Assembly (NCBI RefSeq): GCF_040954835.1
Contig: NC_090700.1
Span: 22,981,501 to 23,045,500, forward strand
Direction of reading: 5' to 3'
Length of the DNA: 64,000 nucleotides
Origin: Lepisosteus oculatus
Taxonomy: Eukaryota; Chordata; Actinopteri; Semionotiformes; Lepisosteidae
The position numbers and the translations under genes were made by a program. A model generated the notes under the pieces. It saw only the letters and a program-made list of their open reading frames with translations, was not told the DNA's origin and searched no databases. Positions 1 through 64,000 of the stretch are shown here, piece after piece. The stretch's first letter is position 1. Every line of letters begins with the position of its first letter.

Positions 1-279
1 ATAACAGCCTGAGATTGAAAGTTAAAGACAACTTCTTGGTAACAGTTCAATCAAGTGTGGAATCAAGGTATAGTAGGAGCCATTTAGCAAACTCCAATTA
101 ATTCAGTCTTCATACAGAATATTTACTTAATATAGCTAATAGAAGACGACCAGATTTCCATAAAAATACATGCCATTTAAGAGGATCAATACAAAGAATT
201 GGCAGCAAAAATGTGGCAGGTGCAGTGATAAGTTCTGTAAGGCTGTGAATTGCCACTCATTTTGAAGGGACCAATGTGG

Positions 280-686
280 CTAGCACAGTGCTCTTTTTCT
301 AATGACCTTTGTAATGTCCTTATAGGACACACCTGTGCCAAGACCATCACACAGTTTGGAGTCTTCATACCGCCCAGTGCGCAGGAAGCAGAGAACAGCA
401 GTCTTGCAGACATCTTTGCAGGGCTCAGACACATGGCCCTTGTGGTTCAAATACCAGAACTTTTGGAAAATATGGTCATCCTGGAGGAACGTTTTAATGA
501 GTCCATCCCAATCAGCAGGGAAAATGGTCTGAAGCTTGTACATATCTCGAGCCCTGTACAGCAAAGTCCAGCTGGGGCCAATGGTATGGTTGTTGGCTTC
601 TGTTAGATTCAGAATGTGGGTCTCATGGTCCAGCACCAAGCGAGAGCTGCCTGAGTAATTACCATCCATGTAGTATACACGATAAC
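280..686 (-). CDS. smpd1: smpd1 coding exon 6 (last)
   Basis: Encodes residues 461-595, from [13 protein letters not shown] to a terminal RKRALC followed by TAG at 282-280. The acceptor AG lies at 688-687 behind a pyrimidine tract. Contains the C-terminal subdomain with paired cysteines ([14 protein letters not shown]) and an NLT glycosylation sequon. The 3' UTR and poly(A) site run into positions below 280 and may continue outside the window. Confidence 0.96.
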
Positions 687-3600
687 CTGTCAAGGAGAAA
701 CAATTCAAGTGTAAGGCTCTCTACCACAAGCACTTTTCAGGACAATGCAGAAAACACAGGATTCACTGATTTGCTTTGAGTACATATATATTTGGTTGCC
801 TCTTTCCTACTATTCATGTGATAATATTCTCTTTTTTCTATTTGGTAGAGAAAAAACAAAGTTTTGAAGAGAAAAGTCCTATATTAGTTCAGATAAATAT
901 ACTTAAACTGTCTACTGTTTAGATAAAACCTGATCTGAAAGTCCAGGGATTCTGAAACGTCAGTAAGAAATTGGGATACACTCACATATAACACATGTAA
1001 TATTTAAGCACAACAGTTTCCAATTTCAAGCTCAACTAAAATCCTGGCAAGACTTCAGTAAAGTGGAGATAAACACAGTATAGAAAGGACATCACCAAAT
1101 TCCTATCAACAAATGTTAATTAAACTGTCCTGCAGCAGGATCAGGATTACCTATGCCAGTTACCTGGATTGAGGTTGACAAAGGTGGTTACACTGGGAGC
1201 AATAAAAGCTACACCTAGTGGGCGGGTCAGGGTCTCCTCGTCATAGAACATCTGGAACTCATCCAAGTGTGTGTGTCCAAAAAACTGTCCCGCAATAGTG
1301 CTCTCATATCTAAAAACACAAACACAAACTACTTTAACTGGTTCAGGCCAAACATGGAGACTTTAACCAAGGCTTTGAACCAAGGGTGAACACTGGAAGA
1401 TGTTTCCACTAGAGCTGACACCAGATTAAGCAATAGGAAATCCAATACTGTTTATAAGCATTACTTAGAACACATAAACCATCCATAGACAAATGAGCAC
1501 CCAAAAAACAGTTTTTACCAAAAACATGTCTTCCAATGGTTTAAATGACAGTTTTTTTATTGTTAGATCCTGCATACACTTCAGGATATGCTGTGGTGTT
1601 CATATCTGCTCATTTTTGTGCTTGGTATTCTACAGCAGAAAACAGTGGCTATCGAAAGTATTCACCCATCTTGGACTTCTCCACATTTCACTGTGTTAAA
1701 ATATAGAATAACAATGATTTCTTGCCATTGATCAAGACAAAATGTCCACTAGTGGAAGTGATTTCAAAAGAAAAAAGTAGCCCAATCAAGGCCCAGACTT
1801 CAGTCCAATCAAGAATTTGTGGGAGAAGTTGAAAATTGCATTCGCCAACAGTTTCCATCCAACCTGAGAGGGTTTGAGCAATTTTGCAAACATGAATGAG
1901 CACAAATTACAGTGTCCAAATGTGCAATGGTGATAAAAACTTATTCAAAAAGACTCATGGCTGTAATTTCTGCCAAACATGCCACTACCAAATATCATTA
2001 TGGGGGTGAATACTTATGCAATCAGTTACTTTCTGTTTTATATTTGTAATTAATTGTAGAGGATCTGTAGATTTTTTTTTCTACTTTGACATAAGTGTTG
2101 TCTGTCAACCAATAGCAAAAAGCCCCAGTAATTATGTTGTATGAAGTGTACAAAAGTCCAAGGAGGGTGAATACATTTGATAGCCACTATATCATATTAT
2201 ACCTGCTCACTTAACATAAAAACTAAGGAGCAATCAGTGCCATTTAATAGGATTTTAAGAGATTATGTAATGACATGCATAAAACAGTATAGCCTATTTC
2301 AATCTAAAGAGATCTCCTACTGTATTCTAGATATGTTATTTTACCACAGCCATTGCTTTTTAATCTTATGGATTTTGTACAATACATACTTATAAAGACA
2401 CACCTGTTAACAATATGGTAGTAATTCCAGCTCCAGCTCTTCAAACACAAGCCAGGGGGAATATGCCCAATGATGTGTACCTGACAAAAAAAAGGACAGT
2501 CATAATTACCTGTAAAGAATACAATTGTGCCACAGCTACAGTATCACAATATACTGTAAGGTACAAGAATTAAGAGCAATTTTAGTGGCAATTGAAAAGC
2601 CTGTCAGTAAATGTGACTGCAGTAGAGAATGCAGACTGTTATCCCACCCTAACAAGCAACACACCTGTGATCAGTAGAGTATGAGAATCCAGAGTCCTAA
2701 TTACATTCAGAATGACAATGATTCAGTTCACTACTCACACAACAGTGGTGCACTGTCCAACAGTCTTGCTTCCTATAATACAGGACCCAGGGAAAAGCAG
2801 GACTTCACTGTGCCATCTTGACACTGAGTCAGGAGGCTAAGCACAGACTGAGGGGCCCTATGAGGCCCTAATATTCCTTCATTATTTATCAATGATAAAC
2901 CCAATTTGATTAGGAGAGAATTAAGAAGTCCTCTGTGATGTGTAGAATGTATTATTACAGCTTTGGGTGACTGGGAAGTGCCTCTTAGATTTTAGATACA
3001 GTTTGTGACACTGGGAAGAGTAAACAATTCTAACCTCAAAGCAGAGAGGATGTTTGCTGAGGTCTGGGGGGTCCCTTGAGTAGAAACAATAGTAAAGTTT
3101 ATCTTAGTATGCTGAGGCAAGTTGTGGATGAATAATTGCAAAGGAGCAAGGCAGAAAGACACAGTATAAGTTCACCTTACGAGCACAGGAAAGGAGAGAA
3201 AAAGAGGGGAGGAAGAAGGAAGAAACAAGGAGAGCAGGGAGAAGAGAGAGAGGTGAGGCCAAAGGAGGTGGAACTTGGGAGTTGATGCTTGCACCAGTCG
3301 AGAACCACTACTTCTTGATCATCCAAATCAAATCTGACTGGAGTGAAGTATTCAAACCTCATTGGAGAGTGTGATTTTCTGTATTTTTTGGGAACTTGGG
3401 TTTCCTGGGTAAAAGATACCTCAGTTAGAAATGTCTTTTTTGATTAGGGTGCATTTTATGGCTAGGGATATGGGTACATTAAGAGTTTAATGCTTAGTAG
3501 CAGTCTGGGTTTTTCTGGGTGACCAGAATTTTAGGCTTCTGAAACGCCTGTAAATACTGTTATATAACGTAACTTTGTATTTTGTGTCTTGTGTAGTTTG

Positions 3601-6600
3601 CCTTGATTATTACTCCTCTCAAGCTGTGCCAGAGAATATCTAACCAAGCTAAATAACAGAATACAGAAACAGACCATGAAGAACTACAGGCTCAGTAACC
3701 ACAGCCTGGCCATAGAAACTGGGCGACATAGACAGACTTGGCTGCCCAGAGAGGACAGGCTGTGCTCCCACTGCCAGTGGAGAGAAATAGAGACAGAGGT
3801 GCACTTCTTACTGCACTGCGACAAACATTCTGGGAAACATTCTTCCCCAAATTTACACAGCCAATCCCAGAATTCCCACACCTGCCAGAATCACAACAGG
3901 TCCAATCCTGGGAGAGGGAGGAGGGAACTCAGTTGAACTGGCAGCCCAGTATGTGTTCTCCTGTCACAGCCTGAGAAACAGTGAGTCTGTCTCCCCATAA
4001 TGTTCCATCTGTCTATATGTAAATATTTAATTATGTGTTTTTATTGTAGATGTCTGTGATTTTTTTTGTTTTGTTTTATGTTAATTGTATTTGTTTTGCT
4101 TTGGCAACACTGATTGTTCTCATCAGTCATGCCAATAAAGCAACTTGAATAGAACTGAAAAAAATTGAATAAAAATTCACGTGCCTCTTGTTATACCAGC
4201 CATTCGGGTATACAGTTAGAAATCACATACAAGTTGGGGGTTATGAATAATTATTTCACTTATTGACTAAACTACTCGGTCAATTCCTGATTTTCACCAG
4301 TTTCGTAACCCCCCATTTGTAACAGTATTTATTTCAGGACACCACTATTGCTTATTTAAATGTTTATATTTCACTCAACTTTCATTTTTTCTAGCACAAA
4401 TAGCAATATATCATTTCTAAATTGCATCCTAAAAAGGAAAAAACAGCCCATATTGATGTTTATTTTATTGTAAAAGTGGAAGATAACTAATTATAATGAA
4501 TGCATTCTAAGCAAGATCCCAGGGCAGACCTTTAAAGATAAGCAACTTAAGCCTCCTGCCTTCAGAAAGTTAGAATTCTGCACAGTGAATTTAAAGAATG
4601 ACATTAAATGTCTTAGCTCTGTGAAGCAGACACTGAAAAGGTCACCTTCTCGCCCTTGTTCTCAGAATCCTGCAGGACGTTGATAAGCCACTGCAGCTGC
4701 CCAGCAGGATCAGTGGAGTTGATGATTAGCCAAACGTTCTCCTTAGCACAGAAGTTCATGTTGAGGGACACCAAGCGCAGGCCAGGCTGTATTTCCACAG
4801 TGTAAAACCCCCCCAGTCTGCAGAAACAATTTTACAGTTAGGTGTTCATGAATCTTTATAGTTTTATTACAATATAATATGCTAAAACAATGGCAGGGAC
4901 ATGCAGCTTAAAAGCTATATTTTAAGCAAACTAGTTATTTCGGCTACTGTAATTTTTCTTCTGATATTGAAGTTATCAGAGTACTAAGAACAATGCTGAC
5001 ACACTGTCCATCCATCCCACAAGTACACCAAGAACTGTAGTCTCACCTGAGTGTCTCCAAAGCTGCTGCGGGTAACCAGATGTTCCACTCATCTGCCATC
5101 CTGTCATAGAGCCACGCTGAGGACCGGTTGCCATGGACAAAGGGAGGGGGAAAGAGGTTGACAGGTGTGCTTTCATGGTTGCCCACTGCAGGATAAACGG
5201 GCACGCTGCCCAGATACTTGTGGATCAGCTGGCTAATGCTGCTGAGCTCCATGAGCTGCTGGCTGCGGGTCTGGGCCCAGATATTGTGAGCAGGGATGTC
5301 TCCAGTCCAGTAAACCCAGTCCCAAGGGCCAGTGGCAGCAAGGTGCTGAAGGAGGTTCTCCACAGTGCGCAGGGGCAGGTCACAATTGCTGTAGGTGCCC
5401 CAGAGGCCAGCGCCGCTGTGATGCCAATGAGGAACACCGGACTCATTCCGGCAGCACAGAGGCTCCTTGCACTCAGCGGTGGTGCCCTCAGTATAGTCGC
5501 GGTCCCAGTGCACATCAGTGAGGAAGAGGACTCTGCTTTGAGCTGAACCTGGTTTAGGAGGAGAGGGGGGCACCACTGGAGGCTTGGGCACAGCTGGCAA
5601 GGTGATGTTCCACTCAGCATAGATGTCATAATGCCCGCAGTCCCTGCCCACCACCAGAGCACACACCTCAGCTGGCCGGAGAAGGGATTCCCGCAGCACG
5701 TAGATGACATCTACTTTGAAGAGCTCGGTAATCTGAGTGCACACCCTCTCATCTGCAAGGTGCAGTTCCTTGCACACTCTGGCTGCCAAGGCTGCCACTC
5801 TGTCTTCAATCTTCTCACTCTGCACAGAAGGAAAATAAGGTTAACAGGTGACCATGCTTTCCTCTGTGCAAGGGACACCCCCTCTTGTCTCTCAATGCTA
5901 ACCCAGTAGCATAGAAATCTCTTTCTCTCATTTTTCATTCTCATTGTGCCAGTCCTGAAGGGCTTCTGTCCACCTGGCTTTATGGGTAACTTTTAATTCT
6001 CAGTAACTGAAGACATGGAGATAGCATTAATATAGACAACTGACTAAAGTTATTCAAATCATGCCACTAAGAGCACTTCTAGCAAAAACAAAAATAGGAT
6101 TATTAATTGTGTCAGTTTAATTGACCAAAATAACTACATACACTCCCTTGCAAAAAATTACAGCAGTCTCTTGTAAACAAAACACATAAAGAAAAAAATA
6201 CTGAAAAAATACTGTCCAAATGGTGAATCTTTATTAGTTGTCTATGTACTGAATTCAAATTCCAAATTCATTGATTTAAAGTACTGGTGTTGTGTTTTTG
6301 TGTAGTGTGGGCTATTCATTGATAGACAATGAAATCTTTATATCCAGATGACTGTACCTAAGGGTAAGAACTAAAAGTTCTTCCTTCTATTTAATATACC
6401 GGCTACAAGAACATCAGTTAGGACAGATGAGAGGAGGTCATTCAGCCAATAGGGTCCTATTTCTGTACAGTTCTACAGTCAATACTGGTTGCACTGGGAA
6501 CAATTACCAGTATGACATTTCTTTAAAGCCCCCACTGATTTCACTATTTAGAGTAATTAATCAAATTTATCCTACAGTGCCTATATAAAATCTACACCCA

Positions 6601-9600
6601 CCTTAGACATTTTATAATGTTACAGCATGGACCCACAATGTATTTAACTATGAATTTTTGCCACTCATCAACACAAAGTACTCTATAATGTCAAAGTGAA
6701 AAAAAAAATCCAGACATTTCACTAATTAAAAAAAAATAAAAAAAATAATTAAATGCATAAGTATTCAACCCCCGCTCCCAGAGTTAATACTTGATAAGAC
6801 CACCTTTGGCAGCAATTACAGCTGAGTCTCTTTGGGTAAGTCTCTATCAGAGTTGTACATTCTGCCCATTCTTCTTGGCAAAATTGCTCAAGCTCCATCA
6901 AGTTGGATGGGGACTGTTTGTAAACGGCAATTTTTAAGTCATTCCACAGATGCTCAATTGGATTGAGGTCTGGGCTTTGACTGGGCCACTCCAGGACATT
7001 GACCTTTTTGGTTTTAAGCCCCTCCAGTGTGGCGTTTGCTTTATGTTTTTGGGTCCCTGTCCTGTTGGAAGATGTTTTCCTCCAGGATTTTCTGTAATTA
7101 GCTTCACGCATTTTTCCTTCTATCTTTATGTTTTACTAAGTGGGGAAGCTCCCAGACACAGGTGTATTTATTCTGAAATCATGTGAAACACCTCAACTGC
7201 AAACAGGTGGACTCCAGTCAAGTAATTATGTGACTTGGAGTTGGTTACTTCTCTTTAGGTAATTTAGGTTTGTCAAAGCAAGGGGGTGAATACTTATGCA
7301 TTCAGTTATTTTCTGTTTTTTATTTTTAATTTAGTAAAATGTCTGGATTTTTTTTACTTTGACATTACAGAGTACTTTGTGTTGATGAGTGGCAAAACAT
7401 CTAAGTGAAATCTAAGTTTCATGCTGAAATATAATAAAATGTGAAAAAGTCCAAGGGGGGTGTAGACTTTCTATAGGCACTGTATCTCTCTTTGGAAGAT
7501 GTGAGTATATAATGCAACACCCAGCAAAAACCTACACAAGGAGTAGGGAACATGCAAACTCCTCACAGACAGTCTTCATAAGATGGAATCAAAGACTGGA
7601 CCTGGAGCTAGGAGGTAGTAATGCTAATCTTCATGCCACTATGCTTTATGGTAAGGGTCATTTCATTTTCAATCACAATGCCGCCGCCACCACCTCAGAT
7701 TGCTCTCATAGAGGGAGCTATGATAATCAGTCCTATAACATTATGTTAAGAAACATAGTTTACTCTGTAAAATAAGCTAATTGATAGCACCCAAATTGGA
7801 CAATTTGATCAGGTTGGATTCATAAAATATTCTGTAAAAATACAAAAAATGTCATCAGTGCTTTTAAAATTTACCTTCAAGAGAGAGATTTCAAGATTTT
7901 AATGAAAATTAAAGGAAAACTGAAACTTTCATGAAAACTTAATGACTACCCTCCTTTGTACTATTTTTCTCTTTAGGACATCTTTTATTGGAGTAAGAAG
8001 AGTAGTTTCTTCTCAAAGTCTCTCACCAGTCTCCTCTTCATTAAGACAGTAGTCATATTTTTTTTCTAGTCAGCCTTAAGTCTTTTTGACAAAAAGGTAA
8101 AATAACTCCTCAAAGAGTCACTCTGTCAAAAATATTAGTTTCTTCTTTATTTTCACTTTATGTGGAGTTAGGTTTAGATGGAGTATGGAACAATTAAGAA
8201 AAATAAAAAAACGTCAATGAAAAGGCCCCACAAATGTAGGAAGACAAATGTGCGTGTGAACTGCAGTTTACACAGTTAATTCATAAGATTTAAGTTCTTA
8301 ATGCTGGCATTTATGAAGGTATCTGCAAAAATGAACAAGAATTAATTCAAGATTTAACAGAAATTTGTGTCAATGTGTTACTCCTGATCTGAAGGCTTCA
8401 AAGCCAAAATATTTATTTTTACTTTTCAGCTTGGAACCATCCATTTCTTCAGAGAACTGCAATTCTGGTCCTGGAAAGCCCCAATCCAATTACTTCATTT
8501 TATAGGACACCTTGAAAACCAAGGTCCATCAAGTAAATAATTTAATTATGGAAATTCTGAACCTTGAGTGATGAATGGTCTTTAGAATTTGGCTTCAACT
8601 TATCATTTAATCACTCTAAAAAAATCAACTGTTTAACTGTGAACATAGTTAAACTGTCCAACATTTTTACAAATGGCTTAAAGGCTACCTGTAAAACTAG
8701 CTGGTCAAAGGGCAGGGACCAGAGCTGGAGATACCCTAGTCTACTTCCAGGTGGATGCTGCACATTGGTGGTGGTGGAAGGGAGTCCCCATTACCTCTAA
8801 AGCGCTTTGAGTGGAGTGTCCAGAAAAGCGCTATATAAGTGTAAGCAATTATTATTATTATTATTATTACTTGTTCCTTGAACAAGTACAATATGAGAAT
8901 AGTTAAAATGTTCCTCTAAATTCTCATGTCTCCTTTCAGACATGTATAATAAGTCAAGTAGGTAGCTGCGTCAGCATGGGCAGGCTGCAAAGGAACAAGT
9001 AAAGGTTTATTCCACGCTGAAAAGAGAAGGAAACAAAAGCCTTGACATCAATCGGACGGTAAAATTTCTACTTTGGCGTTATTTTCCAAACTACTTTTGA
9101 ATATTCATAAATACTCAATGTAATGAGTTCTATTCATTAATATTTTTACAGATAGCGACTATTTTTCTTTATTACATTTCAAGACAAGTAATGTTTTGGG
9201 CTATATTAGTGCTTATTAAAACTGTAAACCTCCCCAAAGCGCTAATATTTTTCTTTCACTATGATGATACAGATACAAATCTGCAAGATCTTTTCAAGTT
9301 AATAATCATGTACTGTAGCACGTACAGTACGTGTGGTTTTCACGTTTTATGTAATTAAAATGGATGGCAGTTACCAATAAATTCGTTTACGTATTGAATG
9401 TTAGTGATTAGTGACAGAATCGTAGGTTGTTGTCAAAACTGACAATAAAGATTACAGTACTTTTAATAAAACGTCTCTCACCAGAAGAGCAACATCGACT
9501 GCGGTGAACACGACTCTACAGATAGGGCAAGTGAGATTTCTCCACCCGAACCAAGCCTTCAGTTGAGACAGCGCCTTTCCGGAATCGATGACGTACTCTC

Positions 9601-9694
9601 CCATAGACACGGGTGAATTGTGCGCCTTACGCAGTGGAGAGGCGTCCAAAACTGACACCAACAACATACAGATCCCCAGCATCGCTGCCTTCAT
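280..9694 (-). CDS. smpd1: Acid sphingomyelinase (sphingomyelin phosphodiesterase 1), six coding exons
   Basis: Lysosomal and secreted zinc phosphodiesterase that hydrolyses sphingomyelin to ceramide and phosphocholine. The exons on the minus strand are 9694-9482, 5819-5047, 4817-4646, 2480-2404, 1309-1164 and 686-280. They join in frame to 1788 nt (595 residues plus TAG). Visible in order: a hydrophobic signal segment (residues about 1-18), a saposin-B domain with six cysteines (56, 59, 87, 98, 125, 132), a proline-rich linker (about 146-163) and a calcineurin-like phosphoesterase domain. Expected metal ligands are all present: D173 and H175 (FLTDVHWD), D245 (YWTGDIPAH), N285 (VGNHES), H392 (IIGHIPPG), H424 and H426 (FFGHTH). 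The chain ends in Cys, as in the mammalian enzyme. It is about 35 residues shorter than the human protein, all in the N-terminal part. Exon lengths 773, 172, 77 and 146 match my memory of the human gene. The identification is near certain; the exact start rests on the signal peptide. Confidence 0.97.
1164..1309 (-). CDS. smpd1: smpd1 coding exon 5
   Basis: 146 nt encoding [19 protein letters not shown] through NLNPG. Carries the zinc-ligand motif GHTH (H424, H426). Acceptor AG at 1311-1310, donor GT at 1163-1162. The first base completes the Arg codon begun in exon 4. Confidence 0.96.
1643..2189 (+). mobile_element. Degenerate Tc1/mariner-like element (non-autonomous relic)
   Basis: Imperfect terminal inverted repeats of about 25 bp are visible: CAGTGGCTATCGAAAGTATT at the left, and a right end whose reverse complement reads AGTGGCTATCAAATGTATTC. 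Inside, on the plus strand, a decayed transposase C-terminus can be read ([18 protein letters not shown]), the DDE-family 'PDLNPIE.LW' signature of Tc1-like elements. It lies in the smpd1 intron between exons 4 and 5 and is too degraded to be active. Confidence 0.75.
2404..2480 (-). CDS. smpd1: smpd1 coding exon 4
   Basis: 77 nt encoding [18 protein letters not shown] through NYYHIVN plus two bases of Arg. H392 is a metal ligand. The residue two after GHIPPG's proline pair is Leu where human has His (GHIPPGHC); that position is not a metal ligand. Acceptor AG at 2482-2481, donor GT at 2403-2402. Confidence 0.95.
2500..3650. other. smpd1 intron 3, no gene recognised
   Basis: No coding signal or known repeat was recognised here. 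A purine-rich stretch at about 3181-3260 (GGAAGAAGGAAG-like) is the only compositional feature. Confidence 0.5.
3655..4165 (+). mobile_element. LINE (L2-like) 3' end fragment
   Basis: A short reading frame (3676-3936) encodes [15 protein letters not shown] followed by CSHC...VHFLLHC, the C-terminal Cys/His motif found after reverse transcriptase in fish LINEs. After a T-rich untranslated tail the copy ends near 4165 with 'CAATAAAGCAACTTGAAT' and short TTGAATA-type repeats, the usual 3' terminus of these elements. It is truncated at its 5' side. A smaller relative lies at 18635-18690. Confidence 0.8.
4646..4817 (-). CDS. smpd1: smpd1 coding exon 3
   Basis: 172 nt encoding [20 protein letters not shown] through ENKGEK. 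Matches the conserved NMNFC...[12 protein letters not shown] block. The donor GTGACC follows GEK directly, and the acceptor is CTGCAG at 4823-4818. Confidence 0.96.
5047..5819 (-). CDS. smpd1: smpd1 coding exon 2 (largest)
   Basis: 773 nt encoding residues 72-329. Holds four of the saposin-B cysteines, the proline-rich linker and the first half of the phosphoesterase domain ([25 protein letters not shown]). Starts [16 protein letters not shown] and ends in ALETLR, with Arg split over the junction. Donor GTGAGA. N-glycosylation sequons are present (NIT, NES, NRSS). Long open frames on the opposite strand here are shadows. Confidence 0.97.
6575..7482 (-). mobile_element. Internally deleted Tc1-like transposon
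   Basis: Inserted at TA (6573-6574 and 7483-7484) with terminal repeats beginning CAGTGCCTATA. Matching inner repeats run about 130 bp from each end (the TTTGACATTA...GTACTTTGTGTTGATGAG block). The minus strand encodes a transposase C-terminus, [19 protein letters not shown], and an upstream [13 protein letters not shown] stretch. The remainder of the 1.6-kb consensus is missing. Sits in smpd1 intron 1. The ends are better preserved than the coding part, as expected for a MITE-like copy. Confidence 0.88.
7505..7660 (-). repeat. Tail of a tRNA-related dispersed repeat (relic)
   Basis: The minus strand shows decayed 'gcatagtggc...agcattactacctcctagctccag' followed by 'gtttgcatgttccc', the order seen in common fish tRNA-derived repeats (gcagtggttagc / cagctccaggtt / gtttgcatgttctc). 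Highly diverged, so the boundaries are approximate. Confidence 0.45.
7790..8740. other. smpd1 intron 1, no gene recognised
   Basis: AT-rich sequence without conserved open frames or recognised repeats until the SINE tail at 8752. Confidence 0.5.
8752..8868 (+). mobile_element. 3' end of 5S-derived SINE (tail type A)
   Basis: Reads GGTGGATGCTGCACATTGG, then AGCGCTTTGAGTGGAGTGT, then GCGCTATATAAGTGTAAGCA, followed by (ATT)n. The same 3' module occurs at 17248, 20812, 31055, 32033 and 56219. 5'-truncated copy. Confidence 0.85.
8948..9045 (-). repeat. Terminal piece of inverted-terminus dispersed repeat
   Basis: Contains CAAGTAGGTAGCTGCGTCAG, then GCAAAGGAACAAGTAAAGG, then TTTATTCCACGCTGAAAAG. 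It is one of at least eight copies in the window (11393, 21575, 26525, 33475, 36081, 55978, 56709, 57968). Confidence 0.75.
9482..9694 (-). CDS. smpd1: smpd1 coding exon 1 (signal peptide and start of saposin domain)
   Basis: 71 codons from ATG (9694-9692) to CTTCTG before donor GTGAGAG. Encodes [20 protein letters not shown] (signal peptide), then [15 protein letters not shown] with the first CPIC cysteines of the saposin-B domain. The frame stays open further upstream but only with non-ATG codons. This ATG, with G at -3, precedes the hydrophobic segment directly, which is why it was chosen. A second Met four residues downstream is possible. Confidence 0.93.
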
Positions 9695-10112
9695 CTCCTT
9701 TCTCTCCTTCTCCTTCTCCCGTTCTGTACAGAGACTGAGCTCAGTTTCCAGACCCGTCGAAGACACTATTATGAACCCCAAATTTCTCTCAGCAGCTGCC
9801 GTGTTTTAGATTCTCCTTTTTAAAATATCCCTTCTATTGCAACAGCGACAACTGCCTCTCGACGTCTTAAACTCAAGTGAAACTTATGACTCAAATCCTC
9901 CGGTCACACCGTTGGCCCTTCTGACAGCAGCGCTGCGGAGTCTCTGCAGGAAGCAGGAAGTGTTTGATGCGACAGCTCTACTCGTATGCACAGACAGATC
10001 CCAGTTGAAAAAAAATGTGCAAATCGTTTAGAAAAAGAATCACAAACTAATTAAAACCGAAAAAGCTGCAAATGGAAAAAACCTGTGTCCTAGTTATGCG
10101 AGGTAAGACGTC

Positions 10113-10164
10113 GGACTGCTGTCATGTGACAGGACTGCTGTCATGTGACATGATGTCATGTGAG
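10113..10164. promoter_or_regulatory. Triple CATGTG (CLEAR/M-box-like) cluster upstream of smpd1
   Basis: GTCATGTGAC occurs at 10121-10130 and 10140-10149, and GTCATGTGAG at 10155-10164. The first two lie in a perfect 19-bp tandem duplication (10113-10131 and 10132-10150). GTCATGTGAC differs by one base from the CLEAR core GTCACGTGAC bound by TFEB/TFE3/MITF, which also bind CATGTG. It sits 419-470 bp before the smpd1 ATG. Lysosomal genes including SMPD1 are known members of the CLEAR network; function here is inferred. Confidence 0.55.
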
Positions 10165-10169
10165 CACGT

Positions 10170-11390
10170 CCACCTGGATCTTCTAAATAAATTGCATGGA
10201 TTGGCTGTATTTATTTATGCATACGTAAAGTAAACTGTCCTCTTCCATGTTTTGAGTTCTTTATATTCATAACATTTTATTTAACAGCTTAATTTTATCA
10301 GTTGATCTTTTAGTGGCGTAATTTCAAAGAAAAGGGAGGTTTTCGAACTATAAAACGGGTTTGGGCACATATGCCGTTGTAAGGTTTTAACATAATACTA
10401 ATGTAACCGTACTACAACATAACCAATGTATTACCACTGTAATGTAACAGCACTCACACTATTGCGTTATTTTTGTGATTGTAATGATGACACGGGGGGG
10501 CTTGTATGTAACGTCTTGTAAACATAAATGTCTAGTTCCAGAATTTAACATTTTCCAGAATTTACTAGCTCAGATCCTGACAGGTTCTGGTGTCAGTGGG
10601 GACCCATGCCAATGAACACAACCCTGGACCTTGGTGAAAGTAGACCTGTGGGACTTCCTCTTTTAAATAATCAACAAGGCTGCAGAGAAAGGATAATCTG
10701 ATCCCCTTAAATTTTAAGTGGATAAATTTAATAATTCCCACTAGGTGAAAGGCTGTAAAAATGTAAGTAAACAGAAAATCTTCAGAGCCTGAGGAATGCA
10801 GCCATGGACTCATTCACTTATTGATACTGCATATCAGAAATGATACTAAGTTACCCAGGCCAAATGGATTCAGCCATCCCAAGCACCTCTGTGAGCTGTG
10901 AACATTCAGTAGTTGCTCAGGTCAGTCATGTTGTCTAGAAATTGTCAACGTACCTGTAATGCATGTCTTTGATCATACCAGACTAGTTATGTAGGCTACA
11001 GACGAATGTCCTAAGTGATAACCGGTTATCCATTCTAACTGCTTCTAACATGACCAGTGTTTCTGTCTGAGTTTTGTATTTTTTGTATATCTTCTTTCCT
11101 CTTTTAATCCTCTTTAAATCAAGGTCTGCAAGCATTTCCAGCACAAACAGTATGTCAGATGAAAATCAAAGATGGAATGACACACTGTTTACCTAGAAGC
11201 GAATCAATTGGGGGTGCTGAACGGGCTGCACCAGTTCTGGAACGGGGATTGAGAGGAAGACAGAACAAAAGAGGAAAAGAGAGTGATTAACACAGGAGAG
11301 AACTCAGACACACAGGGGACTCGAGCAGAGTGCAGCTGAGGACTGCTTAGGCATTGTCTTCTTCCACCAACCCTGTATAATATTACATTT
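10170..11390. other. Intergenic, smpd1 to ilk; nothing recognised
   Basis: Upstream flank of smpd1. No open frame with conserved content and no recognised repeat. The frame at 10565-10813 is non-conserved in appearance. Confidence 0.5.
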
Positions 11391-11392
11391 CA

Positions 11393-11510
11393 AGTGGGTA
11401 GCTGCGTCAGCATGCATAGGCTGCAAAAAAGGATCCACAGCGAAAACGTGTTAATTTTCTTCTCTTTTCAGGATGGAATAAACCTTTACCTGTTCCTAAT
11501 ATGACATTTT
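11393..11510 (+). repeat. Short copy of inverted-terminus dispersed repeat
   Basis: Begins GTGGGTAGCTGCGTCAGCAT (5' terminus), passes to AAGGATCCACAGCGAAAACG, and ends TTTTCAGGATGGAATAAACC then CTGTTCC (3' tail). Both termini of the family are present with the middle lost. Confidence 0.7.
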
Positions 11511-11514
11511 GTTT

Positions 11515-12835
11515 AGGAATGTCAGTGCTGAACAGAATGCTACATGCAATGCATACAGACTATACAGAGTTTCATCACATTCTTCTGTGTAGTGGAAGGA
11601 GATCAGACAGAGCTGACATCAGGTTATCAGACCAGGATATCAGACAGAGCTGATTTGGGAGAGTGGTGCTGTTGGACTCTTTTTGGACTGTTGTCTTGGG
11701 TACTGAGGACCTTGCTGTCAATCTGTTGAGTATGTTTCCCTACTGTACTTTTTTTTCTTGTTCTTTCTAGACAGTGATAACCTATTATAATTTTTTAGAG
11801 GAATAAAAAGTGCATTGTGTAGTATAACTGTCTTGTCTTGAAGGCTATGGGAAACACAAACTTTTTGCAGGGGCAAGTGCAGGGGTCCTAGCACCTTAAA
11901 ATTCTAAGGTGGTGTAGTCAGATACAGTTCCTGCTTATGGTGGTTAATATATATTTGTGATACCAACAGAGCACCAAAACAAAGAATAATGTCATAACTT
12001 TTGATGCCCACATCTAAAATTGTAATGTCATGGAGTTTATTTTAAACTTCTGCTTTTCTTATTTCAGTAAATTCAAGCAGAAGTTTGTAAGCCGATTTCG
12101 ATACCTAACAGACAAGATAAACTCCTCCAGGCAATACACAGCACAAAAAACTCATATGAGGCCCAAAGAAATAGTCTAAAACACACAAGTTTTTTCCAAA
12201 TGTATTAAGGTGTTAAAATTTATATATTTAAAAACCTGACCTTTAATTCAGTTATATCATCAAAATTGTCTTGCTTTAGTTTAAAAAAATGCTTGTTTGC
12301 AGAACACATTCTACATTAATTCTTGTTCTCTTTGTTTATTCCGCATTCTTGATGAGTTAACTAGAGATGGTTAGTATTTCTAAAAAAGGGCTGATCAGTT
12401 GAAATTTGAACTGAGAGAACGTTTATAAACCTCTAATGCTGGCCAAGCTGCATTTAGAGAGATTTTTTTCCCTTCACAAAAAATTGCTATGTGAGGAGTT
12501 CATCTGCATTTGATGGTCCATTAAACAGCCTCTGACAGACATGTATCAACCATATAGGCACTTATGCATCTAATAGGGCCTTTGTTAATCTACAAAGAAA
12601 AGAGAAATATTGTGAAAAGATATGTTAAAGCATTTCATACCATTTCAATATCATACCAACTGTATTACTGTGACCAGAAAAGTTCTCATCTGGTTGGAGT
12701 AATTGCAAAACCAGTTTCCTTTAACATTTCTGCAATACAGAAGAATACTTTCTGAACTGAAAATCATAAAACATGCTGCAATTGTAAAGGTCCTCTTGTT
12801 ACTATTTTTACAGCTTGTATATGTTAACATATATG
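11515..12835. other. Intergenic, nothing recognised
   Basis: AT-rich intergenic DNA. No coding evidence. A repeated AGACAGAGCTGA phrase at about 11605-11655 is the only local feature. Confidence 0.45.
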
Positions 12836-12839
12836 CCAG

Positions 12840-13117
12840 TGACCCGTGCAATACATTTATATTTATATCTTTATTTACATCTATATATTAATATGTGCAA
12901 TTCGATTTTTCTGCGTACTGTTCTGTTCTAGTTTGTTCTTTGTGTCCTGTACTGTGAGTAACTCTTTTAGTGCAATAAATCCTCACTGTACTGATTGTAC
13001 TGTATGTATTGTATTATTATCATTGTATAATTTGTTACACTGTGGCTGTGTTGTCTGTGTTAAGCTGCTGTTGCACTGCAATTTCCCTCACGGGATCAAT
13101 AAAGTATCTATCTACGT
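12840..13117 (+). mobile_element. LINE 3' untranslated tail
   Basis: T-rich stretch ending GCAATTTCCCTCACGGGATC then AATAAAGTATCTATCTA, the usual 3' terminus of fish L2-type LINEs. No coding part is left. Confidence 0.75.
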
Positions 13118-13119
13118 GT

Positions 13120-15516
13120 TATACAATGCAGTATTATTTATTTTAAACTAATTATGATGCAATGCTTTTCACAACTCATTCCCATGTTGTGTGGTAAGGA
13201 ACATCTGTAAAAATAAGAGAAGAAGTGATTAACAATACCTAAAAAATCATCAGATAGAAGGTTCAGAGAGTTAAAACTACATTTTCAGAGAAGGCAGTTC
13301 TTAGTTATAAAATAGGTATCAACTACTGTCCTCAAAATGTCTCACTATTGCATTTCTAAAGTACTTATGGAGTGATTTAAAATACCCATTCTGTAAGCCT
13401 TTGGCACATACTGTATACAGGTTTGGCCACACTTGCTTTTATATTAATAAACATTATAACATAACAAATATAAGCTTGATACTGTCACATATAGGTAGTT
13501 ATGAAAATGGTGAATAACGGAAAAGGACAGAATTGATTAATCAATGTGTAAATAATTATAATAGGAGCTTCCTGCAACCTAAAATTCCTCCTGCTAGCCA
13601 AACCAATTAAGCTTACCTGCCAGATATTATTTGTCCATTTCAGCCACAAAATGGCTCTAAATGGGTATGAAAATGACCAATTATATACATTCCACAAGGC
13701 AAAAGCTGACACAAACACAGACATGATGGAAGTATCACTAAGAAAACTTTCTTGGGGCACTATTTGGTCTCTAGTATTCAATGTAAATATTTGTCATAAA
13801 ACAAGGATGTCCAGCCTTTGCTCTAGAGCCTTTGCTCTGGCTACTATCTGAAGATTTTTATTTCAACTCTTGCTCTTTTATTCCAACTTTATTCAGTGCT
13901 CTTAGGATACAGCATTTGGTTACTATCTTTAATGGATCAATTAAATAGCATCTTTAAAAAGACCTTTAAAAAAAAACACCAATTCACTTCATATCTTCAA
14001 GTACACCAAAAAAGTACTGTTAAATATTCCAATGTTAAGAAATAAAACAATACTCCCATTAGACATCCTGTCAGACCTAGCTCCTTTGTTTAACAGAAAA
14101 CCAGGAAAAACATGCCAAACCGTGAAATCATATTTTAATAAAACAAACAAAAGAATAAGAGGGAATCAAGTGGCAGTGTGAAAGAACACTACAAGAAAAC
14201 GTTGTGTGCTCATATAATTAGATACTGCAGAGTATAATTAAATAGATACAGCAGAGTCTCATAAAAAACATGGCCTCCAGTTTACAATGGAAATCACAAA
14301 GTTTTTAATATATATATATAAATTACATACATTTGTATAAGACATGCTTTGTTTACTTTTTCCCCCGTGTGTAAACACAGACAAGCAAGCTGGGGGGGAG
14401 GGGAGGATAGCTGGTGATGTGAAAATATGCTAGAGAGAGAAAATCTGCTTCGACAGAACCAAAACTGAGCACCACAGCAGAAATGCACGGAGCTGGCATC
14501 AGGTCGGCTGGATGGTAGACAACTCGTCAACAACCCACCCCCCACTCGTTTTTGTTCCTGTTAATCTTTATTCCTGTAAATAAAAGCAAAAAAAGACAAG
14601 GAAAACCCTGTTTCCAAGGAAACTCCCTACCAAACTCAGTAACTAAGATGATATAATTCTGGGTAGAACAGCCTTTGTAGACTGTCCATGCTTTAAACAA
14701 TCCTGGTTAGAAAATAGTATTGTCCAAAGGAGGAAATAGCCACAGTGACTAAAATGAAAAAGGAAGTACATCTGAAAACTTCTGTTTGACGGTGCTCTAG
14801 GTTTCCTGTGACTGGAAAATTAGTGGACATCATAGATGTTTCTGCCACTCGGTTTCTGTGCTCACCATCTGCACCCTTTATAAATAAGCAAGGTAAAGAT
14901 TCAGTGCTATTCCCTAAGGAGATGTGGAATTAAAAGAAGCCATTTAGAATGCCCAGGAAAAACTCCAAACTTCTGTAGACAGTGTTATTGTGGCTATTAC
15001 AAAAAAAGGGCTGCATGCTATTATGATCAGTGGAATTTATTAAAAAGAAATCTTAAAATTGGAAATTAAATGAAGTCTGAAGTCCACATTGAAATATGAA
15101 GCGAACAGGCTACTATGGTGGGAGCATTGATGAACTCAGCTCAGCTTGGCCTCTCTATCCCTTTCCTCAAACTGGGCTTCAGACAGTATTGATGAGCTGT
15201 ACACTGTGCTTAAATTTCAGTCTTCATTTTCTGCAGAGGAAACCATCCAACTGGCACTATGTGCTGGACATACCTGTGACACATGGGCCCATGGCTCCTC
15301 CAATCAAACAGGAGATATTAGAGGGGAGGAACTAAAGCTTTACATTCTGTTTCTTAAGTGGGTTCGCAGAGCACAGGGGGTAAATAAAATAATCCTTTCC
15401 TCAAGAACAGTAGAGGTATAGGGGTGCTGCTGGCTCAAGCTAGGTTATGGTGACATTGAGAACAGCAGTAGTGAGAGTTAAGGCAATACAGGTTTGCACT
15501 ACTAGGATGGGGTAGG
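13120..15516. other. ilk 3' flank and probable 3' UTR
   Basis: ilk ends at 15517, so its 3' UTR extends leftwards into this stretch. Several TTTATT (AATAAA on the minus strand) hexamers occur and I cannot choose the poly(A) site. A (TA)n run lies at about 14310-14322. No other gene seen. Confidence 0.45.
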
Positions 15517-15666
15517 TCACTTCTCCTGCATCTTCTCCAGGATGGGGACAATCATGTCAAATTTGGGCCTCTTGGCAGGGTCCTCATTCATGCAAATCTT
15601 CATCAGCTTGCAGATGTGAGGCGAGATGCCTGGGGGGATCGTGGGCCTCAAGCCTTCCAGGGCCAC
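15517..15666 (-). CDS. ilk: ilk coding exon 12 (last)
   Basis: Encodes [20 protein letters not shown] through [12 protein letters not shown] and TGA (15519-15517). This is the C-lobe end of the pseudokinase domain, nearly identical to the mammalian C-terminus. Acceptor CCAG at 15670-15667. Confidence 0.96.
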
Positions 15667-18600
15667 CTGGCAGCACAAAGTCCAAGAGTGAGAAAGTGAC
15701 TCAGGCAGACATTTCAACACAGACAAGTAATAGACACCCACAGCTACTAACAGGCAGTACTCTCCCATGTGCAAAGAAGCATTGCTTCTAGCATTAGATA
15801 TGCTGGAGCACGTGCTGTGAAGTGTCAATGTGCCGATGGAAGTTGATGCAGAGGACTAACTGGTGCCAAGGAAACATTCAGAGGGTTAAATGCAGCAGAT
15901 GAAACATGTACACTGCTCACAAAATAATTGAGGGCTATGATAACCTTTTGCAATACAGCTCTGTCAACCTACTTTCATGCCAATCTCCATGTTGGAGAGG
16001 TCAGCAAAGGGCACTTCTCGAGTGACTAGCTCCCACAGCAGCACTGCAAAGCTCCACATGTCAGCTGACCGGCGGTTTATCTCCTCTGGCTTTTTCTGCA
16101 AGGCTGTAGGGAAAGGCAACCAGGGTAAGAAACAGTACAAGACCAATACATTAATCCTGATACCAGAGCTGACTTCTAGTAGAGGTTTTAAGTTGCCTAC
16201 CCTAAAGGAAAACATACAAACAATAAATAACATTTGTAATGTTAATGGAATGTTTCTTTATTAGCCCTATACAATATCTTGCATTAGGAATTCATCTTTT
16301 CGCATACCCCAGCTTTTCTCCATGGAGACACAGACACACTGAGAGAAGCTTGGGGTCAGAGCGCAGGGTCTGCCATTGTACGGCGCCCCTGGAGCAGTTA
16401 GGGTTAAGGCCCTTGCTCAGGACGGAGTAGGATTCCTCTGCCGGCCGCGGGATTTGAACCGGCAACCTTCCAGTCACAGGCGCAGATCCTTAGCCACATA
16501 GCCACCACTCCACACACAAAGCCACCTAAGACTTCCTAACTAACAGGTCTCAACAGGTCAAATTGGGGAAGTGCTTATCTGACATTCGCTACACATCAAT
16601 TGGAACACCACAGGGCTGTGTCTTGTCCCCTCTGCTGTACATTTTGTACACCAATGATTGCATAAGCAAACACAAAGATAGACATCTCATTAAGTTTTGA
16701 CACAGCCCTGGTCAGTTTATTAAAGGACACAGAATACCATCATGGGCCCATTCTAAATGATTTTACCAACGTGTGCAACGAGTTCTCCCTAAAGTTAAAT
16801 GTTTCAAAAACAAAGGAACTGGTTAAGGATTTTAGGAAAAATACCACACCCCCTCAACCCACTACAATTGGTCAGCTTGTTGAAATTGTCAATGACTATA
16901 AGTACTTGGGACTGGTCATTGACAAAAACCCAAAATGGGACACATGTTGTGACATCTATAAAAAAGGCCAATTTTAAGGTAGATAAAACTATCCTTACAT
17001 TTTTCTACACACCATTCATTGAAAGTGTCTTAACATACTGCTTAACTTGTTGGTTTGGCAACATAAGTACCGCTAATTGTAACAGGCTGGGTAAATTAGT
17101 AAATATAAGTGGCAAAATAATCGGGAATAATCAAATCAACTTAAGCATCCTTTACAAACAGAGGGTGACTAAGAAAGCCATCAGCACCAGGGAGTGTGTG
17201 TCTCACCCTCTCCATTGTGAATTCACAGTTCTCCCAATTGGGAGATAATAATAATAATTATAATAATTATAATAATTGCTTACACTTATATAGCGCTTTT
17301 CTGGACACTCCACTCAAAGCGCTTTACAGGTAATGGGGACTCCCCTCCACCACCACTAATGTGCAGCATCCACCACAGAGGAGATGCCTCTGTGACCCCA
17401 GATGTAAAACCAACAGACTCAGGAAATCTCTCATTCCCACTGCAATTACACTCTTAAACAATGCAAAGTACAGTAACAACTTTGTCTCTTGTTTCTTTTC
17501 TCCTGTAACACTTCTGTATTCTCTTCCCTTTTCATGATGTGTATCTGTCTGTTGTGTTGCGTTGACTGTGCCGTAAAAAAAAAATTCCCCTAGGGGACAA
17601 TAAAGCTTGAATTGAAATTGAAAATGTTTAAGTTTACTAGTTAATAGTAATATAGATCTACGATCAAAGTATGATTGATGATTAAATGTTTAGTCATAGC
17701 TTGTTAATATTTTCAAGGTAGTTTTAATATCTAAAAAAAACTTCTGGAATGAGAAAGCTCCTTAACTCTCTTTCTCACAAGTTTTGAAGAACCTGTGCAG
17801 TGTACAGACTACTTTGGATAACTGTCCTATGTATGCACTCAAAATTTTGGCTTGGACTGTGATTGCACACGTGAAGGATGTTATGTGTCCTTCTTAAGTT
17901 AGCAAATGGGTTTACCCTCTGGCGCAACCCAGGCTGGAGAGTACATCCTCCCAGGGCACTGGAATGAAAACTTGACATCTGCCATACTGATCCGCGCTGT
18001 CATGTCCTCATCAATCTGTCAAAATAAAATAAACTCCAATTGTCTCAAACAGCATGTTTAAAGAAATAACTAAGTGAGCACAGAAAGAGGTGGTTTTGAT
18101 CTGGCAGTGAAGGCACTATAGGAGAAAACATGTAAGGCTTTTTACGCCATATGAAGGAGGCTCTGTAATTTCCCTCCAAAATTATCTGGCTCTAAAAACA
18201 ATCTAATTCATTGCACAAGAAGTGTGGGGTCAAATCACAGACCAGGATTTCACAAAATGAGACAAACCCCTTATAAAAGCCCTGTATGCACAGTGCAGTG
18301 AAAACACAAAATGTATTCATGACTGAAGTAGACCAACACGTATACTTCTAATCAATATACAATAGAGAAAAGTAAAAATAGTGGCTACAGATAAAAAGGG
18401 TTACTAGAATTCCTACCACGTGAAGGCCCTGATGACACAAGAGCCCCCCACCAGCTAAATGATTCTGAGGCTCACTGTCCTTAGGCACAGCAACAGAAAC
18501 CAATATCAGAAAATCAGTTCTACAATGGCACAAATCAGAGTTAACCACATCGCAATCAACTCAAACACCACCTTACCCATGGGACACACATACTTAATCA

Positions 18601-21600
18601 AAACATGTAGAAACTAACTCTCACAAAGTACGGATCCAGTGACCACAGCTTGGTCATAGGAACTGGGCAACACAGGCAAAGACTTGAACTTTCTGCAGCA
18701 CTACTTGAACTTCCCCATAATAACTTTAATAAAATAATAAAAAGGGTGTGGGTCAGTGAAAAGAGAGTGAGTGGGTCAGTGCAGAGAATAGGGATTTACT
18801 CACCATTATGCTCTTGCTGTTAAGATAATGCCGGGGGATCATGGGCTCCAATGTGTGCAGGAAGGCCATCCCACAGGCAATATCAAGCGCAAACTTCACT
18901 GCCTGGGTTTGGTCAACCACAAAGGCTATGGGAGGGATGGAGAGAGCAGGATAGATAAGAAGATCAAAGAGTCTATAGTATGGTTTTATTTTACATTTCT
19001 CTTGTAATGAATGGTGTCCAATTACATGCTGAACATGGATTCAAGTAAGAAGAGGATGCTATATATTTTCAGTTGAGGTAAAATGCAAGATTTTTTAAGC
19101 AACATAATTTAGGAGCAGAGAAAACCTCTGGAAATTGCAACCTCTTGCAATCTGGCAAGTCTGAAGGTTTCTCTGTGGAGCTAAAAACTGTACTTACTTG
19201 TCCCTTCATGCAGCACGTTGTACAGAGAGCCATATGGCATCCAGTGCGTGATTATGATAGGGTGGGGGGCAGGTGGGGACTGGCAGGCTCCCAGCATGGG
19301 CAGGACATTTGGGTGGGAAAATATCCTGGACACAGGACAGGATGGAGAGGGGACACAAAAGTACAGAACAGAGGGCAGGAGGGGAGGCTTCTGTGAGACT
19401 TAAATTTAATCATTTTTCAAACATGATTTAGTTTACATTTATCTTGAGCTGTATGTGTGTGTCAAATGCCACTGCAAGCCTTTCACAATAGTCAGATGGA
19501 GATAGCCCATGCTATTAGCTGTTCTCTGGCACAACCCCTGTGTTAACAGCCTGATAAAAAAAAAATTATCTTCTGTGCAATACTTGTACAGCTCACATCC
19601 TCTTGCTAAACATTAGCAGTTCAGACTCTGCCCAATTGCAGATTGTGTCACTGTAACAGATATTAAGATAAGTCTTTGTGAAACATTTACAAAATAATTA
19701 GCTCCCAGTTTGCTCTAAACAGGGGGACTGGTAGCTCCTTTATTTTATTTGGGGTATAAACGTGTCATATCTAGCATGTCCAGAGGCCGAGAGGAAATAG
19801 AAAGTGTCTTTGCCATATTATGCTTGTGGACACTTGAGGGTACACTACACGTGAGGGTAGCAGCCGAGAGGACCTGCTACAGGAATAAAGAGACAGAGGG
19901 ACAGGGGATCTACCTGTACATGTGCTTCTTGGGATGGGACCTGGCACTGACCACAATGAGGCTGCAAAATTACCTGAGCTTGGGATACTCTTCGTTGAAG
20001 TCCCGACTTTTGCGTGTGGTCCAGTCACGGACTTTGAGCACCTTCACGACAATCTCATTGCCCTGCCAACGGCCCTGCCACAGCTGCAGAAAGAGGTCAT
20101 ATGCATTGCTAGCGCTCTTGAACATCGCAACGGACACAAAATCACACCCATACTGCATCCGCTTGCCCTAGTTAACATCATTTTAGCATGCTCAAATGTC
20201 TTATTGTAGGGATAAGGCCTGTTATTTTACTTTTAATTAATTGTTATTAAAGATTTAAGAGTTTTTGTGTGCACTGACACGTGTGCATGGGCCCCTCTCT
20301 AAATGCAGAGGAATGTAGCCTAGAGGCACCTCTGGTGAGAGACATGGTAAAGCTGCGCCAAAGCCGAACAGTGCAATGATATACAGTGCAGATGGGTTCC
20401 AGCCAGTCAATAGGCTCATTTGGCCACGATCTTAAACTCACAGGGCATGGTCAATTACCCAGAGGAAGATCCAACAATGAGAGATCTGTAGGGTGGGTAC
20501 TAGAACCAAACCTGACAGCATATCAGCCATAATGTGATGTCATACCTTAAAAGCAAGAACATTGTTTTGCTGGTTAACCTAATGGTTTCTAATATCTCCA
20601 ATTTAACCAGCTGTCTGACTTTTCCCAACCACATGACTGCAAGTAGTCCGAGTCAGGACTTTATTTTTCTTTAGGGCGAGAGAGTGAGACAGATAGTACA
20701 GAATTCTGGCCGAGATATTATTTCTGAAATATAAGAAATCTCGTGTTCACTGTTATTTTTACCTGATCACCGAAATTCTACAGTTGGACTCTATTGCTGA
20801 AAATCTATAATAATAATAATTCTAAAAATAATTTACACTTATATAGCGCTTTTCTGGACACTCCACTCAAACCGCTTTACAGGTAATGGGGACTCCCCTC
20901 CACCACCACCAATGTGCAGCATCCACCTGACTGATGCGACGGCAGCCATAGTGCGCCAGAACGCTCACCACACATCAGCGATCAGTGGGGAGGAGAGCAG
21001 AGTAATGAAACCAATTCATAGATAAGGATTATTAGGAGGCCATGACTGGTAAGTGCCAATGGGAAATTTGGCCAGGATGCCAGGGTTACACCCCTACTCT
21101 TTTCGAGAAACGCCCTGGGATTTTTAGTCAGGACCTCGGTTTTACGTCTCATCCGAAGGACGGCGCCAGTTCACAGTATAGTGTCCCCACCACTATACTG
21201 GGGCATTAGGACCCACATGGACCACAGGGTGAGCGCCCCCTGTTGGCCCCATAATCAAGTATATTCTGAACAAAGCTAATGCCGGGGTTTAAAAGAGTTC
21301 CCCTTGTCTACCTTATGGCTGGACCCCAAGAAGATAAACTGTACAGACTGTTTTAAAGTCTGAGAGATGCTACTTTGGCAATGCTGCCTGATTCAATGCA
21401 AACTTCTAAGCAAATCAAGGCAAAATTCTCTCTCTTCTATCTGCATGGGGACCCTCCCAGCACAGAGCTGCTGCCGAGCTGGAATACTGACCAATCCACC
21501 CGTTTTATCAGAGGGAAGTTTTAACTCTTCAAGGACGTCTTCCCACAACGTTCCAAGAAGATTCCATAGCTGAAATATTGTGTTTCTTTTCAGCATGAAA

Positions 21601-24600
21601 TAAACTTATTTGTTCTTACAGCCTACACATGCTGATGCAGCTACCTACTTGAACCTATGGGCTAGACTGTAACATGTAATAGTCAATACATGTTAACTGT
21701 GATCTTTGTAATCCCTGAGTGAAAAATCAGCTATTCATATTACAGCAGATCATTTTATAAACATATTCAATTACATTTGTTGTTTTTTATGCATGTTACA
21801 TCATTAAACTGTATATTGCATTTTTAGAATCTGTGTGTGAAACCGTAAATTATGTTTGATTAATTCTTAAAAGTCATCAAGTACTCTTCTGATTGTTACA
21901 GTAAATTAAAACTGCTCTTCACCTACAGAGTGTTCATCAAAAAATGATGGATGATGTTCCTACACCTGACAAGAGATAAGCCCAATTAATATGTAATTAA
22001 AAATGTCCTGCTGGTGCAGTGAGTGACACACAATTCTTATGTATTGTTAGCTACAAATTTGTACCAATTCATTTCATTGTGTGTTTTGGTAATTTGTAAC
22101 AAGCTGTGAAGATCAAACTTCTTCTCAGAGCAACAAGAATATTTAGCTTTAACTGCTATAAACCTATTAGCTTCAGGCATCCCCTGTAATGCCCTCTTCA
22201 AAATGTTTTCAAATCATAAATTCCTATCCTAATGCAAGGCATAAATAAAGAATGGAACAGGACTGGTGACCTTGCCAACTCACCTCCCCAGAGTGGTTCT
22301 CATTGAGCTTGGCTGTCAGGGTCAGCTGCTTATAGTCAATACCAGCATGTTTGTTCAGGGTGCCATTACCTACAGACCAGAAAGATTAACACAGTAGGGT
22401 TAACACTACTCTTATAAAGAGTATCATGGGATCTTTAATGATTAAACAGTCAAGACATCAGTTTAATGTCTCATCTGAAGGATAGCTCCCCTTACACCAT
22501 AGTGACCAAAGTCACTGTAATGGGGGGCATTGACTCCTCCAGTGGGAAGAATGCCGCCTACTTATTAAAATAAATTATAGCAGCAACCTGTTTTTTCATG
22601 GTCTCCCATTCCCAGTACAGACCAGACCCAGATTTGCCTAGCTTCCCATCCAATATCTGATAAGATCATGCTGTGGTCATAAAATTTGCTTTCGTATCAT
22701 TTATAGCACTTGGCACAATGTCAGATTTGCATTTGCTGGCCATAATTAGAGTAATTTCACAGGAAAAAAATCACATCCACGAGCAACAGATAACACATTC
22801 CAGAACAGTACAAGCTGTGTGTTCATCTGCTGCATAGCTATATTTCGCAACAGTAAGTCGTTTTGAGTTACAGACTCCATAAATGATTATACAGTATGTG
22901 ACTGGGAATGTTTTTAATGATGTTGCTACATAAGAACATTTCTATGCTGATTATACCCAAATCTACGTCCATACTAAACCTGACACTGAAGTGGCTGTCT
23001 CTGAGCTCTCTAATTGCATCTCTGGCATAAAAACTTGGATGACTCAAAACACTTTCCTTCCCAAACTGAGACAATACTGAAATCATGCTACTTAGAACCT
23101 CCCATCATTTATGTAAAGTCAATATAGTAACCCCATCAGTGGGTGGCACTGTGCTTGAATTTCAATCACATTTGAAGAATTTAGGGGTTATATTTCATCC
23201 TGGCTTGACTTTTGATTCATGTAGAGAATTCTGTAAAATACATTGTTCTTTCATCTTACCAGACTATGTCAACTGTTGTCTCTGTAGCATAAAATCTGGT
23301 CAAAACATTTGTCTTTTCTAGAATTGATTGTAATGCTCTACTCACTCGAAATCTACACTGAACACAAATACGTCTGGAATTCAGTAGCCTGAACTCAGAA
23401 TCCTGATGACATTACATTATTCTCATCTTGGAGTCCTCACACTGGCTTCCTATCAGCTATCAAGCGGACTTCAAAATCTTCATGCTTGTCTATAAGGCTC
23501 TACATGGCTTGGCGCATCAGTAATTATCTGACTTATTATCTATCTACTCCCTAATTTGCAACCTTTGTTCTCCTGACTTTGGTCTCACCCAAGTTTGTTT
23601 ATTCATTGGGTGACACGGCCTTCTCCTGCTAAACCCCATAGCTCTGGAATTTTCTACAAAGGAATTTGAGAGTCAGCAACCCTGAGTGCATTTTAATCTA
23701 AACTCAAATTATTTCATGCATAAAGGCTTTTTATTTAATTAGTGTGTGTCAAATCCATTTTCTAATGATCTTGTATTTTCTACTGCACCTCTAACCCTGT
23801 GATTATTATATGCTTATTTTGTCATTTTCTACCTTTATAACATTTTCCCACCAGCTGAAAAGTGCTTTAAAATGCTACTTATTATTATTAATTGGCTTGA
23901 ACCTCTCATGTTTGCATTAGAACATTTTTAACTTTTTAACCAAAGCAGACGCTGCAGCTGTAAATGATCTTACAAAGAATATTTTTAACACTATCTTCCC
24001 CTTGGTCAATAACATTTTTGTTTGTAATTTTATTTTCCTCCAACACGGAAGGATTTTAAAAAATTTGTTTTAAATTTAGAAAATGCAGACCTCCCTGTCT
24101 AACATCTTTAACGTGAAAGGGTGAGATAAAGAGGTGACTCACGGGGTCGTGTTCGAGTAGTGCCCTTCCAGAAAGTGTCCTTGTAGGGTACCTTGGTCAG
24201 ACTCTGTCCCAGTTTCTCAGCCCGGTCTAGAGAGAGTATATGGTCAGTCAAAAAGAAGAGAGAGGAGGTGGTCAACCCTAATTGGTAATTCATTGGTCAT
24301 GTCAATCAAGGTCTTTGAATTTGATGGGAAACAAATGATTTAGAGAGGAGACTGAACACGGCAGAGTCACAGGACAACACTGCTGAGTTAGAAACTCACA
24401 ACAAATCTTATAACCAGTATGTACTGCTGACAGGGCTTCACAGGAGTCTCAAAATACTTTTTTTTAAATTTACATATCTATTCAAGCACACCAGTATGAC
24501 AAACATTCTGGAAAACCACACATTCCTTGTTCGTTTCTGTTTAAATGTTTTTTCTCAGGTGAGGTGATCTCAGTTCCTCTACATTCTCAGAAAGAAGTTT

Positions 24601-27600
24601 ACCATCCAAAGTAATGGTCTGTTACATAAGGAATTTTCTTGCCACGCTCTTTACAGTTGAACAGCACCCAATTCTATACTAGCGATGCTGTTTATCATAT
24701 CCTTAATTTTGATTCAGTCTTTACTCTAGTTTCAGAATAAATATGGTAATAAATACTACTGTATTCATCTTGATTTTCAATAATCACTTTGGACCCTGGA
24801 CCAGGCCAAGTAACTGCTACATCAGCCCCCAGGACTCCCCAAGCACTGGCATGCTGTTGGCTGAGTGCCAGCCAAACCTGGGTAAGCATTTGTCTACCAG
24901 GGCTCCCTCAGCTATCAGAGCAGCAGTGACTCCTGTGCCATGGTTTTCTTGCTTTTACTTGTATGGTGGCATCAGGGGAAGCGGTGCCATTCCTCCAGTC
25001 AGCTAACTCTCCTGCAAGGCACGCAGGATGTGAAACACCAGATGTTTGTGACCAGTGGGCTTGTCACAAAACATCTCTCTGGTTGTAAACAAACTGGAAA
25101 TTGTATTGGCTGATTGAAAACTCCACAGTTAAAGGAGCTTGCTTACAGGAGTTGGAGACCTGTGGTAAAGGAAAGATTTCTTCAACATTTTTAAACAGCA
25201 CTTAAAAAATGAATTCAGAGTTCCAGCTTTCCTATCCCTCTGGGGATTAGTGAAGGGCTGTCCTACCTCTGAGGATTTCCCGGAGGTGTGGCTTGGCCTT
25301 GTCCATGGGCATCTCCCCATACTTGTTACAGATGCTTACCTGAGCACCACTATTTACTAAGTCCTGGAGTGAAAACAATGCAGATAAAATGAACTTGAAG
25401 AGAAATACTGACAATATTTTTCCAACAGCATATTAAGAAAGTGAGGATTACAGCTGCCGGAACTATGAGTATGGTTTGCATTCCAGGAATAGACAGAAAA
25501 AGATATGGTGCTTGTAATCACCCTTGCATCAGGCTTAAATTGATGTTAAAAAACAAGGGAAATTCTTTCATTGCTTGACACAGTTTATAACAAAGCAAGA
25601 GACATTTTCAGTAATCTCTTTCTTGAACAAATGCAAACTTCCAACACTCCCATGAATGTTAACCATAATATCATGCAAAATGATAATAATAGCACATAAA
25701 ATACACAGAATAAACAAAGAAATGACAGACCTAACTACGTTTGCATTTAAGCAGAAATTTCCAATGAAATGATAGCAGAAGAAACCCTGTATTAGAAAAA
25801 TAAATCAGTCCCATGGGGCACATGTTGGTCATGGGTCTCCAACCCTCGACCTGCAGTCCTGTTTCTAATGAATGGGTTATACTTTTAAGTCACTGATCAA
25901 TAAAGCAAGTAACCATTTATATTATGAGTGCTGTGGGGTACTCAGATTTCAATCCTAAATTCTCTGAATTACATAATTGAACAAATTACCTACTTAATTG
26001 ATCCTGATTAAGTTGTTCTAGTGTGTAGATATTGATAACCTATTTAAACCCTAGAGGATTTTGTCTTAATCCGCAAGTACAGTTAAAGAATTTTAGAATA
26101 GCAGCACTGGTTTCCAAGCAATGACTATTAATCATAAATCATACTTGCTAACTTATTACTGCTAAACTTATAAAACATTGCTTAACCAGTTAGCAGTGAT
26201 GTCAGTTATACAGATGCAGCCATTCAAAGTACGCGGCACAAACACGTACCGCGGGTAATTGACTACGGCCTCGCGAATCGTTACGCAAAATACCGCAGTA
26301 CGTGATTGGTTGACCGACAGGGGCACCCGTGGTGCGTTGGTGGGTCGTAGAAAGATTTAAATGTCTTTACTATGCCTGTTTTAGTATTGAATATTTGTAT
26401 GGAATTTTACCACTGAAGGGAAATCTTAGTAGTTGAGCAACATACAGTATATGGCTGGACTCGGTACTTTAAAGAAAAAATACACGTCAGTATTCCATTT
26501 CTCCCTAAACATTTGACATCTCTTGGAATGTGTTTTCTTTCTTTTTTTTTTCAGCATGGAATAAACCTATTACTTGATTCTTATGGATGCCCGGTTCCGC
26601 CGGGGATTCCAAAAAAACACATGGAATCGTGTATCTAAGGAAATAGCAGTATAACCTTATTAATACACAAACAGTGGCATGTTACATTATTAATTTGGGT
26701 GTCTCCTCTTGCCAAAAAAATATAAATTGCATTTTGAGTGCGGTTTTTGACTTTTTTAAAATTACAACCCATAAATAAAGCTTTTACTGTTTAGACTTTT
26801 ATTTATTTTAAACTGTATTACAGCAGCACAATGCACAATGCAACGTAAATTGCTATCTTTGTCTTCTGCGTATTAATGTTCATCTCTCTGTCCAGCAAAC
26901 TAACAATAGTAATAATAATGAACTTTATTGTATATGGCGCCTTTAAAGGTGGCTCCTCAAAGCGCTTTACAGGATAACAACAATAATACTGTTAGGCTGG
27001 GCAAACGATTTTTTATTGAAAAAAAGAAATAAAAAATTAGATATAATGATGTGTTCTGGCTTAAACATTAACGAAGAGCATAACGAAGGTCATGAACTTC
27101 ATAAACGATATTAATTTTGATTCTCAAACTTTATTGATAAAACGACCAAACCAGAAAAAGAGAAAAAGAATCAAGAATAACGGACAGCGCGAGCCTGCAT
27201 TCTCTCCTCAACCGTCCACACCACACTTTTCCCTGGGTCAGAGATTAAATAAAACTTCACTCGCACCAAACAAATTTATATTTCTAAATATCACAACATG
27301 ATCGAATTTAAGTCATTTTAATAACATTGCATAGTCACCTATGAGTTACAATATAAACATTTATATTGATTTTATTCGCGTTTTGATTTAAATTGCAAAC
27401 GCGTGTTTAATTATATGTTTTTTGATTCAATCAGACAAATGCAACATAAATTGATATCTTTGTCTTCTAAGTATCTTAATAAACTTTCATCATAGCTTTC
27501 TCCCCATTTAGATTTATTTTTCTTGGGATTTTGGGATCAAACGTGGAAAGATTAGATTGTAATCGTTTTTATTTTTTAAATACATTTTTGAAAAAGTGTG

Positions 27601-30600
27601 ATCTATACTAAAAAGCTGTACACCACCTGCTATAAAAATACATATTGTAATACTTTCGGGTTCAGATAGGACAGACACGAACTCAGACTTGCGGAGTTAA
27701 AGCCTTGATTTTTCTTCTCCTTTACCACCTGCCAGCCCGGCTCTCCCACAAGGAACTATTTACAAGGAAAACGGATACCTCCCCAGACTGTATGCCTGCT
27801 TCACTGTGGGACAGGTGCACTGGTCAGCGGCCTTCCTAAACCCCGCCCTGACCACTTTCACTCCTGTCCTGCCCCTCCCCGGGCACCCCAGCCGGGCGAC
27901 CTTCGGCCTCTGCCTCAGGCGAATGCGCTGCAATATGTTTTAGATATTTAGACCGGCGCGGCACCGAGAGAGAGTCTGCATTTATAACTTAGTTTTTAAA
28001 ATTAGTCAAGCAATATGAAGCATCTCTTTTTACTTTTAAGTCCCTTAATTATCATTAAGCACAGCTTTCTGACCACTTAGACTACTTTTTGATACCATCC
28101 TTAGACAAAGCAGAAACTGGTTGTACTTTCTAATGACATAAAAGTGGAAAGATTACAGATTATCATCTTTAATTTTGTTACGTTATACATTTTAGAAACG
28201 TTTCATCTATACAAACACCACAAAACTATTTTCGATTGTATTTCTGAATGTTATGTTAAACTTACAGTAGTTCACTGTTTTAAATACATCTAATTAAGAA
28301 AGTTAGGTGTTAACAAACTATTAGTAATCAATAATATTGAATTTAGCACTGTAATAAGTTGTTGCAATTTCCCCTGCATCAATATAAATATAAATTTTCA
28401 TTGTTCAAATATACATTAAATCTGACTATCATATAATAAGTTAATACAAAACCAAAGAAAAAACAGGGTAAAATATAATTCAAAATATTTTGCTAACAAT
28501 GTTAACTGTTTATAAATAATAAAATGTATAAACTAAGGAGTAGGATGGCACAGTTCTTAGTATGCTTTTTGTTTTGTTTCTTTTTCATAAATACAAAAGT
28601 AGTACCTGATGTCTCAGTGGCTTTCAAAATTAAATTATGCATGCAAACATGTGAACTGGCCTGTGATACTGGCCATGTAATAAACTATTATTCCACAATG
28701 CAGGGTATTTTAAAGGATAGAGAAAGCACAGAAAACAGGCAGTTAGATTGATCAGATTAGTATGAAAAGCCATTTAGCAAAGAGGGAATGAGAAGAGTGA
28801 CAAACTAGTATACTTTAGATATTATTTTCTGAACCAGGGAAAATCTGATCATGTTTCTCTATAACAATAATAAAAAACTTTATTTTATATATCCCCTTTA
28901 AAAGTGGCATCTCAAAGCAATACAGTAGATGTAAAAACAGTTTGTCTGTCATGCTAATAAAGCACCTTGAATTGAATTTAATTGAGGATGGGGGGTTGGG
29001 AAGGGCGAGCGAGAGAGCACAGAGAATAGATTAGCATAATGTAGAGGAAAACAGTATAGGCATCGTTGATATGAGGACTTTTGAAACCAAATTCCCCAAA
29101 TTTAATATGTGCTTTTCTATATGTATTGTCAATTGATTGTCCATAATATTGCTATTCTAAGCTAGAAGGAGTGCTTCACCCCGCCTGTTGTGGGAAGAGT
29201 TGGCTTATTCCTTCCCTGCCTCACCGAGGGCAGACCCTGCCAGGCCCTCGTCGACACCGGTTCGACCATCACCCTGCCAGGCCTGGTGTCCTGCCGGGCA
29301 CCGAAGCAGCCAGATCCCCAGGGCGCTCACCGTGCACTTTGGAGCTGCCAGGGTTAAACACCCCTTCTACCTTGCCCCAGTCCGTAAGGACTGTATCCTG
29401 GGATTGGACTGGTTGCAGCAAGTGGGTGGTTGCCTTGACCTGGGCGTGATTGACAGGGTGCTGCGCCGGGGGTGGCGGGTGCCCTCCAGCGGCAAGGTCA
29501 GGGAGCAGTTTGTGGTGTCGTGGTCGTCCGTGGGGCAGTTCTCCAAGCATTGCACGGCCAGCCAGAGGCTGCCAAGCAGTGACCTCACCGCTGGAGGGCA
29601 CCTGCCACCTCCGGCGCAGCACCCCGTCCCTCACCTCCAAGGCACAGAGAGCCTTATAGACTTTGGGTAGGGGCAAGCTTATCTCACCGTACTGGCAGTC
29701 AGCTCTGGCACGCTTCCTCTGACACCCGCAGCTCCGACAAGCCAAAGCGACGCCCGCCACTGCCACCTCCGCTTCCCGCTCAAGTCAACCCACACACCTC
29801 TTGCCCCACCCACCGCGAGACTGATTCATTCCCCCCACCCCACCAACTCTCGCCGGCCCAAGTCAAGGCAACCACCCACCTGCTGCAACCAGTCCAACCC
29901 CAGGATACAGTCCTCACGGACTGGGGCAAGGTACTGTAGAAGGGGTGTTTCACCCTCGCAGCCCCAAAGTGCACGGTGAGCGGCCTGGGGGTCCGGCTGC
30001 CTTGGTGCCCAGCAGGACACCAGGCCTGGCAGGGTGATGGTTGAACCGGTGTCGACGAGGGCCTGGCAGGGTCTGCCCTCGATGAAGCAAGGAAGAAATA
30101 AGCCCCGGCTGTGGCCAACAGGCAGGGTGAAGCGCTCCTTCTGGCTTTCCGGAGTGGGGGTACCGTCACTCAAGGGTGGCCTTCCCCCCTTTAGGCCGCC
30201 CCGCTCCTGTTTCCCGACGGCCTCCGGAGTTTCCGGGGCTCCAGCACCCAGCACTCCCGTGCGATGTGCCCCCTCTCCCCACAGCAGTGGCAGATGACCC
30301 GCCGTCATCGCTCCCCCAGCATCGCCGCGCTGGCCGTCTTTTCCTCACCATCTGATTACCCGTGCACCCCTCCGTTGTTGCCCACTGGTCTCCTCGAATA
30401 TGGCATCAGCCTGCTCAGCCAGAGCCAGGGCCTTCTCCAAGAGGACCGGCGCGGCCAGCATCATGTGGCGCTGAACCTCAGTGGGCGCAAGGGCCCAGAG
30501 GAACGCCTGGAGCGCTATCTCCCAGTGGGCCTCCTCCGGGAGAGTAGGGTAACCCTGGCGGGCTAACTAGGCCACGTCTGCGGCCGTTACCTTCACTGTT

Positions 30601-33600
30601 ACCTGGATACCTCTTTATTTAGAACTCACTCTTCCCCTTGCCTGTCTGGCTTCTTTTAATCCTTCTGTGCCCGGATTGCAGCGGGTAAGATGTTTTTCCA
30701 AGAAAAAAAGAGAAATTTCACCAGAGCCTCTTCTCGAGTCTAAATTTTAGTTTAGAACGATTCAAGCAGAATTTTAGATGAAAGGCAGCGACCTTAAATC
30801 AAGCCCAAATCAGAATTGGACCCATTCAGAGCCTACATTACATTTCAGCGTTTAATTCTGAGCAGAAGACCCTCACACCTGAAGAAGGCTTGCGTTTTAC
30901 CGTCTTACCGCTTTCTTTTTCACAGGCCTGGCGGTAGATTTCTAAGATCGTTTCGCCCGTGCAGTGTATTCCTGAAGAACAGGCCACGAAGAAATATTTA
31001 TAATTGAATGTAAAATTCAAAATGGCAATAATACCTTGTAATATGCGCTATAATATAATAATTGCTTACACTTATATAGCGCTTTTCTGGACACTCCACT
31101 CAAAGCGCTTTACAAGTAATGGGGACTCCCCTCCACCACCACCAATGTGCAGCATCCACCTGGATGATGCGACGGCAGCCATAGCGCGCCAGAACGCTCA
31201 CCACACATCAGCTATCAGTGGGGAGGAGAGCAGAGAAATTAAGCCAATTCATAGAGGGGGATTGTTAGGAGGCCATGATTGATAAAGGCTGATGGGAAAT
31301 TTGGCCAGGACACCGGGGTACACCCCTACTCTTTTAGAGAAACGCCCTGGGATTTTTAATGACCACAGAGAGTCAGGACCTCGGTTTTACGTCTCATCCG
31401 AAAGACGGCGCCTGTTTACAGTATAGTGTCCCCGTCACTACACTGGGGCATTAGGACCCACATGAGCCGCAGGGTGAGCGCCTCCTGCTGGCCCCACTAA
31501 CACCTCTTCCAGCAGCAACCTTAGTTTTTCCCAGGAGGTCTCCCATCCAGGTACTGACTAGGCTCACACCTGCTAAGCTTCAGTGGGTTGCCAGTTGTAA
31601 GCTATAATCACGTATTTCAGATGAAGCCTGCTGTATTTGCTTACCCTTCGCTCTTTGGATGGCTTTTCATACTAGTCTGATCAATCTAACTTCCTGTTTT
31701 CTGTGCTTTCTCTATCCTTTAAAATACACTATTATTCCACAAAGCAGGGTATTACATGGCCAGTATCACAGGCCAGTTTACAGGTTTGCATGCATAATTT
31801 AATTCTGAAAGCCACTGAGACATCAGGTACTACTGTTGTATTTATGAAAAAGAAACAAAACAAAAAGCATACTAACAACTGAGCCATTCTTCTCCTTAGT
31901 TAATACATTTTATTATTTATAAACAGTTAACATTGTTAGCAAAATATTTTGAATTATATTTTACCTTGTTTTGTCTTTGGTTTTGTTTTTAACTTATTAT
32001 ATAGTTAAATAGTTATTATATAGTTAAAAGGGTGGATGTTGCACATTGGTGGTGGTGGAGGGGAGTCCCCATTACCTGTATAGCGCTTTGAGTGGAATGC
32101 CCAGAAAAGCGCAATATAAGTGTAAGCAATTATTATTATTATTTTTATTATTATTATATGATTCAGATTTAATGTATAATTGAAAAATGAAAATATATTT
32201 TTACAAGATGTGGGGGAAAGTGCAACAACTTATTACAGAGCATAAACTATTAGTAATCAATAATATTGAATTTAGCAAACACCTAACTTTCTTAATTAGA
32301 TGTATTTAAAACAGTGAACTACTGTAAGTGTAACATAACATTCAGAAATACAATCGAAAATAGTTTTGTGGTGTTTGTATCAATGAAACGTTTCTAAGAT
32401 GTATAACGTAACTAAATTAAAGACGATAATCTGTAATCTCTCGGTGCCGCGCCGGTCTAAATATCTAAAACATATTGCAGCACATTCGCCTGAGGCAGAG
32501 GCCGAAGGGCGCCCGGCTGGGGTGCGCGGGGAGGGGCAGGACAGGAGTGAAAGTGGTCAGGGCGGCGTTTAGGAAGGCACTGACCAGTGCAGCTGTCCCA
32601 CAGTGAAGCGGGCGTACAGTCTGGGGAGGTATCCGTTTTCCTTGTAAATAGTTCCCTGCGGGTGAGCCGGGCTGGCAGGTGGTAAAGGAGAAGAAAAATC
32701 AAGGCTTTAACTTACTTTAACTCCGCAAGTCTGAGTTCTTGTGTCCGTCCTATCCGAATCCGAAAGTATTACAATATGTATTTTTATAGCAGGTGGTGTA
32801 CAGCTTTTTAGTATAGATTACACTTTTTCAAAAATGTATTTAAAAAATAAAAACGATTACAATCTAATCTTTCCACGTTTGATCCCAAGATTCCAAGAAA
32901 AATAAATTTAAACAGGGAGAAAGCTATGCTGAAAGTATATTAAGATACTAAGAAGACAAAGATATCAATTTATGTTGCATTTGTCTGATTGTGAATCAAA
33001 AAACACATATATTTAAACACGCGTTTGGGATCTAAATCAAAACGCAATTTAAATCAATATAAATGTTTGTACTGTAACGCATAGGTGATTATTCATTGTT
33101 ATTAAAATGACTTAAATTAGATCATGTAGGGATATTTAGAAATATACATTTGTTTGGTCCGAGTGAAGTTTTATTTAATCTCTGACCCAGGGAAAAGTCT
33201 GGTGTGGACGGTTGAGGAGAGAATGCAGGCTCGCGCTGTGTCCGTTATTCTTGATTCTTTTTTTTTCTGGTTTGGTCGGACAATTTGCTGGACAGAGAGG
33301 TGAACATTGTTACGCAGAAGACAAAGATAGTGATTTACATTGCATTGTGCATTGAGCTCCTGTAATACAGTTTAAAATAATTTAAAGTCTAAACAGTATC
33401 AGCTTTATTTATGGGTTGTAATTAAAAAAAAGTCAAAAACTGCACTCAAAATGCAATTTAGAGAGACACCCAAATTAATAGGTTTATTCCATGTTGGAAA
33501 AAAAGAAAGAAAACACATTCCATGAGAATCAGCGCTTTTATATAGCGCCTTTAAAGGTGGCTTCTCAAAACGCTTTACAGGATAAAAACAACAATAACAA

Positions 33601-36600
33601 CAACAATATTGTATTTCATTGCACTTTGACAGATCGTCCTTAAATCAATTGTTGATTTAAAGTTTGACAGTAACCCTAACACTAACCCTATTTTATTTTT
33701 TCAAAGAAATGTTTGTTAAAAAAAAAGTCATGGCTCCGGCTGGATTCGAACACCCAACATGTGATGTATAAGTTGAGAACCTAGCCCACAGCGCCACTGG
33801 CAAGATCGCATGATGAGTGTTGAAAAAGCACTACAGAAACAGTATCAACAGACATTGTACAGCGTGTACTATTCTAATGTTGCGGTACATGAATATAATT
33901 ATATCGTTATTAATTTCTTTAGATACGCGATTCCATATTATATTCCCTTTTAATCAAATTCTAAAAGTATGCCTGTTGACTCCGGTATCACGTTAGTTAA
34001 AGACTTCGATGCTTAAAGTGTTTAGGGAGAAATGGAATACTGACGTGTATTGTTTCTTTTAAGTACCGAGACCAGCCATATACTGTATGTTTATGTTCCC
34101 AAATTAATATTGTTTATGGCCTTCACACGCGTTATAGTATACTCCTATTCTTTTTATGCTCAGCTACTAATATTTCCCGTCAGTGGTAAAATTCCATATA
34201 AATATTCAATACTTAAACGGGCACAGTAAATACATTAAATATACATATACATACTGTATACAGTACAGTTTGGATACGGTAATATGTGTATGTTCCTAAA
34301 TCAATCTCTTTTATGAGCATGTGAAAGGCACGGTGAATCGCAGATTCTCAAAAATTACTGTACTTTGCATGATTGGAAACAAATGCGTGTTTGCGATATG
34401 CTGTGGTTGTTACTTTTACAAAGACGGTCAATGAAAAAAAGAATGTGGACCAGGGCAATACTTTGAGTTTACAGCTTGTCCAAGGTCATTCATTATTAAT
34501 ACTATTAGTAATATCTTCGTTAAAGACTTTGATGGCGACAGCTCAAACATGAGAGGTTGAGCTTTATTAGCTCCACCTTGCGGAAATTCCGGATACTACT
34601 ATTTTACTTGTGGTACCACGTGGTATTATTAGGTACTATACGAGAATTTACGGTAACTCGCGGTAGGCTGCGTCAAGCGCACCGCAAAATAATGCGGTAT
34701 CGCCTGCTTGTTTTGAATCGCTGCATCTGTATATGTCACTAGATAAGGAGGGATTTTGGATTATAGGTTCTTTATTCTATCTTTAACACAAACATGATGG
34801 CTTTTGTTGAAGAAGCAAAATTAAGGATAAAACATTTATTTCTACTTGACAGTATAAACACAACCCTCTTGCTAAAACACAGGGTTAAGAGAGGGGAGTT
34901 GTAAGGGTTGCTGCAGTCTGTAATTGTTGCACTCTGTGTCAATCCTGCTGGACATTCCCAATACAATTCTTAAGGCTGCCTTTCTAATGCAAAAAAAAAG
35001 TGCTAAACTACCATTGTTTGCATTATGCCTGCTGCATATTTGTAGAAAAAAAAACAGGTTGCATTTAATCATCATTGATTACATTATTCATCAAAAAGTA
35101 TAACGGCAACTTTGGGTATAAAACATGCAAACTGCTTCTCTTGTCAAAGCAACACAGCCCCAGTCCACATAAAACATAGGACAGAAGTGGAGATTAGCAT
35201 GTGGAGGGTGGACTGACCTCAGCAACAAGGTCCTGACCCCAGAAGCAGGCGTAATGCAGAGGAGTGTTGCCATGCTCATTGGCAGCATTGGTGTCAGCCT
35301 TGCATTGGATTAGCTGGAACAGAAAAAGAGCTGTCACTCACACAGCCACCATACCTCATATATAGTCACTTCCACATTGATGCTGCATTAACTCACTTCA
35401 CCCACCCTCTATACACTATGGATATTTTACTGCTCATTCACTTTTTGATATGTTGTTGTATTAATTAAATAATGGTGGGTATTTAGTGCTATCTCGCTGC
35501 TCTTGGGTCCTTGGGTCAGTTCTGGACTGGAGTCCCTTCTATGTTGAGTTTGCTCCACATATGCTGGCTGCGTTTTGATTGGTGACTCTAAATCGCTCCT
35601 GCCCATGTGCTGTGTTGGACTAATGCACTTTCCAAGGTGTGCTATAACACCGGGAATAAGAACCTTTCTAGCACTGGATGATTAACTTAATATTATAACT
35701 AGTACTAACTGTAAACAAACTGTGCTGTTGTGTAGCCTAATAGCATACAAATGTTATAACTACTGCAGCTGAATTCTGCTGTTTAATACACATGCTGTAT
35801 ATTCTGCCTGCAATTCTATCTTCCCATAAAACAGATGTCAGTACTGACACTAGAGGTTGCACCTCAGTTCCCAGCAGCCTAATTAGACGGTTTGCTTGAC
35901 ACTTGTTTTTTGCTGAAAACAATTAAGGAGATTTTCCAAACCAAGAACTGAAAGGGGAACTACACTGAAATGTCTGTAGTTGTATGGTTGTTTAACCACT
36001 GAGCACTCAGATCTTCTAGGACTACTACACTTTTTACTATAGGAAGTCGTGATCTACAAACTGCAAGGTAATGCCTCTATAGTTCAAGTAGGTAGCTGCA
36101 TCAGCATGCGCAGGCTGCTTCGGGTGTGAAGAAAGCTCCCGAAGAAGGCTCCACAGCCGAAACATTGTGGTTCCTTTCTTCTGTTTTCAGAATGGAATAA
36201 GCCTTCACTTGTTTCTTTAATGCCTGTATAGTACTGATGACACACTGGCAACTGAATGTCGCCAATTGTAATACATGTCAATCTGGAATGGTACAAGTGT
36301 AACCCACCAGTATGAAAGTCTATCTTGGATCTTCCACTCTTTTTAGCAGCATTGCATAAACAATAATTTGATGTTATTTACCTTGCCAACAATGTCACGA
36401 TGACCATGGCTAGCTGCCAGGTGTAGAGGTGTGTCATCGCCTCGGTTCATGACGTTGATCCGCGCCCCTCGCATGATCAGCATGTCCACCACATTGGAAC
36501 GGCCCTCCCGGCAGGCCCAGTGCAGAGGACTGAAACCATGGTCATCTCTGAAACGGGGGAGAGACTGTTACTGCACATAGAGAGCAAGGCAGCATGGGGA

Positions 36601-39600
36601 TGGTAATGGTAACGATATTAAGTTATAATTTACACCAATCACTTCAGAACACAGGATACCTGTAAGTTGTCACTTGTAACTGGTCTGTACATAATGTTAA
36701 AGGCCTTGCCAGCTGTGTCTGGGATTGCAGGTGACGCAAACTGTCAAAGTCAGCAACTTGACTGGAAACCTGAACCAAAACAAGCAAACTCTCCCAGTCA
36801 AACATAAGGATCTCACAGCATCTCAGAAGATGAATGGGTCTTGACACATGGGAATGTCTCTTCATATAAGAACAGTTACAAGGGAGGAATGACTTTTGAT
36901 GCAGCTGGCTTATTTGGTAGGTATGATATGATAGGTCTCCTTCAGCCATTTCTTAAAAGAATCCAAGGTAACAGTTTTGAAATGATAGCTCAATAACTTG
37001 TTCTGCACTCCCACAACCTCTTGCAGGACTTCCAGCAGAAAAAAGCTAAGGCCGGGTGGTAACTAGATTGCTGAACTAGCTTGCAAAGTGACTAGAAATT
37101 TCAATATGGATTCATGCACATTTGTTTGGCTAGATTGCACCAACTTTCGGCCAGGTAGTCCACCAGTACTGTATAAAATGGTGGGAAACCCTGCTTTGCA
37201 TAAAGAAGTCTCCTGTTCTGTGGAAGTTCTATATACTATGTCCACTTGTACCCTTGGTCCTTGTCTGACTGTTTATTGTGAAGAAGGCCATTGGGTCAAC
37301 TTGGCAGCTTGCTTTGTGGATTTTGAAGACTATACTTTTGTAGACTAGAGGTCCCTTCTTAGTCTTTTAGTTTAAGATGAAAAACATTTAGCCTCTCGGT
37401 ATAGGGCATTCCCTTTAGTACAAGAAGGTATCTGGTTGCTCTTCTCTGGATCGATTCCAGAGCAATGACATTTTACCTATACCTTAATAACCACAATTAT
37501 ACCCAATAATTTAAATGATAGCATAGCAGTGTGCTTTTGTTGAGCTTTTTTTCTTGCTTGGCCACACTGTCTAGATTATGTAAATTATTTCTAAACCTTA
37601 AAACCTTAAAAAGCTTCCCAACCTTCTACATAAGCAGCCACTTCTATCTCAGCGTTTTCTATTTTGTATTTATAGTTTATATTTTTGTTACCTGAATGCA
37701 TAACCCTGCACATATCTGCATTAAACATTGTCTACCCAGTCTTGAAAATCTTTTTAAATATGAAATTACCATTTCTACAATGTAAACTGTAGTAGTGAAC
37801 TATGTTCTCAGCATCCCTCTAAGATAGAACTGCCTTTACACAAACAGTTCAGAAGGCCCACAATTAATACATAGAATTACTATTGTAACAAGTCAGCATT
37901 GACTCATGTGGTGAGTAAGACCCATTGAGTAAGACTGGTGAGTCAAAAAGTAGACAGACACAGCATATCTTTTCTAATTCATCAGTCTTGCCAATCTACT
38001 TCACCCTGAAGAAATACCCTGAAGAAATAGTCTCCGAAAAATCTGATGGGGTTCCAAGCACTGGATGACAATCACTCTACTATTCTACAAGACCTGCACA
38101 TACAGTAATCACAGCACCATGTGGAAAGTTTTACCTCTGCAATGCTTTGCAGGTAAATAATGAGAACAGAAACTCAAAGTGACAAAAAAAACTATAGGGG
38201 AGCATCAACGGCTCCTCTCAGATCAGGAGTTTGAAGTTTATCGTTAAAGGACTGTTTCCTAAAACCATCTATCCATCTCTAGTTGAAGAAAGGTGATTCA
38301 GGAAAGAAGGAAGACTTCTGTTTATTTGGCCATATATGGGCTGACAACTCTTCCCAGCTAACTCTTTATCCTGCAGTCTAGTTCTAAAAGTGTCACAAAT
38401 AATATTCAACCCAATTGCCAGGATGATACTTGGTATGTTGTGATTCAAATTCAGCTGGGGATTATACATCTGTACTTCTAGCTGAATAGGCTTCACTGTT
38501 GGGAACACATCCAACATGTAACCGATATCCCCCTGTCAATTCAGAAATGGGTGTAAGAAATTAAGTTTTACTATACCATTTCAGAGCTCAGGAACACCAT
38601 TAAAGAAATAGATAACTGTTAACCTTCAGTTTGAACCATGTTAACACATCTGACAACTATGAAGGTATCAAGAGGATACACTAAGAAAATAAAACAAAAC
38701 CAAAAAACAATCCAGGAAACAGGTATACTCCTTAACTTCAGATCATGCATTATACTCTGGGTTGTCAATTGTCAAAAATATGCAAGGGTTAAACTTTTAA
38801 AACATCAATAAATCTATCCTGAAAACTGACAGATTAATAAAATCAGGCTTCTCCAGCTAACATCAGCTCCATCTGGATGCTTTGTCTGTCTGTGAGCAAC
38901 ACAGATACAAGTCCCCAGGTCTCCCACCCCCACACAGTGCTGTGCAGTTATTTCAAGCCCTGTCAGCTGCTAGTTCAGCTCAGGAAGGAGAGCAGAAGAG
39001 AGGGGGGTCAGATGAAGGTTCCCTGTCAGCACCCTGTATATCAGAGCGTCTGGGTCTGGCCTGAGTCGTCAGCCCACTCTTCTAGGGCAGTTTAGGGATC
39101 GTGCAGAGCCCTCCTGCAGAGAGGGATATTAGAATGAAGCAGCACTGGACAACTCATACAGCTCCAATTTTGTGGTATAGTTTACTTAGTGGTGAATTTG
39201 TGCATCTATAGTGTAGCAAGAGTTCGCTTAAACTATCTTTGCCTCAATACATTACACCAATTTATTAATGAAATTAATTGAAATCTCTTTAAATTTAATG
39301 AATCCTGGAGAGCTAGCAGTAGCAAAGAGCCCAGGTAGAATACCAGATCTCATGCAGGCAGTGCTACACATCTGCAACTCTACAGACCAATTAAATTAAT
39401 TTCAGTGGTGGGGTTAATGATGTAGCTGTGCAGCTTTGAAGCCCTAGGTGCCTGTCTATGAGGAGTTAATGACAGTTTCCTCTGAGTGCTCCAGTTTTCT
39501 ATAATCTCCCAAAGGCAAATCTTAGGGTTAAGAGGACACACAAAGTTGGCCTTTGCTGAGGTGGTGCACATAACACAACCAGTACTGGCAATGGGACTAC

Positions 39601-42600
39601 AGATAAATGGACTCTCAAAGGACTTCCATGAAGTGTCCTCGCCTGATCTACTGTCTTTTCAATGCTACACTTTAAAATAATGTCTGTGCATTATCAAAAT
39701 CAAAGAGAACCTCAAAGTTGAGTTTCATCTCTACATTTGATGGCGCCATGTAAGTGGCAGCCTGCTACAGCAGCTCTGTGTCTTTTTGTTGTCTTTTTGT
39801 TTCTTACAGTTAGTTAATGCAAATTTGTAAGTGTTTTTTCTTCATACCCTTGCCAGCAACTAGATTTGCGATCACAACATGATGGATACTAGAAAGCTGA
39901 GATACTTTTTCTTGTTTTTTTCTGATACTCGGACATCGGTTTCTATCGGGTTGCAATGCCGATAGCTTCAGAGGCATTGTCTACACGCATGACCAGCTGA
40001 TAGCGCTAACGCGTCCGGCTCTCCTCACTGGAGAGAAGCCATCTGTTCCGGAAGAGCTGAGGAGGAGAAGCCGAGGCTGTAGGGCTGGTGCGACACGAAA
40101 AGCGTAGAGAAGGATTTTTAAACCCTATCTTCCTTTGATCATTATGGGAAATGTGAGGTCCTTAGTGAACAAGATGGACGAAAGGGGAGCATTGGTGAGG
40201 AGTCAGAGGGAGTATAGAGAATGCAGTATAATGTGTTTCACCGAGACGTGGCTGCAGGAACTTATTCCAGACTCGAATGTTACCATCGATCCTTTCAAGA
40301 GGAAAGTGGTGCTCGTCAACAACAGATGGTGTAGTCCTGAACATATTCATGTTAAGGAGCGCGTCTGTAACCCGGACATTGAACTGGGTGCCATAGGACT
40401 GTGTCCATACTATCTGCCGCGGGAGTTTAAATGTGCCATCTTTGTTGTTGTTTACATTCCACCCATGGCAAATGCAGAGGCAGTGTGTGACGTCATACAC
40501 ACAGTCACAGCCAGGCTACAAACAAAGCACCCTAGCGCTTTTATAGCTATTTCAGGGGACTTTAACCACGTCTCTATTTCCACCACTTTACCTACTTTCC
40601 ACCAGTTTGTTAAGTGCCCGACCAGAGAAAACACCTGCCCAACACCTCCTCCATCCCCCCACAATCATGGCCGCCTACGGGTACAACCCCCAACAGCTAC
40701 TCACCCCCCCATCCCCACAGCTGCCACTCTCCAACACCTCCGCCATTAACACCTGCAGCACTGACAGCGCTATGAGCACCATTCCCCAGGCCAGGCTGAC
40801 CAGGTGAAGAGGGAGGTGAAGAGGCTGCACCAGGGTAAAGCCACAGGACTAGATGACGTCTGTCCCAGAGTTCTGAGGGCTTGTGCTGATCAGCTGAGCT
40901 GAGTGCTCCAGCGACTGTTCAACCTGAGCCTGCGTTTGGAGAAAGTCCCTGTGGTCTGGAAGACATCATGCCTGGTCCCAGTACCAAAGAAAGGGCCCCC
41001 CTCTGTCCTCAATGACTACAGACCAGTTGCACTGACTTCTTACGTCATGAAGACACTGGAGAGGCTGGTCTTATCCCACCTGACCCCTGGTTAGCTCATC
41101 ACTGGACACCCTACAGTTTGCCTACCAGCCCAGTGTTGGTGTGGAGGATGCAATCATCTACATGCTGCAAAGGGCCTACTCACACCTGGACAAGGCTGGC
41201 AACACCGTAAGGATTATGTTTTTCGACTTCTCCAGTGCCTTCAATACCATCCAGCCCTTACTTCTAAGGAGGAAGCTGGAGGAAATGTAAGTCAATGCCT
41301 CCATGATCTCGTGGATCACTGACTACCTGATAGGCAGACCACAGTCTGTGAGACTTCAGAACTGTGTGTCTGAACAGGTAGTAAGTAACACAGGAGCTCC
41401 TCAGGGGACGGGTCTTTCTCCTTTCCTCTTCACCTTCTATACCTCGGACATTAAATACAACTCAAAGTCATGCCACTTGCAGAAGTTCTCAGATGACTCT
41501 GCAATTGTGGGATGTATCAAGAATGGGCAGGAGGGAGAGTACAGAGGACTAGTCAGCAGCTTTGTGGAGTGGTGTGGGAAGAACCACCTGCAACTGAATG
41601 TAACAAAGACTAAGGAGTTGGTGATAGACTTCAGGAGGAAGAGGGTCCAACCTACTCCTGTCTACATCCATTGGAGTGACGTGGAGATGGTGGATTCGTA
41701 CAAGTACCTGGGAGTGCACATTGACGATAGACTGGAATGGTCCAAGAACATCGAGGCCATTTAGAAGAAGGGCCAGAGCCGATTTCACTTCTTGAGGAGG
41801 CTCAGGTCCTTCAATGTGTGTAGCAAGATGCTACATATGTTCTATCAGTCGATGGTGGTGAGCGCCATTTTCTACACGGTGGTATGCTGGGGCTCTGGGA
41901 TTAGAGCAGTGGATTCTAACAGGCTGAACAAGCTCATCAGGAGAGCAAGCTCTGTGATTGGGTCTGGCCTGGACCCCCTGGAGGTAGTGGCTGAGAGGAG
42001 AATGGTGTCCAAACTAGAGGCCATCATGAACAACGTCTCCTATCCCCTCTATGACATGCTTGCAGAAATGAAGAGCACGTTCAGCAATAGACTGATTCAT
42101 CCATGGTGTGACAGGGAGCGCTACAGGAGTTCATTCTTGCCTTCTGCCATAAGACTGTACAACACATCCACCTTGCAAAAACCATACAGAGGCCTGAGTC
42201 ATGAACGACCTCCAGGAACAGAGGGCATGATTTATCAGAGTAGACTAATGGAACTTCTTTTCAGTTCTCAGAAAAACTAGATTTTAGAATGTTAAAATAA
42301 GCCAATAGGAGAAGTTACTTGAGTCTGTAATTTGTCATCGTTGTTCAGAAGGGCACAAATACAAAATTAGTCATAAGTCAATACCTGAATACCTTACACC
42401 AAGAACTAATGCGGGCAGATGTTGTAAAAGCCTCACTTTAAAGAAAAAGATGTTACAGAATTTAGCCAGTGACAAAATCACCCATTTTATACAGTCTTAA
42501 TATTGTGATATTTGGTAGCACAAGCAACACCCTGTTTATCATAAAATCTAAGCCCAAAGACAAATCTGCTTTCCATTCTTGAGTGGCAATGATATGTTCT

Positions 42601-45600
42601 GCTGTTCTGCCGAATTCACAATAGCAAAAATTGTCTGTATTTGGGGGGGATCCGATACTCATTACTTCACCGGTCTTCTTACCGCACAAAGCATTTGGAA
42701 GGAAAGAGGAAAAAACTACTACAAAATAAAGAACATGTTATCTGTTCTATTTAGTGGACAAAACCTCTTAGGAATCCCATGGTGTCATGAACAGGGAAAG
42801 CTGGGAGGGTTGTGTGGTGTGCCTATGTGCATGGGCAGGGCCTGTCCTTTCTGCAGACATATGCTCATGCTGGGAGGATAAATATAAACAGCAGTCACTG
42901 CTGCACACCTACCACACCAAACATGGAGTCCCTCTTTCACACAAGCTTTATCATTCACACTCCAGAATTTCTCTTTGGCCTATAATTTTCTTTTACCACT
43001 TTCGTCACACTCTATCAACTTCTCTCAGACTCTGGCAGCAAGACTGACTGCGAGACCACACACAATTTACTAACACAGGCTGTATCCTGAGGATACGTTG
43101 AAAGGAGAAGGGGGAATTATAAAGAATTAAAACTCCTCAGGGTAAGATTCTTGCAAAATTGCAACAGAATCTCATAAAATAGACTGCAAATAATGGCATT
43201 TTATGACTCCAAGTCGATCTAATTTTTAGCTCCTGCAAGGACACCTCGGTTTACATTGTGACTTACAGTGCCAACCGAAAATCCTTTGAGTGTAAGTCAT
43301 GGGGTGCAGAGGGAGATGTGTTGTGGTTCTCCGTTTTTATGGTGTTAAACAACCATCCTCCTTCTAAACTTCACTGCAGGAAAGGAGTTAAAGGAAACAA
43401 GCTGCTGTCTGAGGATTGCAGGGTAAAGGAAATGGTAAAAGTGAGTGTGGAAAGTATTTGCTCTACACTCTCCACCCCCAGAAGGCCCCACCTTTCTACA
43501 CTCTGGCCCCCACCCATACAGCAACCTCCTCTCTCCCTCCTCCCTCAATCCTGCTTTGTTCATTTTTGGTGTGGTATGGACAGAATTTCCTAGAGCCTCA
43601 TTTGTTATTCCATGTATGGAAGTGTTCAAATCTGCCCTGTACTGCATTTCTTGCTTGCACTCATTCTTACAATCCCAACAACACTTCACCAGAGAGGCAC
43701 AGTGAGCCAGTATAATCACACCACTGGCAGAAAAAAATCAATGTACTGCAGTAAGTAAAGCTGGGAACTGATGTGTCATTGCAGTTCTTCCTCTCCCACT
43801 CTCCCCAGGGAGGCAACAGGCAATCAGCTAATGCACTGGCGGCACACAGTGCAGTGTAGGCACACTGGCCTGCTGACCTCAATGCAAGACCCTGCTTCAG
43901 AGGCCCTTGAAATGTGCAAGGGATCAGAATGAACAAAGAACTCTGGAAAGCACGATATACTGACACCTCCTATTTCTATTCACACCAAAAAATTATAAAA
44001 ATGCAAACACTCAGGCAACTATGCCAACATATTATAACCATATTTATAAACCACTGAGCCACACAGTTCAATATTAATTAAATTCACAACATTCAAAAAT
44101 TTTAAAATCCCAAGCTAGAAAACTGGCCATACTTTCAGACTTAACATTGGTCACTGAAAAAGGAAAACTGCTATTCCCTCCACAGTAACACCAGCGATTT
44201 CTTACATCTGAAAGCAAAACATTTCCTCAAAATGGGGAGCTGTTTAATTTGCAATTCAAGATTTTAATTTTATCAGATTGCACAGTGTTCTGTGCACTTC
44301 TCAAACACGGTTAATCTCAACACTTTCTATTCCAGTACATAACACCTTTGTAAAGAAAAGGAAATGTCAATGCTGCACTTCATTTCTCAAATACAATGTG
44401 TACCATCATGCATTACAGAGAGTCATAAATGATCAGGCTTCAGCTCCAGACTATAAATGCCAAATGTGCAAGTCTTGAATCTCTTCCATCTTTGAGCTAG
44501 TTCTTTTAAACAGAATGCTTTACCACTAGGCAGGGGGATGGGTATATGTGCCAGAATGGCTCAGTAAAAGGCACTGAAGAGTGTAAGGGAGATCTTGGCT
44601 TTAATATGAAACTATGAGGACAAGCTCCTAAGGGGTGACACTCACTGGCGCAGGGGGATTTTCCCCTATCTCAACACACAGTGGAGGGCTTGGCAGAATC
44701 TCCTAAGCTGGCAGAGTTGTCAACGAGATCAGTACAAAGCCCCTCTGGCGCCATGGGCTTCAAGTAAGAAAATCATCACAAGGCTTAATCTTGATACTGC
44801 CAAGGCTGCCCTTATAGTGTTAAGAAGATAATAGAGGATTCTGTCCATCACGGGAAATGCCCTCAACAACGCTGGTCTCCACTCTTAAAACTAGGTGGAC
44901 TGGAGAAACTGGGATAAAATACTTCACTCAAGCATGCAACAAGGATGTCTGCAGTGCAGACTTGAACCAGCAACCTGTCAGTCCAAAGTCTTACCTACTA
45001 CACTGTGCTATCCACAATTCTGCTATAACTAGTGTTATTTAGAGTCTTAAGCAGACAAACCTTTGTTGGACTGGCCATAGCTAATTTATAAATTACCACG
45101 TTTTTCATCTCCGGGTGTTTAGAAAATGTGTGGATTACAGACCATCAGCCTCTTAATGGCCAATAGGACAGCTTTAATTAAGGCAATTAAACCCAAGGAT
45201 TTTTTTTCTGCTCAAAAGGTCAGGGTCACCTCCCTCAGCAATAAGTGTGCCTCTATAGACTACAACAAAACAGCAAACAAAGCTGTCTGCCACTGAGTTA
45301 AGAGCAGGTCTGACTTTTTCTTTTTTAGTCCCAGGCTGCTTTAGTCTAGAATTAACTACTGACTCAGCATTGCTTGACTTAGAACTCTAGTTCCGTCCCA
45401 ACTGTCATCTTTTCTTTCCCAGAACACCACAATAGGCCCACTTCCTATACAGAGCAAAAAAAAAAAGCACATGCAGTACAACAGTCAGCATCCAAAGAGC
45501 TAGGAAACAGGGTTAAGGCCATGAATATCTGTGCAATTAAAACAACAGTTATGGTATACAAATTAAACAAATCAAACATGTAATAAACCCTTATTATACC

Positions 45601-48600
45601 TAGAACAACTAAATACAGCCTTTTAACCAGAATAGACAAGCGCCCCCCAGAATACAGAGGACCACCATTTATAATGGATTATCTTTCAAAAGCCTGCAGT
45701 GACTTTCTATTAAAAGCTTTGCTTTTTACTTGTTAAAGTTACCCATCTAGTAACCATAATCAAGCTGTTCTATCACTCTTTCAATGTCATTCTAACTGCC
45801 ATTCTTTCTTTAGCAAGTGCTATAGTGCTTTGTCACAATATGGTAGTGGGATCCTCACAACTAGATCTCTGCGATTCTAATACACATTATGAATTTTCTT
45901 TTATTAATTTAATCAATGAACTTGCCATTTTATGTTATAGAAATAACCCATCAGCCATATCACCCTGCAGCTCTCAGCTAGCTACCCACTGAAGTTAAGC
46001 AGGGTTAAGCCTGGTCAGTACCTGGATGAAAGACCTCCTGGGAAGCTATGGTTGCTGCTGGAAATGGTGTTGGTGGGACCAGTGGGCAGCGCCCACCCTG
46101 TGGTCTGTGTGGGTCCTAATGCCCTAGTATAGTGGTGGGGACACTATACTGTAGTGGGTGCCGTCTTTTGGATGAGACGTTAAACCGAGGTCCTGACTCT
46201 CAGTGGTCATCAAAGATACTCGGGCATTTCTCTATAAGAGTAAGGAGTAATCCCAGTGTCCGGGCCAAATTTCCCCCCTCTGCCTTTACCATGGCCTCCA
46301 AATTGTCACCATGTATGATTGGCTTGCAATGGCCCTGTGATGGACTGGCGCCCCGTCCAGATTGTACCCTGCCTTGCGCACATTGCTTTCTGGGTAGACT
46401 CCGGTTTCCCATGACACTGGATGGTATAAAGCAGTATGGCAAATGACATGACGTTATAAACATTTTGCACAAGAAACCAAATTACAACTGCTTCAGTTCA
46501 GGTACTACAGGTTTTAAGGTTCTACATCTTCAGGTTTTATAAGCATAAACATTTTGTACAGACTATACTGATAATGAAAAATAACTATGCATCTGGTTCT
46601 ACAAATGTACGCAAAATAAACTAACAAGCTTGAAATATGCAGGTAATGGAAATGGCCATGTAATAGGTTGTAGCTTGGAAAACCTTGAATAGGTGCAACG
46701 AGAGTTTTAATAATCTCCCTTATCAAAGTGTTCACTGGATGGGATATGCTGATCTAAACCCAAAAAGCTGTAGTGCACTGTGCTACTGAAGAAGTAGTGT
46801 GATAAATCCAAATTTTACAAAGTACGCTGAACTTGCATCAGCAAATAAACATTTTGTCTGCTTGTCAAGAGCTTTGATATAAAGTTCAGCAAAATGAAAA
46901 AACATTCAATGTATTAAAAATATCTGAAAAGAAAAAAAATCCAGTTCTAATTTTTCAACTAATAAACTCAAATTCTAAGCAGGCTCATCAACAGTTCTGT
47001 GCTCAGTACTACACCAGACAAAAACGAAGGTACCCTAAGCAGTAAAACAGCAACATTTCAAATGAGCTAATAAAGAAAAAATCCTGATCTTCTATATAAA
47101 CATCAATATACTCCTACTTCCTCAGCTAAAGCAAAAAGGATGGACTTCCTGATTTTACAGCTGTTCTTCTGTTTAGGCCTGTTTTGTGGTTGCGAGTTTC
47201 ACAACAATACTCATCATATGTTATTTACCTAACTCTTTCTAAAATATCCTATTTCCTCATAAATAGAAGGTGATAACCAATGTCTTTAGGTCACAATGAA
47301 CTGTGAAAAAACAGCACTTGGTCCAGAATATAGCTAAACCATATTTCCATGCAGTTCTCATACACTATTATGGAACAGAATTTAGTTTTGCAAAATACTG
47401 TAAACAAAGTCAGATCCACATGGTGTTTCTCAATTTCATTAATGTGTACCTTATTTTATACTGACAGACACCTGTACAATGATACTTGACTGTCTAACTG
47501 ATATTGATTTATGGCTGTCTGTATTTCTTATTATAAAACAAAAATCTGTTGACATATATGATCAGAGTTAATGTGAATCTTTAAGTGGGCAACACACTGC
47601 TTGCAAAGACAAATAACCCTTAGACTAATGGGGTTAATTACAACAAACTTTCAGATTTTAACTAACTTTCAAGTAGCTGCATACTTAGTTGCGATGAATT
47701 AATAAGGTACCATCTGGAGATCATCTCCAGCTCTGAGCTCAGCTACAATGAAAAAACAGTGTAGAACAGCATTTTTTTTGTTCTAATTAGCATGAACTAC
47801 AGGGTGCTCTGTATCGGAACACTTGATTAATCTAATTTGTAAGTTAATATGTAGGCCATAATTATAACTTTTTCTGTCTCTTATAAGTATATAACCAAAT
47901 GTCCTTGGCAATTTAATGTTATTCTAAATTTAAGAATGGCATTTGTTAAAATATACCAGATCATGGAACATATCATAATAATATAATGGTACATATCCTA
48001 TAGAGACGGCTATCATAGTTGTTCATTTAAATGAACCCAGAGGAGGATAGGTTCCTCTCAAGGTTTCCTCCTGCTATAATCTAAGGGAGTTTTTCTTTGC
48101 CACTGTCGCCTTATAGGCTTGCTCACTGGGGGTTCAGGCCCATTTATGTGTAAAGCTTCTTTGTGATAATGTCCATTGTAAACAGCACTATACAAATAAA
48201 ACTGAATTGGAAAGAATATCATAAGGCTGCATGTTCCTTACAGCAGAGGTAGCCAATTGTTACAAAAAATAATGTCCCATAGCACTAGAAATTGTATTTC
48301 TGAAACAAGATTAACATTTATATAAAGTGTTGGTACATGGAGAGGATTTTCTCTACAAGTAAAAATAAATTTTATTTGCAGCTCTAAAAGGGTAAACTTA
48401 GGAGACTTCTGTAACATTTTCAGGTCATTTCAGTTCAATGCTGTTCCTCTGACCTTGTGAGCCTTTGGAAGTTTAACAGCATTTTGCTTGCCTCTCATTT
48501 GGTCAGCATACAGGTCTTTTAAGAGCCACCACGGTCATTGGGGCATGTGTGATGCTACACAACCTTGTGATTTAGACCACATCTGGAAAGACCTGGCTTC

Positions 48601-49094
48601 CAGAATTACTAAAAACCACTGTTACTGCTCCAATACATTTAAAACATTAAATAAATCATTAGGGCATAGCAGTGCACAGCTATGAAAACAGGATCACTGC
48701 AACCAACCACCTTGTACCTAACATGTATTTAACTAAAACTGATGGCCTTGGCAAATGGCAGGAGTTGCGTGTATGTATGTAGAGGCACTAGCAGAAGCAT
48801 TTCCATTACATTCCACCTCCTATGCTTCATAAACAGAAACTCAAAACAATTAAATGCAAAACAACTTGAAAAAAATGTCCATCATACCGCAATCCAAAGC
48901 ATAAACTGTTAAATGTTTCAGATTTGTTGGGATCACAAGTGATGGCAACAACACATTGCAGATAAATATCAAACGCATTGTGATAAAGCTACAATCTTTA
49001 CTTACCCTTGGTTCAGGTCGTTCTCGGTATTGTCAAGCCACAGGCGTACTGCTACAGCATTGCCCTCTCGACACTGGGTGAAGATGTCATCCAT
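15517..49094 (-). CDS. ilk: Integrin-linked kinase, twelve coding exons
   Basis: Focal-adhesion scaffold pseudokinase. Its ankyrin repeats bind PINCH and its kinase-like domain binds parvins and integrin beta tails (known for the family). Coding exons from 5': 49094-49006, 36547-36382, 35313-35218, 25363-25267, 24226-24143, 22369-22284, 20083-19974, 19325-19198, 18925-18804, 18015-17916, 16103-15973, 15666-15517. These total 1359 nt, exactly 452 residues plus TGA, the human length. Ankyrin repeats span residues about 2-150, a linker 150-190 and the pseudokinase 193-446. K220 (IVVKV), S343 (KFSF) and R211 are retained. The DFG motif is DVK (D339), and the HRD aspartate position is Tyr (RHYLNS, residue 319), so catalysis is not expected. 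Every junction reads through in phase. Confidence 0.97.
15973..16103 (-). CDS. ilk: ilk coding exon 11
   Basis: 131 nt encoding [20 protein letters not shown] through SNMEIGMK. Contains the C-lobe DxWSFxxxxWE motif shared by kinases. Donor GTAGGT. Confidence 0.96.
16280..16515 (-). mobile_element. tRNA-derived SINE
   Basis: On the minus strand a tRNA-like head (GTGGCTAAGGATCTGCGCCT, then GGTTGCCGGTTCAAATCCCG, a good B-box) is followed by a body with GAGCAAGGGCCTTAACCCTA and a tail ending in GAATTCCTAATG. A second copy is at 59996-60258 on the plus strand. Confidence 0.82.
16555..17625 (+). mobile_element. L2-like LINE fragment, reverse transcriptase to 3' end
   Basis: Decayed reverse transcriptase on the plus strand: [20 protein letters not shown] (active-site-proximal motif), [29 protein letters not shown] and [13 protein letters not shown], continuing after a nested SINE (17248-17400) with [17 protein letters not shown]. 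The 3' tail ends GGGGACAATAAAGCTTGAAT. Frameshifts break it. Lies in the ilk intron between coding exons 11 and 10. Confidence 0.85.
17248..17400 (-). mobile_element. 5S-derived SINE fragment nested in LINE
   Basis: Tail type A in minus orientation: (ATAATA)n, TTGCTTACACTTATATAGCG, then GGTAATGGGGACTCCCCTCC and AATGTGCAGCATCCACC. Truncated at its 5' (right) side. The interrupted LINE frame resumes immediately after it. Confidence 0.83.
17916..18015 (-). CDS. ilk: ilk coding exon 10
   Basis: 100 nt encoding [20 protein letters not shown] through PAWVAPE. Contains D339-V-K in place of DFG, and S343. Donor GGTAAAC after the first base of the next Ala codon; acceptor GACAG. Confidence 0.95.
18635..18690 (+). 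mobile_element. Small LINE 3' coding fragment
   Basis: Reads [15 protein letters not shown], matching the [15 protein letters not shown] stretch of the LINE end at 3655-4165. Confidence 0.6.
18804..18925 (-). CDS. ilk: ilk coding exon 9
   Basis: 122 nt encoding [20 protein letters not shown] through [11 protein letters not shown]. The catalytic-loop position is RHYLNS, with no HRD aspartate. Donor GTGAGTAA; acceptor CCATAG. Confidence 0.95.
19198..19325 (-). CDS. ilk: ilk coding exon 8
   Basis: 128 nt encoding [20 protein letters not shown], then [21 protein letters not shown]. Hinge region of the pseudokinase. Donor GTAAGTAC; acceptor GTCCAG. Confidence 0.95.
19974..20083 (-). CDS. ilk: ilk coding exon 7
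   Basis: 110 nt encoding [20 protein letters not shown] through NEEYPKLR. Contains R211 and K220, the ATP-site lysine position. Donor GTAATT, acceptor CTGCAG. The plus-strand frame over this exon is a shadow. Confidence 0.96.
20812..21256 (-). mobile_element. 5S-derived SINE, head-truncated
   Basis: Minus orientation. It runs from the tail (TTACACTTATATAGCGCTTT) through the body (GGTTTTACGTCTCATCCGAA, GGCGCCAGTTCACAGTATAG) to GTGAGCGCCCCCTGTTGGCC, where the 5S head is lost. Collinear with the full copy at 31055-31600. Confidence 0.87.
21575..21655 (+). repeat. 3' terminus of inverted-terminus dispersed repeat
   Basis: Reads TTTCTTTTCAGCATGAAATA, then CAGCCTACACATGCTGATGC and AGCTACCTACTTGAAC, the complete outer end of the family. 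Confidence 0.7.
22284..22369 (-). CDS. ilk: ilk coding exon 6
   Basis: 86 nt encoding [20 protein letters not shown], then LNENHSGE. N-terminal edge of the pseudokinase domain. Donor GTGAGTT; acceptor CTGTAG. Confidence 0.94.
22425..22690 (-). mobile_element. Old 5S-derived SINE copy
   Basis: The minus strand shows the decayed 5S-like head (GCTAGGCAAATCTGGGTCTG, TACTGGGAATGGGAGACCAT), GTTGCTGCT and the body phrase AGATGAGACATTAAACTGAT. Clearly more diverged than the copies at 31055 and 45942, so probably an older insertion. The 3' tail is not recognisable. Confidence 0.7.
22930..23895 (+). mobile_element. Degraded LINE (L2-like) copy
   Basis: Decayed reverse transcriptase fragments on the plus strand: [25 protein letters not shown] and a later [13 protein letters not shown] / KALHGLAHQ block, the usual order in fish L2-type elements. 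Ends in AAGTGCTTTAAAATGCTACT then TTATTATTATT. Many stops. Confidence 0.72.
24143..24226 (-). CDS. ilk: ilk coding exon 5
   Basis: 84 nt encoding [20 protein letters not shown], then GTTRTRP. Linker between ankyrin repeats and pseudokinase, with basic residues of the phosphoinositide-binding region. Donor GTGAGTC; acceptor CTCTAG. Confidence 0.95.
25267..25363 (-). CDS. ilk: ilk coding exon 4
   Basis: 97 nt encoding [20 protein letters not shown], then [12 protein letters not shown]. Last ankyrin repeat. The exon contains an internal CAG|GTAAGC at 25342-25334, a strong donor-like match that the protein homology shows is normally read through. Confidence 0.94.
26925..26985 (+). repeat. Short SINE-tail repeat (GCGCCTTTAAAGGTGG type)
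   Basis: Reads CTTTATTGTATATGGCGCCT, TTAAAGGTGGCTCCTCAAAG, CGCTTTACAGGATAACAACA. Relatives lie at 28865-28925 and 33540-33600, all in plus orientation. Those within opposite arms therefore cannot derive from the arm duplication and must be separate insertions. Confidence 0.65.
29157..29680 (+). pseudogene. Ty3/gypsy retrotransposon protease fragment
   Basis: In broken frames the plus strand reads [19 protein letters not shown] (aspartic protease DTGS active site) and, about 35 codons later, [16 protein letters not shown], the usual end of the gypsy-type protease domain. Frameshifts separate the two, so it is not functional. The right part (29450-29635) folds back on itself: GTGCTGCGCCGGGGGTGGCG near 29458 is matched in inverse near 29630. 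Confidence 0.78.
29690..30600 (-). pseudogene. Ty3/gypsy gag-protease fragment, opposite orientation
   Basis: On the minus strand from 30570 leftwards: Gag C-terminus ([18 protein letters not shown]), a CCHC zinc knuckle [14 protein letters not shown], a linker, then [19 protein letters not shown] and [16 protein letters not shown]. Parts are open in one frame (30308-29826), but the zinc knuckle is in another. It pairs with 29157-29470 as an inverted repeat. No reverse transcriptase, integrase or LTRs seen nearby. Confidence 0.82.
31055..31600 (-). mobile_element. Full-length 5S-derived SINE, tail type A
   Basis: Flanked by an 8-bp duplication GCTATAAT (31047-31054 and 31601-31608). On the minus strand the head is 5S-rRNA-like with internal promoter boxes (CCACTGAAGCTTAGCAGGTG, then CAGTACCTGGATGGGAGACC, then TCCTGGGAAA). 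A body (GTCTTTCGGATGAGACGTAA) leads to the type A tail with TATATAAGTGTAAGCAATTA. This is the reference copy for the family here. Confidence 0.92.
32033..32158 (+). mobile_element. 5S-derived SINE tail inserted in right arm only
   Basis: Reads GGTGGATGTTGCACATTGGT, AGCGCTTTGAGTGGAATGCC, then TATAAGTGTAAGCAATTATT and (ATT)n, between TTATATAG-type flanks. The corresponding site in the left arm (near 28435) is uninterrupted. Confidence 0.85.
33728..33812 (-). repeat. tRNA-like sequence (SINE head or tRNA pseudogene)
   Basis: The minus strand reads CAGTGGCGCTGTGGGCTAGG (A-box-like), then TGTTGGGTGTTCGAATCCAG (consensus B-box) and GCCGGAGCCATGAC. Spacing fits RNA polymerase III internal promoters. 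A convincing cloverleaf with an anticodon was not established, so a SINE head is more likely than a tRNA gene. Confidence 0.55.
35218..35313 (-). CDS. ilk: ilk coding exon 3
   Basis: 96 nt encoding [20 protein letters not shown], then [12 protein letters not shown]. Ankyrin repeats 3-4, part of the PINCH-binding surface. Donor GTCAGTC; acceptor TTCCAG. Confidence 0.95.
35500..35690 (+). repeat. Relic of a common fish dispersed repeat
   Basis: Decayed GTTGAGTTTGCTCCACATAT, then GATTGGTGACTCTAAATCGC. This order resembles the 'gtttgcatgttctcc ... gattggtgactctaaattgc' body of widespread repeats. Boundaries approximate. Confidence 0.45.
36081..36215 (+). repeat. Compact copy of inverted-terminus dispersed repeat
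   Basis: Starts TTCAAGTAGGTAGCTGCATC and AGCATGCGCAGGCTGC (left terminus), then CCCGAAGAAGGCTCCACAGC, CGAAACATTGTGG, TTTTCAGAATGGAATAAGCC and CTTGTTTC (right tail). Shows both ends of the family in about 135 bp. Confidence 0.75.
36382..36547 (-). CDS. ilk: ilk coding exon 2
   Basis: 166 nt encoding [55 protein letters not shown]. Ankyrin repeats 1-2 with GFSPLHWA and TPLHLAA helices. Donor GTAAAT; acceptor TTTCAG. Confidence 0.96.
36600..39730. other. ilk intron, no gene recognised
   Basis: Large intron between coding exons 2 and 1. The segment near 37370-37500 (GGTATCTGGTTGCTCTTCTC and neighbours) resembles an old dispersed repeat but I cannot name it. No conserved open frame. Confidence 0.4.
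39740..42285 (+). mobile_element. Broken L2-like LINE with endonuclease and reverse transcriptase
   Basis: 5' region near 39740 (TGATGGCGCCATGTAAGTGG), then an APE-type endonuclease (40135-40620: [38 protein letters not shown]). An internal deletion near 40620-40800 removes the end of the endonuclease and the linker. Reverse transcriptase follows ([37 protein letters not shown], catalytic box [11 protein letters not shown] with S for the usual A) and then the C-terminal region ([33 protein letters not shown]). Stops at about 41090 and 41764 and an in-frame TGA near 40900 interrupt it. Inactive. Confidence 0.9.
42290..44795. other. ilk intron, no gene recognised
   Basis: No conserved frames. 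Overlapping frames at 43258-43719 on both strands are low-complexity (Pro/Ser-rich) and unlike coding sequence. Confidence 0.4.
44800..45015 (-). mobile_element. Degenerate tRNA-derived SINE
   Basis: The minus strand has ATAGCACAGTGTAGTAGGTA (A-box region) and ACAGGTTGCTGGTTCAAGTC (B-box), then a body with GCATGCTTGAGTGAAGTATT that resembles the 'cccttgagcaaggtattta' motif of fish tRNA-SINEs. Confidence 0.65.
45942..46450 (+). mobile_element. 5S-derived SINE with LINE-like tail (tail type B)
   Basis: 5S-like head with internal promoter elements (CCACTGAAGTTAAGCAGGGT, CAGTACCTGGATGAAAGACC, TCCTGGGAAGC), the same body as the copy at 31055 (GTCTTTTGGATGAGACGTTA, CGAGGTCCTGACTCT), then a different 3' module: GTGATGGACTGGCGCCCCGT, CCAGATTGTACCCTGCCTTG, CTGGGTAGACTCCGG. 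That tail is the one known from SINE3-type elements, shared with CR1/L2-like LINEs. GTTATA flanks both sides. Confidence 0.88.
46455..48040. other. ilk intron, nothing recognised
   Basis: AT-rich intron sequence without identifiable coding or repeat structure. Confidence 0.45.
48045..48215 (+). mobile_element. LINE 3' tail fragment
   Basis: Reads GGTTCCTCTCAAGGTTTCCT, GGGAGTTTTTCTTTGCCACT, GCTTGCTCACTGGGGGTTC, TGTAAACAGCACTATACAAA, ending TAAAACTGAATTGG, the well-known 3' UTR tail of a fish L2-type LINE family. Confidence 0.82.
49006..49094 (-). CDS. ilk: ilk coding exon 1 (start codon exon)
   Basis: ATG at 49094-49092. Encodes [20 protein letters not shown], then DNTENDLNQ plus two bases of Gly, identical in outline to the mammalian N-terminus. 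Donor GTAAGTAA. The start is certain from homology. Confidence 0.97.
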
Positions 49095-49274
49095 GACTGG
49101 CTTCTGCTCTCTACCCACAATACCTGGAGTCTGAGGTTATACTTGGTGCTCAAGGGAAAAACAGATCTGCAACGTCAGTCCAAATGAGGGCTGGATACCA
49201 TTCATCCAAAAGTGGGGGGAGTGTATCCCGCAAAGATGATCCAAGACAGTAAATGGGCTTTCCCACCTGCCCAC
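49095..49274 (-). other. ilk: ilk 5' UTR part of the start-codon exon (probable)
   Basis: The minus strand has a good acceptor with a pyrimidine tract, CTGCTGTCTGTTTCAG, ending at 49275, and no in-frame need for coding upstream. A nearer but weaker AG lies at 49132-49131 (ACCTCAG). Which is used cannot be decided here. Confidence 0.4.
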
Positions 49275-50764
49275 CTGAAACAGACAGCAGTGCATTACTG
49301 TACAGCAAGACTTGATAAAATAGCACAAACATGACAAGTCTAAAAAACGCTTGGACAACAGATACAAACCACAACAACAAATTCACTAAATTATGTGCTA
49401 CTTGCTGAAAGCTGGTGGAATTTGCTGACTTTCCTCAATTGAAAAACAATATTGAATGCATGTCCCACTTCCCCATTCATCTTGGGAGTCCTGCTCCTCC
49501 ACATCTTCATGGTAGGAGCAGCACATGAACAGCACAGTCCACAAATAGTGACAGGTCACCCTAAATTTTGCTTCACTGTTTGCATCTCTTTCAAAATTCA
49601 GCTCTTTTTGTAAAGTTGCTCTAAACACACACAGATATATTTTTATTAAAATCCAAACCTGAACATTACTTTGACCACTCACAGCAAGAATAAGTCTCCA
49701 TTCTGCTGTGCTTCCCAAATTTTAACATCAGGCGCACATCTGCAATGTTCATTTGGCGTACCATCTTTTTATTTAAAAGTAAATAACACCGTATAATGTT
49801 TAAATATAAAGTGTTATTTTTTAACAATAAAGAAGACAAGGAATTATTAAATAGTTATTAATAAACACCTCCACCTTGAATACTTTCAATGGTTGCAAAC
49901 ATAAGGGCGAATGTTTGTCAGAGCTTAATGGCCATGTGTAAGTAATATATAAAGTGCATCGTGACTTACACCTGTGTGAGCATTAAACCCCAAACAACAC
50001 TTGCATCAATGAAGTGCACAGTACTGTGGAAAAGAAATATCCTTAATTTCCTGCATCTGACCCTTGAAAACTGGTACTGTGGGCTAAGATGAATTTGCAA
50101 GTTTTCAAAGTCAAGACCTCTGACAGGAAATATTACAGATAGCTTGTAAGGGAAGGGTATGGTTAAAAAAAACTCTAAAACTTGCTACAGCCACATATCA
50201 CCATAAAATGAAGAGGAAACTGTTGTTGCAATGGTAATCCTGCTCAGTAAGAGAGGGACCGCAGGTTCAGACATTTGGCTCATCTGCTTGGCTGAGGAGC
50301 CAATGGTGCGAAGCAACCATTTGTGGGATTATGACTGAATGCCTCTTAAATCAGAATCCTGCCTAAACGCTACTTACATGGTGAGATTCCCAGCCTGTGC
50401 CTTTGTTTTCAAACTGCTTGATTTAAGAGAGTAAAAAGATAAGAAACAAATGTACATCTACATATGCTCTACCCCTTGCGTTGTCTTGATTTTATCACCT
50501 TGATTCTATGAAGTTGTGTTGTTTTAAAGACTGAAAGGTACATCTTTTTTTGTCATTTATCTGCAAGAAGGGGGATCACATTTTTCTCTTTATGGCTGTT
50601 AAATCATTTTTGCTTTGTTTTTTTTTAATGTATCAATCTCTTCTTTGACAAGGATACTATAAATTATTTCAACATATTGAAACTTTGTAACGTTTGTAAT
50701 GTAATTGAATTCTTCCCATGTTCTGTGCATTTGTCAATACCTCTCCATTTTATGTTTATTCTAG

Positions 50765-51200
50765 AATAAGAGACCTTAATGACCAAGAGACAGGTGATTT
50801 TTGGGGTTCATTTGGCAAAAGTTTTAGTGATGAAGACTGCTCAACAATGGCTATGCTGGCATGGAAGTCTGAAGGAAAGGCTTCATCAACAAGTGGCAAC
50901 GGTGGATGAAAGCACATACTCCTGGACCGTGATGTCCTTGCATTGGTTCGAGATGCAAAACAGACAAGTATGTCTGAGTTTCGTCAAGTACAGTCTGTTG
51001 AGAACTTCGAAGAGGAATACTAAGGCTGGGTTGTGTTGCGTAACCCCTTTAGGGCCTAAAATGCACTTCTGCAACTAAAGCATTGCAAAGAACAAAAGAC
51101 GGTGATCCACTGAGCAGGGAAAAAAATCATATGGTCAGATGAGTCAGCCCTCACCCTGTTCTCAACTGTTCACGGTAGCCCAATGCCCTGGTGTTGCCTT
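50765..51200 (+). mobile_element. Tc1-like transposase relic
   Basis: Decayed plus-strand frames read KTAQQWLCWHGSLKERLHQQ (the 'TVrrwLhraGl.gr' region) and, about 80 codons on, IIWSDESALTLFSTVHGS, where WSDES is the second-aspartate motif of Tc1/mariner transposases. Frameshifted; no terminal repeats found. Lies in ilk intron 1. Confidence 0.68.
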
Positions 51201-51209
51201 TATTTTGAC

Positions 51210-52585
51210 AGTTATCTGTATATATTTCTAAGTCAAAACACTACTGACTAAATTGCAGGTCAACAGATTTACTGTTGCTTCTACACATGACAAGATTTAG
51301 TGTGAAAAGATTCCATAAAGAAAACCTTAATAAATTGTGTAGTTAGCAAACCTGAGCATCAAATAAGCCATTTACACATAAAGAGCATAACTTCTCTATA
51401 CCTGCTGCATGTACTCAAAAGGCAGGAAAGTTAATTCAAAATCTGTACTCTCACTTCTTCAGTGGATTTAAGCTTCTCCACCTTGGTGGAGGCTGAGTAC
51501 TTTTAACAAAATGCTTTGGGTTGATGGCAGCGATATAAGATTTTAGATTTTCAAAAGGAAAATGCTGCAGCAGCTGTTAAACCTGGGTAACCACGGTGCA
51601 CTCGATTCTTTAATAAATTTCTTACGATACAGTACAGCCCTGAAGTGCAGTGATGAATAATAAGTGCGTTTACCTCTAAATCCTAACAGATATATCATGC
51701 CGAGGTAACCTGGTCCAACAGGGAGGGGTCAATGCCGTTCACCTGAATCACACCTTAAGAGCTTTTAGCTAACGTTTACGACGCACATACTGTGGATTCA
51801 GATTACTTAACAGTTTAAGAACTAAGAGTTGCAGATGCCATTAAATAGCAGAATACAAATTTAAAAGCTAATTGAGGACAATTAAATTCAAATGTCGCCC
51901 TGGTAATTGGGAAAACCTTAAAGGAAAAACTCTCCTGAAACTTAACTGTGCTCCGTCGTCAAACATGGAGCACAAAACCTCTCACTTCATCACCCAGGCA
52001 GGGTAAACAGGCTGACCCCTCTCTCGAAAAACAACTGGGAACGGAACCAGCTTTACTCCACTTTCACATAACTGTGACGGAGACCAGGAAATTAGAATTT
52101 CAGACTAGGACCTAATTATCATAAAAAGTAAAACATCCTCATTCGCTCGTCTTTATTTCACACAGCAAATTAACCACCAATGAACACCACTTCTATAAAC
52201 TATAGATCCTGTAGGAAGTATACATCAACTTCATCGCAAGTTATCTGCGGTGACTTCTGTCCACGACAGCAAATATCCATGCGGCTTTCAATTCAAACAA
52301 AATTGTGCGCATTTAAACAAACTTTCAATATTTAAAACCTCAGCAGAATCATTTTGACCTGAAATGTCAACAGTAATAATGCTTTGACGGTTTATAATGA
52401 AACACCGTTAAAAAAAACGAAAATGAACATCCCACACCTTGGAAAAAATAACTAGGCTAAGCTAAGTTTTTTTTGCTCCCGTATACCCTTTCTGAACCGG
52501 ACGCAAACAAGTTACAGCTCTAACATTTATAAAAACACAGAGAAAATGTCCCACCTTAAACACAAAACAAAGAGTCATGTATTTT
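51210..52585. other. ilk intron 1 remainder, nothing recognised
   Basis: No coding or repeat signal identified. Confidence 0.4.
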
Positions 52586-52590
52586 TTTAC

Positions 52591-52710
52591 CTGCACGTTT
52601 GAATAAAGGGGTTTTTCGCTCAGATTATGTGGACGATTACACTCAACCCAACTACGTCCCCCGAGGTCCACACCCTCGTTTTGCTGTAAAATCTCTTCCT
52701 TTCATGGGGG
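52591..52710 (-). other. ilk: Probable ilk non-coding first exon
   Basis: On the minus strand a donor CGTGCAG|GTAAAAA ends an exon at 52591. The sequence just upstream (52620-52700) is locally richer in CpG and without repeats, as at a promoter. The divergent neighbour rrp8 starts 5.5 kb away. Transcript evidence would be needed to fix the start site. Confidence 0.45.
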
Positions 52711-52739
52711 GGAGGAATGCGCTCTGCATTCTCCGTCAC

Positions 52740-52754
52740 AGCGCCACCCACTGA
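52740..52754 (-). promoter_or_regulatory. CTCF-like motif at the ilk promoter
   Basis: The minus strand reads TCAGTGGGTGGCGCT, which fits the CTCF consensus CCASYAGRKGGCRSY at 13 of 15 positions. Confidence 0.3.
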
Positions 52755-52799
52755 CATATCTCTTTCCGTACAGCACCGAAACGCTCTCCTAAACTACTT

Positions 52800-55585
52800 T
52801 CATTCCCTCGTGGAAATATTATTTCCCAGTGACGACTACCACAACTAGGCGCCTCAAGTGATATGAACTTGTGTTACCGGAAACCCTGAAAGACATGGGC
52901 GTACTGTAACACTACAGTGTGAAAAATTACTTCCTTCTAGCGATACATTTTAAAATATGTGGGCTTGTAAAGCGCCGCTCGACCATGCGCAATTGAACGA
53001 TGTCCAGTACACAACCTAAATTAAGACAAAACACTAATTTAATTGTGTACAAAGTTTGCCCTATCAGCTGAAAATAATTTTGCATCAAGATAAAATGTTT
53101 CTTAAGAATAAAAACGTTATTCCGAGAATTTCAGAGTTAAAGACAGTTACATTAAAAACTACCATTCTAAACAATGCTAAAATGATTTAATGTTTTAATG
53201 AAGACATAATTAAAGAACTGACCTTTTAGCAGCTAACGAATAAACAATATTATAGCCTAATTATTTATCTAACGTTTAATGTATTGTTCAGAGCTAAATA
53301 GTAACAACATCCTGCTGGTGGTGGGGATGAACGCTGTTATTCGCAGAATAAACTTCTGATTTTTCAGGGAAAAAATGGCCTGACTGCAAAGACGTTAAGA
53401 AATGAGAAGTCAATTATGTATGCTTTCATTTTAATATGTCATACATAATATTTATTTTTTATTTTAAGTAGTTTGCTTTATACATCAATGAATCTCCAGT
53501 GAGCCTCAAACACTCAGGAGTGTTGTAATGTATGCAAAGTTTATAAAACGTTTAAAACGTAGTTAACCATAGCTGTTAACAGATAGATTCTTAATATTAC
53601 TGACAGAAAGATCATGTAAATTAGAACAGCTGTTATTGTTTCTTCAAAATAATAGTGACTATTGAAATAATTAATTGTCATGGACAGGTGACCCCTAAAA
53701 AAACAATACTTATTCTTTTGTGCCCAAACTACATACAAAGGGTGCTAAATAGGCCCCACATTAACTTTCCAGAATAGTACAAAGAAACCCCACCTAATCC
53801 AGTTATCAACATATATCTCCAATGAGAGGTCCAGTAGTAGTTTTCTCTGAAACTAGCTTCGGTCATCTACTTTCTTCCATAACACCATGGAAAGAGATGA
53901 AACTCAGTGTTGTCTCTAAGTGGGTCTTAGGCAACTTTTCCAGTCCTGCCCTTCATGAACAATGTAGTTCCTTCATGGCCCCCCCTGCTACCAAGTCCAA
54001 TGTCAGGTAGGGGGAATGAAGATGATGCCAAAGCCTTCCTCAGCAAATTCCTGTAGAATCCATGGTGTCTTTGTCCTCTCCAGGGTCCAACGGCCAAACA
54101 AAATTCTTCTGTCAAAGATTTATTTTCTGTCCTGTCTAGGGCTTTTTATCTCTTAGAAACAAAGGGCTCCTTACTCTTCCCCCTGGGGTTTTGATCATTT
54201 GCTTTAATTCTAAATTTCTGTCCAATGCATGAAAGTGCTGCCCAATAATGTTCATCTCTGTTTATAGACTTTCCTTCATGGCATATTGTTGATTTAATAG
54301 TAAATCGCAATTTACCAACACCTTCCAATTCCAATTGCAGTTCTCAGTGGAATGTGTTCTGGGAATCTGAATTACAATAGTCTGTGGACAAGAGCTCAAT
54401 CGTTACTTCCAGACCACTGTTTAATGGTAAGTGGCTTGTTGTAATCATTTGTATGACCATCAATTTTGCATTTATCATTTAGACTAAAAATTTTTGATTG
54501 TCTTGATAGGGTTTTATGTATGTGCTTTTTAAAGAGTTTCTAACCTTTCCACACATTCATTTCTGATTTTACATCAGAAATTTGTGGTATTGCTGAAATC
54601 TGCCTATTAGTATGTCTGTCCATATGGGGATTGATGACAATTTTTTTTTCCAAAAAAAATGTTATGAACCAAAATAGGCATTGGACCCTTTGTTCTCCTG
54701 TGTGTTTATATCTGCCATTGCCTTAATGTAATTTTTTTTTAAACAGTGAAGACATTGAATCATTCAAATTCTATATGCATCCAAAATCAACATTTGAGTC
54801 CACAGCACCTGTTGTGATACTCGACTTTTGAGATTGGAAATAGACTCTGTGACAAGTGTGTTAATGCATATACTACCCATGAAAATGCAGGTGTCATAAA
54901 TATGAGAGGACAGGTCTTCTAATCCCGTGGAATTAAGTATGACACTGAAGATATACATGCCAACATTGTGTCTTTGACACTTTCCACTATACTGCTTTTT
55001 ACAGAGTTCATGAGTTCACTAGCTTGCATCATAACATGACTTTAACTGGCCCAAACTAAAGTACACCTTAATTCATGGCCCTGTGCAGTCCCATTGACAG
55101 CTTTCCCACACCTTTTGAGATAGCTTTCCATAGTGTCCCCATTGAAAATATTTAGTCATGCTCTGAGCAACACTATGGAGCTTCTAATATATCTTCTAAT
55201 ACAGTTGTTAAACCTGCATGAAGTAAACATTATGACACAATATTGGCTTGTCTAATTGATTTTTGCTGCAAAGACATGCTCCCATGTACAGTATACTTCC
55301 TGAAGGACCTTCCCTTGAGATGCTGCACTAAGGCAGCAAAGGCAGTTCCTGGGAAAGGGAAAAGTGTGATTTTGGGCTTTTTTTGATAAAATTATCTCTG
55401 TAAAGTTTGCTGGGTTATTATAGCTGGTTTTGGAAAATTACCACTGTGCTCTCAACCTAGTGTCGGGTCCCCAGTACCGTCTGGGTGCTTTATCTTGTGT
55501 GTTTTAATTTCAGGGGTGTTCTCATAACAGCTACCATCTAGATTAATACCATCGACATCACTTCTGCAGGCATCCATACTGTGCA
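52800..55585. other. Intergenic, ilk to rrp8, first part
   Basis: No genes recognised. A TTACCGGAAACC (ETS-type GGAA) site at about 52875-52886 lies close to the inferred ilk promoter. Confidence 0.4.
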
Positions 55586-55920
55586 TACTGTGCTGCACGG
55601 TCGCAGTCTGGGAATGGGAGGTGCTCTATAAACCCCAGCAGGTTTAGCAAAGACACTTATCAGACAAAACCATGGTGATGTACTATTAGCTGAGGGTCTG
55701 TAGAAAAGATCTGAGGTATTTTTGGAGAGGCACAAATTTTGGTTTGGTCGGGAGGGGGGTGAGACAGCTCCCTGTCCATTGCTGCACAATCCCAGTCTGG
55801 GAACAGCAAGTGGTCTTATAAACCCCAGCAGGTTTAGCAAAGACACTTATCTTTGAATAATAACCTTTCGTAACCTTTGAATAATAACTTCAAATAATAA
55901 TTTGAATAAATAATTATTTG

Positions 55921-55978
55921 AATACTAATACTAATACTAATACTAATACTAATACTACTACTAATAATAATAATAATA
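55921..55978 (+). repeat. (TACTAA)n/(TAA)n microsatellite
   Basis: About six TACTAA units pass into TAATAATAA. Confidence 0.9.
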
Positions 55979-56610
55979 GTAAGGAACAAGTAATAGGTTT
56001 ATTCCATGCTGAAGAAAAAGAAGAAAGGAAACACAATGTTTCGGCAATATAATCTTCTTCAGGTGTGAGAGAGACAAGGCAGTAAGCAAAGGTAAAGTAG
56101 CGGGAGAACAAAGGCTGGGAGGGAGTAGGAGTGAGAGGCGGGAGCAGGGGACAGAAAGAGAGGCCAATCAAGAGGTGTGAAGTCAGAATAGGTGTAGAGA
56201 GGTGTGAAATGAAACTTCCAATAATAATAATAATAATAATAATTGCTTACACTTATATAGCGCTTTTCTGGACACTCCACTCAAAGCGCTTTACAGGTAA
56301 TGGGGACTCCCCTCCACCACCACCAATGTGCAGCATCCACCTGGATGATGCGACGGCAGCCATAGTGCGCCAGAACGCTCACCACACATCAGCTATCAGT
56401 GGGGAGGAGAGCAGAGTAATGTAGCCAATTCATAGAGACACCTATGAATGGAGAACATTTTAAAAAAGAGTAGTCTGTCGTTAAGAGAAGGGGGAAGGTG
56501 TGATCCTAGCTGCAGGATAAGTTTGGTTTCGGTAGTCTTACTGATGAATGAGTTCAGAAAACCGTCTTTGATAACACAGACGGAGAGATTAGATTGGTCG
56601 TGGCCGTCAG
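55978..56610 (-). mobile_element. Inverted-terminus repeat copy with coding remnant, carrying a nested SINE
   Basis: Minus orientation. The tail (AACAAGTAATAGGTTTATTC, CCATGCTGAAGAAAAAG, AATGTTTCGGC) lies at the left. At the right a coding remnant (56607-56449) reads ERLDWS..., SLITQTERLDW and RKPSLITQT in plus frames, and is the reverse complement of 56836-56990. A type A SINE (56219-56436) interrupts it. Confidence 0.65.
56219..56436 (-). mobile_element. 5S-derived SINE, head-truncated
   Basis: (AATAAT)n, GCTTACACTTATATAGCGCT, then GGTAATGGGGACTCCCCTCC, GACGGCAGCCATAGTGCGCC and CAGCTATCAGTGGGGAGG. Breaks off near 56436. Close to the copy at 31055, so probably recent. Confidence 0.88.
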
Positions 56611-56708
56611 AGGTAATAACCATAATAAAACCATGGTGATGTACTATTAGCTGAGGGTCTGTAGAATAGATTTGACGTATTTTTTGGAGAGGCACATATT
56701 TTGTTTTT

Positions 56709-57065
56709 GTTCAGGTGGGTAGCTGCGTCAGCATGCGTAGGCTGCAAAGGAACAAGTAATAGGTTTATTCCATGCTGAAAAAAAGAAGAAAGAGAACACA
56801 ACGTTTCGGCCGTGGAGCCTTCTTCAGGTGTGACACCTGACCAATCTAATCTCTCCGTCTGTGTTATCAAAGACGGTTTTCTGAACTCATTCATCAGTAA
56901 GACTACCGAAACCAAACTTATCCTGCAGCTAGGATCACACCTTCCCCCTTCTCTTAACGACAGACTACTCTTTTTTAAAATTTTGACACCTGAAGAAGGC
57001 TCCACGGCCGAAACGTTGTGTTCTCTTTCTTCTTTTTTTCAGCATGGAATAAACCTATTACTTGA
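56709..57065 (+). mobile_element. Inverted-terminus repeat copy with target-site duplication
   Basis: Flanked by ATATTTTGTTTTTG (about 56694-56708 and 57066-57080). Inside: reverse tail (GTGGGTAGCTGCGTCAGCAT ... CTTCTTCAGGTGTGAC, 56712-56835), a coding-like middle (56836-56990), then a forward tail (CACCTGAAGAAGGCTCCACG, GCCGAAACGTTGTG, CAGCATGGAATAAACCTATT). The frame runs open through middle and tail (56812-57153), a property of a shared coding end and not evidence of a gene. Confidence 0.75.
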
Positions 57066-57284
57066 TATTTTGTTTTTGGTTAGGAGGGGAGTTAGACCAC
57101 TCCCTGCACCCTCACTGCATGGTCCCAGTCTGGGAATGGGAGGTGCTCTATAAACTCCAGCAGTTTTGACAGGGACACTTATCTGACAAAAACAAGGTGA
57201 TTTTCTATTAGCTGAGGGTCTGTGCAATAGATACCATCCACCTTTGGAGAGGCACACATTTTTCCCATCCAATTCTGCACTGCA

Positions 57285-57960
57285 GTTTTTCTAGAGGTGG
57301 TCCACCCAGACCAACAATAATAATGAAGACTTAAAACTGAATGAAGAAGGGTGATATGCTATTGGACGACTGTCTTAACATGGTATGTTTCACATTTGAT
57401 GGTGCAAAACATGTTTTTGTCCCTGGTTATAGTTTAAAAAACTGATTGAATTTAAATATAATAAAGGATTTGATTTAATTAAAATTTCAGATACAGCTCC
57501 TTTAAAAGCTTACATCTTAAAGCCTTTTTCATTGAACAGAACAAAAAAATAGCAATGACAATTCTTACAGTAGTATAAATGTAAGAAAGGTGCTGTAAAA
57601 TTATTAAAAACTTCTAATAATCTTAGATTTGTCAAACTTAGTATTGGCGATTTAAAATTAAAAAAGGACCCTCTCAAATTTTGGCAGAATATTCAAGGAA
57701 TTACAGTTAACCACGAAGAAATAACAAAGCAGGTATTTCAGCTGCTTGTCACTTCGCTTAATGCTGCTATACTCCTCATACGCTACTGTGTTAACTGAAG
57801 GTTAAAGTGTTCACTTTTATTTTTATTAAAAGTAGGTATTTACATACACTTCCGGATCATTCGTGTTTCATAGGTTAAACTCAAAAAGCTTGAACAGGAT
57901 GTCTATGGTAGCTTCTTTGTTTGCTTCCGAGTGAGTATAGGACTTTAACTTTGAAAGTCG
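57285..57960. other. Intergenic, nothing recognised
   Basis: AT-rich sequence upstream of rrp8. An ACTTCCGG (ETS-type) site lies at 57848-57855. Confidence 0.4.
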
Positions 57961-57967
57961 GCAGTTT

Positions 57968-58095
57968 TCAAACATGAAGAAAGAAAACACAACGTTTTGG
58001 CTGTGGAGCATTCTTCGGGTTTTCTTTCTTATTTTTCAGCATGGAATAAACCTATTACTTGTTCCTTTGCAGCCTACGCATGTTGACGCAGTGTT
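57968..58095 (+). repeat. Inverted-terminus repeat copy abutting the rrp8 promoter
   Basis: Shows AAGAAAGAAAACACAACG, TTTTGGCTGTGGAGCATTCT (left part) and TTTTTCAGCATGGAATAAAC, TTGCAGCCTACGCATGTTGA (right tail), ending a few bases before the ACTTCCGG at 58101. Confidence 0.7.
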
Positions 58096-58100
58096 CCAAC

Positions 58101-58222
58101 ACTTCCGGTTCACTCCCGCTGCACGCTTCTGGTTTTGCTGTACTATTTAATCGTAGAACGTGGACACACGTGTATTTACTCATAGGGATTGTGTCCACTT
58201 GTCAACACTATCGCTCACTGAG
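58101..58222 (+). promoter_or_regulatory. rrp8: Probable rrp8 promoter and non-coding first exon
   Basis: ACTTCCGG (ETS-type, 58101-58108) is followed by a CpG-containing stretch and, at 58222, a strong donor CTGAG|GTGAGTG. This fits a short 5' UTR exon spliced to the start-codon exon (acceptor AG at 59691-59692). Inferred from splice signals only. Confidence 0.45.
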
Positions 58223-58565
58223 GTGAGTGAAGCGCCTAATTCAATATTCCGGATTTGTGCTCGTTGAGTAATGTACAGAAAGTACGTCTTGTTCGCTTTG
58301 TAAATTACAGATTACTCGGCAAAATTGTTGCTAGTTCCATATGCATTTTCTTTTAAATAATTGACATAATTCTTGAAGAATTGTTTTAACATTTTACAGT
58401 GACTAGCTTTAGTGTTTTCAGATACCATTCCGTTTTGTTAATATGCAACATTTCTGTATACTCAGAGATTGTAATAGCAGTTTTGCACGAGGCTGAAGTT
58501 GGCTTCTTTTTCGCGTTTTTCATTCCACCTTAAATGCAGCTGCTGTGATGTTATATCGCCTTTCG

Positions 58566-58580
58566 CCTGCAGATGGCGCT
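58566..58580 (+). promoter_or_regulatory. CTCF-like motif near the rrp8 promoter
   Basis: CCTGCAGATGGCGCT fits CCASYAGRKGGCRSY at 14 of 15 positions. About 350 bp inside the inferred first intron. Confidence 0.38.
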
Positions 58581-58599
58581 CTTCGGTCAGTACTACAGT

Positions 58600-59690
58600 A
58601 CAGAACAGCTTTTCCCAATGTATTCCCTCATGCCATGTTTAGAGGTTCATATTTAAAAAAAACAGTACAGTAAAATATCTTGTACGTCATGATTTTGATA
58701 GTCTGCTATATTGTCTCTCACACCTTGGTGTCAGAATTGTGAAACGATTTTGTAACGAGGAGGGAGGGCCATAGCAATTAAGCCGAAAGCGCAGAACGTC
58801 CCAGTGAATTCACATTTTGCATTTGTCTTATTTACTCGTTGTCTAACATGCCAGTTTGTGTTATTGTGAGTTTTGAAAATTGGTTTTTGAATTTCTGAAA
58901 TATGTTTCATACAAAAATGCAATTTGGACAGTCTTTATTTACTTACATATTCCCCTTTACTGAGGATATGTACAGTAATCCATCCGGATTGGAACATTTA
59001 AAAAAGACTGTAGAGAGCTATCTACAGGTGAAAGGCGACACAACATCACAGCGGCAGCATTTAAGGTGGAAGGAAAACGAGAATAAAAAGCCAACTTCAG
59101 CCTTGTAGTTTTTGCTCTATAATGCCACTAAGCTTTTTACCAGGGTCAAGAGCTATCATTTTGGTTGTGGTTTATCATTTCGAAGACCACTGTTTTTTTT
59201 ATTTCTCACTTGAATTCAAATTTTAATGAACACTGTTTTGTGTCATTTGTCATTGGATATTAGCACCAGGTTCACAGATACTGAACAGAGTCCAAAATGG
59301 CTTTGGAAATTGAATATTGCAACCATGGTCGGGAGAGACCAGAATTGTTCCCATCTAATGGACAGTTTTGTGAATCTAACAAGTGGGCTCTCAAAATCAA
59401 ACTCTGGTCATAGAGCTTGTTTTACTGAAAGTGTGGACTGAACATGAAAGCAAAGCCCTGAATAACAGAGTACCATCAACCCCTTCTTTAACTACTACTT
59501 TCAGCAACTGGAATTTATCAGTTTTTCTTTAAGGGTAAAAGAGAGAGAGAGAAACTCAACATTTGTTGGAATCATCTATTTTCCTACACATCTATCCATC
59601 TTTTCTTCCAATTTAAAAATAAAAGTTTATTTAACTCTAAAATAACATTGAGGTTTTGAGAGAAGTAACTGCTTGCATGTTCTGATTTTT
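58600..59690. other. rrp8 intron 1, nothing recognised
   Basis: No conserved coding or repeat content seen. Frames at 58902-59108 and 59226-59441 have no recognisable similarity. Confidence 0.45.
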
Positions 59691-59728
59691 AGGACAAACG
59701 CTGCAGGGAGGCAATTCTGAGAGTCAGA

Positions 59729-59827
59729 ATGTTTGCAGAAGAGGAGTGGAATGATGAACCCACTGCGCTGGTGCTGACACAAGCTGTCTTCCATCATAGG
59801 CAACTCTCAGATTTCAAGAGTGTCACA
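59729..59827 (+). CDS. rrp8: rrp8 coding exon 1
   Basis: 33 codons, MFAEEEWNDEPTALVLTQAV through FKSVT. The exon begins at 59693 after TTTTTAG, with 36 nt of 5' UTR. Donor GTAAGA. The start is supported by similarity to the human MFEEPEW beginning. Confidence 0.88.
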
Positions 59828-62800
59828 GTAAGATCACATTAAGTTTCTCTAGTTTTTCATTCCCTAACATTTTCACAGTTCTGAAACAGATAGGTTATAT
59901 CCAGGAAACAAATAGGTTCTATCCAGAAAAGGATGTGTATGATGAGAGAATTACTTCTAAAGCAACAGAGGAACTTTTCAGCAACTAAACTAATTTGAAT
60001 TGAGCGGTACAGTGGCTCTGTGACTAAGGATCTGTGCCTGTGGCTGGAAGGTTGCCGGTACGTATACACGGCCAGCAGAGGAATCCTACTCCATTGGGCC
60101 CCTGAGCAAGGCCCTTAACTCCAACTGCTCCAGGGCCACTGTATAAATGTCTGACCCTGTGCTCTGACCCCAAGCTTCTGTCTCTGTCTGTATGTCTCAT
60201 GGAGAGCAAGTTGGGGTATACGAAAAGACAAATTCCTAATAAAAGAAATTGTATGTTGGCAATAAAGTGATCTTAATAAAACATAAGAATGGGTACATGT
60301 GAGAGGAAGCTCTAGAGCCTCAGATCAGCCAGTTTTGTATTGATAATTTCAGGCAATTTGTTATTGCATTTTGCAGAAAATCGACAAGGAAACTTGTACA
60401 AGAGGTCGCAATTAGCAATTAAATGTACATGTATTTAGAGTTCTGATATCTGGTCTACTGTTAGAATTGGTCTGTTAAGTGAGATGATGAGAGGTGTGTA
60501 TACCCCTGTCTTTGTGTACTTAGGCAGTGGGGAATAAGAAGAGCCTCTTGCGGACACTGCAGACTCTAGGCTCAGTCCCAGACTGGAACAGCCCCTGTAA
60601 AGAAGGTAGCAGTGACGGTGAAACAGACAAGGCTCCACAAGCTGCCAAGAAGAAAAGAGTCCGGAAGAACTATAAGACTGCCAAGACAGAGGTCAAGGAT
60701 AATGAAGAGGATGAGGGTCCAGTGGAGAAAAAGAGAAAAGCTTGTGAGTCATTCATCATATTTTTTAATTGAAAGGTTTCCAATTCTTTTTTTTCAGACA
60801 GAGTTAGCCCACTTCAGCCCAGTGACTGAAGTGATTTATTGCATATACTGCATAATGCAGAATATCTATACATCAGGTATACAAAAGGAACTGATTCACT
60901 AGGCAAGAAATGCATGGCTTAGACAAGACGTATGAAATGTTATTACTTGAGTTACTCCAGACATAGTTAGAAGTCAGCAGAATTAAGATGATTCCTTGTG
61001 GGGTTCAATATTTCAGGAGGATTCTCTCAAGATTTCCAAGTGAGAACAGTGTTGTACAAGTGTCTCCTGAGATTGTAAAGATGTTAGGCTACCTCTTTTG
61101 TTCTTTAACAAGCACATTTATTCCCAGGGCCTCAGAAGGGAGGAGAGCTGAGAGCTCGGCGAGACAGGCAGGGCAGCAATAAAGAAGCAGAAATGATAAG
61201 GCAGGGCGAGTGCGAAACAGAGCAGCTGAAGAAGGATGAGGGCCAGTCCAAGGTCAGCAGGAAGCAGTGGAAGAATAAGATGAAGAACAAAAGAAAATGT
61301 AAAAACAAATACCGGCAAAATGGACAAGTGAGCACTGCCTTGGTAGTTAGAAAAGACGGATCAGGAAGTCTGGAACGCTCTACTGTGGAAAGCAAGACAA
61401 CACATTCTTCACTCCAGGTCAGCCAAAGGCAAGAGCAGAATAAGAGGGGAGAAGGTCCAGGGAAAAAAGAACCCAAGGGTTCAGCAGCCAAAAAAGTTGC
61501 ATTCAGAAGTGTTGAAGGATCAGGTTTGAAATCTCAGCCAGATGGAGAAGAAATAGAAACCAGTGGTTTGTGGGCCATTTCAGCAAGGAAAAGGAAAAAA
61601 GATCCAAAACAACAGCAAGCCAAACTGCAGAAGATACTTAAGGTGCTGGAATCTAAGAAAACAGGGTCCAGTGTGAGCCAAAAGGAGGAGAAAGTGGCTG
61701 ACTCGCCCGTCCCTGCACTGGATCGCTCATCTGCCTTGCGAGCTCGCATGGAACAACGGCTGGAATCAGCACGTTTCCGTTACATTAATGAGCAACTGTA
61801 CACCTCCACCAGTCAGGAGGCCTACAGAATGTTCCAGCAGGATCGTCAAGCCTTCAACATCTATCATCAGGGATTCAAAGCACAAGTGGAGCGATGGCCA
61901 AACAATCCAGTTGATTCCATCATCAGCTATATCCGCAACAAGTAAGTGAAGTAAGGGAACCTTTCAGAGAAGTCAAGGTTCTCTGTTCAGGGTGCAGTGT
62001 GGAGTGTGGGTTGAAAATATCCTTATATTGCAGTTCACTGCTGCTATAATACTTTTCCAGTGATAAGCTATCATTGTAGTATTTCTGGGACAGTAAAACT
62101 ACGTGGATTTCTGGATCCTTTTTTAAGTACACAAAAATAAAAGACTATATCTGAAATTAAGGGAAAATTTTATTTGCAAGATTAAAGGTTTGTCATTAGA
62201 AGACCCTTTTAAAGAGCAAGTGTAAGGGGAAATACGTTGACCACATGGTCATTTACTTGGTTGCCAATTTTTTGTCGTGTTTTAAAGCATTATGTCTGTG
62301 ATTGGCATTTATTTTTTAATGGAAATACTTGGTTACGTTTTTGGAATCTTTGAAATTATAGAATGCTGCAGTCCTGTTTTCATGTTTTTAGTGCACATAA
62401 AATTTTGCTTGCTTCCACACGTTGTAACAGACAAATAAGTTCTGTATCCCGAGATGAAGTTTAAACAACTGAGTTTCTTGCGTGCAAGGAACAATAAGAC
62501 CAAAGTATTGTATAGGTACTAAACTTCCAGTTTATATAGGAAATTTCAGCCGTTTGTGATGCAATTGGTTACCATGGTAAAGGGGGGAGGTCAAAGTGTT
62601 TGGACATTTCCCAGACTTTGACCACTTTTAATGGTCAGTTTTAGGTTTTCTTAGTTGAGGGTTCTCTAGCTTGCATCTGGAATTATTATCAGTTAACCCC
62701 ATCTCTGCCAAGACTCAAAGCATGGAATGTCTTGTGTCACAAGAAATCTTTGTGCAGAAAGGAATCAGTTAACCCCTTCTTCACATCTTATATCTTTCTT

Positions 62801-64000
62801 CATACATATTGAACACTTATCTAAATTATCCAGAAAATCCAGCACTAGGTCCACTGTGCTCTGTGTTACAAGTAAATGATCTTGATTCTGGTGTATTTGG
62901 GCAATTTGTCGTATTTGCAAAGTACAAAATAAGAACTGAGCTTGAGGAATCGACGTAAGACAATTTATTTAAATACTTCAATTTGTTTTCTATACAGTTG
63001 TAGAAGCCACATTAAAAAAGACATTGATGCTCTGTAATTAATTCAAAGAAAAAAAGTTAAATTCCTGGCTCAGATGGTTTTACACAGTCAGGTGAAAGAA
63101 ACTGAGTTTATTTAGTCTTTAACATAGGAGATCTGACAGAAATACAGTAAGCCCTTGGTTTTAACAGTTGAATTTATTCTTTGAATTTATTGGACATAAT
63201 AGGAATCTTGTCTGTAAAATAAGATATTCTGGACTTTCCCGCATTAACAGGGAAATACTGTTATTATGTTTATTACAAATAATAAAATAAGGCATAATTA
63301 AATAAACATCAGTTCAAAATTCAGGAATATCAGTAGTGTGCTATAGAGGTAGGTCAGTTCCTTACACTGAGTGTTTGTTTTGTGTGCGACACATGAAGTT
63401 AAGAGATTGTATGTAATAAAACAATAGAAAAACAATTTTAATTTACTTTGTTGTGCAATGAAAAACAAATAAGTAAAAAAAAAATATATAGTATATATTT
63501 TTCTCATGTAATAGTGTGTTTGGAGGCTGAAAAAATGCTATTTTATTTAATGAACATTCAACAAAGGAAACCCTTCCCCCCTATAAATCCATTAAACCAG
63601 GGGTTTACTATATTTAAAATTCTTAACAACTTTTTATTTCTGACCAGTGCTTAACTTAAGACCTGAGACATAAGTTAAAATGATCAAGATAATTTAAGAG
63701 AGATGTCAGGAAGCAGTTCGTTACACATAGTTGTGAGGAGTCTTAAACAAAGTGACCAGACATTTTGTTGAAGTTAAACACAAAAGTGAAACAGCTGAAT
63801 GAGATCCTTGAATTCATAAACTACTAGAAGCCAAAAAAGCTTCACAGACCAAGCGGTCTCTTCTCATTTGAAACCTTCCTTTTGTTTTTATTATCTTATG
63901 ATGTGCATTCATTAAAAGAGACTGTTTGCTTTTAACATGGCTTTGTGCTTCGTCTTACAGGCCCTCTTCAATGGTTGTTGCTGATTTCGGCTGTGGCGAT
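59729..64000 (+). CDS. rrp8: Ribosomal RNA-processing protein 8 (nucleomethylin), 5' part
   Basis: Nucleolar SAM-dependent methyltransferase; family members methylate N1 of an adenine in large-subunit rRNA and in vertebrates act in rDNA silencing (eNoSC). Coding exons 59729-59827, 60524-60743, 61128-61941 and 63961 to the window end join in phase (391 codons present). The N-terminus MFAEEEWND matches the human start. A long, low-complexity, Lys/Glu-rich region carries nucleolar-type signals. The family landmark SRKQWKNKMKNKRKCKNKY is followed by LRARMEQRLESARFRYINEQ and LYTSTSQEAYRMFQQ, then SAM motif I VVADFGCGD at the cut edge. The methyltransferase domain lies beyond the window. Divergent to ilk, as in mammals. 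Confidence 0.95.
59996..60258 (+). mobile_element. tRNA-derived SINE
   Basis: Head GAGCGGTACAGTGGCTCTGT (A-box region) and GGAAGGTTGCCGGTACGTAT (decayed B-box), body CCTGAGCAAGGCCCTTAACT, CTGACCCCAAGCTTCTGTCT, tail CGAAAAGACAAATTCCTAAT. Same family as 16280-16515 in the other orientation. Lies in the rrp8 intron after coding exon 1. Confidence 0.82.
60524..60743 (+). CDS. rrp8: rrp8 coding exon 2
   Basis: 220 nt encoding AVGNKKSLLRTLQTLGSVPD and a Lys/Glu-rich stretch with AAKKKRVRKNYKTAK (probable nuclear or nucleolar localisation). Acceptor TACTTAG; donor CTT|GTGAGT. The human counterpart has GSKRRQLLATLRAL at the equivalent place. Confidence 0.88.
61128..61941 (+). CDS. rrp8: rrp8 coding exon 3 (largest)
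   Basis: 814 nt. Begins after TTCCCAG with PQKGGELRARRDRQGSN. Contains the conserved SRKQWKNKMKNKRKCKNKY block, a variable charged region, then the conserved LRARMEQRLESARFRYINEQ and KAQVERWPNNPVDSIISYIR. Donor AA|GTAAGTG splits a Lys codon that is completed at 63961. Confidence 0.96.
61945..63955. other. rrp8 intron 3, nothing recognised
   Basis: AT-rich intron without identifiable repeats or coding sequence. Confidence 0.45.
63961..64000 (+). CDS. rrp8: rrp8 coding exon 4, cut by window end
   Basis: 40 nt after acceptor GTCTTACAG. Encodes PSSMVVADFGCGD, the SAM-binding motif I of the methyltransferase domain, completing the Lys codon of exon 3. Confidence 0.93.

Follow-up and report, generated by a model that had tools for sequence, protein, structure and literature searches.

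The window, a 64,000-nucleotide stretch of the gar (Lepisosteus oculatus) genome, very probably carries a transposon that is foldback-shaped, non-autonomous, and part of a high-copy family in the Tc1/mariner (IS630-Tc1-mariner) superfamily. The element is 8,519 bp long, runs from CAG to CTG (Table 1), and has an 18-bp end at 26211 with 0 mismatches and at 34729 with 1. It occupies most of an ilk intron, as the initial annotation had held, with exons on both sides located by tblastn using the human ILK protein. That annotation had also described a non-autonomous DNA transposon of foldback type; the shape and the lack of a transposase stand, but the family is Tc1/mariner with a TA target and not a foldback lineage with a 7-bp duplication.

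Table 1. Coordinates of the transposon, its component parts, and the neighboring ilk exons in the window.
Feature	Position	Strand	Basis or remark
ilk exon (~residues 117-152)	25259..25366	-	tblastn; downstream of element's intron
Target-site duplication TA, left	26209..26210	.	8/8 paired copies; unoccupied relatives of flanks
Transposon, CAG...CTG	26211..34729	.	18-bp end at both borders
Terminal inverted repeat, left, CAGATGCAGCCATTCAAA	26211..26228	+	exact genome matches
L-type end, left side only	26229-26354		arm alignments
Left arm, blocks homologous to right arm	26355..28773	+	arm alignments
Family-derived inner sequence, left of loop	28774..29158	.	arm sequence up to 28942; colinearity with L080
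Putative Ty3/gypsy-like gag-protease fragment	29159..30906	-	weak Pfam matches and motif
Inverted repeat inside gypsy-like fragment	29159-29445 / 29856-30147		88%
Family-derived inner sequence, right of loop	30907..31054	.	abuts 31601-31659 in copies without nested insertion
Later nested repeat insertion	31055..31600	.	8-bp duplication GCTATAAT (31047-31054 / 31601-31608)
Right arm, inverted copy of left arm	31659..34240	-	arm alignments
Right-arm insert, fragment of same interspersed repeat as 31055-31600	32031..32152	.	
R-type end, right side only	34241-34711		arm alignments
Terminal inverted repeat, right, 1 mismatch	34712..34729	-	18-bp end match
Target-site duplication TA, right	34730..34731	.	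paired copies; unoccupied relatives of flanks
ilk exon (~residues 85-117)	35218..35316	-	tblastn; upstream of element's intron

The outer ends first reported, TATACAGATGCAGC and GCTGCATCTGTATA at 26207 and 34733, were recovered as 22 nt that are 95% complementary. Conserved family ends start at CAG, and the TA before them is the target. The terminal inverted repeats of the window element pair at 17 of 18 positions, and those in L069, L071, and L073 measure 28 nt. All 8 of the other paired copies fetched for the target-site test read TA-CAG...CTG-TA, TA terminates 51 of 54 distinct flanks of family ends, and the whole transposase-bearing copies at C8 and C1 have TA on both sides; the right end of a further copy, at C13, is altered where TA is expected. 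Unoccupied relatives contain TA for 6 of 10 testable flanks, while among the remaining 4, two (one insertion, two duplicates) have CA in both states and two are uninformative. The 7-bp duplication proposed earlier is ruled out by TA in paired copies and unoccupied sites and by the other 8 pairs, whose 7-bp flanks agree at no more than 4 of 7 positions. The heptamers TGTCAGT and TGTCACT that adjoin the ends agree at 6 of 7, a level reached at four offsets by 0.76% of 20,000 random pairs, and no identical 7-9 bp flanks occur among the 8 paired copies. These heptamers, along with kilobase-scale arms, a loop, and variety in size, would suit a Galileo/P- or Mutator-type foldback that duplicates 7 to 9 bp of its target, but with a TA duplication, low flank agreement elsewhere, and a family enzyme of Tc1/mariner type, that assignment is barely credible. 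Equally hard to credit is an ISL2EU-type (PHIS) element, which would likewise leave a 2-bp duplication: such elements duplicate AT within AATT (PMC4482050), whereas here TA occurs without an AATT frame and the family enzyme matches DDE_3.

The 18-bp end has 10,277 exact matches in the genome (5,109 + 5,168; reversed-pattern control, 0 + 0), a count that overstates transposition events, as many copies have common flanks and were multiplied by duplication of larger stretches. Among the matches listed (the first 100 of the 10,277 ends, all C1), there are 29 neighboring plus/minus pairs no more than 12 kb apart, with sizes of 0.9-10.8 kb. In the window element itself, the only match to the end besides the two borders has 5 mismatches, and additional end copies within the arms, as IR/DR elements have, were rejected. 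The inverted arms, long and arranged around a loop, are 92.1% identical over 1,633 aligned columns of a strict colinear chain, and a further block outside this chain spans 308 columns at 87.7%. The earlier description of the arms is upheld. Pairing is not continuous, since the subterminal L-type and R-type stretches had no likeness to each other in blastn.

The loop appears to hold a gypsy-like gag/protease fragment, judging from Pfam matches to gag-asp_proteas (0.0045) and RVP (0.014), both below cut-off, and from a motif recognized by eye; this fragment meets family sequence near 30906. Arm sequence up to 28942 adjoins the transposase gene in L044, L063, L040, L041, L067, and L068, and L080 is colinear with the window over 28706-28942 and 28998-31054. 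The nested insertion is missing from L078, L079, L080, and the C1 element. Additionally, no Rfam family reached the gathering threshold in 25500-35500, no tRNA gene was detected in the window, and the only tandem repeat in 26000-35000 is a 29-bp ATT run.

Copies with family ends contain a transposase gene with a 90-94-nt intron. The segment L063:188-1069 matches DDE_3 (3.9e-14, above cut-off), HTH_Tnp_Tc3_2 (1.2e-5, below the Pfam cut-off), and Sleeping Beauty, its best PDB relative (2e-16). A TA duplication, terminal inverted repeats, and an HTH plus DDE transposase, the last in the family and not in the window copy, identify Tc1/mariner. The two transposase-bearing elements read whole have the same ends as the window element and are both foldback-shaped: that at C8 (6,580 bp) has inverted arms of 742 columns in four blocks, and that at C1 (6,078 bp) has arms of 492 columns at 87%. 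No transposase gene free of all damage was found, the C8 gene being interrupted by TGA and TAA and the C1 gene by TGA, while in the family transposase P0001 the second catalytic D is replaced by Y. Consistent with the earlier remark that no transposase was visible, tblastn with P0001 detected none inside the window element; a single weak match in the window (6851-7042) lies outside it. The spacing from second D to E in P0001 is 32 residues and not the 34 of the DD34E/Tc1 family; among the 120 relatives listed, 31 (one of them P0001) have 32 residues, with D and E intact in 23 of these, and the other 89 have 34. P0001 groups with DD32E proteins in a supported, mainly fish group, which is flagged here; DD32E as a term was not found in the literature searched.

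Other candidate partners were rejected. PF03184, representing pogo/Tigger, had 28 genome matches, and the one near a family end (L081) precedes that end, outside the element. An intact Tc1 in L023 has a left end of CAGTGCCTTGCGAAAG type and a right end beyond the locus. A 141-aa open frame in L070, common to the C1 element, had no Pfam match.

A second whole foldback copy (C13, 8,501 bp) has the same gypsy-like loop and repeats, in reverse orientation, the layout of L end, arm, loop, arm, and R end; it also retains transposase residues 3-51 (49 codons) as well as DNA that precedes the gene. Both inner arm-loop junctions of the window element are present in L080, and all or part of the loop is found again at C15 (L080), C2 (L048), and C18 (L078 and L079; 98.7% alike). 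With ends, arms, and loop shared by C13, both junctions present in L080, and inverted arms already in the C8 and C1 elements, the window element probably inherited its foldback shape and moved as one unit. Given the shared loop and the 49 retained codons of C13, the form probably arose by internal loss. The initial annotation had alternatively offered two copies fused tail to tail, and such a fusion at the locus, or an assembly inversion, would yield a private palindrome. A private origin is very unlikely, being largely refuted by C13 and further opposed by L080 and by the inverted arms of the C8 and C1 elements, so that no fusion is needed. In its favor are L045, where the 28945 side of the loop bears an R-type end, showing that arms do recombine or become joined in different ways, and a weak sister relationship of the window arms in one of the two segments for which trees were built.

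In the tree of segment 27225-27703 (33 rows; of the C13 arms, only one had sufficient length for inclusion), the left window arm is sister to the matching arm of C13 (95/87), and a single branch separating both window arms from the C13 and C8 rows appears in 0% of 200 bootstrap trees. For segment 28431-28773 (29 rows), the tree pairs the two window arms with weak support (83/76), and a branch separating them from the C13 and C8 rows appears in 87% of bootstraps; this grouping fits local arm-to-arm conversion and not pure inheritance as a unit.

The ancestor of the window element would have been a long-armed element with a transposase gene; its coding interior would then have been lost, with the gypsy-like fragment replacing or invading it. 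Movement would be by cut-and-paste, with the transposase of relatives cutting at CAG/CTG, and entry would have been at an AT-rich TTA-TA-TATG within the ilk intron. The arms may be inherited passengers dispensable for movement, because a 0.9-kb copy has an inverted block of just 79 bp inside its ends yet retains paired ends and TA flanks. On balance, the data lean towards a vertebrate Tc1/mariner lineage that is foldback by constitution, in which an intron-bearing DD32E gene lies between kilobase-scale arms and internal replacement, here gypsy-like, gives rise to giant hairpin derivatives, each moving as a unit. No foldback-shaped DD32E Tc1/mariner family of this kind was found in the literature searched.

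Tc1-like DD34E elements (Sleeping Beauty, Tcb1, and Tc3) resemble the gar family in their TA duplication, HTH plus DDE_3 transposase, and CAG-type ends. They differ in catalytic spacing, with 34 residues from second D to E as opposed to 32 in a gar protein encoded with one intron; typical Tc1 elements are ~1.6 kb, whereas whole gar elements measure 6-8.5 kb, their arms are long and composite, and the window element has no close internal end copy. The DD32E proteins of zebrafish (si:dkey-77f5.3), Larimichthys, and Polypterus ('TCB1 transposase'), compared by protein alone, share the catalytic spacing and supported group of P0001. Long-armed foldback architecture is common to the window element and to Galileo and Foldback of Drosophila and Tm1 of a nematode, but Galileo is assigned to the P-element superfamily and Tm1 to Mutator/Foldback. 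Target duplications in these three are longer than TA, being 7 to 8 bp in the Galileo/P type. Tec1 (Euplotes) and Tc6 (C. elegans) are, like the gar family, Tc1/mariner-related with long inverted repeats and TA, but their repeats are ~0.7 kb and not composite kilobase-scale arms around a fish DD32E gene.

Foldback elements have mostly been tied to P and Mutator transposases. A numerous, foldback-shaped Tc1/mariner family that has transposase genes as well as short derivatives within a single genome makes the costs and benefits of long arms addressable, and also allows arm-to-arm conversion and the capture of foreign sequence in the loop to be examined. For the host gene, the window element suggests how the ilk intron may have grown, from ~1.3 to 9.9 kb when the insertion is subtracted.

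The initial annotation positioned the ends of the foldback-shaped element (26211-34729) correctly, except that its limits took in the TA duplication and one extra chance TA on each side; the flanks read ...TCAGTTA-TA/CAG...CTG/TA-TATGTCACT, and the insertion target is an AT-rich TA site. Within the element, the 18-bp family end (≤5 mismatches) occurs at both ends and once internally, at 29880, with 5 mismatches. In other copies TA nearly always precedes CAG, and the letters ahead of it vary. A total of 63 flanks was collected at ≤3 mismatches, of which 54 were distinct; 51 of these had terminal TA, 2 had CA, and 1 had CT. All 8 paired copies, selected solely for exact ends facing each other at 0.9-5.3 kb, read TA/CAG...CTG/TA, and none of the 8 showed a duplication longer than TA. 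The 7-bp duplication proposed previously (TGTCAGT/TGTCACT) does not survive this comparison: it matches at 6 of 7 positions, which 0.76% of 20,000 random pairs reached at four offsets, and the 8 other paired copies match at 4 of 7 or fewer. Among the loci, 10 flanks had unoccupied relatives, with TA at the junction in 6; 2 were uninformative for the junction TA, and 2, a single insertion seen in two duplicates, had CA in both the occupied and the unoccupied state.

The inverted arms are confirmed, with 92.1% identity over 1,633 aligned columns in a strict chain (6.0% mismatches per aligned pair) and a further block of 308 columns (87.7% identity) outside it. Only the outermost 18-22 nt pair before private subterminal stretches intervene (26229-26354, L-type; 34241-34711, R-type), after which pairing resumes. 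A short repeat common to both arms (26529-26580 and 33473-33517) also lies near 8993, 55980, 56750, 57017, and 58019 and in many family loci, sometimes as an inverted pair. As first described, the element lies in an ilk intron, between two minus-strand coding exons matched with a human ILK query, and makes up 8.5 kb of its 9.85 kb (window G000:C5:22981501-23045500; assembly 1.2 Gb).

Coordinates of features discussed in the text
Feature	Location	Length	Strand	Details
Transposase-bearing element	C8:32052375-32058954	6,580 bp		TA both sides; transposase residues 3-396
Transposase-bearing element	C1:36545208-36551285	6,078 bp		TA both sides; transposase residues 1-398
Foldback copy	C13:35276535-35285035	8,501 bp		window copy's arrangement, reversed: R end, arm, loop 31054-29808, arm, L end
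Nested repeat insertion	window 31055-31600	546 bp		perfect 8-bp duplication GCTATAAT
ilk coding exon, upstream of the element's intron	window ~35218-35316		minus	match to human ILK query
ilk coding exon, downstream of the element's intron	window ~25259-25366		minus	match to human ILK query

It had been noted that no transposase is visible, and tblastn likewise sees no remnant in the window element. Masking of previously seen sequence exposed a Tc1-like open frame in locus L044, and DNA from it is found again, complete or as fragments, in 14 further family loci; in six loci transposase-gene DNA adjoins arm sequence (up to 28942). The frame at L063:188-1069 matches DDE_3 (3.9e-14), HTH_Tnp_Tc3_2 below the cut-off, and Sleeping Beauty. 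All 6 loci examined have an upstream HTH exon and a gt...ag intron of 90-94 nt, the removal of which places TIQ directly before SPIVRAID; P0001, an unnamed 399-residue L. oculatus protein, reads the same there. Residues 131-399 of P0001 match C12:27308512-27309318 at 100% identity, which makes spotted gar very probably the source of the genome. Genome-wide, 142 second-exon matches were scored from 5,965 candidates, and 34 of the first 46 listed lack stops, six of them on C14 with identical scores. Some copies, including P0001, have substitutions at catalytic positions, and none of the copies examined could be shown to have two intact exons. Both transposase-bearing elements read whole (C8 and C1) have stops in the second exon. 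Both are foldback-shaped and, as in the window copy, one end region is R-type and the other L-type; the inverted blocks measure 176, 65, 420, and 81 columns (88-95%) in C8 and 492 columns (87%) in C1. Separately, a Tc1-like fragment lies outside the element at 6851-7042 (38% identity to P0001), and L023:2009-3457 holds an uninterrupted 350-codon frame for a Sleeping Beauty-like Tc1 transposase adjoining family sequence, with a CAGTGCCTTGCGAAAG-type left end and its right end beyond the locus boundary. A 141-codon open frame (L070:2667-3089, also in L086), in DNA common to several family copies, had no Pfam match and is possibly captured or accessory sequence.

The family was left unrecognised initially and is assigned here to Tc1/mariner because of its TA, CAG ends, HTH, and DDE_3. 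It differs from DD34E in having DD32E spacing. Among 120 listed of 649 relatives, the D-E spacing is 32 residues in 31 (D and E intact in 23) and 34 in 89. In a tree of the 112 sufficiently long relatives, 32-spacing proteins occupy one part alongside four 34-spacing ones; spacing requires two changes, and none of 500 shuffles was equally low. Source names in the DD32E group are fishes (gar, bichir, zebrafish, croaker, and others) and one Xenopus; the group also includes zebrafish si:dkey-77f5.3. The term "DD32E" was not found in the papers searched; the gar family may already be named in Repbase or Dfam. For longnose gar, DNA transposons are given as 3.72% and Tc1-IS630-Pogo as 2.65% of the genome (PMC10320754).

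The exact 18-mer end occurs 5,109 + 5,168 times (reversed control, 0 + 0), a count that is blind to diverged ends, since only exact ends are counted, and that inflates the number of independent insertions because several loci have common flanks (L003/L004; L014/L035/L038; L020/L024/L026; L021/L028/L029; L015/L023) and were therefore copied together with their surroundings. Among the first 100 ends listed, adjacent plus- and minus-strand ends no more than 12 kb apart form 29 pairs, which span 0.9-10.8 kb. For arm segment 27184-27678, 14 of 40 scored matches fall on C14 (60.0 Mb, 5% of the assembly), several with common flanks, and this build-up includes duplication of larger stretches.

The C13 foldback copy retains transposase residues 3-51, in two pieces, and upstream DNA. 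L080 (C15) is colinear with the window element over 28706-28942, 28998-31054, and 31601-31659, and lacks the nested insertion and its duplication; relatives of that repeat lie near 20833, 45969, and 56230, with a fragment at 32031-32152. The gypsy/family junction near 30906 is crossed in 9 of 40 scored places, including the window and two near-duplicates (L078 and L079), suggesting that the gypsy-like gag/protease fragment entered once and then multiplied with the family. For segment 27225-27703 (33 rows), the window left arm is sister to the matching arm of C13 (95/87), and 0% of 200 bootstrap trees contain a single branch that separates the window arms from the rows of C13 and C8. In segment 28431-28773 (29 rows) the window arms join weakly (83/76), with one branch setting them apart from C13 and C8 in 87% of bootstraps, so local conversion between arms may have occurred. 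In L045 the loop runs in the opposite direction relative to the R end, as recombination between arms would give.

The ends and TA, the arms and loop found also in other copies, and the enzyme gene carried by relatives are established; the window copy would have been mobilised in trans through cut-and-paste. The long arms are probably passengers, because L076, with 898 bp between its ends, a 79-column inverted block, and ends of only 20 nt, retains paired ends and TA.
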